64,000 nt of DNA, from positions 434,001 through 498,000 of the forward strand of contig LNDW01000015.1 in NCBI GenBank assembly GCA_001464815.1, read 5' to 3'. Below are positions 1-64,000 of the stretch, piece after piece. The translations under genes were made by a program, and so were the position numbers. The stretch's first letter is position 1. Every line of letters starts with the position of its first letter. Origin of the DNA: Betaproteobacteria bacterium Ga0077527. GTDB lineage: Bacteria > Pseudomonadota > Gammaproteobacteria > Burkholderiales > SG8-41. The notes under the pieces are model-generated. The model had not been told where the DNA came from and ran no database searches. It saw only the letters and a list, made by a program, of their open reading frames with translations.

Positions 1-423
1 CGCGCCCGGCGCAGCGGCGACAATGTCGCGCTGCTGATGGTCGACCTCGACAACTTCAAGCCGATCAACGACCGCCACGGCCACGCTGTCGGCGACCATC
101 TGCTGATCACAGTCGCCCAGCGCATCCGCACCGTGATCCGCGAAATCGACACCCTGGCTCGCATCGGCGGCGACGAGTTCGTGTTGCTGCTCGAGGATGT
201 GCGAGAACCCGACAGCATCCGCGGCACCGTCGACAAATTGATGGATGCGATACGCCAGCCGGTGGAGGTCGACTCGGGCGAGAAAATCTCCATCAGCGCC
301 AGCATTGGCGTCGCCTTCGCACCGCTGCATGCGGTGCAGACCGCGCGCCTGCTCGACCGCGCCGATGTCGAGATGTACAAAGCCAAGGCTGGCGGCCGCA
401 ACCGCTACAGCATTGCCGCCTGA
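1..423 (+). CDS. GGDEF-domain protein (diguanylate cyclase), 3' part
   Basis: The reading frame is open from the window edge, so the N-terminus and any sensor domain are missing. What remains is most of a GGDEF domain, which makes cyclic di-GMP from two GTP. The sequence shows the metal/substrate segment [10 protein letters not shown], an RxxD inhibitory site (REID) five residues before the signature, and an intact GGDEF at 166-180. The protein ends in RYSIAA with no EAL domain after it, so it is probably an active, product-inhibited cyclase. The next gene starts 47 bases on behind its own AGGAG ribosome site. Confidence 0.93.
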
Positions 424-470
424 TCATCCCAAACCCGCAACCAGGCCCATACCCAACCCAGGAGCACGCC

Positions 471-1229
471 ATGAGCACCCCCCCGAAAATCGCCGTCGTC
501 ACCGGTGCCGGCAGCGGCATCGGCAAAGCCACCGCGCTGGCTTTCCTCAAGGACGGCTGGAGCGTGACCCTGGCCGGGCGCCGCGCCGATGCGCTCGAAG
601 CCGCGCTGGCCGAAGCCGGCGCTGACGCCGCACGTGGCCTCGTGGTGTCCGCAGACGTCGGCAATCCCGAGTCAGTGGCAGCGCTGTTCGCGAAAGTGCA
701 GCAGAAATTCGGCCGTGTTGATGTGCTGTTCAACAACGCCGGCCAGAACGCGCCGGGTGTGCCCTTCGAGGACCTGCCCTGGGACAAATGGAAATCGGTG
801 GTCGATACCAACCTGTCCGGCACTTTCCTCTGCGCGCAGGCCGCGTTCCGGATGATGAAGAACCAGTCGCCGCAGGGCGGACGCATCATCAACAACGGCT
901 CGATCTCGGCGCATGCGCCGCGCCCGGATTCGGCGCCATACACCGCATCCAAACATGGCGTATCGGGCCTGACACGCACCATCTCGCTTGACGGCCGCAA
1001 GCACAACATTGCCTGCTGTCAGGTCGATGTCGGCAATGCGATGACCGAACTCGCGGCACGGATGTCCAAGGGTGTGAAGCAGGCTGATGGCGAGATCAAG
1101 GTCGAGCCGATGATCAACGTCACCGATGTCGCGAAATCGGTGCTGTTCATGGCCAACCAGCCGCTCGACGTCAACATCTACCATCTGATGGTGATGGCGA
1201 CGAACATGCCTTACGCCGGGCGCGGTTAA
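471..1229 (+). CDS. SDR-family NAD(P)-dependent oxidoreductase
   Basis: A classical short-chain dehydrogenase of 252 residues, the usual family length. It has the Rossmann motif TGAGSGIG at residues 11-18, NNAG in the middle, a catalytic serine in NGSIS, and the Tyr157/Lys161 pair in YTASK. An AGGAG sequence sits 8 bases before the ATG. Such enzymes are cytosolic and oxidise or reduce alcohol/ketone pairs; the substrate cannot be read from sequence. The gene ends just before a hairpin shared with the convergent ATPase gene. Confidence 0.93.
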
Positions 1230-1237
1230 AAAATGAC

Positions 1238-1254
1238 GGCAGCCCCAGGCTGCC
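1238..1254 (-). terminator. Probable intrinsic terminator of the leftward ATPase gene
   Basis: A 7-bp perfect stem (GGCAGCC/GGCTGCC) with a 3-base loop lies between two convergent stop codons. Read leftwards it is followed after four bases by a run of six T, as an intrinsic terminator should be. Read rightwards there is no T run. Confidence 0.6.
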
Positions 1255-1258
1255 GCTT

Positions 1259-2053
1259 CTAGGCGGCGGAGGCGAGCAACTGCCGCGAAAGGCGGCCGGC
1301 GATGGCGGTGATCGCCAGTCCCACCGGCGATCCGGGCGCGCTTTCCAGTAACAACGTGCGGCTGCGCACCGTTTCGCCGACCATCTTGTCGTGCGGAATC
1401 TCGCCGAGGAAACCCAGCCGCGGCGGCGCAGCTTCGGCGCTGGTCAGGAAACGATCCACCACCTGCTGCAGTTGTTTGGTCAGCGTCACTCCTTCGCCGG
1501 CACGGCGGACCTGATTGATCACCAGATGCACACGCTTCAGCCGCCGGTCCGCTGACAACACCTTGATCGTGGCATAGGCATCGGCCAGCGCGGTCGGTTC
1601 CGGCGTGGACACCACCACCAGCTCATCGGCGAGCGAGGCCGCGTACTGAACGAGGTCGGCGATGCCGGCGCCGGTATCGATGAGCAGGCAGTCGTAACGC
1701 CCTTCAAGCCGGTCGAACACCGTGCGCAGGCGCTCACGCAATTCGCCGGAGAGCCTCGAGTATTCGGCGAGGCCCGATCCGGCCGGCAGCACCGAAAAGC
1801 CGCAGGGCGCGGCCAGAATCACGTCATCCAGTTCAACGCCACCGTTGAGCACATCATGCAGCGTCGCCTTCGGTTGCAGATTGAGGATGATGTCGAGGTT
1901 GGCGAGGCCGAGGTCGGCATCCATCACCAGCACACGCTGGCCGGCTCGGGCGAGTGCCGCCGCGAGATTGGCGGTGAAAAAAGTCTTGCCGACGCCACCC
2001 TTGCCGCTGGTCACGGCAATAGTGTGCGTGGCGATGCGGTCGGCGTCTTTCAT
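1259..2053 (-). CDS. MinD/ParA-family ATPase, FlhG/FleN-like
   Basis: A 264-residue deviant Walker A ATPase (SGKGGVGKTFFTANLA near the N-terminus) with DADLGLANLDIIL and LLIDTGAGI, which are typical of FlhG/FleN flagellar-number regulators rather than MinD or chromosomal ParA. The ATG at 2053 was chosen because it forms an ATGA overlap with the stop of the upstream GGDEF gene; a longer reading would run through that gene. No flagellar genes are nearby. The overlap suggests translational coupling to a c-di-GMP enzyme, so a role linking c-di-GMP to motility or polar placement is a reasonable inference only. Confidence 0.88.
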   Translation of the reverse strand: MKDADRIATHTIAVTSGKGGVGKTFFTANLAAALARAGQRVLVMDADLGLANLDIILNLQPKATLHDVLNGGVELDDVILAAPCGFSVLPAGSGLAEYSRLSGELRERLRTVFDRLEGRYDCLLIDTGAGIADLVQYAASLADELVVVSTPEPTALADAYATIKVLSADRRLKRVHLVINQVRRAGEGVTLTKQLQQVVDRFLTSAEAAPPRLGFLGEIPHDKMVGETVRSRTLLLESAPGSPVGLAITAIAGRLSRQLLASAA

Positions 2054-2769
2054 GGCGTGGTGCTCCAGTTCGGATCGAGCAGCGCGGCGCGCTCGTCGGG
2101 GGTGATGGCGGGTTTGGGGGCGTCGGCGAGGCGCACGCAGTTGCGCCCGGCCTGCTTCGCGGCGTACAGCGCACGGTCGGCGGAAGCAATCAGCGCCGAA
2201 GGCGTCACCCCTGCCCAGGGCGCCACCGCGGACACACCGCAACTGATGGTGATCGACAGCGGCGTGCCATCCTCGACAAAAACCTGCGTGTGCTCGACCC
2301 CGGCGCGCAAACGCTCTGCCGCGCGGCAGGCCTGCTGCGGCTGGCTGCTGGGCAGGATCACCGCCCACTCCTCGCCGCCGATGCGCGCCACGGTATCCAT
2401 CGGCCGCAGGCTCGATTCGAGCAGGCTCGCCAGCGTTTTCAGCACACGGTCGCCGGCGGGATGGCCATGCTGATCATTAATCGCCTTGAAGTGATCAATG
2501 TCGATCAGCAGCAGCGACAGCGGCTCGCCGGTGCGCGCGACACGATCCAGCTCGCGGTCGAGCACCAGGCGGAACTGGCGCAGGTTGGCGAGCCCGGTCA
2601 GGCCGTCGCGCGAAGACAGCTCGCACAGCCCGTCGATGACGGCCTGCAGCGTAGCCACGTCAGCCGCGCCCGCGGCCGCAGCCACACCATGACCGGCATG
2701 GCGCAACAGGCGCAGGGCTTCATCGAGATTAAGGTCGCCGTAAGCGGCAACATGCTGCGGTCTATCCAA
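2050..2769 (-). CDS. Diguanylate cyclase with a variant GGEEW signature
   Basis: About 239 residues: a helical N-terminal 50 residues without transmembrane segments, then a GGDEF domain. The signature is GGEEW at residues 131-135, with Trp where Phe is usual, and the RxxD inhibitory site is present (R122, D125). DIDHFKAIND and the catalytic Glu pair are intact, so activity is likely. The start is a TTG without an obvious Shine-Dalgarno sequence, so the N-terminus is uncertain. The stop overlaps the start of the FlhG-like ATPase by four bases. Confidence 0.88.
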   Translation of the reverse strand: MDRPQHVAAYGDLNLDEALRLLRHAGHGVAAAAGAADVATLQAVIDGLCELSSRDGLTGLANLRQFRLVLDRELDRVARTGEPLSLLLIDIDHFKAINDQHGHPAGDRVLKTLASLLESSLRPMDTVARIGGEEWAVILPSSQPQQACRAAERLRAGVEHTQVFVEDGTPLSITISCGVSAVAPWAGVTPSALIASADRALYAAKQAGRNCVRLADAPKPAITPDERAALLDPNWSTTP

Positions 2770-2897
2770 GGTCAGACCGGCGCTGTTTGCGCCGCTCCCG
2801 TGATGGCTAACAGCACGGTTACGGCGGCGCGCGGCGGGGACTTGAGGCTGCTGCTTTTTTCAGAGCCGACGCTGGCGTGGCTGGCGGCGTACCCTGA

Positions 2898-2927
2898 AAA
2901 AATTATTCAATAAAAACAAATACTTAT
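2898..2927 (-). repeat. AT-rich interspersed element, copy 1
   Basis: Read on the minus strand this contains TTTGTTTTTATTGAATAATT preceded by ATAAGTA, the best match to the consensus of the family. It lies 20 bases beyond the ettA stop and upstream of the GGDEF gene, both leftward. Confidence 0.6.
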
Positions 2928-2947
2928 AAAATACCGTCCAGACGCAA

Positions 2948-4612
<1,665 letters not shown>

Positions 4613-4753
4613 GATGCGAAATTCCGGAGGGTTCAAAAAAAGGAATGAAAAAGAACCGCGAGGATACCGAAAACCGGCGGCACGCGGGTAACCAGCGCGA
4701 GTCGTGGATAATGCAGCCTTGCCTAACCCTCAAGGTCAGTCATGGGCAAGACA

Positions 4754-4795
4754 CCCCCTCGCCCCGCTTGCGGGGAGAGGGTTGGGGTGAGGGGC
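4754..4795 (-). repeat. REP-like palindromic repeat, copy 1
   Basis: A C/G-rich imperfect palindrome containing CTCTCCCCGCAAGCGGGG when read on the minus strand, of the CCCTCACCC...CCCTCTCCCC type common between genes in proteobacteria. Two further copies occur in this window. The region between ettA and the next gene holds nothing else recognisable. Confidence 0.7.
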
Positions 4796-4851
4796 TTTGC
4801 TGAGGCGTTTTTATTTCGCTCGTATTCCACCAACCTACACGGATCTCTCGC

Positions 4852-5598
4852 ATGTCCATCGTCAGCCCCTGGCTCACCCTCGGTTACGTCATCCCCCACC
4901 TCTACACCGACATGGACGCCTACCAGTTCTACCGCGTCGCACCCGACGGCATGATGCTGGTGACCACCGGCCTCAACCTCAAGGAATACAGCCTCGCCGC
5001 GGTCGAAACCGAACTGCCGGCGCTATGGGCGGCCTTCGACCGGCTCAAGGGCAAGAAGGTTGACCGCATTGCCTTGAGCGGCGTGCCGGTGGCTTCAGTC
5101 CTCGGCCGCAAAAAGATGCGTGAAATCCTTGATGAAGGCGCCCAGCGCACCGGCATCCCCTGCGACACGGATCTCGAAGCCCACATCGCGACGCTGAAAC
5201 ACTTTAATGTCACCAAACTCGCACTCGCCACGCGCTGGCCGGAACACGTCAACACCGCGCTGTCGAACTACCTGAAGGAGGCCGGCATCGAAGTGGTGTC
5301 ACTGCGCGCCCAGGGCCGCAACCTTGACCAGAACAAGATCTCCAGCCCGCTCGCCGACCATGAACTGGCGCTGGAGCTGGGCCGCGCCGCCCTCGCCGCC
5401 GCCCCCGAAGCCCAGGCCCTGCTGCTGCCCGGCGGCCTGTGGTTCGCGATCCACGCCGTGCCGATCCTCGAGGCCGAGTTCGGCAAGCCGGTGCTGCTCA
5501 ACATCACCTCGACCACGCGCACCGCGCTCGCTGCCGCGCCGCAGCCGCTGAAGATCAGGCCGGATGCGAAGTGGGGGAAAGTGATGGCGGGCTGTTAG
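4852..5598 (+). CDS. Asp/Glu racemase / arylmalonate decarboxylase-fold protein, cysteines missing
   Basis: A 248-residue protein resembling the maleate isomerase / arylmalonate decarboxylase group (opening SPWLTLGYVIPHLYTDMDAYQFYR, later LLLPGGLWFAIHAVPILE, ending with ITSTTRTAL). Enzymes of this group use one or two cysteines. Here the positions where they are expected read ALSGVPVAS (about 74-82) and LLPGGLWF, with no Cys; the only cysteines are C104 and the last residue. It could be a cofactor-free decarboxylase-like variant or inactive. It converges on the HicB gene with an 8-base gap. Confidence 0.7.
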   Translation: MSIVSPWLTLGYVIPHLYTDMDAYQFYRVAPDGMMLVTTGLNLKEYSLAAVETELPALWAAFDRLKGKKVDRIALSGVPVASVLGRKKMREILDEGAQRTGIPCDTDLEAHIATLKHFNVTKLALATRWPEHVNTALSNYLKEAGIEVVSLRAQGRNLDQNKISSPLADHELALELGRAALAAAPEAQALLLPGGLWFAIHAVPILEAEFGKPVLLNITSTTRTALAAAPQPLKIRPDAKWGKVMAGC

Positions 5599-5606
5599 GC
5601 GCGCGG

Positions 5607-5945
5607 CTAAATTTCCGCAGCCACAGCCTTCTGCAATGTCTCGGTAGCCCACTGATTCAGGCTCTTGCCGCGGGACTGCGCGACAATCAATGCCTTGCTG
5701 TGAACCTCCGGCGGAACCCTGAGCAGCAATTTTCCGGAGGCTGGTTTTTCGGGCGTGATGCCCTGGGACTTGCAGTCTTCGAGGTAATCATCCATCGCCG
5801 CCTTGAACTGGCTGCGCAGCTCCGTGACGGTCTTGCCGTGAAAACTGATCATGCTGCGCAAGCCCAGCACCCGGCCCACAAAAAGATTGTCTCTTTCGTC
5901 GAATTCGATCCGCGCGGAATACCTGGCGTAATTCATCGTGTTCAT
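5607..5945 (-). CDS. hicB: HicB-family antitoxin
   Basis: 112 residues: an N-terminal HicB-like RNase-H-fold segment (YSARIEFDERDNLFVGRV) and a C-terminal ribbon-helix-helix type segment (LLLRVPPEVHSKALIVAQ...SLNQWATE). HicB neutralises the HicA mRNA interferase and autorepresses the operon. The ATG overlaps the hicA stop by four bases (ATGA), the usual toxin-first arrangement. A second Met at residue 4 is an alternative start. Confidence 0.88.
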   Translation of the reverse strand: MNTMNYARYSARIEFDERDNLFVGRVLGLRSMISFHGKTVTELRSQFKAAMDDYLEDCKSQGITPEKPASGKLLLRVPPEVHSKALIVAQSRGKSLNQWATETLQKAVAAEI

Positions 5946-6196
5946 GGTTTCACTCCTGCCCGTTCAAAAAATTCCCGTGCCTCCTCAACCTGGTAACGCC
6001 TGGCTTCCTTGCCCGGGTGTGGCCGGTGACACCGCCACTCCAATCCCTTCAGGACGATTTTGACCCGGGAGCCAGCGCGTTCGACCACCTCACCCCCGAG
6101 CGCCTTTACCAGGGCCTCGATGTCGGAGAACACGACCGAGGCCGGGGTGGGACGTGTGAATACCGCCTGAAGGGTTTTCCGGTGTTTGGAGTTCAC
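5942..6196 (-). CDS. hicA: HicA-family mRNA interferase toxin
   Basis: 84 residues matching the HicA form that begins NSKHRKTLQAVF...SDIEALVKALGGEV and carries GSRVKI and the histidine segment CHRPHP (H57, H60), which probably holds the catalytic His. HicA is a double-stranded-RNA-binding-fold ribonuclease that cleaves mRNA. The start is a GTG at 6196 with no Shine-Dalgarno; a CATAAT-like -10 a few bases upstream could make the transcript nearly leaderless. It forms an operon with the overlapping hicB. Confidence 0.88.
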   Translation of the reverse strand: MNSKHRKTLQAVFTRPTPASVVFSDIEALVKALGGEVVERAGSRVKIVLKGLEWRCHRPHPGKEARRYQVEEAREFFERAGVKP

Positions 6197-6204
6197 TTAA
6201 TTAT

Positions 6205-6223
6205 GCTATCAAAAAATGATAGC
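6205..6223. promoter_or_regulatory. Palindrome in the hicAB promoter
   Basis: A perfect 7-bp inverted repeat, GCTATCA and TGATAGC around five A, sits nine bases upstream of the hicA GTG. It is a good candidate for the HicB operator. The same half-sites recur loosely in front of the mmpA-like gene near 42.2 kb. Confidence 0.55.
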
Positions 6224-6253
6224 AATGGCAAAAACCCCAACGGTGGAGAATGA

Positions 6254-7444
6254 TTATTTCTGCACCGCCGCAACCACTTTGCTGCCAACCATCTTCTCCA
6301 CCTCCGCATCACCATAACCCACCGACTTCAACACCTCCCGCGTGTGCTCCCCCACATGCGGGATGTCGAGCCGGGTGCCGAAGCGCCGGCCGTCCATTTC
6401 AATGGGCAGTACCGGCACCTTGGTTTTGACACCGTTGTTCAGCCGCACCGGCGCGAGGCCGCCGGAGGCGTTGAGGTGTTTGTCCTCGAACAGGTCTTCC
6501 GGCTTGGCGATGGGCGCGAAGGGCAGGCCGAGCTGTTCGCAGCGGTCCATCAGTTCCTGCTTGCCCATTTTTGAGAATATCTCGCTGACGATGGGCAAAA
6601 TTCGTGGCCGCGCTTCGACGCGCTGCGGGTTGGTTTTCAGCGCCGGATCGTTGAACAGTTTGGTCAAGCCGAATGATTCGCAGAACACCTTCCACTGCGT
6701 GTCGGTGACCACGCCAACGAAGACCAGTTCGCCCTCCTTGGTCTTGAAGTTGTCGTAGAGCGCCCAGGCGCGGATGCGGTCGGGCATCGGTTTCACCGGC
6801 TGGCCGGTGGCGTAGCCTTCGAGCATGTGCTGGGCCATCAGGAAAGCGTTGTTCTCGAACAACGCGCTCTGCAGGTACTGGCCCTCGCTGGTGGCATGGC
6901 GCTGGTTGATCGCGGCGAGGATGCCAATGGCGCCGAACATGCCGCCCATCACGTCGTTGACCGAGGCGCCGGCACGCAGCGGGCCGAAACGGCCGCCGGT
7001 CATGTAGGCGAGGCCGCCCATCATCTGCACCACTTCATCGAGCCCGGTGCGGTGCTCGTAGGGCCCGGGCAGGAAACCCTTCATCGAGCAGTAGATCAGC
7101 CGCGGGTTGAGCTTTTTCAGGGCGTCGTAGCCGAAGCCGAGCTTGTCCATCGCGCCGGGACGGAAGTTCTCGGTGACCACGTCGGCGCTGGCGATCAGCT
7201 TCAGCACCAGCTCGCGGCCCTGTTCCGACTTGAGGTCGACCGCGATGCTTTTCTTGTTGCGGTTGTAGGTCGGGAAAAAGCCGGCGCCGGAAGCCGTCAG
7301 CTTGCGCGTATGGTCGCCGTCGAGCGGCTCGACCTTGATCACCTCGGCGCCAAGGTCAGCAAGCACCAGGCCGCAGGTCGGGCCCATGACAACGTGGCAG
7401 AACTCGATGACGCGGATGCCTTCGAGGGGGAGTTTTTTATTCAT
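6254..7444 (-). CDS. CaiB/BaiF-family (type III) CoA-transferase
   Basis: 396 residues, standard for class III CoA-transferases. The N-terminus (LEGIRVIEFCHVVMGPTCG...DLGAEVIKVE) and NRNKKSIAVDLK are diagnostic, and the catalytic Asp is in HRTGLDEVVQMMGG. The family moves CoA between carboxylic acids as interlocked homodimers. The next gene on the strand encodes an HMG-CoA-lyase-like enzyme, so the pair probably activates and then cleaves a branched hydroxy-dicarboxylate. The substrate is unknown. Confidence 0.94.
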   Translation of the reverse strand: MNKKLPLEGIRVIEFCHVVMGPTCGLVLADLGAEVIKVEPLDGDHTRKLTASGAGFFPTYNRNKKSIAVDLKSEQGRELVLKLIASADVVTENFRPGAMDKLGFGYDALKKLNPRLIYCSMKGFLPGPYEHRTGLDEVVQMMGGLAYMTGGRFGPLRAGASVNDVMGGMFGAIGILAAINQRHATSEGQYLQSALFENNAFLMAQHMLEGYATGQPVKPMPDRIRAWALYDNFKTKEGELVFVGVVTDTQWKVFCESFGLTKLFNDPALKTNPQRVEARPRILPIVSEIFSKMGKQELMDRCEQLGLPFAPIAKPEDLFEDKHLNASGGLAPVRLNNGVKTKVPVLPIEMDGRRFGTRLDIPHVGEHTREVLKSVGYGDAEVEKMVGSKVVAAVQK

Positions 7445-7485
7445 GATGGATTCCGTTGCTTGAGTACAGGAAATTGAGCGTAATC

Positions 7486-7530
7486 GCAGCCCCTGACCCT
7501 AGCCCTCTCCCCGTTTTCCGGGGAGAGGGA
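7486..7530 (+). repeat. REP-like palindromic repeat, copy 2
   Basis: A sequence of the GCAGCCCCTGACCC...CCCTCTCCCC type with a CTCTCCCC/GGGGAGAG stem. It lies between the CoA-transferase and the lyase genes and could fold in a shared transcript. Confidence 0.7.
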
Positions 7531-7553
7531 ACATGCGGTGTCCGGGCCGATGT

Positions 7554-8495
7554 TTAATTCGAACGTGTCGCGGGAATGAAGCCCTTGGTGATGCCGGCCA
7601 GCGGCACGTAGCCATACAGCGGCTCGCCGGGTATGCCTTCTTCAAGTATGCCGCGCAGTGCCAGCAACTGGTCGAGGTTGATACCGGTGCGCAGGCCCAT
7701 GGACTCGAGCATGAACACCAGGTCCTCGGTGACGATGTTGCCGGAGGCACCCGGCGCAAATGGGCAGCCGCCAAGGCCGGCGAGTGAACTGTCGAAAGTG
7801 GTGACGCCGACTTCCAGTGCCGCGACCACATTGGCGAGGCCCAACCCGCGCGTGTTGTGCAGATGCGCGCCAGACAGCCGGTCGCCGATCGCGGCGCGCA
7901 CTTTTTTGAACACGCGGCGGACCTGCTCGGGATTGGCATAACCCGTGGTGTCGGCGAGGCCCACTTCGTCGCAGCCGGCCTCGACCGAGGCCACGGCCAT
8001 GCGCACCACCTCATCTTCGCTGACCGCACCCTCCAGCGTGCAGCCGAACACCGTGGACAGACCGGATTCGATCACCGGGCGCTTCTCTTTCGGCAGGCTG
8101 TCGCGGAATTCGCAGATTTTTTTGGCGCTGGCGATGGCTTCATCCGGCGTCATCCGCACATTGGCCAGGCTGTGTTCGCGTGAAACCGAAATAGTCAGCG
8201 TCAGCTTGTGTACGCCGGCTTCCATCGCGCGCTGCGCGCCCCTGAAGTTCGGCGCGAGTGCGGCGACATGCAGGCCGGGAATGGTCAGGCTGTGCGCCAC
8301 CACCTCGGCCGCATCGACCATCTGCGGAATCAGTTTCGGCGGCACGAAGGAACAGACCTCGATTTCGCGGATGCCGGCCGCCGCCGCCGCGCTGATCCAG
8401 CGCTTCTTGTATTCCGTGGGCATGAAGGCCTTGGTGTTCTGCAGGCCGTCGCGCGGACCCACTTCGCTGATCAGGATGTCGATGTCTTTGTTCAT
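7554..8495 (-). CDS. HMG-CoA-lyase-like enzyme (DRE-TIM aldolase)
   Basis: 313 residues beginning ISEVGPRDGLQN, the DRE-TIM metal/substrate motif, with FVPPKLIPQM, GLADTTGYANPEQV, a metal-binding HLHNTRGLGLAN and the Cys loop GGCPFAPGASGN. It should cleave a 3-hydroxy-3-methylacyl-CoA to acetyl-CoA plus a keto product. The ATG at 8495 was chosen because the family N-terminus begins there. It precedes the CoA-transferase on the same strand, with a REP-like repeat between them. Confidence 0.94.
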   Translation of the reverse strand: MNKDIDILISEVGPRDGLQNTKAFMPTEYKKRWISAAAAAGIREIEVCSFVPPKLIPQMVDAAEVVAHSLTIPGLHVAALAPNFRGAQRAMEAGVHKLTLTISVSREHSLANVRMTPDEAIASAKKICEFRDSLPKEKRPVIESGLSTVFGCTLEGAVSEDEVVRMAVASVEAGCDEVGLADTTGYANPEQVRRVFKKVRAAIGDRLSGAHLHNTRGLGLANVVAALEVGVTTFDSSLAGLGGCPFAPGASGNIVTEDLVFMLESMGLRTGINLDQLLALRGILEEGIPGEPLYGYVPLAGITKGFIPATRSN

Positions 8496-8582
8496 GCGGG
8501 CTCCGCTTTCTGGGCTGTGGTGCGGCCGATACTGACACGGCCACCCTGGCCTGCCAATCAGCGGCGCAGCCAAGGATCAATC

Positions 8583-8612
8583 ATAAGTAACTGTTTTTAT
8601 TGATTAATTTAT
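8583..8612 (+). repeat. AT-rich interspersed element, copy 2
   Basis: Contains CTGTTTTTATTGATTAATTT preceded by ATAAGTA. It lies six bases beyond the rhodanese stop and upstream of the lyase gene, in inverse orientation to both. Confidence 0.6.
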
Positions 8613-8617
8613 GTAAC

Positions 8618-10207
8618 TCAGGGAAAGCGCCGGAAACCGAAATCAGCGTCGGTGGCCACCGCATCCAGCAGTTCCACTTCCCACTTCAGGTATTCGCGCA
8701 TCGCCTCCTCGACCTTGTCCTTGCGGTCGAGCGCGCGATAACTCAGGTCATCGGCTTCTCCGGTCATGCGTGTGTCGCCGGTGTCCAGCGCGTAACCCGC
8801 GGCCACCCAGGCCGGCGTGCCACCGGCAAGCACTTGCACTGCCGCCCCGGTCAAACGTGAAGCATCCGCCGCGGCCAGCCTTGCCAGCGCTTCTTCGGCG
8901 GCACTGAACACCAGCAGCGGTGTTGCCGGAATTTTTGGAAGTTGATCCTTCAAGCGCGAGCGCACCACATGCCATGCACCGGGAATGTGGCCCTCGCGAT
9001 GCTGCAGACTGGAGTCGAGGTTGGCGACCTGCGCCTGCCCGTCATCAAGCAGCCGTTTCAGCTCTGCCGCGTTGATCGATGCGGCGTGACTGGATGCACC
9101 ATCGAGCACAGCAGGCACCGGCGTGCCGCGTTCCGTGCAATCCGCCGCGTTTGCCGCCAGCACATACACCTCCTGATGCCCCATCTGCGCCAGCCACGCT
9201 GCAGTCATCGTCGCGCGCACGCCATCGCTGTCGGCCAGCACCACCACCGACGGACGCACGGCGATGAAGGTATCGGTGGCCTGCACCATCTGTCCGCCCG
9301 GCGCATGCACCGCACCCGTCAGGTGGCCGGCCTCGTACTCCTCGGGATTGCGCACATCGAACAGATAGGTCGTGCGCGACGGGTCCGCCTGCAACGCGCG
9401 CAACCGCGCAAGGTCGATGCGGCGCACACCGAAGCGCTGCGCCACCCGCGCCGCCGCCTGCTGCGGCCAGCCCTTGCCGCCATCGGACGGCGCGGGCACG
9501 GCTTCCGTACGACCGTGATTCAACTGCAGCCCGGCGAGTTTCCAGCCCTGGGTACCGTCGCGCAGCGCATAGACCGGATTCGGAAAACCGGCGTTGATCA
9601 GCACCTGAGCGCCGATGATGCTGCGCGTGCGGCCGCCGCAGTTGACCACCACCGTGGTCTGCGGCGACTTCACGAAAGCCGGCATCCGGTACGGCAGCTC
9701 GGCGCTGGGACAATCGAAGGCACCGGGGATGCTGTTGCGTTTGAATTCCGCCAGCGGCCGGCTGTCGACCACCACCAGATCCCTCCCCGCCTTCATCCAG
9801 GCATCGAGTTCGGTTGCGGTGACTTCAGGCGGCGCATCCTCATGCTGGATGTATTCGCCGAAAGCCTTGCTCGGCACATAGACGCCGGTATAGAGCCGCC
9901 CGCCTGCGGCCTTCCACGCGGGAGTGCCGCCATCAAGCACACTGACATTGGCGTATCCGCCGGCTTGCAGTTTTTCCGCAGCACGCGCGGCGAGCCCTTC
10001 ACCGCCGTCACAAACCACAATGCGCACACTCTTGCGCGGCAGCAACGCCGCAACGCGCAGCTCCAGCACGCTCAGCGGCACATTGGACACCCGCAACAGG
10101 TGGCCGGTGTACGAATACACGCCCTCCTCGCGCACATCGAGCACCGCGAGCTCGCCGCCATCATCATAAAGCGCCCGCAGTTGCTGCGGTGTTACCGACT
10201 GCCCCAT
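8618..10207 (-). CDS. Four-domain rhodanese-like protein
   Basis: 529 residues in four rhodanese-type repeats. Repeat 1 (about 1-105) has Cys66 in VVCDGGEG and repeat 2 (about 120-235) has Cys190 in VVNCGGRTRS, so both could carry a persulfide. Repeat 3 (about 265-370) has VVLADSDGVRA and repeat 4 (about 375-490) has LLVFSAAEEA, both without the active Cys. No signal peptide is seen, so it is cytosolic. ATG 10207 follows an AGGAGA site; a TTG three bases upstream is less likely. It is the last gene of the PrpD, UGSC-fusion, rhodanese operon, which suggests sulfur or selenium handling for the selenoprotein (inference). Confidence 0.9.
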   Translation of the reverse strand: MGQSVTPQQLRALYDDGGELAVLDVREEGVYSYTGHLLRVSNVPLSVLELRVAALLPRKSVRIVVCDGGEGLAARAAEKLQAGGYANVSVLDGGTPAWKAAGGRLYTGVYVPSKAFGEYIQHEDAPPEVTATELDAWMKAGRDLVVVDSRPLAEFKRNSIPGAFDCPSAELPYRMPAFVKSPQTTVVVNCGGRTRSIIGAQVLINAGFPNPVYALRDGTQGWKLAGLQLNHGRTEAVPAPSDGGKGWPQQAAARVAQRFGVRRIDLARLRALQADPSRTTYLFDVRNPEEYEAGHLTGAVHAPGGQMVQATDTFIAVRPSVVVLADSDGVRATMTAAWLAQMGHQEVYVLAANAADCTERGTPVPAVLDGASSHAASINAAELKRLLDDGQAQVANLDSSLQHREGHIPGAWHVVRSRLKDQLPKIPATPLLVFSAAEEALARLAAADASRLTGAAVQVLAGGTPAWVAAGYALDTGDTRMTGEADDLSYRALDRKDKVEEAMREYLKWEVELLDAVATDADFGFRRFP

Positions 10208-10243
10208 CAATGGTTTCTCCTGCCTTCAGTTATTCATCAAACA

Positions 10244-11971
10244 TCAAATCCTGCATTCATCCGACCCGCAACCCAGATCGCGATCCGATTCCGCGAGCAG
10301 CCGGTCGTAGGACTCCGGCGTGCGCACCAGCCGCCCCACCACCGCCGGCGAATGCGCCTGCAGCCACTGGCTGTGTGTCGGATGGTCGCCACCGGCAACA
10401 ACAAGGATGATGTTGTCGGGCTTCATCGCGATCGGCCAAGGGTCGAGCTTGATGCTCTCTCGAGCGAGCGGGCTGGCATCGATCTCGATCCAGGCCAGGC
10501 CGCCGGCACGCTTGACCTGGTCCATCGGGATTTTCGAGTGCTGCCACAGAAACTCGCGCAGTTTCGGCGGCGTCCAGCCCAGCTTCGCCATCATGCCCGC
10601 AACCACCGGCGACACCATCATCATGCCCGGTGTGCCGTTTTCCCAGCCGGCGAGCGCGGCGAAATTCGGCGTGCGCATGAAATCGGCCATACGATGCAGG
10701 CCCTGCGTCACGTCCTCTTCCGGCGTTTCCTTTTTTGCGCCGCGGCGGCGGATATTGCTGACACCACTGGCAAAAAACACCGACACCGAGTTTGTGCCCG
10801 GCTCGAATCCGTGGCGCTGCGTCGCATGCGGCTGCCAGCCCTCGGGCAGGCTCGCCTCGTCTTCAGCGAACACCGCATTGGTGTAACGCATCGCGCCAAA
10901 GATCGCCATGGTGCCGATGCCGGGCAGCGCGCCGCCGACGTTCTGCTGCATCAGGCGCAATGCACGACCGATGCTCGCGCCCGCGGGGCGTTGCGGATCG
11001 GGACCGAGGCAGCCGAAACCGGAATTGAGGCGGATGTCCTTGCCGATCGGGCCGTTGACGATGACCACCGGAAAGGGACTGCCCGAGGTTGCCTGCAACT
11101 GGTCGAACAGTGCTTCCGGCGCGAGGCAGGCTTCGACCGCGGCAATCAGCACCGGCAGATATTCGGGCCGCCCGCCGGCCATCGCCAGCGCCACCGCGCA
11201 GGTTTCGACCGTGGTCACACCACCACGCGGCGGAAACTTGCCGAGCACCTGATCACGCGGCAGCGCCGAGCCGCGCAGGACCCACTCCACACGCTCGCGG
11301 GTCGCCGGCCATACCGGCAGGCCGTCACCCCAGAGGTTGGTCAGCAGCAGGTTGTTGGCCTTCTGCAGCGCGTCTTCGTAACTCGCGCCTTCGACCGACA
11401 GCATCTGCGCGCCGCCGGCAGACTGCACAAAATCCGGCTGCCATTGGGTCAGGCCGTTGTAGAACTCCTTTTTTCTCGTGGTGATCGCCGACAGGTCGCT
11501 GCCCGGCAAAAACATGTCGATCGGAAAAGTCACCATCGCCGCATCGGGCGCCAGGCCCAATCCGGAAACCGCGTTTTTCATGACCCCGACAAAATCCGTA
11601 CGCGTCAGCGTGACGGTGGGAATGCCCAGTGCTTCAATCCTCGCGACAGCACGGCCGCAAGCGGTGGCGCAGGAGCCTCAGGCCGCGTTGCCGACGATGA
11701 CCGCGTCAACGCCGCTTTTTTTGACCAGCGCGGCAGTCTCTTCGGTCGGAATCAGCACATTGCCCTGCGGATAGGCGTCGATCGGCAGCAGTTCTGCCGT
11801 CGGGAAATCGGCCTTCAGCAGATCGCGCAGCAAGGGCAGCATGCGGAAAGCCTGCCACTGCTCGTTGCTGACGAAACCGATCCGTTTGCCGGCCAGCATG
11901 TCGATGCGCGGCGCAAAAGGCTGACTGACTTCGAGTGTGCCGGATGGATCGTGGAATTCAAGGGTGACCAT
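10244..11971 (-). CDS. UGSC-domain selenoprotein fused to a UGSC-partner domain
   Basis: A 575-residue protein read through one in-frame TGA (11678-11680) as selenocysteine 98 in U-G-S-C. Residues 1-180 form the UGSC domain (GVDAVIVGNAA, then UGSC, then GRAVARIEALGIPTVT). Residues about 190-575 form a domain (NLWGDGLPVWPATRE, MAGGRPEYLPVLIAAVE, IVNGPIGKDIRLN, RALRLMQQNVGG) that is homologous to the separate protein at 31966-33006. The tail carries CGSDEC. ATG 11971 has a strong GGAGG. Both segments are in the same frame with no other stop, so the TGA is unlikely to be a random nonsense mutation. UGSC selenoproteins are a recognised family of unknown reaction; a UxxC redox role is inferred. 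Confidence 0.82.
11678..11680 (-). other. In-frame UGA predicted to encode selenocysteine (residue 98)
   Basis: The TGA lies exactly at the U of the UGSC motif. A weak hairpin can be drawn 14-30 bases downstream (CCG/CGG around CUUG, with an outer CAC/GUG). It is much less convincing than the one in the second UGSC gene. Confidence 0.72.
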
Positions 11972-12055
11972 GCGCTCCTCCTGTCCTGTTTTAACTTCTT
12001 GCTGATCTGTTGTTGTGATGAGCCACACCGAAACCGAAGAATACTTCCAAAAAAG

Positions 12056-13426
12056 CTAATTCAGCAGCAGGCTCAATTCGCGCACACCACCGGCATCCAG
12101 CGTCTCCAGCGACTCCAGCAGCGTGGTCACCCGCGCTGCAGTGGCGGCATCGAGCCGCACCGCCAGACAGTCAGCGACCTTGGCACGGTGTTGCGCCAGA
12201 TCGATCGGCGCGCCCCAGAAGCCAGGCGGCCGGGTGCAGGTGGCGCGGTGCACACTGCCATCGGCCAGCGTGACCTCGATGCTGATCTGCATACGGCTGA
12301 ACACCGTCGGCAACGCGGCATCGACTTCGATGCTGATCTTAGGCAGCAGCGCCTCGAGGTCGACTGCAAAACGACGCTGGTCATGAAAGGACGGAATGCC
12401 GACGCGGCCATCGAGCAGCGCACAGGCCGCGGCGTATTGGAAGCTGAACTTGCCTTCCAGCCCGGACACCGGCCGCGGGCGATCCACATCGGGCATCGCC
12501 GGCGTGATCAGCTTCACTGCGCGGATCGTTGCCGGATCGACGATGGTCCTGCGTGCCTCCAGCGCCGCCGCAATCGCAAAATGGGTCGGAAACTTCGACG
12601 GGAAAAACTTGATCGCCATGCCCGGGTCGCGGAAACGGAACGGTTTGCCGTAACCGAGCAACATGTCGCGATCAATGCCCCTGGGGAAAAACGCCGCGAC
12701 AAAACCGTCTTCATGCCCGAGGATGTCGGCATTGGCGGTCAGCCCGCGTTGCGCGAGCAGTACCGCCTCCAGCCCCGCCGCGGCTGCATTGCCGCAATGA
12801 GTACACTTCACGCCGTGGCCGATGTTGCCGCGCAGCGCGCCACTGCGTGATGCGGCAATCGCCAGCGCATGGGTCAGCTGTCCAGCATCGAGCCCCAGCA
12901 GATGCGCGGCAACCACCGCTGAACCAAAAGGTCCGACCACACCCGGCGCATGAAACTTCGACGCCTCGCGGCGATGGTCCACCGCCGCCAGCAGCCGCCC
13001 CTGGGCCTCGAAGCCCTTGGCGCAGGCGGTGAGCAGCTCGCGGCCATTGAGTCCGTCGCGCAACGCCAGCGCAAAAGCGACCGGCACCGTCGGCGAAATC
13101 GCGTGCGTTGACGGATTCGACATCGGCTCGAAATCCAGTACATGCATCGACACCGCGTTGGCATAGGTGGCAAGCAGCGGTGAAGTGCTGAAACCGAAAC
13201 CCCACACCGGGCACTGTTCGCGCCCGCCCTGCTCGCGCACATGTTCCGCGAACATTTTCGGCGCCTGCTCGGCGCTGCCCGCCACCGCCACCGCGATGCC
13301 GTCGGCGATCAGGCGTTTGGCAATGGCGATGTCCTCGGCGGCCAGCGTATCGGCCGTGGTGGCACAGATTTGCTGTGCGAATTGTGCGGTCAGGCTCGTG
13401 GCGAGATTCAGGGCGAGATGCGTCAT
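12056..13426 (-). CDS. MmgE/PrpD-family protein
   Basis: 456 residues of the 2-methylcitrate dehydratase/iminosuccinate fold family, recognised by HVLDFEPMSNPSTH, GLDAGQLTHALAIAAS and HGVKCTHCGNAAAAG (where GGxGxxxKxxxxGxxA is usual), and a C-terminal dehydratase-like lobe. It is likely a hydro-lyase or isomerase of a carboxylic acid; PrpD itself is not implied because no methylcitrate genes are present. It is the first gene of the operon with the UGSC fusion (84 bases apart) and the rhodanese protein. Confidence 0.9.
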   Translation of the reverse strand: MTHLALNLATSLTAQFAQQICATTADTLAAEDIAIAKRLIADGIAVAVAGSAEQAPKMFAEHVREQGGREQCPVWGFGFSTSPLLATYANAVSMHVLDFEPMSNPSTHAISPTVPVAFALALRDGLNGRELLTACAKGFEAQGRLLAAVDHRREASKFHAPGVVGPFGSAVVAAHLLGLDAGQLTHALAIAASRSGALRGNIGHGVKCTHCGNAAAAGLEAVLLAQRGLTANADILGHEDGFVAAFFPRGIDRDMLLGYGKPFRFRDPGMAIKFFPSKFPTHFAIAAALEARRTIVDPATIRAVKLITPAMPDVDRPRPVSGLEGKFSFQYAAACALLDGRVGIPSFHDQRRFAVDLEALLPKISIEVDAALPTVFSRMQISIEVTLADGSVHRATCTRPPGFWGAPIDLAQHRAKVADCLAVRLDAATAARVTTLLESLETLDAGGVRELSLLLN

Positions 13427-13536
13427 GGCGGCAGCTCAGACTAAGATAAGCAAACAGGCGTGATTATCACGCGAGTCCGCCTGAAGCAGGCGCGCTTTGA
13501 CAGGTATTGGACTGGGTGACGCCTCGCCGAACCCGA

Positions 13537-14937
13537 TCAATCGTTGCGCCGGGTCTCGTTCTTTGCCACACATTGCGCATGGCCCTTGAATTCCACTTTT
13601 TCACATTCGCGTTGCAGACACTGCTGAAGCGCAAAGAACATACGCCGGCCACAATTGGCTTCGGGTGAGGCCGGCGTGTTGCCTGTATTGGCTATCGCCA
13701 CCTGTTGCGGCACGCTGGTTGCAGTGGCACCCGCCTCGACCCTGATCTGGTCGATCTGCTCCAGCCCCTGATCCAGTTGTCCGAGGGTGTTGTTGGCTGA
13801 TGAGCCCACTGCTGAAAACCCATCATTCTGGATTTGCGTGACCAGCGGCCCGCCGCGATTCATGCGCTGATTGACGTCCTGCACCTGCTCAACCGTGTTG
13901 TCGATGCCCGGGGTGCGTACACCGCCGGGGTTCAACACGCTATCCAGCATGCGCCGTCGCGCTGCGTTGTTTTCATCCGCCATTTCCTGCGCCCGCTCGA
14001 TCTGCGGCGCTGCCGGCTTGCTGGTATCCGGCGGATTGAACAGCGTGGAAGCGAAGTTGCGCACCTGCGCCCAGCCATCGCGAAGTGTGTTGGTCACCGC
14101 CGTGCCACCCCCTGCGCTGCCGCTTTCCGCAGAACCAGAGTCTGCATTTCTGCTTTCGTTGTTCGAAGGTGTGACACCAGGTGTATAGGCGGGTTCGGAC
14201 GCACTTCGGCCGGCCAGTGCATTGGCACTGGCCGGTGCTGCCGCCGAGGATGCCGCCCGCGGCGCGCTGAACGCCTGCGCCAGCGCGCCGAAGACATTGG
14301 CCAGTGCCTGGGTCTGCGCCTGCTGCTGGCTGATCGCTGCGTTGCGCTGCTCCTGCGCCTGGTAGGCCTGCTGCTGCGGCGACTGAACGATGCGCGGCTG
14401 GTTGCGGTTGTCGTAGTAGCTCGGCGGGGTCGATGCAATCACCCGCGGCTGGTTGCGTTCCTGCTGCTGGCTGCTTTCCTGCAATTGCGCCGCATTCTGG
14501 CGGCGCTGGTTGTCTTCATAGGCCTGACGGTTGCGGCGTTCGTTGTCCTGTGCCATGCGACGCTGCTGATCGTTTTGCTGCTCATGGACACGTGCAACTG
14601 AACGGCAGGATTGCTCGCCGGCATCCCATTCGCGACGAATGCGGTCGCGCTCCTGATGGTGATGGCTGATGACTTTGTGATACTCGCCGACGCGATGGTA
14701 ATACTGGGCCCGGCATTGCTCGTTGCCTGCGCACTCCCGGCTTAATTGAAGACGATTGCGATCTGTGATGCCCTGGCTGGCCAGTTGCTGATGCTGTTGA
14801 TACAAAGCCCGGTACTGTTGGGCCACGGCATCACACTGCGCCATGCTGGTCGGATTCGGCGGAAAACGCGCCAGCGCCAGTCCTGGCAGCAGAACACCCA
14901 GCAAGAGCAGCAAGCTGCCGTATCCGGTCCGGTTCAT
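13537..14937 (-). CDS. Exported Gln/Asn-rich protein of unknown function
   Basis: 466 residues with a clear signal peptide (Leu-rich core, cleavage after ALALA), so secreted or periplasmic. The mature N-terminus has spaced cysteines and a charged, Gln-rich coiled-coil-like stretch; the middle is low-complexity Gln/Asn/Ala/Ser. The C-terminus has four cysteines (NCGRRMFFALQQC, then QREC, then HAQC) that could form disulfides. I do not recognise a family. ATG 14937 follows GGGAG. It lies on the same strand as dinB but is separated by an AT-rich repeat. Confidence 0.75.
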   Translation of the reverse strand: MNRTGYGSLLLLLGVLLPGLALARFPPNPTSMAQCDAVAQQYRALYQQHQQLASQGITDRNRLQLSRECAGNEQCRAQYYHRVGEYHKVISHHHQERDRIRREWDAGEQSCRSVARVHEQQNDQQRRMAQDNERRNRQAYEDNQRRQNAAQLQESSQQQERNQPRVIASTPPSYYDNRNQPRIVQSPQQQAYQAQEQRNAAISQQQAQTQALANVFGALAQAFSAPRAASSAAAPASANALAGRSASEPAYTPGVTPSNNESRNADSGSAESGSAGGGTAVTNTLRDGWAQVRNFASTLFNPPDTSKPAAPQIERAQEMADENNAARRRMLDSVLNPGGVRTPGIDNTVEQVQDVNQRMNRGGPLVTQIQNDGFSAVGSSANNTLGQLDQGLEQIDQIRVEAGATATSVPQQVAIANTGNTPASPEANCGRRMFFALQQCLQRECEKVEFKGHAQCVAKNETRRND

Positions 14938-14977
14938 GTTGCACTCCCTGTCAGCAGCGCGGTGAGTGATGTCACGC

Positions 14978-15010
14978 ATACTGATCGTTGTTTTTATTGA
15001 TGATTTTTCT
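14978..15010 (+). repeat. AT-rich interspersed element, copy 3
   Basis: Contains CGTTGTTTTTATTGATGATT, a diverged copy. It lies between dinB and the exported protein gene, both leftward. Confidence 0.5.
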
Positions 15011-15072
15011 TGCTGTTGCAGGTGCAATATACCCCATCCGGCTCATGGCAATAACGTCGGGCGCCAGCGGAT

Positions 15073-16224
15073 TCACTCCAGCGACAGCGCCACCGTCAAA
15101 CTGCCCACGCGCACCCCGAGCAAGCGGATACGCCGGTCGAGCGGCACCCGCTTCAGACATTCACCCGCAGCACGGCGGATCACTGCGGCATCCTGCGTTG
15201 CTGTCTCCAGTGTCAGGTCGCGGGTGACCGTGTGGAAGTTGTCGTAGCGGATTTTCAGGCCGATGGTGCGTCCAGCGCAGCCTTTGCGCACCAGATCACC
15301 GGCAACACGAACGCAGAGGTCGGTGAAAATCTTCGTCAGCCGCGCCTTGTCGTGTATTGGATGCAGGTCGTTCTCGAAGGTGGTCTCGCGGCTCACCGAC
15401 TTGGGTTCGCTGCGGATGACCACCGGGCGGTCGTCGCGGCCGTGGGCTGCCTCATGCATCCACGCGCCGAAGCTGCGACCGAACTGTTCGATCAGCCAGC
15501 CCGGCTCCTGCTCGGCCAGTTCACCGATGGTGCGTACACCGAGGCGCTCCAGCTTCGCATTGGCCTTGGGGCCGATGCCGTTGATCTTGCGCACCGCCAG
15601 CGGCCAGATCATGCTGCGCAGGTCGTCTGGACGGACCACGCTGATACCGCCGGGCTTGTGCAGTTCGGAAGCGATTTTCGACAACAGCTTGTTCGGCGTG
15701 ATGCCGATCGAGCAGGACAGGCCGGTCTCCTCGCGCACCGCACGCTGGATGTCCAGCGCCACCGCCCGCGCGCGGGCCCAGGGATCGGGCGCACCATCGG
15801 CGGCACTGGCCGCCACCGCTTCAGTGAGATCAATGTAAATCTCGTCGATGCCGCGATCCTCGACCTGCGGCGCAATCGCACGCACCGCGTCCTTGAACAT
15901 CCGCGAATAACGGCGATAGGCGTCAAAGTCGGCAGGTAACAGGATGGCTTCCGGTGCCAGCTTGGCCGCCTTCATCAGGCCCATCGCCGAAAACACGCCC
16001 AGCGCCCGTGCTTCATAGGTGGAGGTGGTGACCACACCGCGGCCGGTGTAGCCGCGCAGCCGGGCGAACTCCACAGCAGCGGTGTCGTCGGTCGCCGTAC
16101 GGCGGCGCCCGCCCACGACCACCGGCAGACCCTTCAACTGCGGATAACGCAGCAGCTCGACTGACGCGTAGAACGCGTCCATGTCGAGGTGGGCGATGTA
16201 GCGGGGCGGCGGGGCGGCTTCCAT
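15073..16224 (-). CDS. dinB: DNA polymerase IV (Y-family)
   Basis: 383 residues, slightly longer than E. coli DinB (351). Catalytic motifs are present: HLDMDAFYASVE at the N-terminus and GIDEIYIDLTE in the palm (SLDE is more usual). A helix-hairpin-helix segment (KINGIGPKANAKLERLG) and the little-finger domain follow. It carries out error-prone translesion synthesis; the QLSLV-like clamp-binding tail is not obvious. No LexA box was recognised upstream. Confidence 0.96.
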   Translation of the reverse strand: MEAAPPPRYIAHLDMDAFYASVELLRYPQLKGLPVVVGGRRRTATDDTAAVEFARLRGYTGRGVVTTSTYEARALGVFSAMGLMKAAKLAPEAILLPADFDAYRRYSRMFKDAVRAIAPQVEDRGIDEIYIDLTEAVAASAADGAPDPWARARAVALDIQRAVREETGLSCSIGITPNKLLSKIASELHKPGGISVVRPDDLRSMIWPLAVRKINGIGPKANAKLERLGVRTIGELAEQEPGWLIEQFGRSFGAWMHEAAHGRDDRPVVIRSEPKSVSRETTFENDLHPIHDKARLTKIFTDLCVRVAGDLVRKGCAGRTIGLKIRYDNFHTVTRDLTLETATQDAAVIRRAAGECLKRVPLDRRIRLLGVRVGSLTVALSLE

Positions 16225-16317
16225 AACGAAGCCGCATCATTCCAAACCCGGATGACAAGGGGAAGCCCTTCGGTGTTAAATCCGCCTTCCCCATCACGTC
16301 ACCGACTGGATTCGACC

Positions 16318-17052
16318 ATGACCGAAGTCACCGCCGCCCTCCGCTCCGAATTTGCACCGACCGGCACCCTGCGTGTGGGCCTGAACATGAGCAACTTCCT
16401 GCTCACCCGCACCGACGCCGCCAGCGGCAAACCGCTGGGCGTGGCCCACGACCTCGGCCAGGAACTGGCGCGCCGCCTCGGCCTGCCGGTGGTTTTTGTG
16501 CCGCACCCGAATCCGGGCGCGCTGGCCGATGCCGCGAACAAGAACATCTGGGATGTCGGCTTCCTCGGCGCCGAACCACAACGCGCCAACGAAATCGACT
16601 TCACCGCCGCCTATGTCGAGATCGAATCGACCTATCTGGTGCCGGCGGGCTCGCCGCTGAAACACGCCAGCGAGGCCGACCGCAAGGGTGTGCGCATCAT
16701 CGTCCCCGAGAAAGCGGCCTACGAGTTGTTTCTGTCGCGCACCATCCAGAACGCCGAACTGGTCAAGGACAAGGGCGCCGACCTCTGCTTCAAGCGCTTT
16801 GCCGAAGAAAAGTTCGATGCTCTGGCCGGCCTCAAGCCGCGGCTGATGTCGGATCAGGCAAAGCTGCCGGGTTCGGTCATTGTTGAAGGCAATTTCACCG
16901 CCGTGCAACAGGCTGCGGGCGTGCCCAAGGGCCGGGCCAACGCGGCGAAATACCTGGCGGCGTTCATCGAGGACGTCAAAGCCTCGGGTGTGGTCGCCAA
17001 GGCGATCAAGGACAACAACGTGGTCGGCCTGACGATTGCCGCAAAAGCCTGA
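16318..17052 (+). CDS. Family-3 solute-binding-like protein without a signal peptide
   Basis: 244 residues with the fold signature of amino-acid ABC receptors (GTLRVGLNMSNFLL, GVAHDLGQELARRLGLPVVFV, VGFLGAEPQRANEIDFTAAYVEIESTYLV). ATG 16318 gives a start MTEVTAALRSEFAPTG with no hydrophobic leader, and upstream sequence does not provide one. It may act in the cytosol as a binding or cyclohydrolase-like protein, or be secreted by another route. No permease or ATPase gene adjoins it. Confidence 0.85.
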   Translation: MTEVTAALRSEFAPTGTLRVGLNMSNFLLTRTDAASGKPLGVAHDLGQELARRLGLPVVFVPHPNPGALADAANKNIWDVGFLGAEPQRANEIDFTAAYVEIESTYLVPAGSPLKHASEADRKGVRIIVPEKAAYELFLSRTIQNAELVKDKGADLCFKRFAEEKFDALAGLKPRLMSDQAKLPGSVIVEGNFTAVQQAAGVPKGRANAAKYLAAFIEDVKASGVVAKAIKDNNVVGLTIAAKA

Positions 17053-17091
17053 ACGGTTTGCGGGATTGCTGCAGGGCGGGGCCGAAGAAAA

Positions 17092-17122
17092 CTGCGGGGG
17101 TCACATAATATGACGCCCGCAG
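17092..17122. promoter_or_regulatory. Inverted repeat upstream of the VOC/methyltransferase operon
   Basis: Two 12-base arms (CTGCGGGGGTCA and TGACGCCCGCAG) match at 11 of 12 positions around a 7-base AT spacer (CATAATA). There is no T run, so a regulator site is more likely than a terminator. The VOC gene starts about 90 bases downstream. Confidence 0.45.
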
Positions 17123-17209
17123 TGTAACACCGCGCTTGCGGAAGCGGCGGTTCCGGGCGTAAAACCTGCCCATGCCGCAAGCCCTCGCGGCCATCTACCG
17201 GAGACCACC

Positions 17210-17614
17210 ATGAACCGCATCGTCCACCTCGCACTCAAGGTCGAAGACCTCGAGAAAACCAGCAAGTTTTATGAAGAAGTCTTCGGCTTCTGGGAAGCCG
17301 AAACCCGCAAGACCCGCGACCATCTGTCGCGCCACCTCACCGACGGCGACATTGATTTCACGCTGATCCAGTACGACGAAGGCACGCAGTCCGCCGAATC
17401 AAAAGCCGCCGGCGAAGGCCCCTGCATCCACCACTTCGCGATCGAAGTCGAGGACATGGCCAAGGCCACCGAGAAGGTCAAAAGCCATGGCTGTGAAATC
17501 ATCAGCGACCCCGGCGTGATCCCGGTCAAGTTCCGCGCCCCCGGCGGCACCGTCGCCGAGCTGGTGCCGGTCGGCCGCTACAAAAAGCCGGTTCGCCCCG
17601 CCACCAAGAGCTGA
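17210..17614 (+). CDS. VOC-family (glyoxalase/dioxygenase fold) protein
   Basis: 134 residues with two beta-alpha-beta-beta-beta modules: HLALKVEDLEKTSKFYEEVFGF and HFAIEVEDMAKATEKV. Metal ligands typical of the fold are plausible (H7 in the first strand, H in IHHFAIEVED, E in VAELVPVGRY). It may be a lyase, isomerase or resistance protein; the substrate is not readable. Its TGA shares a base with the ATG of the methyltransferase. Confidence 0.9.
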   Translation: MNRIVHLALKVEDLEKTSKFYEEVFGFWEAETRKTRDHLSRHLTDGDIDFTLIQYDEGTQSAESKAAGEGPCIHHFAIEVEDMAKATEKVKSHGCEIISDPGVIPVKFRAPGGTVAELVPVGRYKKPVRPATKS

Positions 17615-18216
17615 TGCACGAAACCCGGTCCCTGTACGAAGCGGTCGCGCGGGAGTTCGACCGCGATCGCCGCAAGGACCTGATGGAACGGCCCTGGCTT
17701 GAGGCGGTTCTGTCCCGGCTCGGTGCAGGCCGCAGTGTGCTCGACCTCGGCTGCGGCAGTGCCGAACCCATCGCGAGGTTTTTCATCGACGCCGGCTGCC
17801 AGGTCACCGGCGTCGATGCCGCCACGGCCATGCTCGAACTGTGCCGTGCGCGTTATCCCGGACAGGAATGGATAGCCGCCGACATGCGCGGCCTCGATCT
17901 TGGCCGCCGCTTTGATGCGGTGATCGCCTGGGACAGTTTTTTCCATCTCGAACCCGAATACCAGCGCGCGATGTTTGAGGTGTTCGCGCGCCATGCAGCG
18001 CCCGGTGCGCCACTGCTGTTCACCTCGGGACCTCATGCAGGCGTGGCAATGGGCGAGATTTACGGCCATGCGCTGTACCACGCCAGCCTTGATCCGGCGG
18101 AATACCGGACCCTGCTCGAAGCGGCGGGCTTTCATGTGCTGCTGCACCGGGCGGAAGACCCGGACTGCGGCGGGCATACGATATGGCTGGCACGGGCCAA
18201 CTTGACTGCGGGCTAA
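17614..18216 (+). CDS. Class I SAM-dependent methyltransferase
   Basis: 200 residues with motif I (VLDLGCGSAEPIARFF), an acidic residue ending strand 2 (VTGVDAATAML) and a motif IV-like segment (FDAVIAWDSFFHL). It is a small-molecule type methyltransferase without a target-recognition domain. It is translationally coupled to the VOC gene (TGATG), so both probably act on the same compound. Confidence 0.9.
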   Translation: MHETRSLYEAVAREFDRDRRKDLMERPWLEAVLSRLGAGRSVLDLGCGSAEPIARFFIDAGCQVTGVDAATAMLELCRARYPGQEWIAADMRGLDLGRRFDAVIAWDSFFHLEPEYQRAMFEVFARHAAPGAPLLFTSGPHAGVAMGEIYGHALYHASLDPAEYRTLLEAAGFHVLLHRAEDPDCGGHTIWLARANLTAG

Positions 18217-18249
18217 AGTCCGCCGCCACACCACCGTTATCAGCTACAG

Positions 18250-18454
18250 CTTCGGCACTTTTGCCACGGGGCCGTGTCCCGGACCAAAGTGCAATTGCCG
18301 GTTGCTGTCGCAAAGGCTGCTGTTGTGCGCGCCCCTCGTCGGGTGTACCTGAGGCGGCCGGATGGTGACCCCCCTGGACTGCAAGTCCGCGGGTGGTTCC
18401 GGGCAGGATGCCGAAGTGCGGAAGGGCGTGATTTCGATCACGCCCTTCTTTTTT
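18250..18454 (+). ncRNA. Candidate structured RNA ending in an intrinsic terminator
   Basis: In the 365-base gap before the next gene, CTTCGGCA (18250-18257) pairs with TGCCGAAG (18409-18416), enclosing about 150 bases. Inside are a CACGG/CCGTG hairpin, a CCCGG-ACC/GGT-CCGGG pairing with one bulge, and a GGACT/AGTCC hairpin. A strong terminator follows directly. No Rfam family could be assigned by eye; 6S RNA, a riboswitch or a tRNA-like RNA were considered and not supported. It might be an independent small RNA or only the 3' end of the methyltransferase transcript. Confidence 0.4.
18421..18454 (+). terminator. Strong intrinsic terminator
   Basis: A perfect 12-bp stem starting GAAGGGCGTGAT with a TTCG tetraloop is followed by TTTTTT. 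It works on the plus strand only. Confidence 0.9.
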
Positions 18455-18581
18455 GCATCCTGATTTATTGCGCAGTCACGCCGGACTAAAGGAACTCGCG
18501 AAGGCTTCCGTTATCTGATGCATGAGTGCAGTCAACGCTGCAGGAACACACGGCGTTGATACACAGACAGGAGGTCGCCGC

Positions 18582-18761
18582 ATGAAGCAACTCGCCTTGC
18601 CGTTGCAGTCCGACCCCGGCACAGATCCGGCGCTGCGCCGCGCCTGGATCGCCAGCCGCCTGCGCCTGCCTTACCACATCGCGATCAACACACCGGCCAT
18701 TGCGATCTGCCTGCGCCGTATGGCGCTGAGCGAAACCCGCCGCAACCGCGCCGCACGCTGA
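18582..18761 (+). CDS. Small conserved-looking protein of unknown function
   Basis: 59 residues with an excellent Shine-Dalgarno (AGGAGGT) seven bases before ATG 18582. The sequence is basic with LPYHIAINTPAIAICLRRMA near the end. The codon use fits the neighbours. It lies just after the terminator and converges on the Bug gene. No function can be assigned. Confidence 0.6.
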   Translation: MKQLALPLQSDPGTDPALRRAWIASRLRLPYHIAINTPAIAICLRRMALSETRRNRAAR

Positions 18762-18776
18762 GTGCCCGGTATGCCC

Positions 18777-19727
18777 TCATTCACGGATGCCGAGGTCGCG
18801 GATCAGCCTGCCCCACTTCGCCATGTCCGCCTGAATCACCGCGGCGAACTCCTCGGGCGTGGTTGAACGCGCGTCGTTGCCGGCGGCGGCCAGTTTTTCC
18901 TTCATCTCGGCACGCGTCATCAGTTTCGCCACCTCCGCATTCCACAGACGGATCACCGCGTCGGGCGTTTTTGCCGGAGCGAGCAGGCCGTTGAAGGATA
19001 CGGATTCGTAACCGGGCAGTGCTTCGGAGCGCAGCGGCAGGCCGGGAGCCAGCGGTGTCGGCTGGCTGCTCGTCACCGCCAGTGCGCGCAGCTTGCCCGA
19101 CTGGATATGCGGTGTCACCGAACCCGCGGTCGGAAACATCAGCCCCACCTCGCCGCTGAGAATGCCGATCAGCGAGCCGCCAGTGCCCTTGTAAGCGACA
19201 CGCACGATGTTGAGTTTGCCCATCGCCTTGAACAGCTCGGCCGCCAGATGCGGAGCGGCACCGAGTGAACCCGCCGCATAGTTCAACTCACCGGGCCGCG
19301 CACGCGCCAGCGCGATCAGCTCGCGTGCCGATTTCACCGGCAGCGAGGGATGCACGACCACGACATTGGGTGAACTCGCCACCAGCGAGACCGGCGCAAA
19401 ATCCTTCAGCGGATCGTACGGCGTGGCGCGGATGAACGGCGACAGCCACACTGCGCTGCCATAAAGCAGCAGCGTGTAACCGTCGGCGGGGGCACGCGCA
19501 ACAATTTCCGCGGCGATGGTGCCGCGGTTATCGATGATCACCACCTGGCCCAGCGTCGCGCGCGCCTCCTGCGCAATAAGCCGAGCCACCAGATCGTTGG
19601 CGCTGCCCGGTGCGACGGTGACGATGCGCACGGGTTTTGCCGGATAGGCCTGCGCGTCAGCGGAAGGTGCAGTGCCCCACGCACCAAATGCCAGCAGCAC
19701 AGCACACAACATCGGCCGCCTGCCCAT
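18777..19727 (-). CDS. TctC/Bug-family periplasmic solute receptor
   Basis: 316 residues with a signal peptide ending at ADAQA. It carries the Bug hallmarks: YPAKPVRIVTVAPGSANDLVAR, VDNRGT-like VIIDNRGTIAAEIVARAPADGYTL split over the first lobe, and VAYKGTGG. The first lobe reads APGSAND where APGGxxD is usual. These receptors bind small carboxylates for tripartite tricarboxylate transport or signalling; no TctA/TctB genes adjoin, so this is an orphan receptor. ATG 19727 lies five bases after GGAGG. Confidence 0.94.
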   Translation of the reverse strand: MGRRPMLCAVLLAFGAWGTAPSADAQAYPAKPVRIVTVAPGSANDLVARLIAQEARATLGQVVIIDNRGTIAAEIVARAPADGYTLLLYGSAVWLSPFIRATPYDPLKDFAPVSLVASSPNVVVVHPSLPVKSARELIALARARPGELNYAAGSLGAAPHLAAELFKAMGKLNIVRVAYKGTGGSLIGILSGEVGLMFPTAGSVTPHIQSGKLRALAVTSSQPTPLAPGLPLRSEALPGYESVSFNGLLAPAKTPDAVIRLWNAEVAKLMTRAEMKEKLAAAGNDARSTTPEEFAAVIQADMAKWGRLIRDLGIRE

Positions 19728-19813
19728 CGCCACCTCCCCCGTTCAGCACAAGTGGAGGCCCATCATGCCACGGCTGCCGCCAGGCTGGCGTCAGCGTGGA
19801 AGAGCCGGGATAT

Positions 19814-20548
19814 TCAGGCGCTGCCCTCCTGTTGCGGGGGCGTGGTTTCCGCAATCTCCCTCACGGGTTTGAGCTTTGCAAGCTTGACCGCCGCAATCGA
19901 TTTGCCAATCGCAACCACCGCCAGCGCGCCGATGAACGGGGCCAGTTCGTGCATCCAGTGCATGTGACCATCGATCCAGCCGCTGATCGCGGGGTCGGAC
20001 ACCAGCATTTCGCCCGCCACCCAGCCGAGGATGCCCCCGCCCAGTGTCACGATCACCGGAAAGCGGTTCATCAGACGCAGGATGAAGGTACTGCCATAGA
20101 TGATCAGCGGGATGCTGATGCCGAGCCCGATAACCAGCAGCAGGATATTGCCCTTGGCCGCCGCGGCAACACCCAGCACGTTGTCGAGGCTCATGATCAG
20201 ATCAGCGATGATGATGGTCTTGATTGCCGACCACATGTGGGAATGACCGTCGATCTCGCCATCGCCGTCCTCGGGCACCAGCATCTTGATGCCGATCCAG
20301 GCAAGCAGCAGTGATCCGATCAGCTTCAGGAAAGGCAGGTCGAGCAGCATCACCGCAAAAAAGGTCAGCACGATGCGCAGGAAAATCGCGCCGAAGCTGC
20401 CGAACAATATGGCTTTCTTCTGCTGCCGCGGCGGCAGCGAACGGCTGGCCATCGCAATGACCACGGCATTGTCCCCGCTCAGCACGATGTTGATCATCAT
20501 GATCTGGCCCAGGGTGATCCAGAAAAACGAGCTGCTCAGCATGTCCAT
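19814..20548 (-). CDS. TerC-family integral membrane protein
   Basis: 244 residues with about seven hydrophobic segments. The family's acidic membrane motifs are present: NIVLSGDNAVVIAMA near the N-terminus and IIADLIMSLDNVLGVAA in the middle. TerC proteins of this kind are linked to manganese or other metal export. A yybP-ykoY riboswitch was looked for in the short upstream region and not found. GGAGGA precedes the ATG. Confidence 0.93.
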   Translation of the reverse strand: MDMLSSSFFWITLGQIMMINIVLSGDNAVVIAMASRSLPPRQQKKAILFGSFGAIFLRIVLTFFAVMLLDLPFLKLIGSLLLAWIGIKMLVPEDGDGEIDGHSHMWSAIKTIIIADLIMSLDNVLGVAAAAKGNILLLVIGLGISIPLIIYGSTFILRLMNRFPVIVTLGGGILGWVAGEMLVSDPAISGWIDGHMHWMHELAPFIGALAVVAIGKSIAAVKLAKLKPVREIAETTPPQQEGSA

Positions 20549-20664
20549 GCTTCTTCCTCCTCGCGCCGCAGCGGTTGCCGCGGATCAAGGGCAGCTTAGC
20601 GGCGCCACCTTACGCCGGACAGGCGCGGGCCTGACTGCGGACTTAACCGAAGCTGAACGGAAGC

Positions 20665-22077
20665 TTACGTGGCGCGGTGGCGCCCCCCTCCAGGACTGGT
20701 CCGGGAGGGCAGGATCAGGCTGAAGGTATTGCCGATGCCGTCCGAGGTGTCCTCTCGCAGCGTGATCTCGCCGCCGTGCAGTTCGGCAATCTCGCGCGCG
20801 ATGGCCAGCCCGAGGCCGCTGCCGTCCTGGCCGCTGCCGAGAAGGCGGTGGAAACGCTCGAATACCCGGGCCCGCTCCTCGGGCGGGATGCTCGGGCCGT
20901 CATCGTTGACATCCACCGCCGGCGGCGTCGCGGACACGCGCACCGTAACCCGGCCGGAGTCGCGGCTGTAGCGGACGGCGTTGTCGAGCAGATTGTCGAG
21001 CAACTCGCGCAGCCGCGCGGCATCCCCGCGCACCATCACCGGCGCGCCGGCACCCTCGAAACCGAGGTCGATGCGCCGACGCAGCGCTTCGGGCACCCAG
21101 GCGGTGGCCACGTCAAGCGCCAGCGCATCGAGGTCGAGCAGTTCCAGCGCGACCGCGCTCACCGCATCGGGCTCGTTGCGCGCCAGGGACAGCAGCTGCG
21201 ACACCAGCCGCTGCATGCGTTCGAGCCGCGGCTGCATGCCCTGCAGGGCCTCGCGCATGCGCTGCGGATCGGTTTCGCGCAGGGCCACCTCGAACTGTGA
21301 CTTCAGCGCCGCCACCGGCGTCTTCAGCTGGTGCGCGGCATCGGACACAAAGCGGCTCTGCAGGGTCAACACGTGGTCAAGGCGTTCGAGCAGGCCGTTG
21401 ATGGCTTCGAGCAGGGGGCCCACTTCGCCAGGTACCCGCTCCGCCTCAACCGGTCTGCGGTCGCGCACCGAACGCAGCGCCAGCGATCGCCGCAGGCGCT
21501 CCAGCGGCTCAAGGCCGCGCACCACGCCAAACCAGACCACGGCCACGGCAATCAGGATCAGCAGCACCTGGGGCAGCACCACGCTGAGCAGGATCTCGTG
21601 CGCGAGATCCCTGCGCTTGTTCACCGTTTCGGCAACCCTGAGCACGGCGTTGCCGGAATGCAGCTCGACGATGCGTACCGGCGTGCCGTGCATCACGCCG
21701 TCGTAGAGCAGTTCCGGCCGGCGCGTTCTCGCGACGTCCGCGGAAGGCGCCGGGATCGGCTCGCCTGCAATCAGCCTGCCATCGGCGGCGGAAACCTCGA
21801 GAAACAGCCGGTCTTCGGGGTCGCCGAGCAGCACGCTGCGCGCTTCCTGCGACATGTCGAAGCGCGGCTCCATGCCGTCGTCCCGCAGGTGCAGCCCGGC
21901 TTCGCGCGCGACCCCGACGAGTGTGCTGTCATGGGCGCGGCGGGAAAAATCCAGCGCCAGCCAGTAGCTGATGAAGGTGTCCGCGGTCAGCAGCAGGAAC
22001 AGGGGCGCCAGCAGCCAGGCCAGCAGCTGCGTGCGCAGCAGCGGGCCACGGCGCAGCTCAGGCCTGGGGCTTTTCAA
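20665..22077 (-). CDS. Sensor histidine kinase (TctE/QseC-like)
   Basis: About 470 residues: a first membrane helix (LLAWLLAPLFLLLTADTF), a periplasmic region of roughly 130 residues, a second helix (VVLPQVLLILIAVAVVWF), HAMP-like linker, H-box SDAAHQLKTPVAAL, N-box LLDNLLDNAVRYS, then DDGPSIP and GSGLGLAI. It autophosphorylates and passes phosphate to the regulator encoded just upstream. The start is uncertain: TTG 22077 overlaps the regulator stop by 20 bases and has no clear ribosome site. Confidence 0.9.
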   Translation of the reverse strand: MKSPRPELRRGPLLRTQLLAWLLAPLFLLLTADTFISYWLALDFSRRAHDSTLVGVAREAGLHLRDDGMEPRFDMSQEARSVLLGDPEDRLFLEVSAADGRLIAGEPIPAPSADVARTRRPELLYDGVMHGTPVRIVELHSGNAVLRVAETVNKRRDLAHEILLSVVLPQVLLILIAVAVVWFGVVRGLEPLERLRRSLALRSVRDRRPVEAERVPGEVGPLLEAINGLLERLDHVLTLQSRFVSDAAHQLKTPVAALKSQFEVALRETDPQRMREALQGMQPRLERMQRLVSQLLSLARNEPDAVSAVALELLDLDALALDVATAWVPEALRRRIDLGFEGAGAPVMVRGDAARLRELLDNLLDNAVRYSRDSGRVTVRVSATPPAVDVNDDGPSIPPEERARVFERFHRLLGSGQDGSGLGLAIAREIAELHGGEITLREDTSDGIGNTFSLILPSRTSPGGGRHRAT

Positions 22078-22729
22078 CGAGGTAACCCATGCCGCGCACC
22101 GTAGTGATCGCAACCCCGGAGGATTCGAGCTTCTTGCGCAGGCGGTGGATGAACACCTCAACCGCATTGCTGGAAGAAATGTCCTCCCAGCCGTAAAGAT
22201 GGTCGACAATCTGCTGCTTGGTGACGACCTTGCCCTCGCGCATCAGCAGCAGCTCGATCACCGCCAGTTCGCGCTGCGACAACTCCATCGGCTGCCCGTC
22301 GAGGTACAACCTGCGTCCGGCCGTATCCAGCCGCAGCCGGCCATGCGCGATTTCGGAAGTGACGCCGGCATTGGCGCGGCGGATCAGCGCGCGCACGCGC
22401 GCCTCCAGTTCGGACAGCCGGAACGGCTTGGTCAGGTAATCGTCGGCGCCAAGATCAAGCCCCTTGACCAGATCCTGCGGTCCGTCGTTCGCCGTCAGCA
22501 TCATCACCGGCACCTTCGAACGCCGCGCACGCAAACGCCGCAGCACTTCGAAACCATCAATACCGGGCAAGCCCACATCCAGCAACACGAGATCGTAATC
22601 GGCACCGACAAGCGCGCTGTCGGCTTCGTTGCCGCTGCGTGCGCAATCCACTGTGTGTGCTGATTGCGTCAGCGCCTTGGCCACGGTCTCGGCCAGCATG
22701 ACGTCGTCTTCAACCAGCAGAATACGCAC
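22058..22729 (-). CDS. OmpR/PhoB-family response regulator (TctD-like)
   Basis: 223 residues: receiver domain with the acidic pair in LVEDD, phosphoacceptor Asp in VLLDVGLPG and Lys in LTKPF, then a winged-helix DNA-binding domain ending VEVFIHRLRKKL...VRGMGYLVEK. It forms an operon with the overlapping kinase gene. Nearby Bug and transport genes fit a carboxylate-responsive TctDE-type system, but this is inferred. Confidence 0.94.
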   Translation of the reverse strand: MRILLVEDDVMLAETVAKALTQSAHTVDCARSGNEADSALVGADYDLVLLDVGLPGIDGFEVLRRLRARRSKVPVMMLTANDGPQDLVKGLDLGADDYLTKPFRLSELEARVRALIRRANAGVTSEIAHGRLRLDTAGRRLYLDGQPMELSQRELAVIELLLMREGKVVTKQQIVDHLYGWEDISSSNAVEVFIHRLRKKLESSGVAITTVRGMGYLVEKPQA

Positions 22730-22741
22730 GGGGATGTTACG

Positions 22742-22770
22742 TAAACAATTGTTTTATTTGATTATTCTAT
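22742..22770 (+). repeat. AT-rich interspersed element, copy 4
   Basis: Contains AATTGTTTTATTTGATTATT, a diverged copy missing one T. It runs into the stop codon of the aldehyde dehydrogenase and lies upstream of the response-regulator gene. Confidence 0.5.
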
Positions 22771-24203
22771 AAACCTGCCTGGGTCACGAATTTGCCCACC
22801 AGGTAGGGATCCAGCGCCTCGACACCACCTTCCGAGCCGTAACCCGAATCCTTGACGCCGCCGAAGGGCACTTCGGGCAGCGCAAAGCCGAGATGATTGA
22901 TGGTCATCATGCCGGTCTCGACCTGCGCGGCAATCGCCGTCGCGGTCTTCGCCGATTTGGTCCAGGCATACGCAGCCAGTCCGTACGGCAGGCGGTTCGC
23001 TTCCGCAACCGCGTCATCAAAAGTCTTGAACGGGTTGATGATCGCCATCGGGCCGAAGGGCTCGGTGTTCATCGCCATCGCGCTGGTCGACAGTTCGGTG
23101 ATCACCGTCGGTTCGAAGAAATTGCCCTTCTCGCCGATCGGATAACCGCCGGTCTGCACCTTGCCGCCGTGTTTTTTCGCGTCCTCAACATTGGCGACCA
23201 TCGCGCTCTGCCGGCGCGGATTGGCGAGCGTCGCCATCCTGGTGTCCTTGTCGAAACCGTCGCCGACCTTGATCGCCTTCGCGCCCTCGGTGAACTTCTC
23301 GACGAACTGCTTGTAGACGCCCTCCTGCACCAGGAAACGCGTCGGCGACACGCAGACCTGGCCGGCGTTGCGGTATTTCATGAAGGTCATCATCTTCGCC
23401 GCGACCTCGATGTCGGCGTCGTCAAAAATGATCACCGGTGCGTGACCGCCCAGCTCCATCGTCGCACGCTTCATGTGCTGGCCGGCGAGCGCGGCGAGCT
23501 GCTTGCCCACCGGCGTCGAGCCGGTGAAGGTCATCTTGCGGATCACCGGATGCGGAATCAGGTAATTGGAAATCTCCGCCGGACTGCCGTAGACCAGATT
23601 GATCACACCCGCCGGCACGCCGGCATCGACAAAAGCGCGCACCAGTTCCGCGGGCGAAGCCGGGGTTTCCTCCGGCGCCTTCAGGATCACCGAGCAGCCG
23701 GTGCACAGTGCGGCGGACAATTTGCGCACCGCCTGGTTGATCGGGAAATTCCACGGTGTGAAGGCGGCGACCGGGCCCACCGGCTCTTTCACCACCAGCT
23801 GGTAAACACCCTCGGCGCGCGCCGGAATCACCCGGCCATAGGCGCGGCGGCCTTCCTCGGCAAACCAGTCGATGATGTCGGCACCGGCCAGTGCCTCCAG
23901 TTTCGCCTCGGCAACCGGCTTGCCCTGCTCGAAAGTCATCAGGGTCGCGACCAGGTCGGCACGCTCGCGGAAAAGCTCCGCCGCCTTGCGCATGATCTTG
24001 CAGCGCTCAAAGGCCGACACCTTGCGCCAGACCTTGAAGCCGGCTTCCGCGGCTTCCAGTGCGCGGTCGAGATCGGCCTGTTCGGCATAGGCTACGGTGC
24101 CGATCTGCTGGTGATTGGCGGGATTGACCACCGGCAGCGTACGGCCGGAGGCGGCGGCAGTCCATTTGCCGTTGATAAGTAGCAGCGTGTTCGGATACGT
24201 CAT
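22767..24203 (-). CDS. NAD(P)-dependent aldehyde dehydrogenase, succinate-semialdehyde type
   Basis: 478 residues with [30 protein letters not shown], catalytic Glu in MELGGHAP and catalytic Cys in [11 protein letters not shown]. The pattern is closest to GabD-like succinate-semialdehyde dehydrogenases. It oxidises an aldehyde to an acid using NAD(P). It appears as a single-gene unit with an AT-rich element touching its stop codon. Confidence 0.93.
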
Positions 24204-24273
24204 GGCAGACCTGTCGTGTCGGTAAACGGGAAGGCGAAGAATAAACGAGTTTGCGGGCTGCCGTTAGCCGGCT

Positions 24274-25119
24274 TCAGCGCGGCCGCTCACCACGCACCTG
24301 CACCCGCAGCATCAGCGACTGCGACTCGGCGACGCCGGCGTCGTGGCGATGCAGCAGGCAGCGGTTGTCCCAGAGCAGGGTGTCTCCGCTGCGCCAGTCA
24401 TGCGCCCAGATCAGCACCGGCTGGGTGGCATGCGTCCACAACGAATCCAGCAGCGCCTCGCTCTCCGGCAAAGGCAGTCCGATGACATAGCTGTTGCGCC
24501 GCCGCCCCAGAAACAGCGCGTGGCGCCGGCTTTCGGAATGGCTGCACACCAGCGGATGCTGGGCGCCGGTCGATTCACGCGGATCGTGCACTTCCGGAAA
24601 TCCCTCGCGCAGCCGGCCCTCGCCGTCGACACTTTCATCCTGCAGCAACAGCCGTTTCTCGATGCGCGCACGCAACGCCGCGGGCAGCGTATCGAAAGCC
24701 TGCTGCTGGTTGGCGAACACCGCGCGAGCGCCGGGTGCGGCGGCCGCGGCATGCAGCAGCGCGATCGAACAGGGTTTCATACGGTACGCCAGATCGCTTT
24801 GCCAGATCGCTGGAGCGCCGAGGCTGCCGGTGGGCCGCGCCAGCGCCATGCGATTCGACACCACCAGATGGGCTTCGCGCACCGCCGGGTCCTGCGTGGC
24901 GAGCACGCTGACACCCTGCGCCTCCAACGGACCAAAAGCCTCGCCGAGCACACGCAGACGTGCCGCATCCAGCGACTGGCCACGCACCACAACCACCAGA
25001 TGCGCCGCGAGCGCCTCACGCAGCGCGGCGATGGTCTGCGCATCCGGCTCGGAGAGATCAACACCGGTGACTTCGGCGCCGCAGGCGGCACCCGAAGCGA
25101 TGATCCGCGGACTGCGCAT
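24274..25119 (-). CDS. TauD/TfdA-like protein with an altered metal motif
   Basis: 281 residues of the Fe(II)/2-oxoglutarate dioxygenase fold. The proximal motif that should read HxD is Gln107-Ser-Asp109 (AIWQSDLAYR), so one of the three iron ligands is replaced. The distal His (WDNRCLLHRHD) and the 2-oxoglutarate Arg (LMLRVQVRG) are kept. It may use an altered metal site or be catalytically dead. It follows the RraA gene by eight bases and is clearly co-transcribed. Confidence 0.85.
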   Translation of the reverse strand: MRSPRIIASGAACGAEVTGVDLSEPDAQTIAALREALAAHLVVVVRGQSLDAARLRVLGEAFGPLEAQGVSVLATQDPAVREAHLVVSNRMALARPTGSLGAPAIWQSDLAYRMKPCSIALLHAAAAAPGARAVFANQQQAFDTLPAALRARIEKRLLLQDESVDGEGRLREGFPEVHDPRESTGAQHPLVCSHSESRRHALFLGRRRNSYVIGLPLPESEALLDSLWTHATQPVLIWAHDWRSGDTLLWDNRCLLHRHDAGVAESQSLMLRVQVRGERPR

Positions 25120-25127
25120 GTCGCCGC

Positions 25128-25910
25128 TCAGCCGCCGATCTTGTTGAAATAGGGCTTGTTGGCGATCTCGACCACGGTCAGGCCCGCAGCCACGTCGCGG
25201 TTGCGCGCCTCCTCGCCCGCGGACAGTGCCTGCGCACGCGCCAGCACTTCGGCAATACGCGCCTGCGGCACAAAACACACGCCGTTGTCGTCGGCGATGA
25301 CCAGATCGCCGGCATTCACCGGCACGCCGCAGATCTGCACCGGCCCGTTGATCGCCACCGTCTCCACCCGCCACTTGCCGGTGATCAGGCTCACGCCGCG
25401 CGCCCAGACCGGGTAATGGATGCCGCGTGCGGTGGCGACATCGCGGGTCGCGCCATCCACAATCGCGCCGGCCTCACCCTGGCGCTTGCCGACATTGGCG
25501 GAATTGCCGCCGAGGCTGGAAATGTGCTCCACACCCTCGATCACCAGCACATCACCGGGTTTTGCCAGGTTATGCGCCTCGATGTCGGCCTGCTTCGACC
25601 GGCGCGCCTGCGCGCCCAGCGTCGGCGGGGTAGCCTGCATGATGTTGCGCACCGTCAGCGCCGGTCCCACCATGCGCGCGCCGGGCAGCATCGGCTGCAG
25701 CTTTGCCGCCGGCACCGCGCCGTGAATGCCCAACTCGTCCATCGCGTCGGACACGGTGCCGGCGAGATCGGTCAGCGCCAGAAAGGCCGCGATCACCGCG
25801 GGATCGGGCCGCGGAATGTCGGTCGAAATAATGCGTTCGCGGGCAATTTTTCCGGTGAGTCGGGGTTCGGCCATGGCATCGACAATCGGTAGTGAAGAAC
25901 TGTAGTGCAT
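25128..25910 (-). CDS. RraA-family aldolase-like protein
   Basis: 260 residues with the RraA core: TVSDAMDELGIHGAV, MVGPALTVRN, GDVLVIEG, GGNSANVGKRQGEAGAIVDGATRD and NAGDLVIADDNGV. Members with the GxxxxxxAxxxGxxGxVxDGxxRD pattern are often 4-hydroxy-4-methyl-2-oxoglutarate or carboxy-hydroxy-oxoadipate aldolases. ATG 25910 is used; an in-frame ATG at 25874 is an alternative and neither has a clear ribosome site. It leads the operon with the TauD-like gene. Confidence 0.9.
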   Translation of the reverse strand: MHYSSSLPIVDAMAEPRLTGKIARERIISTDIPRPDPAVIAAFLALTDLAGTVSDAMDELGIHGAVPAAKLQPMLPGARMVGPALTVRNIMQATPPTLGAQARRSKQADIEAHNLAKPGDVLVIEGVEHISSLGGNSANVGKRQGEAGAIVDGATRDVATARGIHYPVWARGVSLITGKWRVETVAINGPVQICGVPVNAGDLVIADDNGVCFVPQARIAEVLARAQALSAGEEARNRDVAAGLTVVEIANKPYFNKIGG

Positions 25911-25979
25911 CGATCATAACAGTGGATAGCAGTGACCCGGCAGCGGTGCTATCTTCGCGGCTGCCGATTACCAGCCGCC

Positions 25980-27599
25980 ATGCCCGCCACCCGCCGCAAA
26001 ATCACCGTCACACTGTCCGAACCGCAAGGCCAGCCGAGACCGGTTGCCGATATCGATGAGGCCCTGCGTGAAGCCATGGACTGCCTGCAGCAGGGCCGGC
26101 GCGCGCCCGCCGCAAAACTGCTGCAGCGGATACTCGCGCAGGCGCCAAGACATGTCGAAGCGCTGCACCTGAAAGGCATCCTCGCGCTGCAGGAGAACCG
26201 CCCGGCCAAGGCCGAAGCCGTGCTCGCCGAAGTGGTCGCCCTGCAACCGGCTCACGCCGTGGCCTGGTGCAACCTCGGCCTCGCGGTGGCGCAACTGAAC
26301 CGCCATGCCGAAGCACTGCGCCACTACGACCGCGCACTGGCGCTGGCGCCGGATTTTGCCGATGCCCATGCCAATCGCGGCTTCTCGCTCAATGCGCTGC
26401 GCCGTTTTGCTGACGCTCTCGCCGCCTGTGACCGCGCCATCGAACTCGTGCCGGCGCATGGCGATGCCTGGCGCAACCGCGGTGTATGCCTGAACAACCT
26501 CAACCGCTTCGATGACGCCATCGCCAGCTACGACCGCGCCGGGGTGGTGCAGCCCGCGGACGCCGCGGCGCGCTGGAACCGTTGCCTGGCGCGACTGGTC
26601 ACCGGTGATTTCGCCGCCGCCTGGCCCGACTATGGCTGGCGCTGGCGGGTGCGCGAGTCGCGCGCCAATCCGGCGAAGCCCCCGTTCTGGCTGGGCAGGC
26701 GCAACACCGGCGCGCAGGAACTGCCGCAGGGGGTGCCCTGCGTTTACCCGCAACCGTTCTGGGACGGCACCCCGACCCGAAAATCCGTGCTGGTCTGGCC
26801 CGAACAGGGTGTGGGCGAACAGATCATGCTGGCCTCGATCCTCGGCGAGGCGCGCGCCCGTTGCGGCGCGATGGCGCTGGTGCTTGATCGCAAGCTGCAC
26901 GACGTGTTCCGCCGTTCATTTCCGGACTGCACGGTGGTCACGCTGGAAGAGGCGGCGCGCGGGGATTCATCGGATCTGCAGGTGCCGATGGGCGATCTGC
27001 TGAGCCTGTTCCGCAGCAGCAGCGATGACTTCCTGCGCCGGCGCAAAGCCTACCTGCTGGCCGACACGGTGCGACGCGACGCGCTGCGCCGCGAAATCGC
27101 GCCCGGCTCCGACCGCGTGGCCGGCCTGTCCTGGTTCAGCCGCAACGAGGAGTATGGCCCGCAAAAAACGCTGTCGCCGCAACTACTCGCGCCGCTGTTC
27201 GCGATTCCGGGGCTGCGTTTTGTCGATCTGCAGTACGGCAATACCGACACCGCGCGCGCCGAAATCCGGCGCAACTTCGGCGTGTCTCTGCATCGCCCGT
27301 CCTCGGTTGATCCGTGGAACGACATCGACGGACTCGCCGCGCTGATCGATGCCTGCGACGTGGTGGTGACGATCAGCACCGCGACCGCCCATCTCGCCGG
27401 CGCGCTGGGCAAGACCGTGCTGCTGATGCTGCCGCACTCCCAGGGCCGCTACTGGTACTGGCAGGCGGCGCGCAGTGACAGCCTGTGGTATCCCGGGATG
27501 CGGCTTTTCCGCCAGGACAAACCCGGCAACTGGCCGGCCGTTGTCGAGGCTGTGCGGACAGCGCTCGGCACCGGTGATCCGCAAGCCGTACGGCACTGA
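25980..27599 (+). CDS. TPR protein with C-terminal glycosyltransferase-like domain, paralogue 1
   Basis: 539 residues. About residues 25-225 are TPR repeats (AVAWCNLGLAVAQLNRHAEAL, ADAHANRGFSLNALRRFADAL, GDAWRNRGVCLNNLNRFDDAI). The second half has VLVWPEQGVGEQIMLASIL, SWFSRNEEYGPQKTLSPQLL, LRFVDLQYG and DVVVTISTATAHLAGALGK, a GT-B-like fold related to heptosyltransferases and TPR-OGT-like bacterial proteins. No signal peptide. It may modify surface glycans or proteins. ATG 25980 was chosen over an upstream GTG/ATG; no ribosome site is clear. Confidence 0.85.
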   Translation: MPATRRKITVTLSEPQGQPRPVADIDEALREAMDCLQQGRRAPAAKLLQRILAQAPRHVEALHLKGILALQENRPAKAEAVLAEVVALQPAHAVAWCNLGLAVAQLNRHAEALRHYDRALALAPDFADAHANRGFSLNALRRFADALAACDRAIELVPAHGDAWRNRGVCLNNLNRFDDAIASYDRAGVVQPADAAARWNRCLARLVTGDFAAAWPDYGWRWRVRESRANPAKPPFWLGRRNTGAQELPQGVPCVYPQPFWDGTPTRKSVLVWPEQGVGEQIMLASILGEARARCGAMALVLDRKLHDVFRRSFPDCTVVTLEEAARGDSSDLQVPMGDLLSLFRSSSDDFLRRRKAYLLADTVRRDALRREIAPGSDRVAGLSWFSRNEEYGPQKTLSPQLLAPLFAIPGLRFVDLQYGNTDTARAEIRRNFGVSLHRPSSVDPWNDIDGLAALIDACDVVVTISTATAHLAGALGKTVLLMLPHSQGRYWYWQAARSDSLWYPGMRLFRQDKPGNWPAVVEAVRTALGTGDPQAVRH

Positions 27600-27613
27600 G
27601 TGCAGACAGGATC

Positions 27614-29479
27614 ATGATCCGGAAAAGAATGACCATCTCCATCACGCGCGCGCCGCCCGTGGTCAATGACGACACGATCATGGCGCTGCGCACGGCGGTG
27701 ATCCATCTCAGCCAGGGCCGGATCGACGCCGCCGGCGCCATCGCGCAGCGTATCGTCGATGAGCGGCCGCATCACTTTGACGCATTGCACCTGCTCGGCG
27801 TGATCGCGGCAAAGCGCCGGCAGCACGCCGAGGCGATAGAGCTGTTCAGCCGCGCGCTGGCGCTGAAACCCGACGCCGCGGCCTATGCCAACCGCGCCAC
27901 CGCGCGCAACCTGATGAAGCATTACCCGAAGGCGCTGGCCGACAGCGAAGCCGCGCTGAAATACGATCCGCGCTTCGCGCCGGCGCATCATGCCCGCGGC
28001 GTGGCGCTGAAGGGGCTGAAAAGGCTGTCGCAGGCGGCGGCGTGTTTCCAGCAGGCCACCACCCTCGACGCCAAACATGCTGATGCCTGGATGCAGCGGG
28101 GCAATGTCGCACTGGCGCTCAACGATCAGGCGGCAGCGCTGGGTCATTACCAGCGCTTGCTTGAACTGCAGCCGAACAACGCCGACGCCTGGTCCAACCA
28201 CGGCGTGGCACTGAGCATGCTGCGCCGCCACGCCGAAGCGCTGCGTTCCTATCAGCGCGCCCTCGAACTGCAACCGGGACTTGCCGATGCCCACGCCAAC
28301 CATGCCGTGGCGCTGAGTGAATTGGGCCGCCACCGCGAAGCGCTGGCCGGTTTCGAACGCGCCCTCCGATTCGAACCGCAAAACAGCACCGCGCTCGCCA
28401 ACCTTGGCGTGTGCCGCCTGCTCAACGGCGACTTTGCCGGCGGCTGGGCCAGCTTCGAATCACGCTGGGCGGTACGCGCCGCGACCATCGCCCGCTCCAG
28501 CCACGGCAGACTGCTGACGCCGGATAATTTCGGCGCGCCGCTGTGGGATGGCGAGCCCTTCGACGGCACGCTGCTGGTGTGGCCGGAGCAGGGCATCGGC
28601 GACCAGATGCTGTTTGGCTCGGTCATTGACGAGCTGCGCCAACGCGTGCCGAACGTGTTGTTCGCCATCGATCCGCGCCTGCATGCGCTGTATGCGCGTT
28701 CCTTTCCCGGCCTCGCCATCACCACGCTCGAGGACGCGCGCAAGGCGGCGAACTACGCGCGGCAGATTCCGGTGGTCAGCCTCGGCCGTCATTTCCGGCT
28801 GCATGAATCCGACTTCCTGAAGCGACGCCGCGCCTTTCTCAGGGCCGATGCCCAAAACAGCGGGGCCATGCGCCGGAAAATCGCCAAACAAGGCGAACTG
28901 GTCTGCGGCATCTCCTGGCACAGCAAGCTCTCGGAATTCGGTGCCGACAAGAGCATGCCGCTCGCCGCGCTGGGCGAATTGTTCAAGCTGTCCGGCCTGC
29001 GTTTTGTCGACCTGCAGTACGGCGACACCCGCGGCGAGCGCACGGCATTACGCGCCGCAGGCGGCCCGCAATTGCTGCACATCAACGGCCTCGACGCCCT
29101 GCGCGACCTCGACCGCTTCGCGGCGCTGGTGGATGCCTGCGACGTGGTGGTCACCGTGAGCAACACCACGGCGCACATCGCCGGCGCTCTGGGCAAACCG
29201 ACCTGGGTGATGCTGCCGCAGAACACCGGTCGCTTCTGGTACTGGCAGGCCGGGCGCGAGGATTCCCTGTGGTATCCGCAGATGCGCCTGCTGCGCCAGT
29301 CACAGGCGGGGAAATGGGCTGACGTGGTGCAACGGGTGCGTGACGAATTGGCGGCACGAATCCCCGGTGATCCGGACGCTGCGCCGCGAACGGCAGCCAC
29401 CCGCAAAAAAACGGCCATGCAAAAAACCGGGTGCAGGCCGGCCACGAAAAAGTCCGCGTCAACAAAAAACAAAAAATAG
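27614..29479 (+). CDS. TPR protein with C-terminal glycosyltransferase-like domain, paralogue 2
   Basis: 621 residues, with the same layout as the preceding gene: six or seven TPR units to about residue 275, then LLVWPEQGIGDQMLFGSVI, ISWHSKLSEFGADKSMPL, LRFVDLQYGD and DVVVTVSNTTAHIAGALGKPTWVMLP. A Lys-rich tail of about 40 residues (KKTAMQK, ATKKSASTKNKK) is unique to this copy. The 14-base gap indicates one operon. The two are tandem duplicates that have diverged mainly in repeat number and tail. Confidence 0.86.
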   Translation: MIRKRMTISITRAPPVVNDDTIMALRTAVIHLSQGRIDAAGAIAQRIVDERPHHFDALHLLGVIAAKRRQHAEAIELFSRALALKPDAAAYANRATARNLMKHYPKALADSEAALKYDPRFAPAHHARGVALKGLKRLSQAAACFQQATTLDAKHADAWMQRGNVALALNDQAAALGHYQRLLELQPNNADAWSNHGVALSMLRRHAEALRSYQRALELQPGLADAHANHAVALSELGRHREALAGFERALRFEPQNSTALANLGVCRLLNGDFAGGWASFESRWAVRAATIARSSHGRLLTPDNFGAPLWDGEPFDGTLLVWPEQGIGDQMLFGSVIDELRQRVPNVLFAIDPRLHALYARSFPGLAITTLEDARKAANYARQIPVVSLGRHFRLHESDFLKRRRAFLRADAQNSGAMRRKIAKQGELVCGISWHSKLSEFGADKSMPLAALGELFKLSGLRFVDLQYGDTRGERTALRAAGGPQLLHINGLDALRDLDRFAALVDACDVVVTVSNTTAHIAGALGKPTWVMLPQNTGRFWYWQAGREDSLWYPQMRLLRQSQAGKWADVVQRVRDELAARIPGDPDAAPRTAATRKKTAMQKTGCRPATKKSASTKNKK

Positions 29480-29565
29480 CGTCGTTGCAGTCCGCAACAT
29501 GAGCCCCTGCCCCTTGCCGACGGGGCCGCAGTGTAAAGTGCCGCCGTCATCGGGAGGAAAACCAC

Positions 29566-30438
29566 ATGGCAAGCCCGCTTAAACTGCGCCGGCTGTCCAA
29601 CGCACTCGGCGCCGAAGTCTGCGATATCGACCTGACACAACCGATGAGCGAAAGCACCTTCGGCGAGATTTACCGCGCGTTCCTGCAACATGGCATCCTG
29701 CTGTTTCGCGGACAACACATCAGTCGCGAGCAGCACATCGACTTCAGCCGCCGCTTCGGCGAACTCGACAAGCACGACGCGCTGCCGCGCGACCGCCACC
29801 CCGATCATCCCGAGCTGCTGCTGGTGACCAACCGGCCGAACGCGGACGGCACGCCTTCCGAATCGCGCTACACCGGCCGCTCCTGGCATACCGATTATTC
29901 GTACACCACGCGCCCGGCGCTGGGCTCGCTGCTGCGCTGCTGGCAATTGCCGGAAGTCGGCGGTGACACGCTGTTCGCCAACATGTATTTGGCCTACGAC
30001 ACGCTGTCCGAAGGCATGAAAAAAATGATCGCCGGCCTGCATGGCATCCACCTCTCGGGCACGCGCAGGATCAATGTCGCCGATGCAGGCAGCGCGCGGC
30101 GCGAAGAGGTAATCAGGCTCAATCCGCCGATCGCGCAGCCGGTGGTGCGGGTGCACCCCGAAACCGGGCGCAAGGCGCTCTACCTCGGCGAGAAGGTGAA
30201 ACGTTTCGACGGCATGAGCGAAGCCGAGAGCACGCCGCTGATCGACTTTCTCAACAAACACGCCACCCAGCCTGAATTTGTCTATCGCCAGCAATGGCGC
30301 GAGAACGATCTGCTGATCTGGGACAACCGCTGCACGCTGCATCAGGCGCTGGGTGATTTTGACGAGACGCAGATTCGCCATCTCGAACGCACCACAGTCA
30401 AGGGCACGCCCTCCGGTTACGTCGTCGACTCCGCCTGA
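29566..30438 (+). CDS. TauD/TfdA-family 2-oxoglutarate dioxygenase
   Basis: 290 residues with an intact iron triad: H108 and D110 in SWHTDYSYT, and the distal His in WDNRCTLHQALGDF; the 2-oxoglutarate Arg is in HLERTTVKG. The alpha-ketoglutarate-dependent family hydroxylates sulfonates, phenoxy acids or similar. GGAGGAAAACCAC precedes the ATG. It contrasts with the QxD variant at 24274. Confidence 0.93.
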   Translation: MASPLKLRRLSNALGAEVCDIDLTQPMSESTFGEIYRAFLQHGILLFRGQHISREQHIDFSRRFGELDKHDALPRDRHPDHPELLLVTNRPNADGTPSESRYTGRSWHTDYSYTTRPALGSLLRCWQLPEVGGDTLFANMYLAYDTLSEGMKKMIAGLHGIHLSGTRRINVADAGSARREEVIRLNPPIAQPVVRVHPETGRKALYLGEKVKRFDGMSEAESTPLIDFLNKHATQPEFVYRQQWRENDLLIWDNRCTLHQALGDFDETQIRHLERTTVKGTPSGYVVDSA

Positions 30439-30493
30439 AGTTGAATCTTTTCCGTGCTGATGCAGTCAAAATCCCCGGCTTTATTGAGCATCA

Positions 30494-30525
30494 ATTATAA
30501 CTATCTGTTTTTAAACAATATTTTT
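30494..30525 (+). repeat. AT-rich interspersed element, copy 5
   Basis: Contains ATCTGTTTTTAAACAATATT preceded by TTATAACT. It ends a few bases before the ribosome site of the exported methyltransferase gene. Confidence 0.5.
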
Positions 30526-30534
30526 GGAGATGTC

Positions 30535-31422
30535 ATGCGTGTCTGGTATACAGCAGTGCTGTGCGTCGCGTTCTTCGCGGCAGGCCCGGTGTGGTCGCAG
30601 GAACGGTTTTCGATTTTTGTCGGCAGCAATCCTGAAAGCATAGACCGCATGGTTGCCATCGCCGGCCTGCGCGACGGCGATGTGGTCACCGATCTTGGCT
30701 CCGGTGATGGCCGCATTGTCATCAGCGCGGTGAAATCGCATCCGGGTGTCAGCGGCTGGGGCGTGGACATCGACGAGAAACTGGTGCGTGAGTCGAGCGC
30801 CGAAGCCGGCAAGGAGGGCCTCTCAGGGCGCGTGCGTTTTTTCCACCAGAACGCCTTTGATGCCGATCTGAGCCAGGCCAACGTGATCTTCATGTGGCTG
30901 TGGCCCGAGCTGATGTACATGCTGCGCACCAAGATACTCGCCGAGGCACGGCCCGGCACCCGTGTTGTCACCAACATGTGGGACCTCGGCAGCTGGAAAC
31001 CCGATGCGACCGACGACCGTCCGATGCCGGTGCACATGTGGGTGGTGCCGGCCCAGGTCCGCGGCAGTTGGAACTGGGAACTCACGGTGGGCGGCGTCAA
31101 GCGCCACTACGCCGCGGTGCTTGAGCAGCAGTTCCAGCAGATCGAGGGCGTGGTGCGTGCCGGTGACCGACGCGGGGTGTTCCGCGAGATGAAGCTGCGC
31201 GGCGAAGACCTGAGTTTCGCGCTCGACATCACCCTCGACGGCAGCGGCATGTTCCGCCATACCTTCAATGTCAAAGTGCGCGGCGACCAGATGCTCGGCA
31301 CCGTACGCATCGTGCCGCTGAAGCGTGACGACGAAGCCGGCGAGGCGGTGACCCTGCCCTTCCAGGCCACGCGCAACCCGAAAAGCGCCTATTTCGCGCC
31401 GACGGGGCTGGTCAAGCGCTGA
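30535..31422 (+). CDS. Exported methyltransferase-fold protein
   Basis: 295 residues beginning with a signal peptide (VWYTAVLCVAFFAAGPVWS, cleavage before QE). The mature part has a class I motif I (VVTDLGSGDGRIVISAV), GWGVDIDEKL and NVIFMWLWPELM, that is, a SAM-binding Rossmann layout, followed by a beta-rich C-terminal domain. SAM is not expected outside the cytoplasm, so it may bind something else or stay membrane-attached facing inward. ATG 30535 follows GGAG. Its 3' end overlaps that of the convergent UGSC gene by 11 bases. Confidence 0.82.
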   Translation: MRVWYTAVLCVAFFAAGPVWSQERFSIFVGSNPESIDRMVAIAGLRDGDVVTDLGSGDGRIVISAVKSHPGVSGWGVDIDEKLVRESSAEAGKEGLSGRVRFFHQNAFDADLSQANVIFMWLWPELMYMLRTKILAEARPGTRVVTNMWDLGSWKPDATDDRPMPVHMWVVPAQVRGSWNWELTVGGVKRHYAAVLEQQFQQIEGVVRAGDRRGVFREMKLRGEDLSFALDITLDGSGMFRHTFNVKVRGDQMLGTVRIVPLKRDDEAGEAVTLPFQATRNPKSAYFAPTGLVKR

Positions 31423-31945
31423 TCCGGTCTCTCAGCAACGTCACGATCACGGCAACTGCAGCTCGCGCCTTCTCGCGCAGTGCCGCGTCATCGTTGTTGG
31501 CGACCGGATGCGCGATCACCGCGAAGGGATAGTCCTTCAGGCCGTTGGCGGCGGCCACGGCTTTCGCGGTGGCGACAAAACGGTCGGTCATGATCGCGAC
31601 CGCGGGGATGCCGAGCCGTTCGGCTTCGATGGCGTCGTGCAGACTGCACGACGAGCAGCTGCCTCAGTCGCCGGTGGCGGCGAGGATGGCATCCGCGCCG
31701 CGCAGCTCCATCAGCATCGGCCCAGGCACCGGGCGCGAGGCATCGGGCTTGCGCCGGCGGATGCATTCGCGCACGCGGTATTCCTGCCTGAGGATGTCCT
31801 CGATGAAGTCGAACAGCCGCGCGGTGCCGATCTTGGCGTTGTCGATCATGCCCACCACCGCGCCTTCGAGGCTGGCCAGCGGTGGCGCGAGGCGCAGGGC
31901 CTCGCCTTCGGCGGACTGGGTGGGGTCAAGGACTCTGAGTGTCAT
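31412..31945 (-). CDS. Small UGSC-domain selenoprotein
   Basis: 177 residues counting one in-frame TGA at 31664-31666 as selenocysteine 94 in U-G-S-C-S-S-C. After the TGA the frame continues for 83 codons with coherent sequence (LHDAIEAERLGIPAVAIMTD) matching the UGSC domain of the fusion protein, and stops at 31412. ATG 31945 follows AGGAG. It is the third gene of an operon with the CinA-like and UGSC-partner genes (20 bases from the latter). The UGSC family is known as a selenoprotein family of unresolved chemistry. Confidence 0.86.
31633..31653 (-). promoter_or_regulatory. Predicted bacterial SECIS hairpin
   Basis: Starting 13 bases after the U of the UGA, the mRNA forms a perfect 8-bp stem (CGUCGUGC with GCACGACG) around loop AGUCU. 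Counting U of UGA as 1, GUCUGCAC occupies positions 23-30. As I recall the E. coli fdhF SECIS, the same eight bases occupy the same positions, including the G23/U24 recognised by SelB. Confidence 0.75.
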
Positions 31946-31965
31946 GGTCTGCTCCTGATTTGATG

Positions 31966-33006
31966 TCACGCATCAATGGTCATCGTCACTGCAAGCGATT
32001 TCTTGCCGTACCAGGGCGGCAGGATCGCGGCAAAACCGCCCGCCGGCCCGCCGGCCGCGACCACCAGCAAATCGTCAGGCGAACGCAACGCGCAATACAC
32101 CTTGTCCTCGTCCTTGCGCCCCGCCACCGCGGCCTTGCCGACGCCGCGCCATTCGCCGCGCTTCACGCGCGCCTTCTCGAACACATACTCGCGGATGTCC
32201 TGCTTGCGCCAGCCTGCGGCGGCAAAGATGTCGCGCTGCTGCTTCGCGATCACCAGCGCGTAATTGCCTTCCCAGATCGAGTAGAGCAGCATGTTGCTGC
32301 GCATCGCCGCGGCGTAGGTATCGCACAGTTCACGCGGGTCGTGGGTCCACTCGTTCATGATCTGCGTCGGTGACTCCACCTGCAGCGCGGTCACCGCCGA
32401 TTGCCCGGCGGCCAGGCCACGCTCGACCGACAGCGGCAGCCACGGCGAGTCCTCCTCGTCCTCGGCGATGCAGAAGGTGAACTTGCCGGGATGGCCCAGC
32501 GTCGAGCGGTCAAGCTGGCCGGGTATGCCGCCCAGCACATTGAGCAGGATCAGGCGGATGCTGCGGCCGATGGTGGCATTGGCGCGGCTGGCGTTGGCGA
32601 GCACATTATGGGTGGCGTTCATGCCGATGGCCTGGCGCACCGGGCCGTTGACCACGATGAAGGGGGCGCTGCCGCCGGTGCTGGCGGTGCTGCCGTGCAG
32701 CGCGTATTCCGGCCGGCACATCGCCTTCACCACCGCCACCACCACCGGCAGGTATTCCGGCAGGCAGCCGGCCATAACCGCAGCAATCGCCACCTTCTCG
32801 GCGCTGATGCTGCGCCGGCGCACCGGCTCGACGCCGATGACATCACCCGGCGCAAGTTGCGCAACGGCCAGGAAGCGCGCCACCGCGTCCTCGGTCGGCG
32901 GCACGATGGGCAGGCCGTCGGTCCAGCCCCTGCGCTGATAGAGCTCGTTCGCCTCGGCCGCGTCGGCGACTTCGTGCACCGCGCTGGCGAAAACCGGGCC
33001 GCTCAT
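31966..33006 (-). CDS. UGSC-partner protein (stand-alone form)
   Basis: 346 residues homologous to the C-terminal domain of the fusion at 10244: GWTDGLPIVPPTED, MAGCLPEYLPVVVAVVKA, FIVVNGPVRQAIGMN, ANATIGRSIRLILLNVLGG. No signal peptide or membrane segment. Its function is unknown, but fusion in one locus and adjacency in the other argue that it works with the UGSC domain. Its ATG overlaps the cinA-like stop by four bases. Confidence 0.85.
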   Translation of the reverse strand: MSGPVFASAVHEVADAAEANELYQRRGWTDGLPIVPPTEDAVARFLAVAQLAPGDVIGVEPVRRRSISAEKVAIAAVMAGCLPEYLPVVVAVVKAMCRPEYALHGSTASTGGSAPFIVVNGPVRQAIGMNATHNVLANASRANATIGRSIRLILLNVLGGIPGQLDRSTLGHPGKFTFCIAEDEEDSPWLPLSVERGLAAGQSAVTALQVESPTQIMNEWTHDPRELCDTYAAAMRSNMLLYSIWEGNYALVIAKQQRDIFAAAGWRKQDIREYVFEKARVKRGEWRGVGKAAVAGRKDEDKVYCALRSPDDLLVVAAGGPAGGFAAILPPWYGKKSLAVTMTIDA

Positions 33007-33497
33007 CGCGGCGCGGCCTCCACCGCCTCGCACAGCAGGTCGATCGCCGCCGCGGCAAAGGCCTGCATGTTGGCGACGCGGTCCGTCGCGCCGGTCTCCA
33101 GCGTGCGTGAACGTTCGCCGGCGGGACCGGCCACCGCGAAACAGGCATGCCCCGCCGGATAGCCGTAGCGGCTGCCGGTGGGACCGGCGGCACCGGTCTC
33201 GCTCAGCGTCCAGTGGGTTGCCGCGCGCTCGCGCAGCCGCCGTGCCTTGCGCAGCGCGTATTCCTCGGTCGAGGGCGTGATGTCGTGCAGCTCCTTGTCG
33301 GCGAGGCCAAGGAATTCGCGGCGCATCTGGTAGGTGTAAACCACCAGACCGCCGCGCACGCAGGCCGAAGCGCCGGGGACTGCAAGCAGTGCCGCGGTGA
33401 TCAACCCCCCGCAGGAAGACTCGGCCACCGAGATGGTGTGGCCGCGGGCCTTGAGCAGTTCGATCGCGCGTTGCGCGTGGGGCAGCAGATCTTTCAT
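33003..33497 (-). CDS. CinA C-terminal-domain (PncC-like) protein
   Basis: 164 residues of the nicotinamide-nucleotide amidase fold, with VAESSCGGLITAALLAVPGAS and LSETGAAGPTG. The family Ser of AESCTGG is kept, but the conserved segment normally YSNxxK reads YTYQMRR, replacing the Lys with Arg. It may be an altered amidase or have another role. It is the first gene of the UGSC operon. Confidence 0.85.
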   Translation of the reverse strand: MKDLLPHAQRAIELLKARGHTISVAESSCGGLITAALLAVPGASACVRGGLVVYTYQMRREFLGLADKELHDITPSTEEYALRKARRLRERAATHWTLSETGAAGPTGSRYGYPAGHACFAVAGPAGERSRTLETGATDRVANMQAFAAAAIDLLCEAVEAAPR

Positions 33498-33511
33498 GAA
33501 GACTTTCGCAT

Positions 33512-34360
33512 TCAGGGTTTTTCAACCATCCGGAACACCGTCACCTTGTGCGAGCCGCCGGCTTTACGCTCGGCCGCCGTCGCCCGGATGATGCCGTAGA
33601 TCACACCCGGCTGCGAGCGGTCCCAGGCAATGCCCTGGCCGCGGATGTTCATCGGCAGCACGTCCACCAGCTCCAGCACCGCGCCTGCTTTCGGTATGCG
33701 CATGCGGTAAATCTCCGCCGGATCGTGGCCGCTCAGGTACAGAAAACCATCCGGCCCCCAGGAACCGCCGGAATTGCTCATGTCCTCGAACTTGTCGAGG
33801 ATGGATTTCGGCAGCGTCCACATCTGCAGTGGTCGGAAGTCGCGGCTGAACTTGATCATCACTGTGTTGACCTTGTGGCCGTACGGCGTCTTGTTCGGCC
33901 CGAGCAGGCGGTCGTAGTTGGCGAAGGTGCCCCACCAGTGGCCATCGTGCCAGTCGAGCCAGGTCATCGAGCCCCACTGTATGCCAAAGCTGTGGGTGCC
34001 GATGTGCTCCATCGTCTCGGCGTCGAAAATCTCGATCGAACTGGTCATCGGCCACTGCGGATAGTTCGAATGCGAAGCGTAGATCTTGCCGCCCATCACC
34101 ATCGCGCTGTCGAGGTGGATGATCTGGCCACCCTTCTCGCCCTGCCATTTTTTTACGAGCTGGCCGGTGCGCTTGTCATACTTGGCGATGGCGGTGTTAT
34201 CAACCGCATAGAAATGATTGCGGTCCACGCCAATGCCCTGATTCGCCTCGGGCACAGTGAACTCGCCGATCTGCTCCAGTACTGAAGCCGCCTGTGCCGG
34301 CAGCACGATGGCGAAGACCAGCAGCGCCAGCGCGCGGCTGATGTATTTGAATAGGCTCAT
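33512..34360 (-). CDS. Exported beta-propeller-like protein
   Basis: 282 residues with a signal peptide (ALALLVFAIVLPAQA, cleavage before AS). The mature sequence has repeated short blades with Gly/Asp turns (GIGVDRNHFYAVDN, GGKIYASHSNYPQWP, GPDGFLYLSGHDPAEIYRM). It is probably periplasmic and ligand-binding or lactonase-like; no catalytic set is certain. GGGGAGGAAACC precedes the ATG. It follows the Bug gene at 34517 across an AT-rich element. Confidence 0.75.
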   Translation of the reverse strand: MSLFKYISRALALLVFAIVLPAQAASVLEQIGEFTVPEANQGIGVDRNHFYAVDNTAIAKYDKRTGQLVKKWQGEKGGQIIHLDSAMVMGGKIYASHSNYPQWPMTSSIEIFDAETMEHIGTHSFGIQWGSMTWLDWHDGHWWGTFANYDRLLGPNKTPYGHKVNTVMIKFSRDFRPLQMWTLPKSILDKFEDMSNSGGSWGPDGFLYLSGHDPAEIYRMRIPKAGAVLELVDVLPMNIRGQGIAWDRSQPGVIYGIIRATAAERKAGGSHKVTVFRMVEKP

Positions 34361-34470
34361 GGTTTCCTCCCCTTGAAAAGCGCACCACATTATCGGCGGT
34401 TTGCTGCGGGAGAAAGACAGGTGATACCGGTCAAGGCGGGGGCGGGCGTTGCCAGCCCGATTCCGCCATC

Positions 34471-34500
34471 AAAAATATTTGAATAAAAACAATTACTTAA
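34471..34500 (-). repeat. AT-rich interspersed element, copy 6
   Basis: On the minus strand it contains AATTGTTTTTATTCAAATAT preceded by TTAAGT. It lies 16 bases beyond the stop of the Bug gene and upstream of the beta-propeller gene. Confidence 0.6.
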
Positions 34501-34516
34501 TAACAATTCGCCCGGT

Positions 34517-35491
34517 TTAATTGGCGCCTATGGGCCCCAACAGCTTGCTGATCTTTTCATACTTGGCATAGTCGGCCTGCAGGCGTTTTGCGAACTGCTC
34601 GGGTGTCGAATACAGCGGCTCCAGCACCAGCGACTCGAAACGCTTTTGCACGTCCGGCGATTCAAGCGCCTTGCCGATTGCGGCATGCAGGGTGTCGATG
34701 ATCGGGCGCGGTGTCCCCGCCGGCACAAACACGCCGACCCAGGAAGAAAAGTCATAACCGGGCACCCCGGCCTCCGACACGGTCGGCAGTTCGGGCAGGG
34801 ACTTCAGCCGCTCGGTCGATACCACGCCGAGCAGACGCACCTGCTTGCGGTCGATGAACGGCCGGTAGGTGGCGTAGCTCGCAACATAGACTTGGGCCTC
34901 GCCCGAGGCCAGCCCGATGGCAGCGGCACCGCCGCCCTTGAACGGCACATGCAGCATCTGGGTGCCTGCAAGCGAGTTGAAGTACGCCATCGCCATATGG
35001 GTGTAGCTGCCGTTACCGGCCGAGGCGTAGGCCACCGCACCCGGCCTCGCCCTGGCGAGACCGACCAGTTCCTTGACCGACCTTGCCGGCAGCGAGGGAT
35101 GCACGCCGACGATGCCGATCTGGGCCGCCAGCGGCGTCACGCCGAGAAACACCTTGCGCGAATCGTAGGGCAGGTTGCGGCTCATCACCGCGTTCGAGAC
35201 CAGGGTTGTTGAATGCACCATCACCGCATAACCGTCGGGTGGCACGGTCGCGAAATGCGTCTCGCCGATCACACTGCCGGCGCCGACGCGGTTTTCGACC
35301 AGGAACTGCTGTCCCATCTGCTCCGACATCTTCTGGAACACGATGCGGCCGGCGATGTCGTTGGTGCCGCCGGGACCGTGAGGGATGACCACCCGCACCG
35401 GTTTCACCGGATAGGGCTGCGCACCCGCGACTGGGACCGAGAGCAAAACTGCAGACAGGATGATGCCGGTAGTGCGCACGCAAAATTGCAT
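34517..35491 (-). CDS. TctC/Bug-family periplasmic solute receptor
   Basis: 324 residues with a signal peptide (VLLSVPVAGA) and Bug motifs YPVKPVRVVIPHGPGGTNDIAGR, VENRVGAGSVIGE, HVPFKGGGAAAIGL and LPTVSEAGVPGYDFSSW. A periplasmic carboxylate receptor without adjacent TctAB genes. The binding-loop sequence GPGGTND is standard, unlike the APGSAND of the receptor at 18777. Confidence 0.95.
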   Translation of the reverse strand: MQFCVRTTGIILSAVLLSVPVAGAQPYPVKPVRVVIPHGPGGTNDIAGRIVFQKMSEQMGQQFLVENRVGAGSVIGETHFATVPPDGYAVMVHSTTLVSNAVMSRNLPYDSRKVFLGVTPLAAQIGIVGVHPSLPARSVKELVGLARARPGAVAYASAGNGSYTHMAMAYFNSLAGTQMLHVPFKGGGAAAIGLASGEAQVYVASYATYRPFIDRKQVRLLGVVSTERLKSLPELPTVSEAGVPGYDFSSWVGVFVPAGTPRPIIDTLHAAIGKALESPDVQKRFESLVLEPLYSTPEQFAKRLQADYAKYEKISKLLGPIGAN

Positions 35492-35601
35492 GGTGACTCT
35501 CCCGCAAAAACAACCGTTACCCGACCGTCATCCCCTCCCGGTAATACATGACGAATGTTTGAAACAGGCAACAGGCGCATGCCCGTTGCCCTGCTGCGAA
35601 A

Positions 35602-37278
35602 TCAACCGGCCCAGGTTGGCGCCAGTCCGATCGATCCATCGTCGTAGGCGGCGACCGCCATGCCGCCGTCGTTGCGCGGGTCGCTGGCGCCGCGCACCGT
35701 GCCGTCCGGATGCGCCGCGATCAACTGAGAACGCGCGAAAACGGTGGCGTAGGAACAGGGATGGAACTGGACCTCGTGCCCCATCTTTTCCAGTGCCTTC
35801 AGCGTCGGCGTGAGAATGCGCGACTCGCAGAACACGCGCCCGCCCTCGCAATGGATGCGCGGCGCAGAGACCGCCTCGACCGGATTCATGCCGAAATGCA
35901 GGATGTTCATCAGGCTCTGCACCACCGCGCTGATGATCACCGAGCCGCCCGGCGCACCGGCGGCATAGACGAACTTGCCGTCCTTGAAAATGATTGTCGG
36001 GCAGATGCCGACGTTGCGCGCCTTGCCCGGCGCCAGCGCATTCGGCCCGTGCTTCGACACGCCGGCGAGTTTCATCGAGTTGTTGTACGGAAAACCCAGC
36101 CCCGGCGTCACCACGCCGGAACTCACCACCAGCGAATGGGTCATCGTCACCACATTGCCCTGTTCATCCCAGATGGTGACGTGGGTGGTGCCTTCGGCCT
36201 TGAACGTCGGAATCGGAGGCGGCGCCTCGCCCCGGCTGATATGACCCTGAATCTCCTTCGCGTAGTCCTTGCTGAGCAGGCGATCCATCGGCAAGTCGAT
36301 GAACTCGGGGTCGCCCAGGTATTTCTCGCGGTCGTGGTGGGCCCACTTCATCGCCAGCGCGACCAGGTTCAGGTGCTCGGCGCTGCCGTATTCGTAGCTG
36401 CCGAGATCGACATGCTCGAGAAAATTCAGGATCTGCAGCGCGGTCAGGCCGCTGGTCGGCGCGCAGGACGAGTAAATGTCGTAGCCGCGGTACTTGATGT
36501 GCGGCGCGTCGTGCAGCCTTACCTTGTAATTGGCAAGGTCGTCGGCGGTGATGAAGGCGCCGTTGCGCTCGAAATCATCCGCGATTTCCTTGCCCAGCTT
36601 GCCGGTGTAGAACTCCTCGGGGCCGTTGTCAGCGATGCGCGTCAGCGTGCGCAGCATGTCATCGTTGCGGTACATGTCGCCGGCGTCGTAAAGGCTGCCA
36701 TCGGCCTTGGTCCACAACTTCATCATCTCGGTGGTTTTCTGCAACTGCGCCGCGCGCACCGCCTCGCCACCCACATTCTTCGGCACGGTGAACAGGCCCG
36801 TCACATTCGCCGGCAACGAGAAACCGTGGCGCAGCAAATCCATCGAAGGCTGCATCAGGTCCGACCAATCCATGGTCGCGAATTTCTTGTGGATCGCGCC
36901 GAAGCCGGCGATGGTGCCGGGCGTCATGATCGAGGTGTAACCCAGTTCGGAACGATGGTCATCAAACAGCGTGTAGCCGGAAATCTCGGTCTGGCCAGCG
37001 GCATCCTTCTCCCACATGCCGGGCGACACCTTGGAACCGGCGCGGCTGTGGAAACTGAGATGGCCATGCTCGCCGGTCTTGGCATGGTAGTAGTGGCAAC
37101 TGCCCATGCCGCCGATGCCGGCCTGGAAGGGGTCCACCACACACTCTGCGAAACCGGTGGCCACGGCGGCATCGAAGGCGTTGCCGCCCTTGGCCAGCAC
37201 CGCGGCACCAATTTCCGCAGCCCGAGGTTCAGGTGCGACCACCATGCCGCGCATGGTTCTCTTTGTTGTTTTGCTCAT
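35602..37278 (-). CDS. ggt: Gamma-glutamyltransferase family protein
   Basis: 558 residues of the N-terminal-nucleophile GGT family. The autoprocessing and nucleophile Thr lies in EGTTHVTIWDEQGNVVTMT; the small subunit follows, with GAPGGSVIISAVVQ. The N-terminus (VVAPEPRAAEIGAAVLAKGGNAFDAAVATGF) is diagnostic. No signal peptide is seen, so it may be cytosolic and closer to GGT-like acylases than to the periplasmic glutathione enzyme. ATG 37278 follows a GGAG. It is divergent from a LysR gene. Confidence 0.93.
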   Translation of the reverse strand: MSKTTKRTMRGMVVAPEPRAAEIGAAVLAKGGNAFDAAVATGFAECVVDPFQAGIGGMGSCHYYHAKTGEHGHLSFHSRAGSKVSPGMWEKDAAGQTEISGYTLFDDHRSELGYTSIMTPGTIAGFGAIHKKFATMDWSDLMQPSMDLLRHGFSLPANVTGLFTVPKNVGGEAVRAAQLQKTTEMMKLWTKADGSLYDAGDMYRNDDMLRTLTRIADNGPEEFYTGKLGKEIADDFERNGAFITADDLANYKVRLHDAPHIKYRGYDIYSSCAPTSGLTALQILNFLEHVDLGSYEYGSAEHLNLVALAMKWAHHDREKYLGDPEFIDLPMDRLLSKDYAKEIQGHISRGEAPPPIPTFKAEGTTHVTIWDEQGNVVTMTHSLVVSSGVVTPGLGFPYNNSMKLAGVSKHGPNALAPGKARNVGICPTIIFKDGKFVYAAGAPGGSVIISAVVQSLMNILHFGMNPVEAVSAPRIHCEGGRVFCESRILTPTLKALEKMGHEVQFHPCSYATVFARSQLIAAHPDGTVRGASDPRNDGGMAVAAYDDGSIGLAPTWAG

Positions 37279-37432
37279 GATTCTCCGCTCCGGGTCAGGG
37301 TGATGGCGCCGGCGCAAGCTGCCGCCGCACGGAGAAAATCCTTGCACAGCCTCTTGATTACTTCCAATGCAAATTATTCTTGTTATGATTCCCTGAAGTT
37401 ATCAGGAGGCTGGCACCGGCCGCACCCGAGCC
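37279..37432. promoter_or_regulatory. Divergent promoter region, ggt and LysR
   Basis: 154 bases between divergent starts. The LysR-proximal half is AT-rich (GCAAATTATTCTTGTTATGA). Such layouts usually mean that the LysR protein controls the neighbouring gene. No perfect T-N11-A palindrome was picked out. Confidence 0.45.
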
Positions 37433-38353
37433 ATGGAATTCCGCGACCTTGTCTATCTGCTGGAAGTGGCCCGCAGCGGCCATGTCGGCCGCGCCGCCGA
37501 GCGCATCGGCCTGACCCAGCCGGCGCTGACCAAATGCATCGCCCGGCTGGAGCAGGAACTGGGCGTGCCCCTGCTCGAACGCACGCCCAAGGGCGTCAGC
37601 CTGACCGTTTACGGGGAACATCTCGCCGACCACGCCCTGCGTGCGCGTGCCGCCAATCAGGACATCAAGCGCCAGATCGCCGAACTCGCCGCCGGGCGCG
37701 CGGGGCATCTGCGCATCGGCACCGGCATGATCCTCGCGCAGCACCTGCTGCCGCTCGCCTGCGAGGCGCTGCTCAAGGAGAACCCCGGCCTCACCCTCGA
37801 CATCAGCAGCGGCAACACCGACACCCTGTTTCCGGCGCTGCGCAACCGTCAGCTTGACGCCATCCTGGTCAGCATTGACCCCAATGCCGAACCCGGCATC
37901 CGGCAAACATTCCTGACGGAAGACACGGTGACGGTAATCAGCCGCAGGGACCACCCGCTGCAAAAGCAGCGGCGCCTGACTCCGAACGCGCTGACCGGTG
38001 CCGGATGGGCGCTCCCCGGTGAACACACGCTGCCCTCGGACTGGCTGATGCAGCGCTGCCGGGAAGTGGGCCTCTACCCGCTGCAAAGCCCGGTCCGCAC
38101 CGGCACCCTGCCCACGCTGCTGCACATCGTCGCCAACACCGACCTGCTCGCCTTCCAGTCGTGGTCCACCGTGCAGCGCATCAATGATTACGGCGAACGG
38201 CTGCGTCCGCTCAAACTCGAGTCACTCACCTGGCGGCGCAAGGTCGGGGTCGCGATCAGGGACCACGGCTATATCTCGCCGGCGGTCAACCTGCTGGTCG
38301 AAGCGCTGGAGAAAGTGGCGGCAGCTGAAACCCGGGAAGCCCGGAAACACTGA
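37433..38353 (+). CDS. LysR-family transcriptional regulator
   Basis: 306 residues: winged helix-turn-helix (FRDLVYLLEVARSGHVGRAA, LTQPALTKCIARLEQELG), then a periplasmic-binding-like effector domain. Divergent from ggt, which is its probable target. The effector is unknown. Confidence 0.94.
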   Translation: MEFRDLVYLLEVARSGHVGRAAERIGLTQPALTKCIARLEQELGVPLLERTPKGVSLTVYGEHLADHALRARAANQDIKRQIAELAAGRAGHLRIGTGMILAQHLLPLACEALLKENPGLTLDISSGNTDTLFPALRNRQLDAILVSIDPNAEPGIRQTFLTEDTVTVISRRDHPLQKQRRLTPNALTGAGWALPGEHTLPSDWLMQRCREVGLYPLQSPVRTGTLPTLLHIVANTDLLAFQSWSTVQRINDYGERLRPLKLESLTWRRKVGVAIRDHGYISPAVNLLVEALEKVAAAETREARKH

Positions 38354-38371
38354 GAGCGCAGGGAGTACCGC

Positions 38372-39157
38372 TCAGGTCGCGCGCACCACGGGACTGCGCA
38401 GCACGCCGATGTCCTTCTGCACGATCTCGCAGACATCGCCGTGTTTCAGGTTCGGTTCGGTGGCGTCATCGGTACCGAGCCAGATCACATCACCCGGATG
38501 CAGCGTCATGTAACGCGTGATCTCGGCAATGTAACGCTGCGCGGAGAACAGCATCTTGCCGGTGTTGTAGCCGGCGACACGCTGGCCGTTCATGCGGATC
38601 TCGACATCCAGGTTCATCGGATCGAGTCCGGTGGTGATGAACGGCCCCATCGGTTTCCAGGTGTCGCAGTTCTTCGCCCGCCACAGCGTGCGGTCGGACT
38701 TCTGCCAGTTGCGTTCGCTGACGTCATTGCCCAGCGTGTAACCGAGGATGCAGGACAACGCGTTTTCTTCGGTGAGGTTCTTCGCCGCCTTGCCCACCAC
38801 CGCCACCAGCTCGCCCTCGAACTGCACCATGTCCGAGGCATCGGCGGGAATCACAATGGTTTCATCCGTCGCGCACAGCGCATTGAAGGAGCGGTAGCCG
38901 ACATCGGCCTTCTCCGGGTATTTCGGCGCCACACCCTTGCGCTTCGCACCCCACTCGATGTGCGCGGCGTAGTTCAGCCCCGCGCAGTAGAAATTGCGCG
39001 GCTCGCAGGGAATCAGGGTTTTCAGGGCGGACAACGCATGGCGCGTGGTGGTCGGCTTGTAGCTGGCGAAGGGCGAGCCATCGAGTTCAACGACCTGTTC
39101 GCCTTCGACGAGACCGAAGAAGGTGCGGGACTGGAGCTGGAAGCGGCCGAATTTCAT
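38372..39157 (-). CDS. Fumarylacetoacetate hydrolase-family protein
   Basis: 261 residues with FYCAGLNYAAHIEWG, metal ligands in QFEGELVAVVG, and GYTLGNDVSERNWQ. The family hydrolyses or decarboxylates 2-oxo acids in aromatic breakdown. A Trp-Arg-Ala-Lys loop follows (TLWRAKNCDTWKPMGPF). ATG 39157 gives the conserved MKFGRFQ start. It is convergent with LysR and divergent from the transporter gene. Confidence 0.93.
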   Translation of the reverse strand: MKFGRFQLQSRTFFGLVEGEQVVELDGSPFASYKPTTTRHALSALKTLIPCEPRNFYCAGLNYAAHIEWGAKRKGVAPKYPEKADVGYRSFNALCATDETIVIPADASDMVQFEGELVAVVGKAAKNLTEENALSCILGYTLGNDVSERNWQKSDRTLWRAKNCDTWKPMGPFITTGLDPMNLDVEIRMNGQRVAGYNTGKMLFSAQRYIAEITRYMTLHPGDVIWLGTDDATEPNLKHGDVCEIVQKDIGVLRSPVVRAT

Positions 39158-39248
39158 CAATAATCCTGTCTCAAGAAAAACACTGGTCAATGGCCTCACG
39201 AATTTATACTGGGCACTATACCCAAACCCTTGCCATTCGTTATCCCGG

Positions 39249-40241
39249 ATGCATTCCGATACCGCAACAGCCGCCACCCCAGCCCCGCCGCTGAAATACC
39301 TCGGCCCGCAGTGGTTCGCCATGGTCATGGGACTTGCCGGCCTCGCACTGGCCTGGGCGGCTGCAGCGCCGAAGATGGGGACTGCGGCGCTGTGGTTTGC
39401 GCGCGGACTGGGCACAGTCGCGGCGCTGGTGTTTGTGGTGTTGCTGGTACTGTTCTCGCGCCGCGGTCAGTTGTATCCGGAGGCACTCACCGCGGACCTG
39501 CTGCACCCGGTGCGCCATGCCTTCATCGCGACGCTGCCGTTGTCGCTAATCCTGCTCGTCGCGCTGGGTGTGGCGCTCACCGGCGCTTCGGTATGGTGGG
39601 AAGCGCTGTGGCTGATCGCCTGCCTGCTGCAGTTCGCGGTGACGGTGTGGGTGCTGTCGCGCTGGCTGCGCGGCAATGTGCCGGGCGGTTTCCAGTGGCC
39701 GGGGATCACGCCGGTGCTGATCATTCCGGTGGTGGGCAATGTGCTGGCGCCGCTGGCGGGGGTGGCGCTGGGGCAGCATGAGTGGTCGGCGGTTCAGTTT
39801 GGCGTCGGCGCTTTTTTGTGGCCGGTGGTGATGGTGCTGATTTTTGCGCGCATCGGCGTGCAGGGGTTGTGGCCGGATCGCCTGCTGCCGGCGGGTTTCA
39901 TCACGGTGGCACCGCCGGCGGTGATCGGGCTGGCGTTGCTGCGCTTTGAAGCGGTGCCGGCGTGGGCGCAGGGCTGCTGGGGTATCGCGCTGTTTTTCCT
40001 GTTGTGGTCGGCGCAGGTGTTGCGGCCGATGCTGGCGCAACCGTTCTCGATGGCGTGGTGGGCGCTGAGTTTTCCGCTGGCGGCCTTTGCTGCACTGACG
40101 CTCAAACTCGCGCCGACCGGCCAGCTGTTTGCCTTGCTGGCGATGCCGCTGCTGGCGCTGGCCATGCTGGTGATCGGCGCGCTGTGTCTGTGGACGCTGC
40201 GCGGCCTGCTGCGGGGCACGCTGCTGGTGGCGGAGCCGTGA
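39249..40241 (+). CDS. TDT/SLAC1-family anion transporter
   Basis: 330 residues with about ten hydrophobic helices and the family opening LKYLGPQWFAMVMGLAGLALAW. The group includes TehA and plant SLAC1 anion channels and C4-dicarboxylate carriers. Inner-membrane. The neighbouring FAH enzyme suggests organic-anion flux, but this is not shown. Confidence 0.9.
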   Translation: MHSDTATAATPAPPLKYLGPQWFAMVMGLAGLALAWAAAAPKMGTAALWFARGLGTVAALVFVVLLVLFSRRGQLYPEALTADLLHPVRHAFIATLPLSLILLVALGVALTGASVWWEALWLIACLLQFAVTVWVLSRWLRGNVPGGFQWPGITPVLIIPVVGNVLAPLAGVALGQHEWSAVQFGVGAFLWPVVMVLIFARIGVQGLWPDRLLPAGFITVAPPAVIGLALLRFEAVPAWAQGCWGIALFFLLWSAQVLRPMLAQPFSMAWWALSFPLAAFAALTLKLAPTGQLFALLAMPLLALAMLVIGALCLWTLRGLLRGTLLVAEP

Positions 40242-40297
40242 TCCTCAATACTGCGCCAGGCTGATCTTTTTGTTGACGCCGGATTTTGACGAAGTTA

Positions 40298-40651
40298 CTA
40301 CACCGCCCGTTTGGTCGCGGGCCTGACCGACAAACGCAGCCCCGCCGCATCCAGTATCGCCGTCAGACTGCGTAATTCCGGATTGCCCGTTGCAGACAGC
40401 ATCCGGTAAGTCGCTTTCTGCGTGAGCTTTAATTTCCGCGCCAATTTCGATATTCCGCTTTGCGCCAGCACCACATGACGCAATGCCATCATCAAGGCAG
40501 GCTGATCGCCTGCCTCAAGCGCAGCCTCAACATAGGCCGCGGCTTCTGCGGGATCTTTGAGCCTGGCTAACAGCCAGGGTTCATGAGCGACCGCCGGTGC
40601 CACGGTTTTTTTGCGTGCGGCTTTCGTAGCTTCGGTGACGGACTTTGGCAT
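40298..40651 (-). CDS. Addiction-module antidote-like HTH protein, no toxin beside it
   Basis: 117 residues. It carries the antidote signature (LARLKDPAEAAAYVEAALEAGDQPALMMALRHV, SGISKLARKLKLTQKATYRMLSATGNPEL, split here for length). Proteins of this type usually pair with a ParE/RelE-like killer gene directly upstream; here the upstream gene is instead another HTH protein 14 bases away. It may be an orphan antitoxin or repressor. Confidence 0.85.
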   Translation of the reverse strand: MPKSVTEATKAARKKTVAPAVAHEPWLLARLKDPAEAAAYVEAALEAGDQPALMMALRHVVLAQSGISKLARKLKLTQKATYRMLSATGNPELRSLTAILDAAGLRLSVRPATKRAV

Positions 40652-40665
40652 TTTTACCCGGATTT

Positions 40666-40968
40666 TCAGGCAAGCGCCTTCAAGCCCTTTCGCTCAACAA
40701 TGTTCAGCAGCTTTAGCGCGGGGCCGCTCGGCTTCTTGTCACCGATTTCCCATTTCTGCACGGTCGATATGCTGGTGTTGAGATAAGCAGCAAATCCCGC
40801 CTGGCCGGCTTTTGCACTCAGGCGCTGGCGCTTGATCTCCGCTGCGCCGTAGGGCCTCGATGGCGGCAGTTGTGCGGTATCAAAATCGCGCAGCGTTGCG
40901 ACAACGCCGAGGTCGTAAAGCCCTTTGGCTGTTTCATACAGCTCATTGCGCAACCGTTTATTCGCCAT
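40666..40968 (-). CDS. HigA/NadS-like XRE-family regulator
   Basis: 100 residues with a C-terminal XRE helix-turn-helix (AEIKRQRLSAKAGQAGFAAY, then STVQKWEIGDKKPSGPALKL). The layout resembles antitoxins of HigBA/NadS systems, whose toxin would be just upstream; none is there. GGAGATCAAAA precedes the ATG. It is co-oriented with the next antidote-like gene, probably one operon. Confidence 0.85.
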   Translation of the reverse strand: MANKRLRNELYETAKGLYDLGVVATLRDFDTAQLPPSRPYGAAEIKRQRLSAKAGQAGFAAYLNTSISTVQKWEIGDKKPSGPALKLLNIVERKGLKALA

Positions 40969-41120
40969 TTTTGATCTCCATCAATTCACTATCCGCTACG
41001 ACGAATGCTTTGACATAACCATGCCAAGCGCTATGAATTTAGACAATTGCCTTTGTGGCATTCATCTATTCTTGCGCCATCCAAAATCCGTGAATAACTA
41101 ATGCCGAAAACGACAGCAAT

Positions 41121-41705
41121 TCAGGTCCTTACAAACGCCAGCAACTCTGCGAAGTCTCCGGTGTCCGCTGCACGCAAGGCGGTGAGATAGCGGTCCCGCG
41201 CACCACCCGCAGTTTCGAGATTGCTACCGCCCCAGCTGAATGCTTTCGCGCCATAACGCCGCAACAGCACATCGATCATCAATCGGGCATGTCGCCCGTT
41301 ACCATTCGGAAACGGATGAATCACCACCAACCGGTGATGAAAACGCACCGCGATTTCGTCCAGCGGAAAGGTTTGGTGTTCAATCCAGTAACGTACATTC
41401 TCGAGCAGTTCACGCAACTGCACGGCGATCTGGGTGGCATCGACACCGATGTTCTTGCCTGTAGTTCGAAACGTGCCGGCCCAACGCCAGGTGTTGCCGA
41501 ACATGCGGCGATGCAGTTCGCGTACAAAACGTTCGCTTAGAACAGCCTGTTCACGTGAGCGTATCGCCCAAGCGCTGCCATCGAGTATGTTCGCCTGTTC
41601 CCACTGATTGAGTTCCGCCTGAGAACGAATGTGCATGGGGATCAAACCGCGCACTTCGTCGGGATCAAGCGGTGTTGCACCGGGGGCGTGTGCATCGCCG
41701 ATCAT
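41121..41705 (-). CDS. Fic-family AMP-transferase, mobile mystery protein B type
   Basis: 194 residues with a canonical Fic loop, HPFPNGNGRHAR at residues 130-141, and the preceding flap. The opening (GATPLDPDEVRGLIP, ELNQWEQANILDGSAWA) matches the family called mobile mystery protein B. Fic proteins transfer AMP or similar groups to target proteins. No inhibitory (S/T)xxxE(G/N) helix is obvious in it or in its partner. ATG 41705 is ten bases after the partner's stop; a longer reading would overlap the partner gene. Confidence 0.9.
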   Translation of the reverse strand: MIGDAHAPGATPLDPDEVRGLIPMHIRSQAELNQWEQANILDGSAWAIRSREQAVLSERFVRELHRRMFGNTWRWAGTFRTTGKNIGVDATQIAVQLRELLENVRYWIEHQTFPLDEIAVRFHHRLVVIHPFPNGNGRHARLMIDVLLRRYGAKAFSWGGSNLETAGGARDRYLTALRAADTGDFAELLAFVRT

Positions 41706-41715
41706 GGCGGCTTTC

Positions 41716-42168
41716 TTAATCCCACAACCGCGAACGCCGCCCGCGCAGCAACTCCTGCTTGCGCTGGGTGATTTGCAGGCGCGTGTATTCATCGTCGGCA
41801 CGCTGCTGTTCCAGTGCCATCGAGTGTGCGACTGCATTCACTTCGGTTTGCGCAAGCTGTTCTGCGCGTGCCTCGACCTTGTGGCGCAAGGGTCGGTCAG
41901 GCACCAGTGCATGCAACAGCCTGCAATCGAGCGCGGCACCGAGGCGGCGCAACTGGCCGAGTGAAATCGTGCCGGCAATTTCGCGCTGCTCGGCATCCAC
42001 CCAACTGGATTGCGATATGCCTGCACGTTGCGCGGCCTGGCGGGTGCTGATGCCCAGTGCCATGCGGATATCGCGCAGCCAGCCGCTGGCCGGGGGCGAT
42101 TCGGTCAGTTCACGCCAGGACGTGAGGGCTTGGTCTAGCTGGATGAGGCGGAGGTCGCGGGGATTCAT
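41716..42168 (-). CDS. HTH antitoxin-like protein, mobile mystery protein A type
   Basis: 150 residues: an N-terminal region (RLIQLDQALTSWRELTESPP), an XRE helix-turn-helix (LGISTRQAAQRAGISQSSWV, DAEQREIAGTISLGQLRRLG), and a C-terminal part with LDCRLLHALVP, matching mobile mystery protein A. It probably represses the operon through the palindrome that overlaps its own start codon. It pairs with the Fic gene downstream. Confidence 0.9.
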   Translation of the reverse strand: MNPRDLRLIQLDQALTSWRELTESPPASGWLRDIRMALGISTRQAAQRAGISQSSWVDAEQREIAGTISLGQLRRLGAALDCRLLHALVPDRPLRHKVEARAEQLAQTEVNAVAHSMALEQQRADDEYTRLQITQRKQELLRGRRSRLWD

Positions 42169-42221
42169 GATCGCTCATAAGCTTTCAATTAGGCTATTAA
42201 TGATAGCTTATGAACGATCAT
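42167..42221. promoter_or_regulatory. Large palindromic operator of the mobile mystery operon
   Basis: Arms ATGATCGCTCATAAGCT (42167-42183) and AGCTTATGAACGATCAT (42205-42221) match at 16 of 17 bases around a 21-base spacer. One arm covers the first two bases of the start codon. No Shine-Dalgarno is visible, so a leaderless start is possible. Binding here would block both promoter and start. Confidence 0.7.
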
Positions 42222-42228
42222 ATTTGTA

Positions 42229-42258
42229 TTATTTGATTGTCTATGGACAATCAAATAA
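42229..42258. repeat. Perfect 13-bp inverted repeat
   Basis: TTATTTGATTGTC and GACAATCAAATAA flank a 4-base loop (TATG). It is AT-rich and lies just outside the large operator. It could be a second regulator site or a hairpin. Confidence 0.6.
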
Positions 42259-42276
42259 GAGGATTCGGAGCCTCGT

Positions 42277-42310
42277 TTATTATTTTATCAATTAAAACAA
42301 GTGGTTATAG
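42277..42310 (-). repeat. AT-rich interspersed element, copy 7
   Basis: On the minus strand it contains CACTTGTTTTAATTGATAAA preceded by CTATAAC, a diverged copy. Confidence 0.45.
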
Positions 42311-42348
42311 TAATTTACTCTTGCTTGACCGCTGCCTCCAGGGTGTAG

Positions 42349-42379
42349 CTCGTCCTTTGACAAGCTCAGAACGAACGGT
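42349..42379 (-). repeat. Proteobacterial intergenic repeat of the CTTTGACAAGCTCAG type
   Basis: The core CTTTGACAAGCTCAG flanked by CGTC and ACGAACGG belongs to a widespread intergenic repeat often read as GAGCTTGTCGAAG. A T run follows on the plus strand. Confidence 0.6.
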
Positions 42380-42395
42380 TTTTTGTCAGCATTTC

Positions 42396-42441
42396 GCAGC
42401 CCCTCACCCTGCCCTCTCCCCGCAAGAATGCGGGGAGAGGG
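42396..42441 (+). repeat. REP-like palindromic repeat, copy 3
   Basis: GCAGCCCCTCACCC followed by a CTCTCCCCGC/GCGGGGAGAG stem. It is the best-formed of the three copies, 22 bases beyond the dehydrogenase stop codon. Confidence 0.75.
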
Positions 42442-42463
42442 TAAGAGCAAAGATACTTGGTAA

Positions 42464-43417
42464 TCAGTACCCCCGCGCCCGATCCACCCCCGTCACAAAC
42501 GGCTCACCCGCCAGTTCGCAGCGCGCGTTCTCGGCAAAAATCTCCGCCACCACCGCACCTCGGTTGGCGTGGCCGCCGCCGATGTGCGGCAGCACGGCGA
42601 TGTTCTCGGTGGTCCAGAAGGGATGGGTTGCGGGCAGCGGCTCTTCGCGGAAGACATCGAGCACCGCGCCGGCGATGGTTTTGGCCTTGACCGCGGCGAT
42701 CAGGTCTTCATCCACAATCAAATCACCGCGCGCGAAGTTGAGCAGCCAGGCTGAAGGCTTCATCGCCTTCAGGCGCTGCGTATTGAAGTAATTCACGGTC
42801 TCGCTGGTGGCGGGCATCAGCACCACCACGTAATCGGACTGGCTCAGCACCTCGTCGGTTTCGTCGCCGCCGTACACCGCTTCCACGCCGTCCACCGGCT
42901 CGGGGCTGCGCTTGGTGCCGATCACGCGCATCTCCAGTGTGGCCGCCTTGCGCGCGAGTTCCTGGCCGATGGCGCCGAGGCCGAGGATGCCCAGCGTTTG
43001 CCCGGCGAGCAGCTTCGACTGGCGGCGCTGCCATTTGCTCTGCTTCTGGTCGAGCGCAACCGCGGCGTAGGGTTTGCTCAGGTGAAACAGCGCACCGAGG
43101 ATGTTTTCGGACATCGAGTGGCGGTGCGAGCCGCGTGCATTGCACAACTGCACGTCGTCGCGCAGGCCCGGCGCGCCGATCCAGGCCTCGACGCCGGCGG
43201 TCATCGCCTGGATCCAGCGCAGTTTCGGCATGCGGCCGAGCAGCTTGCCGTGTTTCCAGCCGGCGAGGATTTCGACGCGCGGGATCAGGTCTTCGGGGGG
43301 CGTGTCTTCGCGCTTGACGTGGTGCAGCTCGAAGCTGTCAGCGAGGCCGGCATTGGCGAGTGCTTCCTTGTAGGCGTCAAAATCATCCAGCCACAGCAGG
43401 CAGACGGGTTTGCTCAT
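42464..43417 (-). CDS. D-2-hydroxyacid dehydrogenase family protein
   Basis: 317 residues with NAD-binding LGILGLGAIGQELA, catalytic Arg in LLNFARGDLIV, Glu in FREEPLP and His in VLPHIGGGHAN. The family reversibly oxidises D-2-hydroxy acids such as glyoxylate/glycolate pairs. The substrate is unknown. A cupin gene lies upstream on the same strand. Confidence 0.94.
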   Translation of the reverse strand: MSKPVCLLWLDDFDAYKEALANAGLADSFELHHVKREDTPPEDLIPRVEILAGWKHGKLLGRMPKLRWIQAMTAGVEAWIGAPGLRDDVQLCNARGSHRHSMSENILGALFHLSKPYAAVALDQKQSKWQRRQSKLLAGQTLGILGLGAIGQELARKAATLEMRVIGTKRSPEPVDGVEAVYGGDETDEVLSQSDYVVVLMPATSETVNYFNTQRLKAMKPSAWLLNFARGDLIVDEDLIAAVKAKTIAGAVLDVFREEPLPATHPFWTTENIAVLPHIGGGHANRGAVVAEIFAENARCELAGEPFVTGVDRARGY

Positions 43418-43457
43418 GGATCGTGCTCCGTTGGAACTCGGTTGAAAAACAGGCCGC

Positions 43458-44045
43458 TCAGTGGCCGCCGCTGCCGAAATGGCCTTTCAGTTCGTCATCA
43501 AACTCGCCGTCGATCAGCACATAGAGCATCAGCGCCGGCTTGTCGGAACGGTTGCTCCAGGCGTGGTTGGTGCCGCGCTGGATGACCACGTCGCCCTCCT
43601 TCAGCGCCACGTCCTGGTCATCGAGCAGCATGGTGATTTCGCCCTTGAGCACCACCGCGTAGTCGATGGTTTCGGTGCGGTGCATGAAGGGATGGCGGCC
43701 CTTTTGGGTACCGGCGGTGGTGGCGTTGCGGTTGCCCATCGCCTCGAACACCGCCTTCGACTGCTCGGGGCTGATGTTGCGGATGGCTTCGGTCTCGGGT
43801 GCGATTTCACTGATGCGGAACACGGTGCCGCCGGGCAGCGGATGAATCTGCTTCGGGCCGCCGGTGGGATCGGGCTCGGTCGCGTGCAGGATGTGCGGCG
43901 TGGCGGCGGTCTTCCACAGGTCCACCGAGATGTGGCCGGGGCGCAGCGGGTTGGTGCGCACCGCGGGCGCGAGCTGGTCTTCAATGACGACGGCCTTGCC
44001 GTTTTTGTCGTGGCCGGTGATGACGCGGCGGATTTTTCCGTTCAT
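43458..44045 (-). CDS. Cupin-domain protein
   Basis: 195 residues. The single cupin is at the C-terminal half: HRTETIDYAVVLKGEITMLLD (first motif, with metal-type His and Glu) and GDVVIQRGTNHAWSN (second motif with His). The N-terminal half is unclassified. ATG 44045 was chosen from context; a longer reading lacks conservation. Possibly in an operon with the downstream dehydrogenase (40-base gap). Confidence 0.88.
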   Translation of the reverse strand: MNGKIRRVITGHDKNGKAVVIEDQLAPAVRTNPLRPGHISVDLWKTAATPHILHATEPDPTGGPKQIHPLPGGTVFRISEIAPETEAIRNISPEQSKAVFEAMGNRNATTAGTQKGRHPFMHRTETIDYAVVLKGEITMLLDDQDVALKEGDVVIQRGTNHAWSNRSDKPALMLYVLIDGEFDDELKGHFGSGGH

Positions 44046-44138
44046 GGGCTTTCCTTGATGGATTGCGCAATCATAAATAAGCAGCGCCGCATCATAACGG
44101 AAGGCGGCGCCAATCTGGTCTTGCGTTAACCTCGGCAC

Positions 44139-44960
44139 ATGCCAGCAACAGCCCTGCTCACCCGCGAGGTCCACGATGTGCTGCTCGCCGCCGCGCGTGC
44201 CGGCGCCACCTCGCTTGAATGCTCGCTCGACCTCGGCCGCACACAGCGCACGGTGACGCTGGATGCGGAAGGATGGGGTTGCGGCGCCACGCGTTATCCC
44301 TGGATCGCCGATTGCCGCGAGCGCACGATATATCACTGGCTTGATGATGAATGGCAGCCGGTGCAGCGTTTTTCGAATGCGCTGATCAAGCTGGTACCCA
44401 CCGAATGGGGCGCGCCCACCTTCGAGATCGACGGCATCAAGATGCTGCCGACGGCGCAGCTGTCACCTTGGGAAGACGCGCGGCGCAAGGTGGCGCTGAT
44501 CGCGCCGAGCGGCAAGACCATCCTCGACTGCTGCGGCGGGCTCGGTTACTTCGCCGCCTGCTGCATCGCTGAAGGCGCGGCGCGGGTGGAGTCCTATGAA
44601 AAAAATCCCGATGTGATCTGGCTGCGCGGCATCAATCCCTGGTCGCCGCAGCCCGGCGGCGTGCTGACACTGGAGAACGCGGACATCAGCACCGCCATCA
44701 CCACCCTGCCCGATGCCGCCTTTGATGCCGTGCTGCACGACCCGCCGCGCTTTGGTATTGCCGGCGAACTCTACTCGCAGAAATTCTATGACCAGCTCGC
44801 GCGCGTGCTCAGGCGCCGCGGCCGGCTGTTCCACTACACCGGCACGCCGAACAAGCTGACCTCGGGCCGCGACGTGCCGGGTGAAGTGCTGCGGCGGCTG
44901 CAACGCGCCGGCTTCAGCGCGCGGCGCGAAGGTGACGGCGTGCTGGCCCGGAAAACCTGA
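44139..44960 (+). CDS. COG2521-like SAM-dependent methyltransferase
   Basis: 273 residues. The N-terminal part (ATSLECSLDLGRTQRTVTL) and motif I (TILDCCGGLGYFAACC) with motif IV FDAVLHDPPRFG resemble the predicted methyltransferases of COG2521, first defined in archaea. The DPPR motif fits methylation of a nitrogen in RNA or protein. It is convergent with the DinB-family gene (21 bases). Confidence 0.88.
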   Translation: MPATALLTREVHDVLLAAARAGATSLECSLDLGRTQRTVTLDAEGWGCGATRYPWIADCRERTIYHWLDDEWQPVQRFSNALIKLVPTEWGAPTFEIDGIKMLPTAQLSPWEDARRKVALIAPSGKTILDCCGGLGYFAACCIAEGAARVESYEKNPDVIWLRGINPWSPQPGGVLTLENADISTAITTLPDAAFDAVLHDPPRFGIAGELYSQKFYDQLARVLRRRGRLFHYTGTPNKLTSGRDVPGEVLRRLQRAGFSARREGDGVLARKT

Positions 44961-44981
44961 GGCCGCTTCCACCCGGCGCAC

Positions 44982-45491
44982 TCAGCCTGCAGCGCCGGCA
45001 AACTCGGGCAGGAAAGGGATGTCGGTCACCCCGGGATCAATGCCGGATTGCGAGAGCAGCGTGGTGAGCTGGCCGCGGTGGTGGGTCTGGTGGTTGAAGA
45101 GTTGCGCCACCAGCGCCCAGGCCGGCAGCGTACGCGTCCTGCGGTCGACGTTGCTGGTGAAGGTGAAGGGCGCGGCTAGCCACTGCGGCGTCAGGGTTTC
45201 CGCCCATTCGATGATGCGCGTATCCATCCGCTCGCGCGCGGCCTGCAGTTCGCCGAAATCGGCGTGCATTTCGTCGATGATCCGGGTCGGCGGGTTGCGG
45301 TCCTGGAAACGCCCCATCCACACGGTGTCGCCAAACAGCAGGTGGTTCAGCGTGCCGTGGATGGATTTGAAAAAGGCACCTCGGTCACGCTTGCGCTCGT
45401 CATCAGACAGACCACTGCTGATCGCGTAGAGCTTTTTGTTCATCCAGCGGTTGTAACGGGCCATCAGCTGGTAGTGATCGGTCGGTGACAC
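44982..45491 (-). CDS. DinB-family putative metal-dependent protein
   Basis: 169 residues forming a four-helix bundle, with the His triad seen in HGTLNHLLFGD and FNHQTHHRGQLTTLL. Proteins of this family bind a divalent metal; some act as thiol-dependent transferases. This is not DNA polymerase IV. Last gene of the leftward operon beginning with the DUF2917 gene. Confidence 0.9.
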   Translation of the reverse strand: MSPTDHYQLMARYNRWMNKKLYAISSGLSDDERKRDRGAFFKSIHGTLNHLLFGDTVWMGRFQDRNPPTRIIDEMHADFGELQAARERMDTRIIEWAETLTPQWLAAPFTFTSNVDRRTRTLPAWALVAQLFNHQTHHRGQLTTLLSQSGIDPGVTDIPFLPEFAGAAG

Positions 45492-45515
45492 GTATGGATC
45501 TCCGTCTGGCGGCCT

Positions 45516-46307
45516 TCAGCGCCCGGCATAGACCGGGGATCGGCGCGCTTTCCAGGCCGCCAGTCCTTCACCGAGGTCGTGGCTGGGCACCAGCCGCGCG
45601 AACTGCTCGCTTTCCATCAGCAGGCCTTCGCCGATGCTGGCATTGATGCCGCGGGTGACAGCGCTGATGATGCCGGCAACGGCCAGCGGTGAATGGCGCA
45701 GGATGCGCTGCGCCAGTTCTCGCGCGGCAGACATCAGTTCCGCTGCGGGCACCACGCGGTTGACCAGGCCCAGTTCCAGCGCACGCGACGCCGGAAAGGC
45801 ATCGCCGGTGAGCAGGCACTCGAGGGCGCGCTTGCGTCCGGCCAGCCGCGGCAGGCGCTGGGTGCCGCCAAAGGTCGGCGGCATGCCGAGGTTGATTTCG
45901 GGTTTGGCGAACACGGCGTGTTCGGCGGCCACCGCGAGGTGTGCGGCCTCGGTGATCTCGCAGCCGCCGCCGTAGGCGAGCCCGTTGACGGCGACGATGA
46001 CCGGCTTGCTGAACGACTCGATGCGCGCGGTCAGCGTCTGGCCGCGGCGCACGAATTCACGGATGGCCACCGCGGTGCCGGCGCGCACGCTTTCCGAAAA
46101 CTCGTAAATGTCGCCGCCGGCACAGAACGCGCGCGGGCCGGCGCCGGTGATGATCACCGCGCGGACCGCGGCATTGGATTCCACCGCATCGAGCACGGCC
46201 ATCAGCCGGTCCGCCATGGCGTAGTGGATGGCGTTGAGCTTGTCGGGACGGTTCAGCGTCAGCGTGGCGATGCCGTCGGCAACGTTGTATAGCACCCATT
46301 CGGTCAT
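45516..46307 (-). CDS. Enoyl-CoA hydratase/isomerase family protein
   Basis: 263 residues, crotonase fold: LNRPDKLNAIHYAMADRL, oxyanion segment AFCAGGDIYEF and VNGLAYGGGCEI, then EINLGMPPTFGGTQRLPRLAG. The first catalytic Glu of crotonase is replaced in the second segment, as in several family members. ATG 46307 has GGAG at good spacing; the ATG six bases upstream is too close. Within the DUF2917, cupin, hydratase, DinB operon. Confidence 0.92.
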   Translation of the reverse strand: MTEWVLYNVADGIATLTLNRPDKLNAIHYAMADRLMAVLDAVESNAAVRAVIITGAGPRAFCAGGDIYEFSESVRAGTAVAIREFVRRGQTLTARIESFSKPVIVAVNGLAYGGGCEITEAAHLAVAAEHAVFAKPEINLGMPPTFGGTQRLPRLAGRKRALECLLTGDAFPASRALELGLVNRVVPAAELMSAARELAQRILRHSPLAVAGIISAVTRGINASIGEGLLMESEQFARLVPSHDLGEGLAAWKARRSPVYAGR

Positions 46308-46329
46308 GTGCATTCTCCGGTCTGCGGCG

Positions 46330-46800
46330 TCAGTAGGGACGGCCGTCCTTGCGCGCGAACCGCCACTGCCCTGCCTCGAAAAAGGCCTGCAGGTCATCGT
46401 CCGGATAACTCGCCGCGTCGCCGGGCAGGCGGTCGCCGACCTCGAGGTAGACCACGGTGTCGCCGCCTCGGTTGACGAGGTGGTGAGCATCGCCGCTGCC
46501 GCCCCTGAATCCGGCGCACATGCCCGGCGACAGCAGCGTTTCGCCGGCGTCGGTAACCAGCACGGGATGACCCTGAAGGATGTAGACGAATTCATCCTGC
46601 ACGGTATGGGCATGGCGCAGCGCTGAGGCCGCGCCCGGCGCCAGCGTGGTCAGGTTGACGCCGAAATGCTTCAGCCCGAACACATCGCCAAGCGGGCGCT
46701 TGAAACGCCCGGCGACGCGACCCGCGAACACTTCGGGATAGTTGCTCTGTTTCGCCTTGGGCGGCGCTTCGGCGGCAACGATGGCGGTCGGTACGGTCAT
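46330..46800 (-). CDS. Cupin-domain protein
   Basis: 156 residues with a single cupin: ALRHAHTVQDEFVYILQGH (metal ligands His, His, Glu) and GMCAGFRGGSGDAHHLVN. ATG 46800 is chosen because GGAG precedes it by six bases. A middle gene of the leftward operon; it may be a small-molecule isomerase or a sensor. Confidence 0.88.
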   Translation of the reverse strand: MTVPTAIVAAEAPPKAKQSNYPEVFAGRVAGRFKRPLGDVFGLKHFGVNLTTLAPGAASALRHAHTVQDEFVYILQGHPVLVTDAGETLLSPGMCAGFRGGSGDAHHLVNRGGDTVVYLEVGDRLPGDAASYPDDDLQAFFEAGQWRFARKDGRPY

Positions 46801-46837
46801 GGCGGACTCCATGGCGGTTGTGCAGTGAGGACAGGCC

Positions 46838-47293
46838 TCAGCAATGATAGCCACGGTGCGGCCGTACCGCGACCGAGGGCGGCATGCGGCGCGTCCACCA
46901 GCGGCACAGGATCCGCCACAACGCGCGCAGCCCGTCGGCGAACAGCAGCGCCGATTCGCGCCGTGCGTTGCGCTGCAGGGCCTCGAAGAATCCGGGCTCC
47001 AGCCGCACCGCGCTGCGCATCCATTCAGCCGCGGGTTCGGTGGCGACGCGATAGATCGCGATCCGGGTGGCGTCGGCGAGCGCGCTGACCACCAGCATGC
47101 CCTCGCCCGCGCTGGCGAAATCCGCGTGCTCCGGCACCACGTAGTCGCGGCGGTCGCCCTCCTGCGTGATCCACACCCGGCCCCCGAGGACCTGCACCAC
47201 GGTGCCGGGCCACCCGTACAGGGTGTGGTGTTCTCCGGCGGCGAGCGTGCGCAGTTGCGGTGCGGGCTTGTCGAGCAGTTTGCGGGGTTTCAT
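46838..47293 (-). CDS. DUF2917-family protein
   Basis: 151 residues with the DUF2917 core LAAGEHHTLYGWPGTVVQVLGGRVWIT, here cited as LYGWPGTVVQVLGGRVWITQ. The C-terminal third is basic with Trp (ALWRILCRWWTRR). Such genes often sit next to a GcvA-type LysR gene in betaproteobacteria, as here. Function unknown. ATG 47293 preferred over an upstream TTG. Confidence 0.8.
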   Translation of the reverse strand: MKPRKLLDKPAPQLRTLAAGEHHTLYGWPGTVVQVLGGRVWITQEGDRRDYVVPEHADFASAGEGMLVVSALADATRIAIYRVATEPAAEWMRSAVRLEPGFFEALQRNARRESALLFADGLRALWRILCRWWTRRMPPSVAVRPHRGYHC

Positions 47294-47410
47294 AATCCAT
47301 GCACTCCTTGCATTTATCAAGACCGGTGTTACCGATCCGTGCCAAGACTATGCAGGCTATATATATGCCGGACAAACGCTCATTTTGCAGTCGATGCATG
47401 CATATACCGC

Positions 47411-48343
47411 ATGAATAAAAGCCGAGACCTGCCCGCACTGGACCTGCTCAAGGCCTTCGAGACCGCCGCCCGGCTGCTGTCCTTCACCCGCGCCGGCGCC
47501 GAACTGTTTCTCAGCCAGTCTGCGGTGAGCCGCCAGATCCAGCAGCTCGAAAGCCAGCTCGGCACGCCGCTGTTCATCCGCCGCACGCGCGCACTGGTGC
47601 TGACCGAGGCGGGCCAGCGCTATTACCGCGACGTGAGCCAGGCACTGCACCAGTTGCGCGAGGCCGGCCAGCGGCTGCGCGAGCGGCCGGAGTCGCGCGT
47701 GGTCACGGTGACCACCGCGATGACCTTCGCTTCGCTGTGGCTGGTGCCGCGGCTGGCGGATTTCCAGCGCCAGCAGCCGCAGATCGAGGTGCGCGTGGCC
47801 GCCGACAACACGCTGCGCGACCTTGAACGCGACCACATCGACCTGGCCATCCGCTATTCGACGCGGCGCCAGGCCGGCAGCGGCGCGCTGCGCCTGTTCG
47901 GCGAACGCGTGCTGCCGGTGTGCAGCCCGGCGCTGCTGCAGCGACACAAGCCGCGCACACCGGCTGACCTCGCCCGCCACACCCTGCTGCATTTCGAGGA
48001 TCCGGGCCAGCTCACGCCCTGGCTGACCTGGGCTGCCTGGTTCGAGGCGGTGGGCGCTGAGATGACGGAAACCAGGGCGGGACTGCGCTACAGCCATTAC
48101 GACATGGCGCTGCGCGCGGCCGTCAGCGGCCAGGGCATCGCGCTGGGCCGGCTGCCGCTGATCCGGAACCTGCTCGACGAAGGCAGCCTGGTCGCCCCGC
48201 TGGGCGGCGCGCGATTCAGCGCCGGTACCCGCGACCGCGCCTACTGGCTGCTGACCGCGGCGCAGTCGCGCGAGCGCGGCGAAGTGCAGACCTTCAACAG
48301 CTGGCTGCGGGCGCAAGCGGCCGAAGCAGCGTTGCAGCGCTAG
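47411..48343 (+). CDS. LysR-family regulator, GcvA-like
   Basis: 310 residues with the GcvA-type opening LPALDLLKAFETAARLLSFTRAG and QSAVSRQIQQLESQLG. It is divergent from the DUF2917 gene, the first of a four-gene unit it may control. The 117-base divergent region contains ATGCATGCATAT and GCTATATATATGCC, AT-rich palindromes that may be its sites. Confidence 0.93.
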   Translation: MNKSRDLPALDLLKAFETAARLLSFTRAGAELFLSQSAVSRQIQQLESQLGTPLFIRRTRALVLTEAGQRYYRDVSQALHQLREAGQRLRERPESRVVTVTTAMTFASLWLVPRLADFQRQQPQIEVRVAADNTLRDLERDHIDLAIRYSTRRQAGSGALRLFGERVLPVCSPALLQRHKPRTPADLARHTLLHFEDPGQLTPWLTWAAWFEAVGAEMTETRAGLRYSHYDMALRAAVSGQGIALGRLPLIRNLLDEGSLVAPLGGARFSAGTRDRAYWLLTAAQSRERGEVQTFNSWLRAQAAEAALQR

Positions 48344-48392
48344 AATGACCCGCCGCGGCGCTGCTGCGTCCGTACAACACAGGGAGAACCTG

Positions 48393-49388
48393 ATGCCCGC
48401 CCTGCATCACGCCACGCTGGCCGCAACATGGCTGGCAGCCACCATGCTCTTTCCCGCATCCGCGCTGGCGCAGGCCAAACCCGGCGCCTACCCGCAGCGG
48501 CCGGTGCGCATCATCGTCGCCTACGCGCCGGGCGGCGGCTCGGACCAGCTCGCACGGCTGGTGGCGCCGCGCTTAAGCGAACAGTTCGGCCAGCAGTTTG
48601 TGATCGACAACCGCCCCGGCGGCAATACGCTGATCGCGATGCAGTTGATCGCCGAAGCGCCGGCTGACGGCCACACGCTGGGCGTGGTGGATACCGCTTT
48701 CGCGATCAATCCCGCGCTGATGGCGAAGCTGCCCTATGACTCGGCGCGCGCCTTCGCGCCGGTGACCTTGATGGCGACCTCGCCCTTCGTGCTGGTGGTG
48801 CATCCCGCGGTGGCGGCCAAGTCGGTGGCCGATCTCGTCGCGCTGGCCAAGGCGAAACCGGGGCAGATCAGCTTCAGTTCGGCGGGTCCCGGCACCGGCA
48901 CGCGCATCGCCTCGGACCAATTCAGCAAGGCCGCGGGCCTCAGCATCATCCAGGTGCCGTACAAGGGCGGCAGTCCTTCCGCCGCGGCGCTGGTCGGCGG
49001 CGAGGTCAATGCCTCGTTCGCCACGCTGCCGCTGATGTTCACGCAGATCAAGGCCGGCCGCGCGCGGGCGCTCGCGGTGACCGGCAACCGCCGCTACAGC
49101 CAGTTGCCGGAAGTGCCGACGCTGGCCGAAGCCGGCTACCGCGAAGTCACGGCCAGCGGATTCTGGGGCGTGGTCGCCCCGGCGGGTGTGCCACCGGCGA
49201 TACTCGACCGGCTCAATCAGGCGATGACCGGATACCTGACCACGCCCGAGATGCGCGAAGCGCTGGTGCAGCGCCATTTCGAAAGCGCGCAGTCGGGCAT
49301 GACCGCGGCGGCTTTCGGCAGCTTCCTGCAGGCCGAACTCGCGCGCTGGAAAAAAGCGGTGCAGGACACCGGCGCCCGGCTGGAGTAA
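48393..49388 (+). CDS. TctC/Bug-family periplasmic solute receptor
   Basis: 331 residues with a signal peptide ending ASALAQA, then YPQRPVRIIVAYAPGGGSDQLAR, VIDNRPGGNTLIAMQ, VPYKGGSPSAAAL and LPEVPTLAEAGYREVTASGFWG. It is 49 bases after the LysR gene on the same strand and follows GGGAGAACCTG. Confidence 0.94.
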   Translation: MPALHHATLAATWLAATMLFPASALAQAKPGAYPQRPVRIIVAYAPGGGSDQLARLVAPRLSEQFGQQFVIDNRPGGNTLIAMQLIAEAPADGHTLGVVDTAFAINPALMAKLPYDSARAFAPVTLMATSPFVLVVHPAVAAKSVADLVALAKAKPGQISFSSAGPGTGTRIASDQFSKAAGLSIIQVPYKGGSPSAAALVGGEVNASFATLPLMFTQIKAGRARALAVTGNRRYSQLPEVPTLAEAGYREVTASGFWGVVAPAGVPPAILDRLNQAMTGYLTTPEMREALVQRHFESAQSGMTAAAFGSFLQAELARWKKAVQDTGARLE

Positions 49389-49412
49389 GGCAAGGCCGGC
49401 AATCGCGCGGCT

Positions 49413-50510
49413 TCAGCCGCGCACCGCGTAACGCGCGAGCAGTTGCGGATCGGGCTCGGCGCCGAGCCCCGGTCCGCCGGGGATACGCACGCTGCCGTTG
49501 CGGGCGAGCAGCGCATCGCCGAAGGGGCTGGCTTCCAGCGTGCAGTAAAAACGCTCGAGCACGGTGGTCGCCGGCAGGGTGGCGAGCAGGTGCATGGTCG
49601 CCAGCGCGGCGGGGCCGAAATAGGTGCAGTGCGGTACCAGTCGCGTGTTGTGCGCCTCGGCCAGCGCCACCACCTTGCGCATTTCGCTGATGCCGCCCAT
49701 CTTGCCGATGCTCGGCTGCACCACGGTCACCGCGCCGGTTTCGATCATCAGCCGGAAATCGGCCAGCGTGCGCGCGTTTTCACCGGCAGCGATGGCCACC
49801 GGCGAGGCGCGGCGCACGCGAGCCAGTCCGGCAAAGTCCTCGGGCGGCCACACCGGTTCCTCGATCCAGGCCGGGTCAAAGGGCGCTAGCGCCTGCGCCA
49901 TCGCGATCGCCTCGTCGACACTCCACGGGCAATTGGTATCGACCATCATCGGCACGCCGGGTCCGACACCCTTGCGCCCGGCGGCGACATCGGCAACGGT
50001 TTTTTCATGCAGCTTGACGTGGCGGAAGCCCTCGCTCACCGCCTTCGCGGCATTACGCTCGACCAGCGCGGCATCGTGGTAGGCGAGCATGCTGGCATAG
50101 GCCGGCAACGTGTCGCGCACCGCGCCGCCGAGCAGGCGGTGCAAGGGCAGGCCCGCGGCCTTGCCGGCGAGGTCCCACAGCGCGATGTCGAGGCCGGAGA
50201 GCGCGAAGGTCACCGCGCCGCCACGGCCGAAATTCTGCAGCTTGCGCGCGAGGTCGCTCATCAGCGCGCTGATCGCGGTGGCGTCGCGCCCCACCGCCAG
50301 CGGCGCCACGCACTGCTCGATCACCAGCCTTGTGGCGGGTGCCGTCGGTCCGCCGAAGGCTTCACCCCAGCCCGACAGTCCGGCATCGGTATCCACGCGC
50401 AGGGCGAGAATGTCCATGGTGTTGCGCGGCAGGCCGCCGAAATTCGGATGCGGGCCGCCCATCTCGTACGGCACTTTGAGCAGGAAGGTTTCGATGCGGG
50501 TGATCTTCAT
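49413..50510 (-). CDS. Mandelate racemase/muconate lactonising enzyme family protein, altered residues
   Basis: 365 residues of the enolase superfamily. Metal ligands are present in MVDTNCPW, WIEEP and AAGEN. The catalytic KxK motif reads K-L-H (RHVKLHEK), and the barrel strand that holds Asp of the Asp-His dyad reads QPSIGKMGG, with Ser. The later His is kept (VPHCTYFGP). Because of these changes, a simple racemase is doubtful; a dehydratase or an unusual activity is possible. Confidence 0.86.
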   Translation of the reverse strand: MKITRIETFLLKVPYEMGGPHPNFGGLPRNTMDILALRVDTDAGLSGWGEAFGGPTAPATRLVIEQCVAPLAVGRDATAISALMSDLARKLQNFGRGGAVTFALSGLDIALWDLAGKAAGLPLHRLLGGAVRDTLPAYASMLAYHDAALVERNAAKAVSEGFRHVKLHEKTVADVAAGRKGVGPGVPMMVDTNCPWSVDEAIAMAQALAPFDPAWIEEPVWPPEDFAGLARVRRASPVAIAAGENARTLADFRLMIETGAVTVVQPSIGKMGGISEMRKVVALAEAHNTRLVPHCTYFGPAALATMHLLATLPATTVLERFYCTLEASPFGDALLARNGSVRIPGGPGLGAEPDPQLLARYAVRG

Positions 50511-50583
50511 GGCGTCCTCCGGTGAAGGTGGTGGCGATGTCCCAAGCGACTTCGGTATCGCCTCTGGCAGCTATCGGGTATTT

Positions 50584-50617
50584 TTATAACTATTTGATTT
50601 TATTGAATTATTTTTTA
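50584..50617 (+). repeat. AT-rich interspersed element, copy 8
   Basis: Contains ATTTGATTTTATTGAATTAT preceded by TTATAACT. It covers the stop codon of the alpha/beta-hydrolase gene, including its two last Lys codons. Confidence 0.55.
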
Positions 50618-51408
50618 CCCTGCAGAAAGGCCAGGGTCTCACGGGCACAGGCCTCGGCATCACTCGCGGCGACGTGGTACGACTTGCCCGGCAGCACCAG
50701 CAGGCGCGAATGCGGAATCTGCTGCTGCCACTCGCGCGTGCGCTCAACCGTGCCCAGACCCGACTCCTCGGTGGTGATGACCAGCGTCGGGCACTGGATC
50801 TTCGGCAGTTCGGCGCTGATGTCGGCGTAGTTGATGCCGCGGTTGAAACCGATCAGCGAGGACACCGGCGCGCGGCCCATGAACTTTGTCCACCATTCCA
50901 CACCTTCGGCCGGGAAGTGCTCACCAAGCCGGCCGTCCATGGTGCGCCTTGCCCAGTGTTCGGCGCCGTGGGTTTCATATTCTTCGATCAGCGCCGGAAT
51001 CTGTTCGGCGCCGGGGCGCTTCGCCTGCGGCGTGCCGACGACGGTGAGCGACAGCACACGCTGCGGCCGCCGTGCCGCGAACACGCGCGCGACGGTGCCA
51101 CCGATCTTGGCTGCGACGAGATGAAAGCGCTGGATGCCCAGCTCGTCCATCAGCCGGCAGTAGTCATCGATCAGCGCGTCGAAGGTCCATTCGTATTCGC
51201 GCGGCATCGGCGTCGAGCGCCCATAGCCGCGCATGTCGGGACGCACCACGCGGTACTGCCGCGCGAGTATCGGCGTCCAGGCATACCAGGCATTGCTGCT
51301 TTCGGCGTTGCCGTGGAGCATCAGCAGCGACTCGGGCGTGGTCCACGGGTCGGTGAAATCATCGACGCGGTAAAACAGTTCGCAGTCGGCAAGTTTCAGG
51401 GTCGGCAT
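50608..51408 (-). CDS. Alpha/beta-hydrolase-fold protein lacking the nucleophile Ser
   Basis: 266 residues with LLMLHGNAESSNAW (oxyanion), VVRPDMRGYGRSTP and the late His in SYHVAASD. The nucleophile elbow, normally GxSxG, reads VAAKIGG with Lys101 in place of Ser. The acidic position is also unclear (TTEESGLGTVERT). It may be a non-hydrolytic member, for example a C-C lyase or a dioxygenase-like relative, or catalytically dead. Operon with PrpD (17 bases). Confidence 0.85.
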   Translation of the reverse strand: MPTLKLADCELFYRVDDFTDPWTTPESLLMLHGNAESSNAWYAWTPILARQYRVVRPDMRGYGRSTPMPREYEWTFDALIDDYCRLMDELGIQRFHLVAAKIGGTVARVFAARRPQRVLSLTVVGTPQAKRPGAEQIPALIEEYETHGAEHWARRTMDGRLGEHFPAEGVEWWTKFMGRAPVSSLIGFNRGINYADISAELPKIQCPTLVITTEESGLGTVERTREWQQQIPHSRLLVLPGKSYHVAASDAEACARETLAFLQGKK

Positions 51409-51425
51409 TGTTTGAGCGTTACGTT

Positions 51426-52826
51426 TCAGGTACGGCTGGCAAGAAGCTGCATCAGGCGGTCGGCGTTGGCGGCCTTGTGGAGGTTGCGCACCTCGTCGAG
51501 CAAGGCATCAACCTGGGCCGGCGCAAAACGCTTGGCCATCTCGGCGCGGAAACGCGCGATGTGATCATCGAGCGTAAACGGCCGCGAAGCGCTGCCCTTG
51601 GGTGCCTCGATGAATTTCTCGACCGTCCTGCCCGACTTCAGCGTGAAGCTGACCTTGGCGCCGACCGACTGCTCGGTGCTGACGCGCTCGGCATCGGCAT
51701 CGGGTTCGCAGGCAATGGCTTTGGAGATCGCCATCACCGACGGATCAGCCAGCGCACCCTCGAAGTCATCGATGTTGATGGTGAATCCCGCGGGCACCAT
51801 CCTGCCCTGCTTCAACACCATCGCCATGCAGTACGGCAGGCTCATCTGCCCGGCCTGCACGTCTTTCGGCTCGGCCACGGTCAAGCGGCCCTGGATGATT
51901 TTCGGGATGCCGACGCGGATCGCGGCAATGTCGGCGGCCTCCAGCCCGTGTTCACGCAGCAGATCGCCGGTGGCCTCGACCGCCGACAACACACGCGCGC
52001 TGATGGCATGCGGCTTGATCGCGGTTTCGAGCAGGCGCCACTGGCTGCCGAGGCCGGCCAGCCCCTTGTCGAAATCATGGCCGTCGGCATAGGCGCGGGC
52101 AAAGCCGTCCTTGCCCTCAAGGATGTCGGCCGGACCCGAGAAACCGGCCTGCGCCAGCAACGCGGCGTGTACGCCTTCACCGGCGGCATGGGCGGCATGG
52201 ATGCGCTTCACCGTCGAACCCGAATGGTAGAACTGTGTCAGTCCGCCACTGAAGGAAGCGACGAGGCCGATGGTTTCGGCGATGCGCTGCGCACGGTCGG
52301 CGCCGTTGAACATCAGGCTCGCCGCGGCAGTGGCCGCGCCGAAGCCGCCGCAGGTGGCGGTACTCTGGAAACCGCGCCGGAAATGCGAAGGCTGCATGGC
52401 AAGACCGATGCGGATCATGTTCTCGTAACCGGCGGCAATCGCGGCGAGGATGCGTTCACCGCTGGACCCACGCGCCTCACCCACTGCCAGCGCCGCGGAG
52501 ATCACGATGCAGCCCGGATGCAGCATTGAACCGACGTGTACGTCGTCGGCATCGATGCTGCCGGCATAGGTGCCGTTGATGAAAGTCGCGCGCTCCGGAT
52601 CCGTGCGGTCCTCCGAAAACAGAATTGTCGAGTGGCCGTTGCCGCCCAGTTCGCGGCCAAGGTTGACCGCCCAGGCACTCCACGGCATGCGTTGCCCGAG
52701 CGAGGCCACACGCAGGTAATCCAGCAAAAACACCGTCAGTGCCTCACGCACTGCAGCGGGCAGGGTGGCGTGGTTCACACCCGCAGTGAATTCGGCGAAA
52801 TGCCGGGTGGCAGGTATTGCACTCAC
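51426..52826 (-). CDS. MmgE/PrpD-family protein (second copy)
   Basis: 466 residues with INGTYAGSIDADDVHVGSML, HPGCIVISAALAVGE, and SGSTVKRIHAAHAAGEG, the conserved helix of the family. The second PrpD family member in the window (the other is at 12056) and clearly different in sequence. The start is a GTG at 52826, forming a GTGA overlap with the Bug gene stop, indicating translational coupling. Confidence 0.92.
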   Translation of the reverse strand: MSAIPATRHFAEFTAGVNHATLPAAVREALTVFLLDYLRVASLGQRMPWSAWAVNLGRELGGNGHSTILFSEDRTDPERATFINGTYAGSIDADDVHVGSMLHPGCIVISAALAVGEARGSSGERILAAIAAGYENMIRIGLAMQPSHFRRGFQSTATCGGFGAATAAASLMFNGADRAQRIAETIGLVASFSGGLTQFYHSGSTVKRIHAAHAAGEGVHAALLAQAGFSGPADILEGKDGFARAYADGHDFDKGLAGLGSQWRLLETAIKPHAISARVLSAVEATGDLLREHGLEAADIAAIRVGIPKIIQGRLTVAEPKDVQAGQMSLPYCMAMVLKQGRMVPAGFTINIDDFEGALADPSVMAISKAIACEPDADAERVSTEQSVGAKVSFTLKSGRTVEKFIEAPKGSASRPFTLDDHIARFRAEMAKRFAPAQVDALLDEVRNLHKAANADRLMQLLASRT

Positions 52827-53788
52827 GGATTGGCCTTGATGTTGGCTTTGGTGATAACCCTGCCCCACTTCTCGTAATCGGCCTTGTGGTACGCCGCCAG
52901 CCCTGCGGGTGTTCCGCCCGAAGGCGCAGCGCCATCGAGTGCCAGTGCCTTTTTGATGTCCTCGGTGGCCAGCACCTTGTTGCCGCTGCTGTTGAGTCGC
53001 TCGACCATCGCCGCGGGCAGCCCGGCGGGGCCGTAGAGCCCCCACCACTGGCTGGATTCGAAATCCTTGAGCGCGGCCTCGGCCACGGTCGGCAGCTCCG
53101 GCGCGATGGCAATGCGTTTGTCGCTGGTCACCGCCAGCGCCTTCAGCCGCCCGGCACGCACCTGCGCGCCAACGCTGGGGTAGGCGGCAAACAGCACCGA
53201 GACATTGCCGGCGACGGTGTCGATGGTGGCGGGCGCGGCGCCCTTGTACGGCACATGCAGCATCTGCACGCCGGCACGTTGCGCAAACAACTCGCCGGTG
53301 AGGTGGCTCAGCGTGCCCGCACCATTGGAGGCATAGGCGAGCACGCCGGGCCTGGCCTTGGCCAGCGTGATGAATTCGCGCACGGTCTTCGCCGGCACCG
53401 AGGGATGTACGGTCATCACATTCGGCGCGTCGCCGATCTTGATGACCGGTGTGAAGCTGGTGAGCACGTCATAGGCCGCCTTGGCGCCGAGGTGCGGGTT
53501 GATCGAGAGCACGCTCGAAGAGGCGAACAGCAGGTTGTAGCCGTCGGCAGGCGATCGCGCGATGTTCTCGGCGCCGATCACGCCGCCCGCGCCACCGCGG
53601 TTGTCGACGACGATCTGCTGGCCCAGCGCGGCGGAGAGCCGGGTGGTGAAATGGCGCGCGACGATGTCGGCGGCGCCGCCCGCGGGAAAGGGCACGACCA
53701 CGCGCAGGGGTTTGTCGGGATAACCCTGCGCCTGCAAGAGTGCCGGCGACAGGGCAAGCGCGGATAACACCGCGGCGATGATTTTCAT
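52823..53788 (-). CDS. TctC/Bug-family periplasmic solute receptor
   Basis: 321 residues with signal peptide (SALALSPALLQAQG) and the hallmarks YPDKPLRVVVPFPAGGAADIVAR, VVDNRGGAGGVIG, HVPYKGAAPATIDT and LPTVAEAALKDFESSQWW. It leads a unit with PrpD and the alpha/beta hydrolase, so its ligand is likely a substrate of these enzymes. ATG 53788 was chosen for the signal peptide. Confidence 0.95.
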   Translation of the reverse strand: MKIIAAVLSALALSPALLQAQGYPDKPLRVVVPFPAGGAADIVARHFTTRLSAALGQQIVVDNRGGAGGVIGAENIARSPADGYNLLFASSSVLSINPHLGAKAAYDVLTSFTPVIKIGDAPNVMTVHPSVPAKTVREFITLAKARPGVLAYASNGAGTLSHLTGELFAQRAGVQMLHVPYKGAAPATIDTVAGNVSVLFAAYPSVGAQVRAGRLKALAVTSDKRIAIAPELPTVAEAALKDFESSQWWGLYGPAGLPAAMVERLNSSGNKVLATEDIKKALALDGAAPSGGTPAGLAAYHKADYEKWGRVITKANIKANP

Positions 53789-53897
53789 GGTCAATCTCCG
53801 GAAATGCCGCGGCGCCGGAACTGGCGCAGCCTTAGAGCGGCGGATTGTAGTCATTGCCGGGGAGTGATGGCGCCCGGATTGCACATCGTGGGCGCGC

Positions 53898-54932
53898 TCA
53901 GCCCATCAACAGGGCTGCCCTGCCGGTGACCTCGCCCTTTTCAAGGCGCTGGTGAATCTCCTCGGCCTTGCTGAAGTGCACCTTCTCCGTCACCAGCGGT
54001 TTGAGATCACCGCGTGCCACCAGCTCCAGCGACTCGATCACTTCCTGCCGCGTCGCATAACGGCTGCCCATGACCTCGATTTCCTTGCGCATGATCGAGG
54101 GGCCGTCGGCATCGAAGCGCGCGCTGTTGCCGGCGAGCAGCACCAGGCGGCCGCCGAAGTTGAGGCCGCCGATTGCCGACTCGATGCTGTCCTTGCTGCA
54201 GACATAGTCGAACACCACATCGACACCCTTGCCGCCGGTCATGTCCTTCAGTTGCTCCGACACCTGACCGCCCGCGGCATCAATCGCCGCATCGGCACCG
54301 CACTTGAGGCAGCTTTCAAACTTGCTGGCACGGGTATCGACGGCAATGACTTTGCGTGCATGCGCCCAGCGCGACACCATCAGCATGTGTATGCCGAGGC
54401 CGCCGCCGGCGCCGATCACGGCCACCGTGTCGGTGGGCATCACCCGCGCCTTGCGCGTGACTTTCAGCGGCGTCGCGATGGCATCGCAGATCACGCCGAC
54501 CTCGGCGGGCTGCTGTTTCCACGGCAGGCCTTCGGGCAGCGGGATGAAATTCTGCGCCGGCAACTTGATGTATTCGGCATAACCGCCGTCGCACTCACGG
54601 CCGACGTAGCCACCGAAGTTCTCGCACAGCGTTTCGCGGTCGATGCGGCACCAGTAGCAGTGGCCGCAGGTGAAATAGAAATAGGCGGTCACCGCGTCGC
54701 CGGCCCTGAGCCGGGTCACGCCGGCACCTGTGGCGACGATCTCGGCGGTGATCTCGTGGCCGAGGATGCGCGGATACTGCACCGGCACCCGCCCCGAACG
54801 CACATGGTGGATGGTGAGCCCGGCGCCGCAGGCGAGCACGCGCGCCACCGCCTCGCCGGGGCCCGGCACCGGATCGGGCACAGTCTCCAGCACCAGCGGC
54901 TGGTTCTTTCCCTTCAGCAACATCGCTTTCAT
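53898..54932 (-). CDS. Zinc-dependent alcohol dehydrogenase
   Basis: 344 residues of the medium-chain dehydrogenase family. The structural zinc cysteines are in CGHCYWCRIDRETLC, the catalytic zinc His/Glu in LGHEITAEIV, with a Cys near ACGAGLTIHH, and NAD-binding AVIGAGGGLGIHML. It oxidises an alcohol or reduces an aldehyde. It lies upstream of the Bug, PrpD, hydrolase unit (109 bases) and may belong to the same pathway. Confidence 0.93.
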   Translation of the reverse strand: MKAMLLKGKNQPLVLETVPDPVPGPGEAVARVLACGAGLTIHHVRSGRVPVQYPRILGHEITAEIVATGAGVTRLRAGDAVTAYFYFTCGHCYWCRIDRETLCENFGGYVGRECDGGYAEYIKLPAQNFIPLPEGLPWKQQPAEVGVICDAIATPLKVTRKARVMPTDTVAVIGAGGGLGIHMLMVSRWAHARKVIAVDTRASKFESCLKCGADAAIDAAGGQVSEQLKDMTGGKGVDVVFDYVCSKDSIESAIGGLNFGGRLVLLAGNSARFDADGPSIMRKEIEVMGSRYATRQEVIESLELVARGDLKPLVTEKVHFSKAEEIHQRLEKGEVTGRAALLMG

Positions 54933-54997
54933 CGCATTTCCTCCCGCGGCGAATGCTACCGCAGGTAGCCTTGGCTGCGGCTTGCGTATGATGGGAC

Positions 54998-55555
54998 ATG
55001 GCCACCACCCGCAACGACCGCATGACCCGCGCCGGACTGTTCGCCGCAGCGGCGATCGCGCTGATCCTGCTGTTTCATGCCCTGCTCAGCCCGGTGCCGC
55101 CGCGCAGCCCCTCGCCGGCGCAATGGCAGACGCCCACGGCCGGCTGGGCGCTGCCCCTGCCCGAACGCGCCGCGGCTGCGGGCATCGGCGCCGACGATGT
55201 GCGCTACCTGCAGCAGGGCGGGGACCTGCGCATCGACCTGCGCCGGCTGGTGGTGGAAAAACACCCCGCGGTGGCGGAGTTGCGCGTGCTGGCCATCACG
55301 CTGCGCGTCGAGCCCGAGCGCCATACGCCGCGCGAAGCCCAGGCGATGGAGGCCGTGCTCACCCGCGAACGCCCGGTACTGCTGCGCACCACCGCCTCCT
55401 TCATCATCAGGGACGGCATCGCCTGCCTGCAGCAGGGCCACTGCGGCTACCGCATCGAGCTGACCCTGCGCGAACCCGATGGCCGCATCACGGTGGAGCG
55501 CAGCGCGAAACTCGCCATTCCGCAAAAACCGGTGGTGATAGCCCCGAAAAAATAA
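54998..55555 (+). CDS. Membrane-anchored or exported protein of unknown function
   Basis: 185 residues with one N-terminal hydrophobic segment (GLFAAAAIALILLFHALLS), then a Pro-rich stretch and a compact domain with two cysteines (ACLQQGHCGY). An in-frame ATG at 55022 would also be reasonable. It is divergent from the dehydrogenase gene. I recognise no family. Confidence 0.7.
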   Translation: MATTRNDRMTRAGLFAAAAIALILLFHALLSPVPPRSPSPAQWQTPTAGWALPLPERAAAAGIGADDVRYLQQGGDLRIDLRRLVVEKHPAVAELRVLAITLRVEPERHTPREAQAMEAVLTRERPVLLRTTASFIIRDGIACLQQGHCGYRIELTLREPDGRITVERSAKLAIPQKPVVIAPKK

Positions 55556-55692
55556 GCACTTAGCGGAATTGTCACGATATTGCCGCTGTCGCTCCGGGAC
55601 GCGCAAAACAAAGCCGGTACAATCTGCCCACCTTGCGCGGCTGCCGTCTGTATCGCGCGCCACCCACTCCGCCTCATCCTCCACTCGCCGCC

Positions 55693-61328
<5,636 letters not shown>

Positions 61329-61332
<4 letters not shown>

Positions 61333-61988
61333 AACGGCACGCACTGCTTTTCTTGCTAATGCTGGTCGCCACGATGGCGCTGGCGCAAGCACCGGAACGC
61401 GATCAGGCGCTGATTGCCGCGGCTGGCCGCGGCGACACGGTCACAGCACAGCGTTTGCTCAAGGAAGGCGCCTCTCTGCTGGCCCGGGACAGCGCAGGCC
61501 GCACTGCGCTGGTCGCCGCCGCCTACGGCAATCATGTCGAAACCGCCGGCGCACTGATGGCAGCCGGGGCCAGCCCGAATGTAAAGGACACCGTCGGCCG
61601 CAGCGCCTTCATGGTCGCCGCGGTCTACGGTCACCTCGAGCTGCTGCGACTGACCCTGAAACACGGCGCCGACATCCATACCCTCAACCAGTATGGCGGC
61701 ACTGCGCTGATTCCCGCCTCGCATTACGGCCATGTCGAAGTGGTGCGCGAGCTGCTGCAAACAAAAATCAACGTCAATCACGTCAACCGCCTCGGCTGGA
61801 CCGCGCTGATCGAGGCGGTGATCCTCGGTGACGGCGGGGCGCGGCATACCGAGATCGTGCGCCTGCTGCTGGCGAGCGGCGCGGATGCCGGCATCGCCGA
61901 CCGTGACGGCGTGACGCCACTGGCGCATGCAAGAAGGCTGCGTTTCTCCGAAATCATCCGCCTGCTGGAAAAAGCCGGCGCGCGCTGA
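61329..61988 (+). CDS. Exported ankyrin-repeat protein
   Basis: 219 residues with a signal peptide (LLFLLMLVATMALAQA) and five ankyrin units from about residue 25 to the end (AGRTALVAAAYGNHVETAGA, VGRSAFMVAAVYGHLELLRL, YGGTALIPASHYGHVEVVRE). Probably periplasmic and protein-binding. Its ATG overlaps the uvrA TGA, so it is co-translated with it, an odd pairing for an exported protein. Confidence 0.9.
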
Positions 61989-62088
61989 AGCGGCGCCAGG
62001 TCTTGGCGGTCATCGTGGCTGTGATCCTGATGATCGATGAGCGCAATGCGCATCCTATAATCCGCCTTGATTCCCGAAGGAGCCACCG

Positions 62089-62961
62089 GTGATTGCCCAG
62101 ATACTCAAAGCCCACACCAAGGACCTCGGCGACGGCTTCGAGGTGCGCCGCCTGCTGCCCGCGGCAACACGACGCACGGTGGGCCCGTTCATTTTTTTCG
62201 ACCACATGGGCCCGGTGCGCTTTGCACCTGGGCAGGCCATCGACGTGCGACCACACCCGCATATCGGACTCGCCACCGTGACCTATCTGTTCGAAGGCGC
62301 GCTGATGCACCGCGACAGCCTGGGCTGTGTCCAGCACATCACCCCGGGAGACGTGAACTGGATGACCGCCGGCCACGGCATCGTGCACAGCGAGCGCAGC
62401 CCCGATGACGAGCGCGGCACGACACGTACGCTGCACGGCATCCAGATCTGGGTTGCACTGCCGCAGGCCGACGAAAGCACCGAGCCGGCTTTTTCGCATC
62501 ATGCCCGCGCCTCGCTGCCGGTGCTGCCATTGGCCAACGCGGAACTGCGCCTGATTGCCGGCAAGGGCTGGGGCCTGCAGTCACCGGTGAAAACTTTTGC
62601 GCCAATGATCTACGCCGCGCTTGAAGCCACCGGCGCGACCCGGCTCGAGCTGCCGGCGGAACACGCCGAGCGCGCGATCTACGTGGTTGAAGGTGAAGTC
62701 AGCGCCGGCAGGACCGTTGTTGAACCGCGGACAGTCGCGGTATTCGAACCCGGCACCGCGGTCACCCTCAGCTGCGCAGCAGCCGCAAGGGTGATGATTT
62801 TTGGTGGCGCACCACTCGACGGCGAGCGTTTCATCAACTGGAATTTCGTCGCCAGCCGGCGCGAGATGATCGATGAAGCCCGCACACGCTGGCGCGAACA
62901 GCGTTTCCCGCGGGTACCCGGCGAGACCGAATTCATCCCGCTGCCGGATACCGCGCGCTGA
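62089..62961 (+). CDS. Pirin-family protein
   Basis: 290 residues of the bicupin pirin fold with metal ligands in [14 protein letters not shown] and HGIVHSER, and a second cupin half without clear ligands. Bacterial pirins can be quercetinase-like or bind metal for regulation. GTG 62089 is the start, with AAGGAG at good spacing. Confidence 0.93.
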
Positions 62962-63008
62962 ACGGTACAATCATTCCTCAATCGCAGCATCCCTGTCCGG
63001 AGCCAGAA

Positions 63009-63641
63009 TTGGATATCGCATCAATACGCAGCGAATACCTGCGCGCCAGCCTCGATGAAAGCAGCGTCGCCACCGACCCCTTCGAGCAGTTCCGGCGGTG
63101 GTTCGACGAGGCGCTGCGCGCCGAACTTCCGGTGGCCAATGCAATGACCCTGGCCACCTGTGACGCCACCGGCAAACCCGCGGCACGCATTGTGCTGCTC
63201 AAGGGCATAGACGACCGCGGTCCGGTGTTTTTCACCAACTACCTGAGCCGCAAGGGCCGCGAGCTCGCGGCCAATCCCCAGGCGGCACTGCTGTTCTACT
63301 GGGCCGAGCTGGAGCGCGAGCTGCGTGTCGAGGGCCACATTGAAAAAGTGACCCCCGCGGAATCCGATGACTATTTTGCCAGCCGCCCGCTGGGCAGCCG
63401 CCATGCGGCGGTGGCCTCGCCGCAAAGCGAGGTGGTGGCCAGCCGCGGCGAACTCGAATCACGCTACGCGGAAGCTCTTGCGCGCGGTGGTGACAACCCG
63501 CGGCGGCCGCCACACTGGGGCGGCTACCGCCTGCTGCCGCATAGTTTCGAGTTCTGGCAGGGGCGGCCGAGCCGCCTGCACGACCGCCTGCTCTACACAC
63601 GCGGCACGCCGGGCTGGTTGCTGTCTCGCCTCGCCCCCTGA
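63009..63641 (+). CDS. pdxH: Pyridoxamine 5'-phosphate oxidase
   Basis: 210 residues with FMN-binding and substrate motifs: [67 protein letters not shown] and [10 protein letters not shown]. It oxidises PNP and PMP to PLP, using FMN and oxygen. The start is TTG 63009 with GGAG six bases upstream. Confidence 0.96.
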
Positions 63642-63664
63642 ATGCTGCCCGCCCATCCCCGGTT

Positions 63665-64000
63665 TTGACCACCACAACTTCAGCGTCCCGCAACTGGGAC
63701 GCGCTGCTTGCCTGGTATTTCGTCACGGTCTGGGGCTGCGGTTTTCTTGCCACCAAGCTCGGCCTGCAGCACGCCGCGCCCTTCACCTTTCTCGCGTTGC
63801 GCTTCGCCTTCGGCATCGTCTGCCTGTCGCTGCTGGTGCTGGTGCTGCGTCCGCGCTGGCCGGCGAGCCGCGCCGAATGGGGGCATGTCATCGTTGCCGG
63901 CCTGCTGATGCATACCGTTCACCTCGGCGGCAGCCATTATGCGCAGTATCTCGGGCTTTCAGCGGGCATCACCGCGGTGCTGCTGTCGGTGCAGCCGCTG
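63665..64000 (+). CDS. EamA/DMT-family transporter, 5' part
   Basis: 112 residues of an open frame cut by the window end. Hydrophobic helices with WYFVTVWGCGFLATKLGLQ, FTFLALRFAFGIVCLSLLVL and AQYLGLSAGITAVLLSVQPL match the first EamA half of a drug/metabolite exporter. The start is a TTG at 63665, the first usable start in frame; the reading is uncertain. Confidence 0.8.
   Translation, partial: MTTTTSASRNWDALLAWYFVTVWGCGFLATKLGLQHAAPFTFLALRFAFGIVCLSLLVLVLRPRWPASRAEWGHVIVAGLLMHTVHLGGSHYAQYLGLSAGITAVLLSVQPL

Follow-up and report, generated by a model that had tools for sequence, protein, structure and literature searches.

The UGSC selenoproteins are an already known family, covered by the profiles PF24696 and NF041046. 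The available portion of the 2008 GOS paper (PMC2398784) ranks them with the most frequent selenoproteins of aquatic metagenomes, with 255 sequences in the GOS set, calls them likely thioredoxin (Trx)-fold proteins of unknown role and notes a UGSC/Unknown_1 fusion, in which Unknown_1 could be the partner protein described below. In the available part of a 2026 review (PMC13188914) UGSC is listed with the Trx-like families, and the selenoprotein literature searched gives, in the text available, no function for it. A second point of comparison is provided by protein B of the glycine and D-proline reductases. According to the available sections of PMC3091704, selenocysteine (Sec) lies at position 350 of 436 in GrdB of C. 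sticklandii and at 152 of 242 in PrdB, and the path of glycine reduction leads from NADPH by way of thioredoxin reductase and thioredoxin to GrdA and GrdB.

In our study, a 64-kb window (the whole stretch of DNA that was analysed) was examined, and all coordinates are positions in this window. The gene of interest is the UGSC selenoprotein gene on the minus strand, with the following features.

31412..31945, minus strand: UGSC selenoprotein gene with Sec at residue 94, from translation with TGA read as U and from PF24696 and NF041046
31664..31666, minus strand: UGA codon 94, read as selenocysteine (the U of UGSC), from the TGA in the sequence and in relatives
31633..31653, minus strand: SECIS hairpin (loop AGUCU) in which G23/U24 are placed as in fdhF, from folding, comparison with fdhF and a register test

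The product has 177 residues, with ATG at 31945-31943 and the terminal TGA at 31414-31412. A single in-frame TGA stands at the U of the motif U94-G-S-C and is followed by 83 codons, as the initial annotation had described, the strand being minus. The same annotation had placed the protein in a family of UGSC selenoproteins, and both profiles bear this out. PF24696 matched with 166.6 bits against a cut-off of 25, the match spanning the TGA. NF041046 gave 125.7 bits against a cut-off of 125 with a 175-residue frame, again across the TGA, and 124.8 with the domain-trimmed version, a pass that is marginal. The protein has in common with the described family the profile, the UGSC motif, a U position taken by Sec or by Cys and, in most Sec forms, a SECIS directly downstream.

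Decoding with selenocysteine had been proposed in the initial annotation, with selA, selB, selC and selD as the genes to look for, and all four are present in the genome from which the window comes. SelA (535 bits in a PF03841 search), SelB (430 bits, cut-off 242) and, at the contig end, a tRNA-Sec of 75.9 bits with anticodon tca lie on one contig (C21), and SelD (427 bits, C7:99371-100300) has one in-frame TGA and is probably itself of the Sec type. A scan of genome contigs yielded 39 relatives of the UGSC gene, all of them close (63-95% identical). TGA occupies codon 94 in 39/39 and the match continues past it in every case with 66-92% identity to the window gene in the post-TGA part; homologues ending at this TGA, which the initial annotation had named as counter-evidence, number 0 of 39. 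In the more distant plasmid loci considered below, Cys takes the same position in 13 of 19, as read by eye. The records of the relatives are mostly titled as Burkholderiales or betaproteobacterial MAGs, with a few named strains, for example Sheuella amnicola and Pusillimonas; five of the loci (L033, L036, L040, L046 and L061) come from public MAGs titled Bordetella parapertussis, a label that looks doubtful.

The hairpin directly after the TGA was also recovered as first described. With numbering from the U of the UGA, positions 14-34 read CGUCGUGC-AGUCU-GCACGACG and give 8 perfect pairs around the loop AGUCU; Vienna folding of the same hairpin favours a 9-pair stem closed by a loop of three bases. 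Bases 23-30 are GUCUGCAC, and the identical octamer occupies the identical position in E. coli fdhF (NC_000913.3, MG1655), including G23/U24, so that the likeness pointed out in the initial annotation proved correct; unlike this octamer, the stem sequence of the window hairpin differs from that of fdhF. The folding energy is modestly low for the composition (z -1.5, with 13 of 200 shuffles folding equally well) and alone would prove little. A register test was made on 93 UGSC domains with one TGA, taken from the window and from loci of other genomes. With GU at 23-24 (44 distinct 40-mers) the stem is paired at 94.7-94.8%, whereas no slid register exceeds 45%, and with GU one base earlier, at 22-23 (16 distinct sequences), at 97.9% against at most 48%. 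When the 3' letters were redealt among the sequences, pairing averaged 88% (maximum 91.3%) in the first set and 92.6% (maximum 95.8%) in the second; the observed values are higher, and an excess of pairing therefore exists, while much of the pairing is plain sequence conservation among related genes. Eight further distinct sequences have GU at neither place, including the fused gene of the window described below, the genome's other fused gene and a gene of the genome G277 that appears to be split (fetched twice). A search with Rfam at gathering level gave no match in the window.

On this evidence the window UGSC gene is almost certainly decoded with selenocysteine, the case being carried by homology and conservation, namely the PF24696 match across the TGA, the TGA kept in 39/39 relatives, the identity beyond it and the register of the stem, together with the Sec machinery of the genome. 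SelB with Sec-tRNA would read UGA 94 through the adjacent hairpin.

Two genes lie directly upstream of the UGSC gene on the same strand.

31966..33006, minus strand: partner protein of 346 residues, without a Pfam or NCBIfam family, AF2 model of pLDDT 83
33003..33497, minus strand: CinA/PncC-like gene (PF02464, 134 bits), its stop overlapping the partner start as ATGA

The partner stop precedes the UGSC start by 20 bases. The CinA/PncC-like gene is present in 10 of the 39 loci of the relatives, and the partner accompanies UGSC in 39/39 by tblastn; in one locus (L053) it lies some 2.5 kb off on the opposite strand, and in two (L030, with 20 partner residues left, and L047) it is cut by the contig end. 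The genome of the window has 7 UGSC loci, each with one TGA, and the partner is adjacent or fused in 7/7, fused in 2. A second UGSC gene in the window is of this fused kind.

10244..11971, minus strand: UGSC domain fused to partner domain, 575 residues with U98, AF2 model of pLDDT 78
11678..11680, minus strand: UGA of the fused gene, with the usual SECIS GU found at neither 22-23 nor 23-24 downstream

In this second copy both halves of the proposed enzyme would form one polypeptide. The initial annotation had the UGSC gene itself right and left the partner gene, the fused gene and the expansion of the family unmentioned. Judged by eye from the translation, a multi-rhodanese-like frame (8609-10230, minus strand) lies directly downstream of the fused gene and a MmgE/PrpD-like frame (12056-13654) upstream of it.

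The same pairing was seen on a larger scale in the related MAG G446, in which 50/50 UGSC domains are paired with the partner, 32 fused and 18 adjacent; these were taken from 40 fetched regions covering 50 of its 58 UGSC matches, each domain exceeding 60 bits and having one TGA, with a 34-bit fragment (L135) left out. The UGSC domain comes first in 32/32 fusions, and each fused frame has exactly one TGA, hence no hidden stop between the halves. In a survey of the phylum, UGSC was found in 5 of 398 genomes and the partner in the same 5, for which the chance, if the two were independent, is 1/C(398,5)=1.2e-11, or 1/C(397,4)=9.8e-10 without the window's own genome, which is among the five by design; since the profile for the partner derives from proteins next to UGSC, very remote partners would escape this comparison. 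In one of the five (G143) a Cys-type UGSC adjoins the partner. Plasmid BLAST returned the partner in 24 records and UGSC in 12, and when 19 of the 24 partner loci were fetched, a profile search placed a UGSC domain beside the partner or in frame with it in 18/19, haloarchaea included; beside the partner of a Haladaptatus plasmid (L170) this search found no UGSC domain. Judged by eye, the U position is a TGA in 3 of the 19 loci, whereas 13 have Cys there and 2 have Met; in the remaining one it is absent. Cys versions occur in Arthrobacter, Roseovarius, Variovorax and haloarchaea. In four haloarchaeal loci (L163, L168, L177 and L178) the Cys-type UGSC is flanked by two partner paralogues, which suggests a three-subunit form. 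Public plasmid records annotate UGSC genes as short or split at the Sec TGA (L161 8640-8930, L179 6420-6989), and on a Paracoccus ferrooxidans plasmid a split-annotated UGSC lies about 4 kb from selB.

It is very probable that UGSC and the partner are a functional pair, and the UGSC protein would be one half of a two-part enzyme, in complex with the upstream partner as the other half. This departs from the published description of UGSC as a likely Trx-fold protein of unknown role (PMC2398784, available portion). The near-universal partner, the expansion and the resemblance to protein B were not found in the available text of the UGSC literature searched, and the context of partner and expansion appears to be new.

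The AF2 model of the partner has pLDDT 83 and pTM 0.87, and that of the fused protein pLDDT 78 and pTM 0.80; in the alignment behind the latter, the C-terminal tails of single UGSC rows were misplaced, which may weaken the model. Its order of elements is E30-34 H41-55 E60-64 H77-86 E90-96 Sec98 H99-114 E119-124 H125-137 E146-149, which predicts for the UGSC half a Rossmann-like alpha/beta domain in which Sec follows a strand and opens a helix. Neither model has a PDB fold match at E<=0.001, and sequence searches of the PDB gave nothing significant; the short local matches of the fused model, by our reading, are to Rossmann-like domains, none of them significant. A cyclic amide hydrolase or a two-subunit fumarase fold was considered for the partner and, with a best E of about 0.01 and TM of 0.2-0.35, treated as no match. 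Many polar residues of the partner, namely D30, T38, C81, T110, N130, N143, R148, N156, D166, E182 and E184 (numbering of the window partner), are near-invariant, as one would expect for the pocket of an enzyme. In UGSC itself, U/C94 and C97 are invariant in 134 aligned domains, a redundant set from which the plasmid Met forms were left out.

Profile comparison has pointed to a possible relation with protein B. By profile score at E<=0.01, 15 of 60 diverse UGSC domains weakly match TIGR01917 GrdB (best 1.8e-5) and 13 match TIGR04483 PrdB (best 9.4e-5), with GrdF matched by 8, a broader selenoprotein B model by 8 and GrdH by 5; in all 14 families are listed, and besides UGSC the other 8 are single hits, including TrxA at E 0.0097. 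For GrdB 45/60 domains do not reach E 0.01, and a Pfam scan of the same 60 gave no GrdB match. The window UGSC protein scores 20.3 bits with TIGR01917, below the family cut-off of 602.2. The Sec of UGSC falls near position 347 of 431 in the GrdB model, as placed by offset only. UGSC resembles GrdB, GrdF, GrdH and PrdB in having a UxxC Sec motif within the matching profile region, which holds for a minority of its members, and resembles the protein B systems in the involvement of a second protein and in a thioredoxin reductase beside the pair in some loci and a thioredoxin in one. On the other hand, it lies far below the cut-off tested, its hosts include betaproteobacteria, actinobacteria and haloarchaea, and its partner has no Grd or Prd model match; for the pyruvoyl-type partner (GrdE/PrdA), Pfam and NCBIfam gave no match at E<=1 in 32 partner sequences. 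UGSC is probably related, at a distance, to that part of protein B of the glycine and D-proline reductases in which the Sec lies.

The thioredoxin link is seen in the neighbourhoods. Arthrobacter has the gene order trxB-trxA-partner-UGSC, and trxB also accompanies the pair in Variovorax SRS16 and Roseovarius. TrxB-like genes were found by tblastn (E<=1e-10) in 17 of 140 fetched loci, a raw count without a background rate from loci that include overlapping fetches; 7 are in the 39 relatives, 9 in the 19 plasmid loci and 1 in the genome G139, and CxxC is present in 17/17. Some are next door to the pair and some several kb away; the 40 regions of G446 and the 64-kb window contain none. Other plasmid neighbours include CoA transferases, CoA ester lyases, isocitrate-lyase-type proteins and TctC/TRAP receptors. 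In Sporomusa (L172 6317-8041) and Vibrio (L175 6344-8029), fused homologues have Met at the Sec/Cys position, as read by eye, and lie next to genes for aconitase X and DUF126; they match UGSC weakly, at 26 and 24 bits, and are perhaps a non-redox version.

Overall, we favour with moderate confidence the explanation that UGSC and the partner are a Sec enzyme of two parts working by thioredoxin-linked reduction. A thiol/selenol redox enzyme of organic-acid catabolism appears reasonably likely, and reductive cleavage in the manner of protein B is proposed more tentatively. In such an enzyme the partner would bind a small organic acid, Sec would attack and the bond would be cleaved reductively. 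This would leave a selenide-sulphide between U94 and C97, to be re-reduced by thioredoxin or by a dedicated CxxC thioredoxin-reductase-like flavoprotein. The paralogues may serve different substrates, perhaps delivered by TctC-type binding proteins. As a speculative generalization, the pair could belong to an as yet uncharacterised class of selenium reductases that consist of two parts and draw on thioredoxin, remote cousins of protein B with a new partner, acting on many organic acids, with a radiation to about fifty Sec-encoding copies within a single genome in one Burkholderiales family.

A different division of labour, in which the partner is the catalyst (an organic-acid lyase, dehydratase or isomerase) and UGSC serves as a redox switch or as a structural subunit, its Sec doing no more than guarding or regulating the partner, is rather unlikely and deserves the most weight among the alternatives. 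The Met forms of Sporomusa and Vibrio, both beside aconitase X, imply that the partner may act there without redox chemistry; the many near-invariant polar residues of the partner, its non-significant fold matches to class I fumarases and the nearby PrpD/MmgE genes point the same way. However, U/C94 and C97 are invariant in the redundant set without Met forms described above, Sec is retained in dozens of copies per genome, and PrpD genes are very numerous in G446 regardless. It is less probable still, and improbable in our view, that UGSC is a plain member of its known family, a thioredoxin-like general antioxidant with the partner as an incidental neighbour. The Trx-like placing in the 2008 paper and the 2026 review (PMC2398784 and PMC13188914, each as available), the redox-typical UxxC motif and the match of 1 of 60 members to the TrxA model would fit this reading, whereas the partner accompanies UGSC almost without exception and is often fused to it, the predicted order of strands and helices in the fused model differs from the Trx order, and no thioredoxin is among the best 50 of 719 PDB matches listed for this model, so that a Trx fold of UGSC is disfavoured on the predicted fold. 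Lastly, a true stop at the TGA, with a truncated 93-residue protein and a relic frame downstream, is highly improbable: the open frame taken alone is weak evidence (220 of 2000 shuffles of the post-TGA sequence stay open) and in an Acidovorax plasmid record the annotated protein is short and stops at the TGA, but the conserved TGA and post-TGA part of the 39 relatives, Cys homologues reading through the position and complete Sec machinery in the genome all speak against it.

For the two-part Sec enzyme that we favour, the near-obligate partner, the fixed order of the fusions, the thioredoxin-linked operons and the Cys versions make the function of UGSC testable in vitro. What merits follow-up is the proposed enzyme in two parts, with its expansion and its likeness to protein B; the selenoprotein reading itself is that of a known family.

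UGSC is present in 74/74 genomes of the window's family, with 1 to at least 40 matches per genome; the genome G403 has 40 in total. G446, a MAG of 5.7 Mb (98% complete, 2% contamination), has 58. In 51 of these a single TGA is the sole stop codon, 3 have a further stop besides a TGA and 4 have no stop (partly fragments). The available part of the 2026 review (PMC13188914) puts the largest bacterial selenoproteomes at 57 and 63 genes, describes the selenoprotein-richest bacteria as mainly anaerobic and urges caution on mixed MAGs, which applies equally to the copy number of G446. The 51 one-TGA matches of G446 alone are notable against these figures, and if about fifty Sec-encoding copies in a single genome are real, these betaproteobacteria would rank with the largest bacterial selenoproteomes known. 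Among the 229 neighbour proteins of the G446 loci, 95 are TctC and 21 MmgE/PrpD_N, and the whole genome has at least 150 TctC (995 candidates) and at least 150 MmgE/PrpD (286 candidates). Neighbour enrichment as a clue to the substrate was rejected on this high baseline, and no substrate is therefore drawn from the TctC and MmgE/PrpD neighbours. G446 itself displays an extreme catabolic expansion of TctC receptors and MmgE/PrpD alongside that of UGSC.
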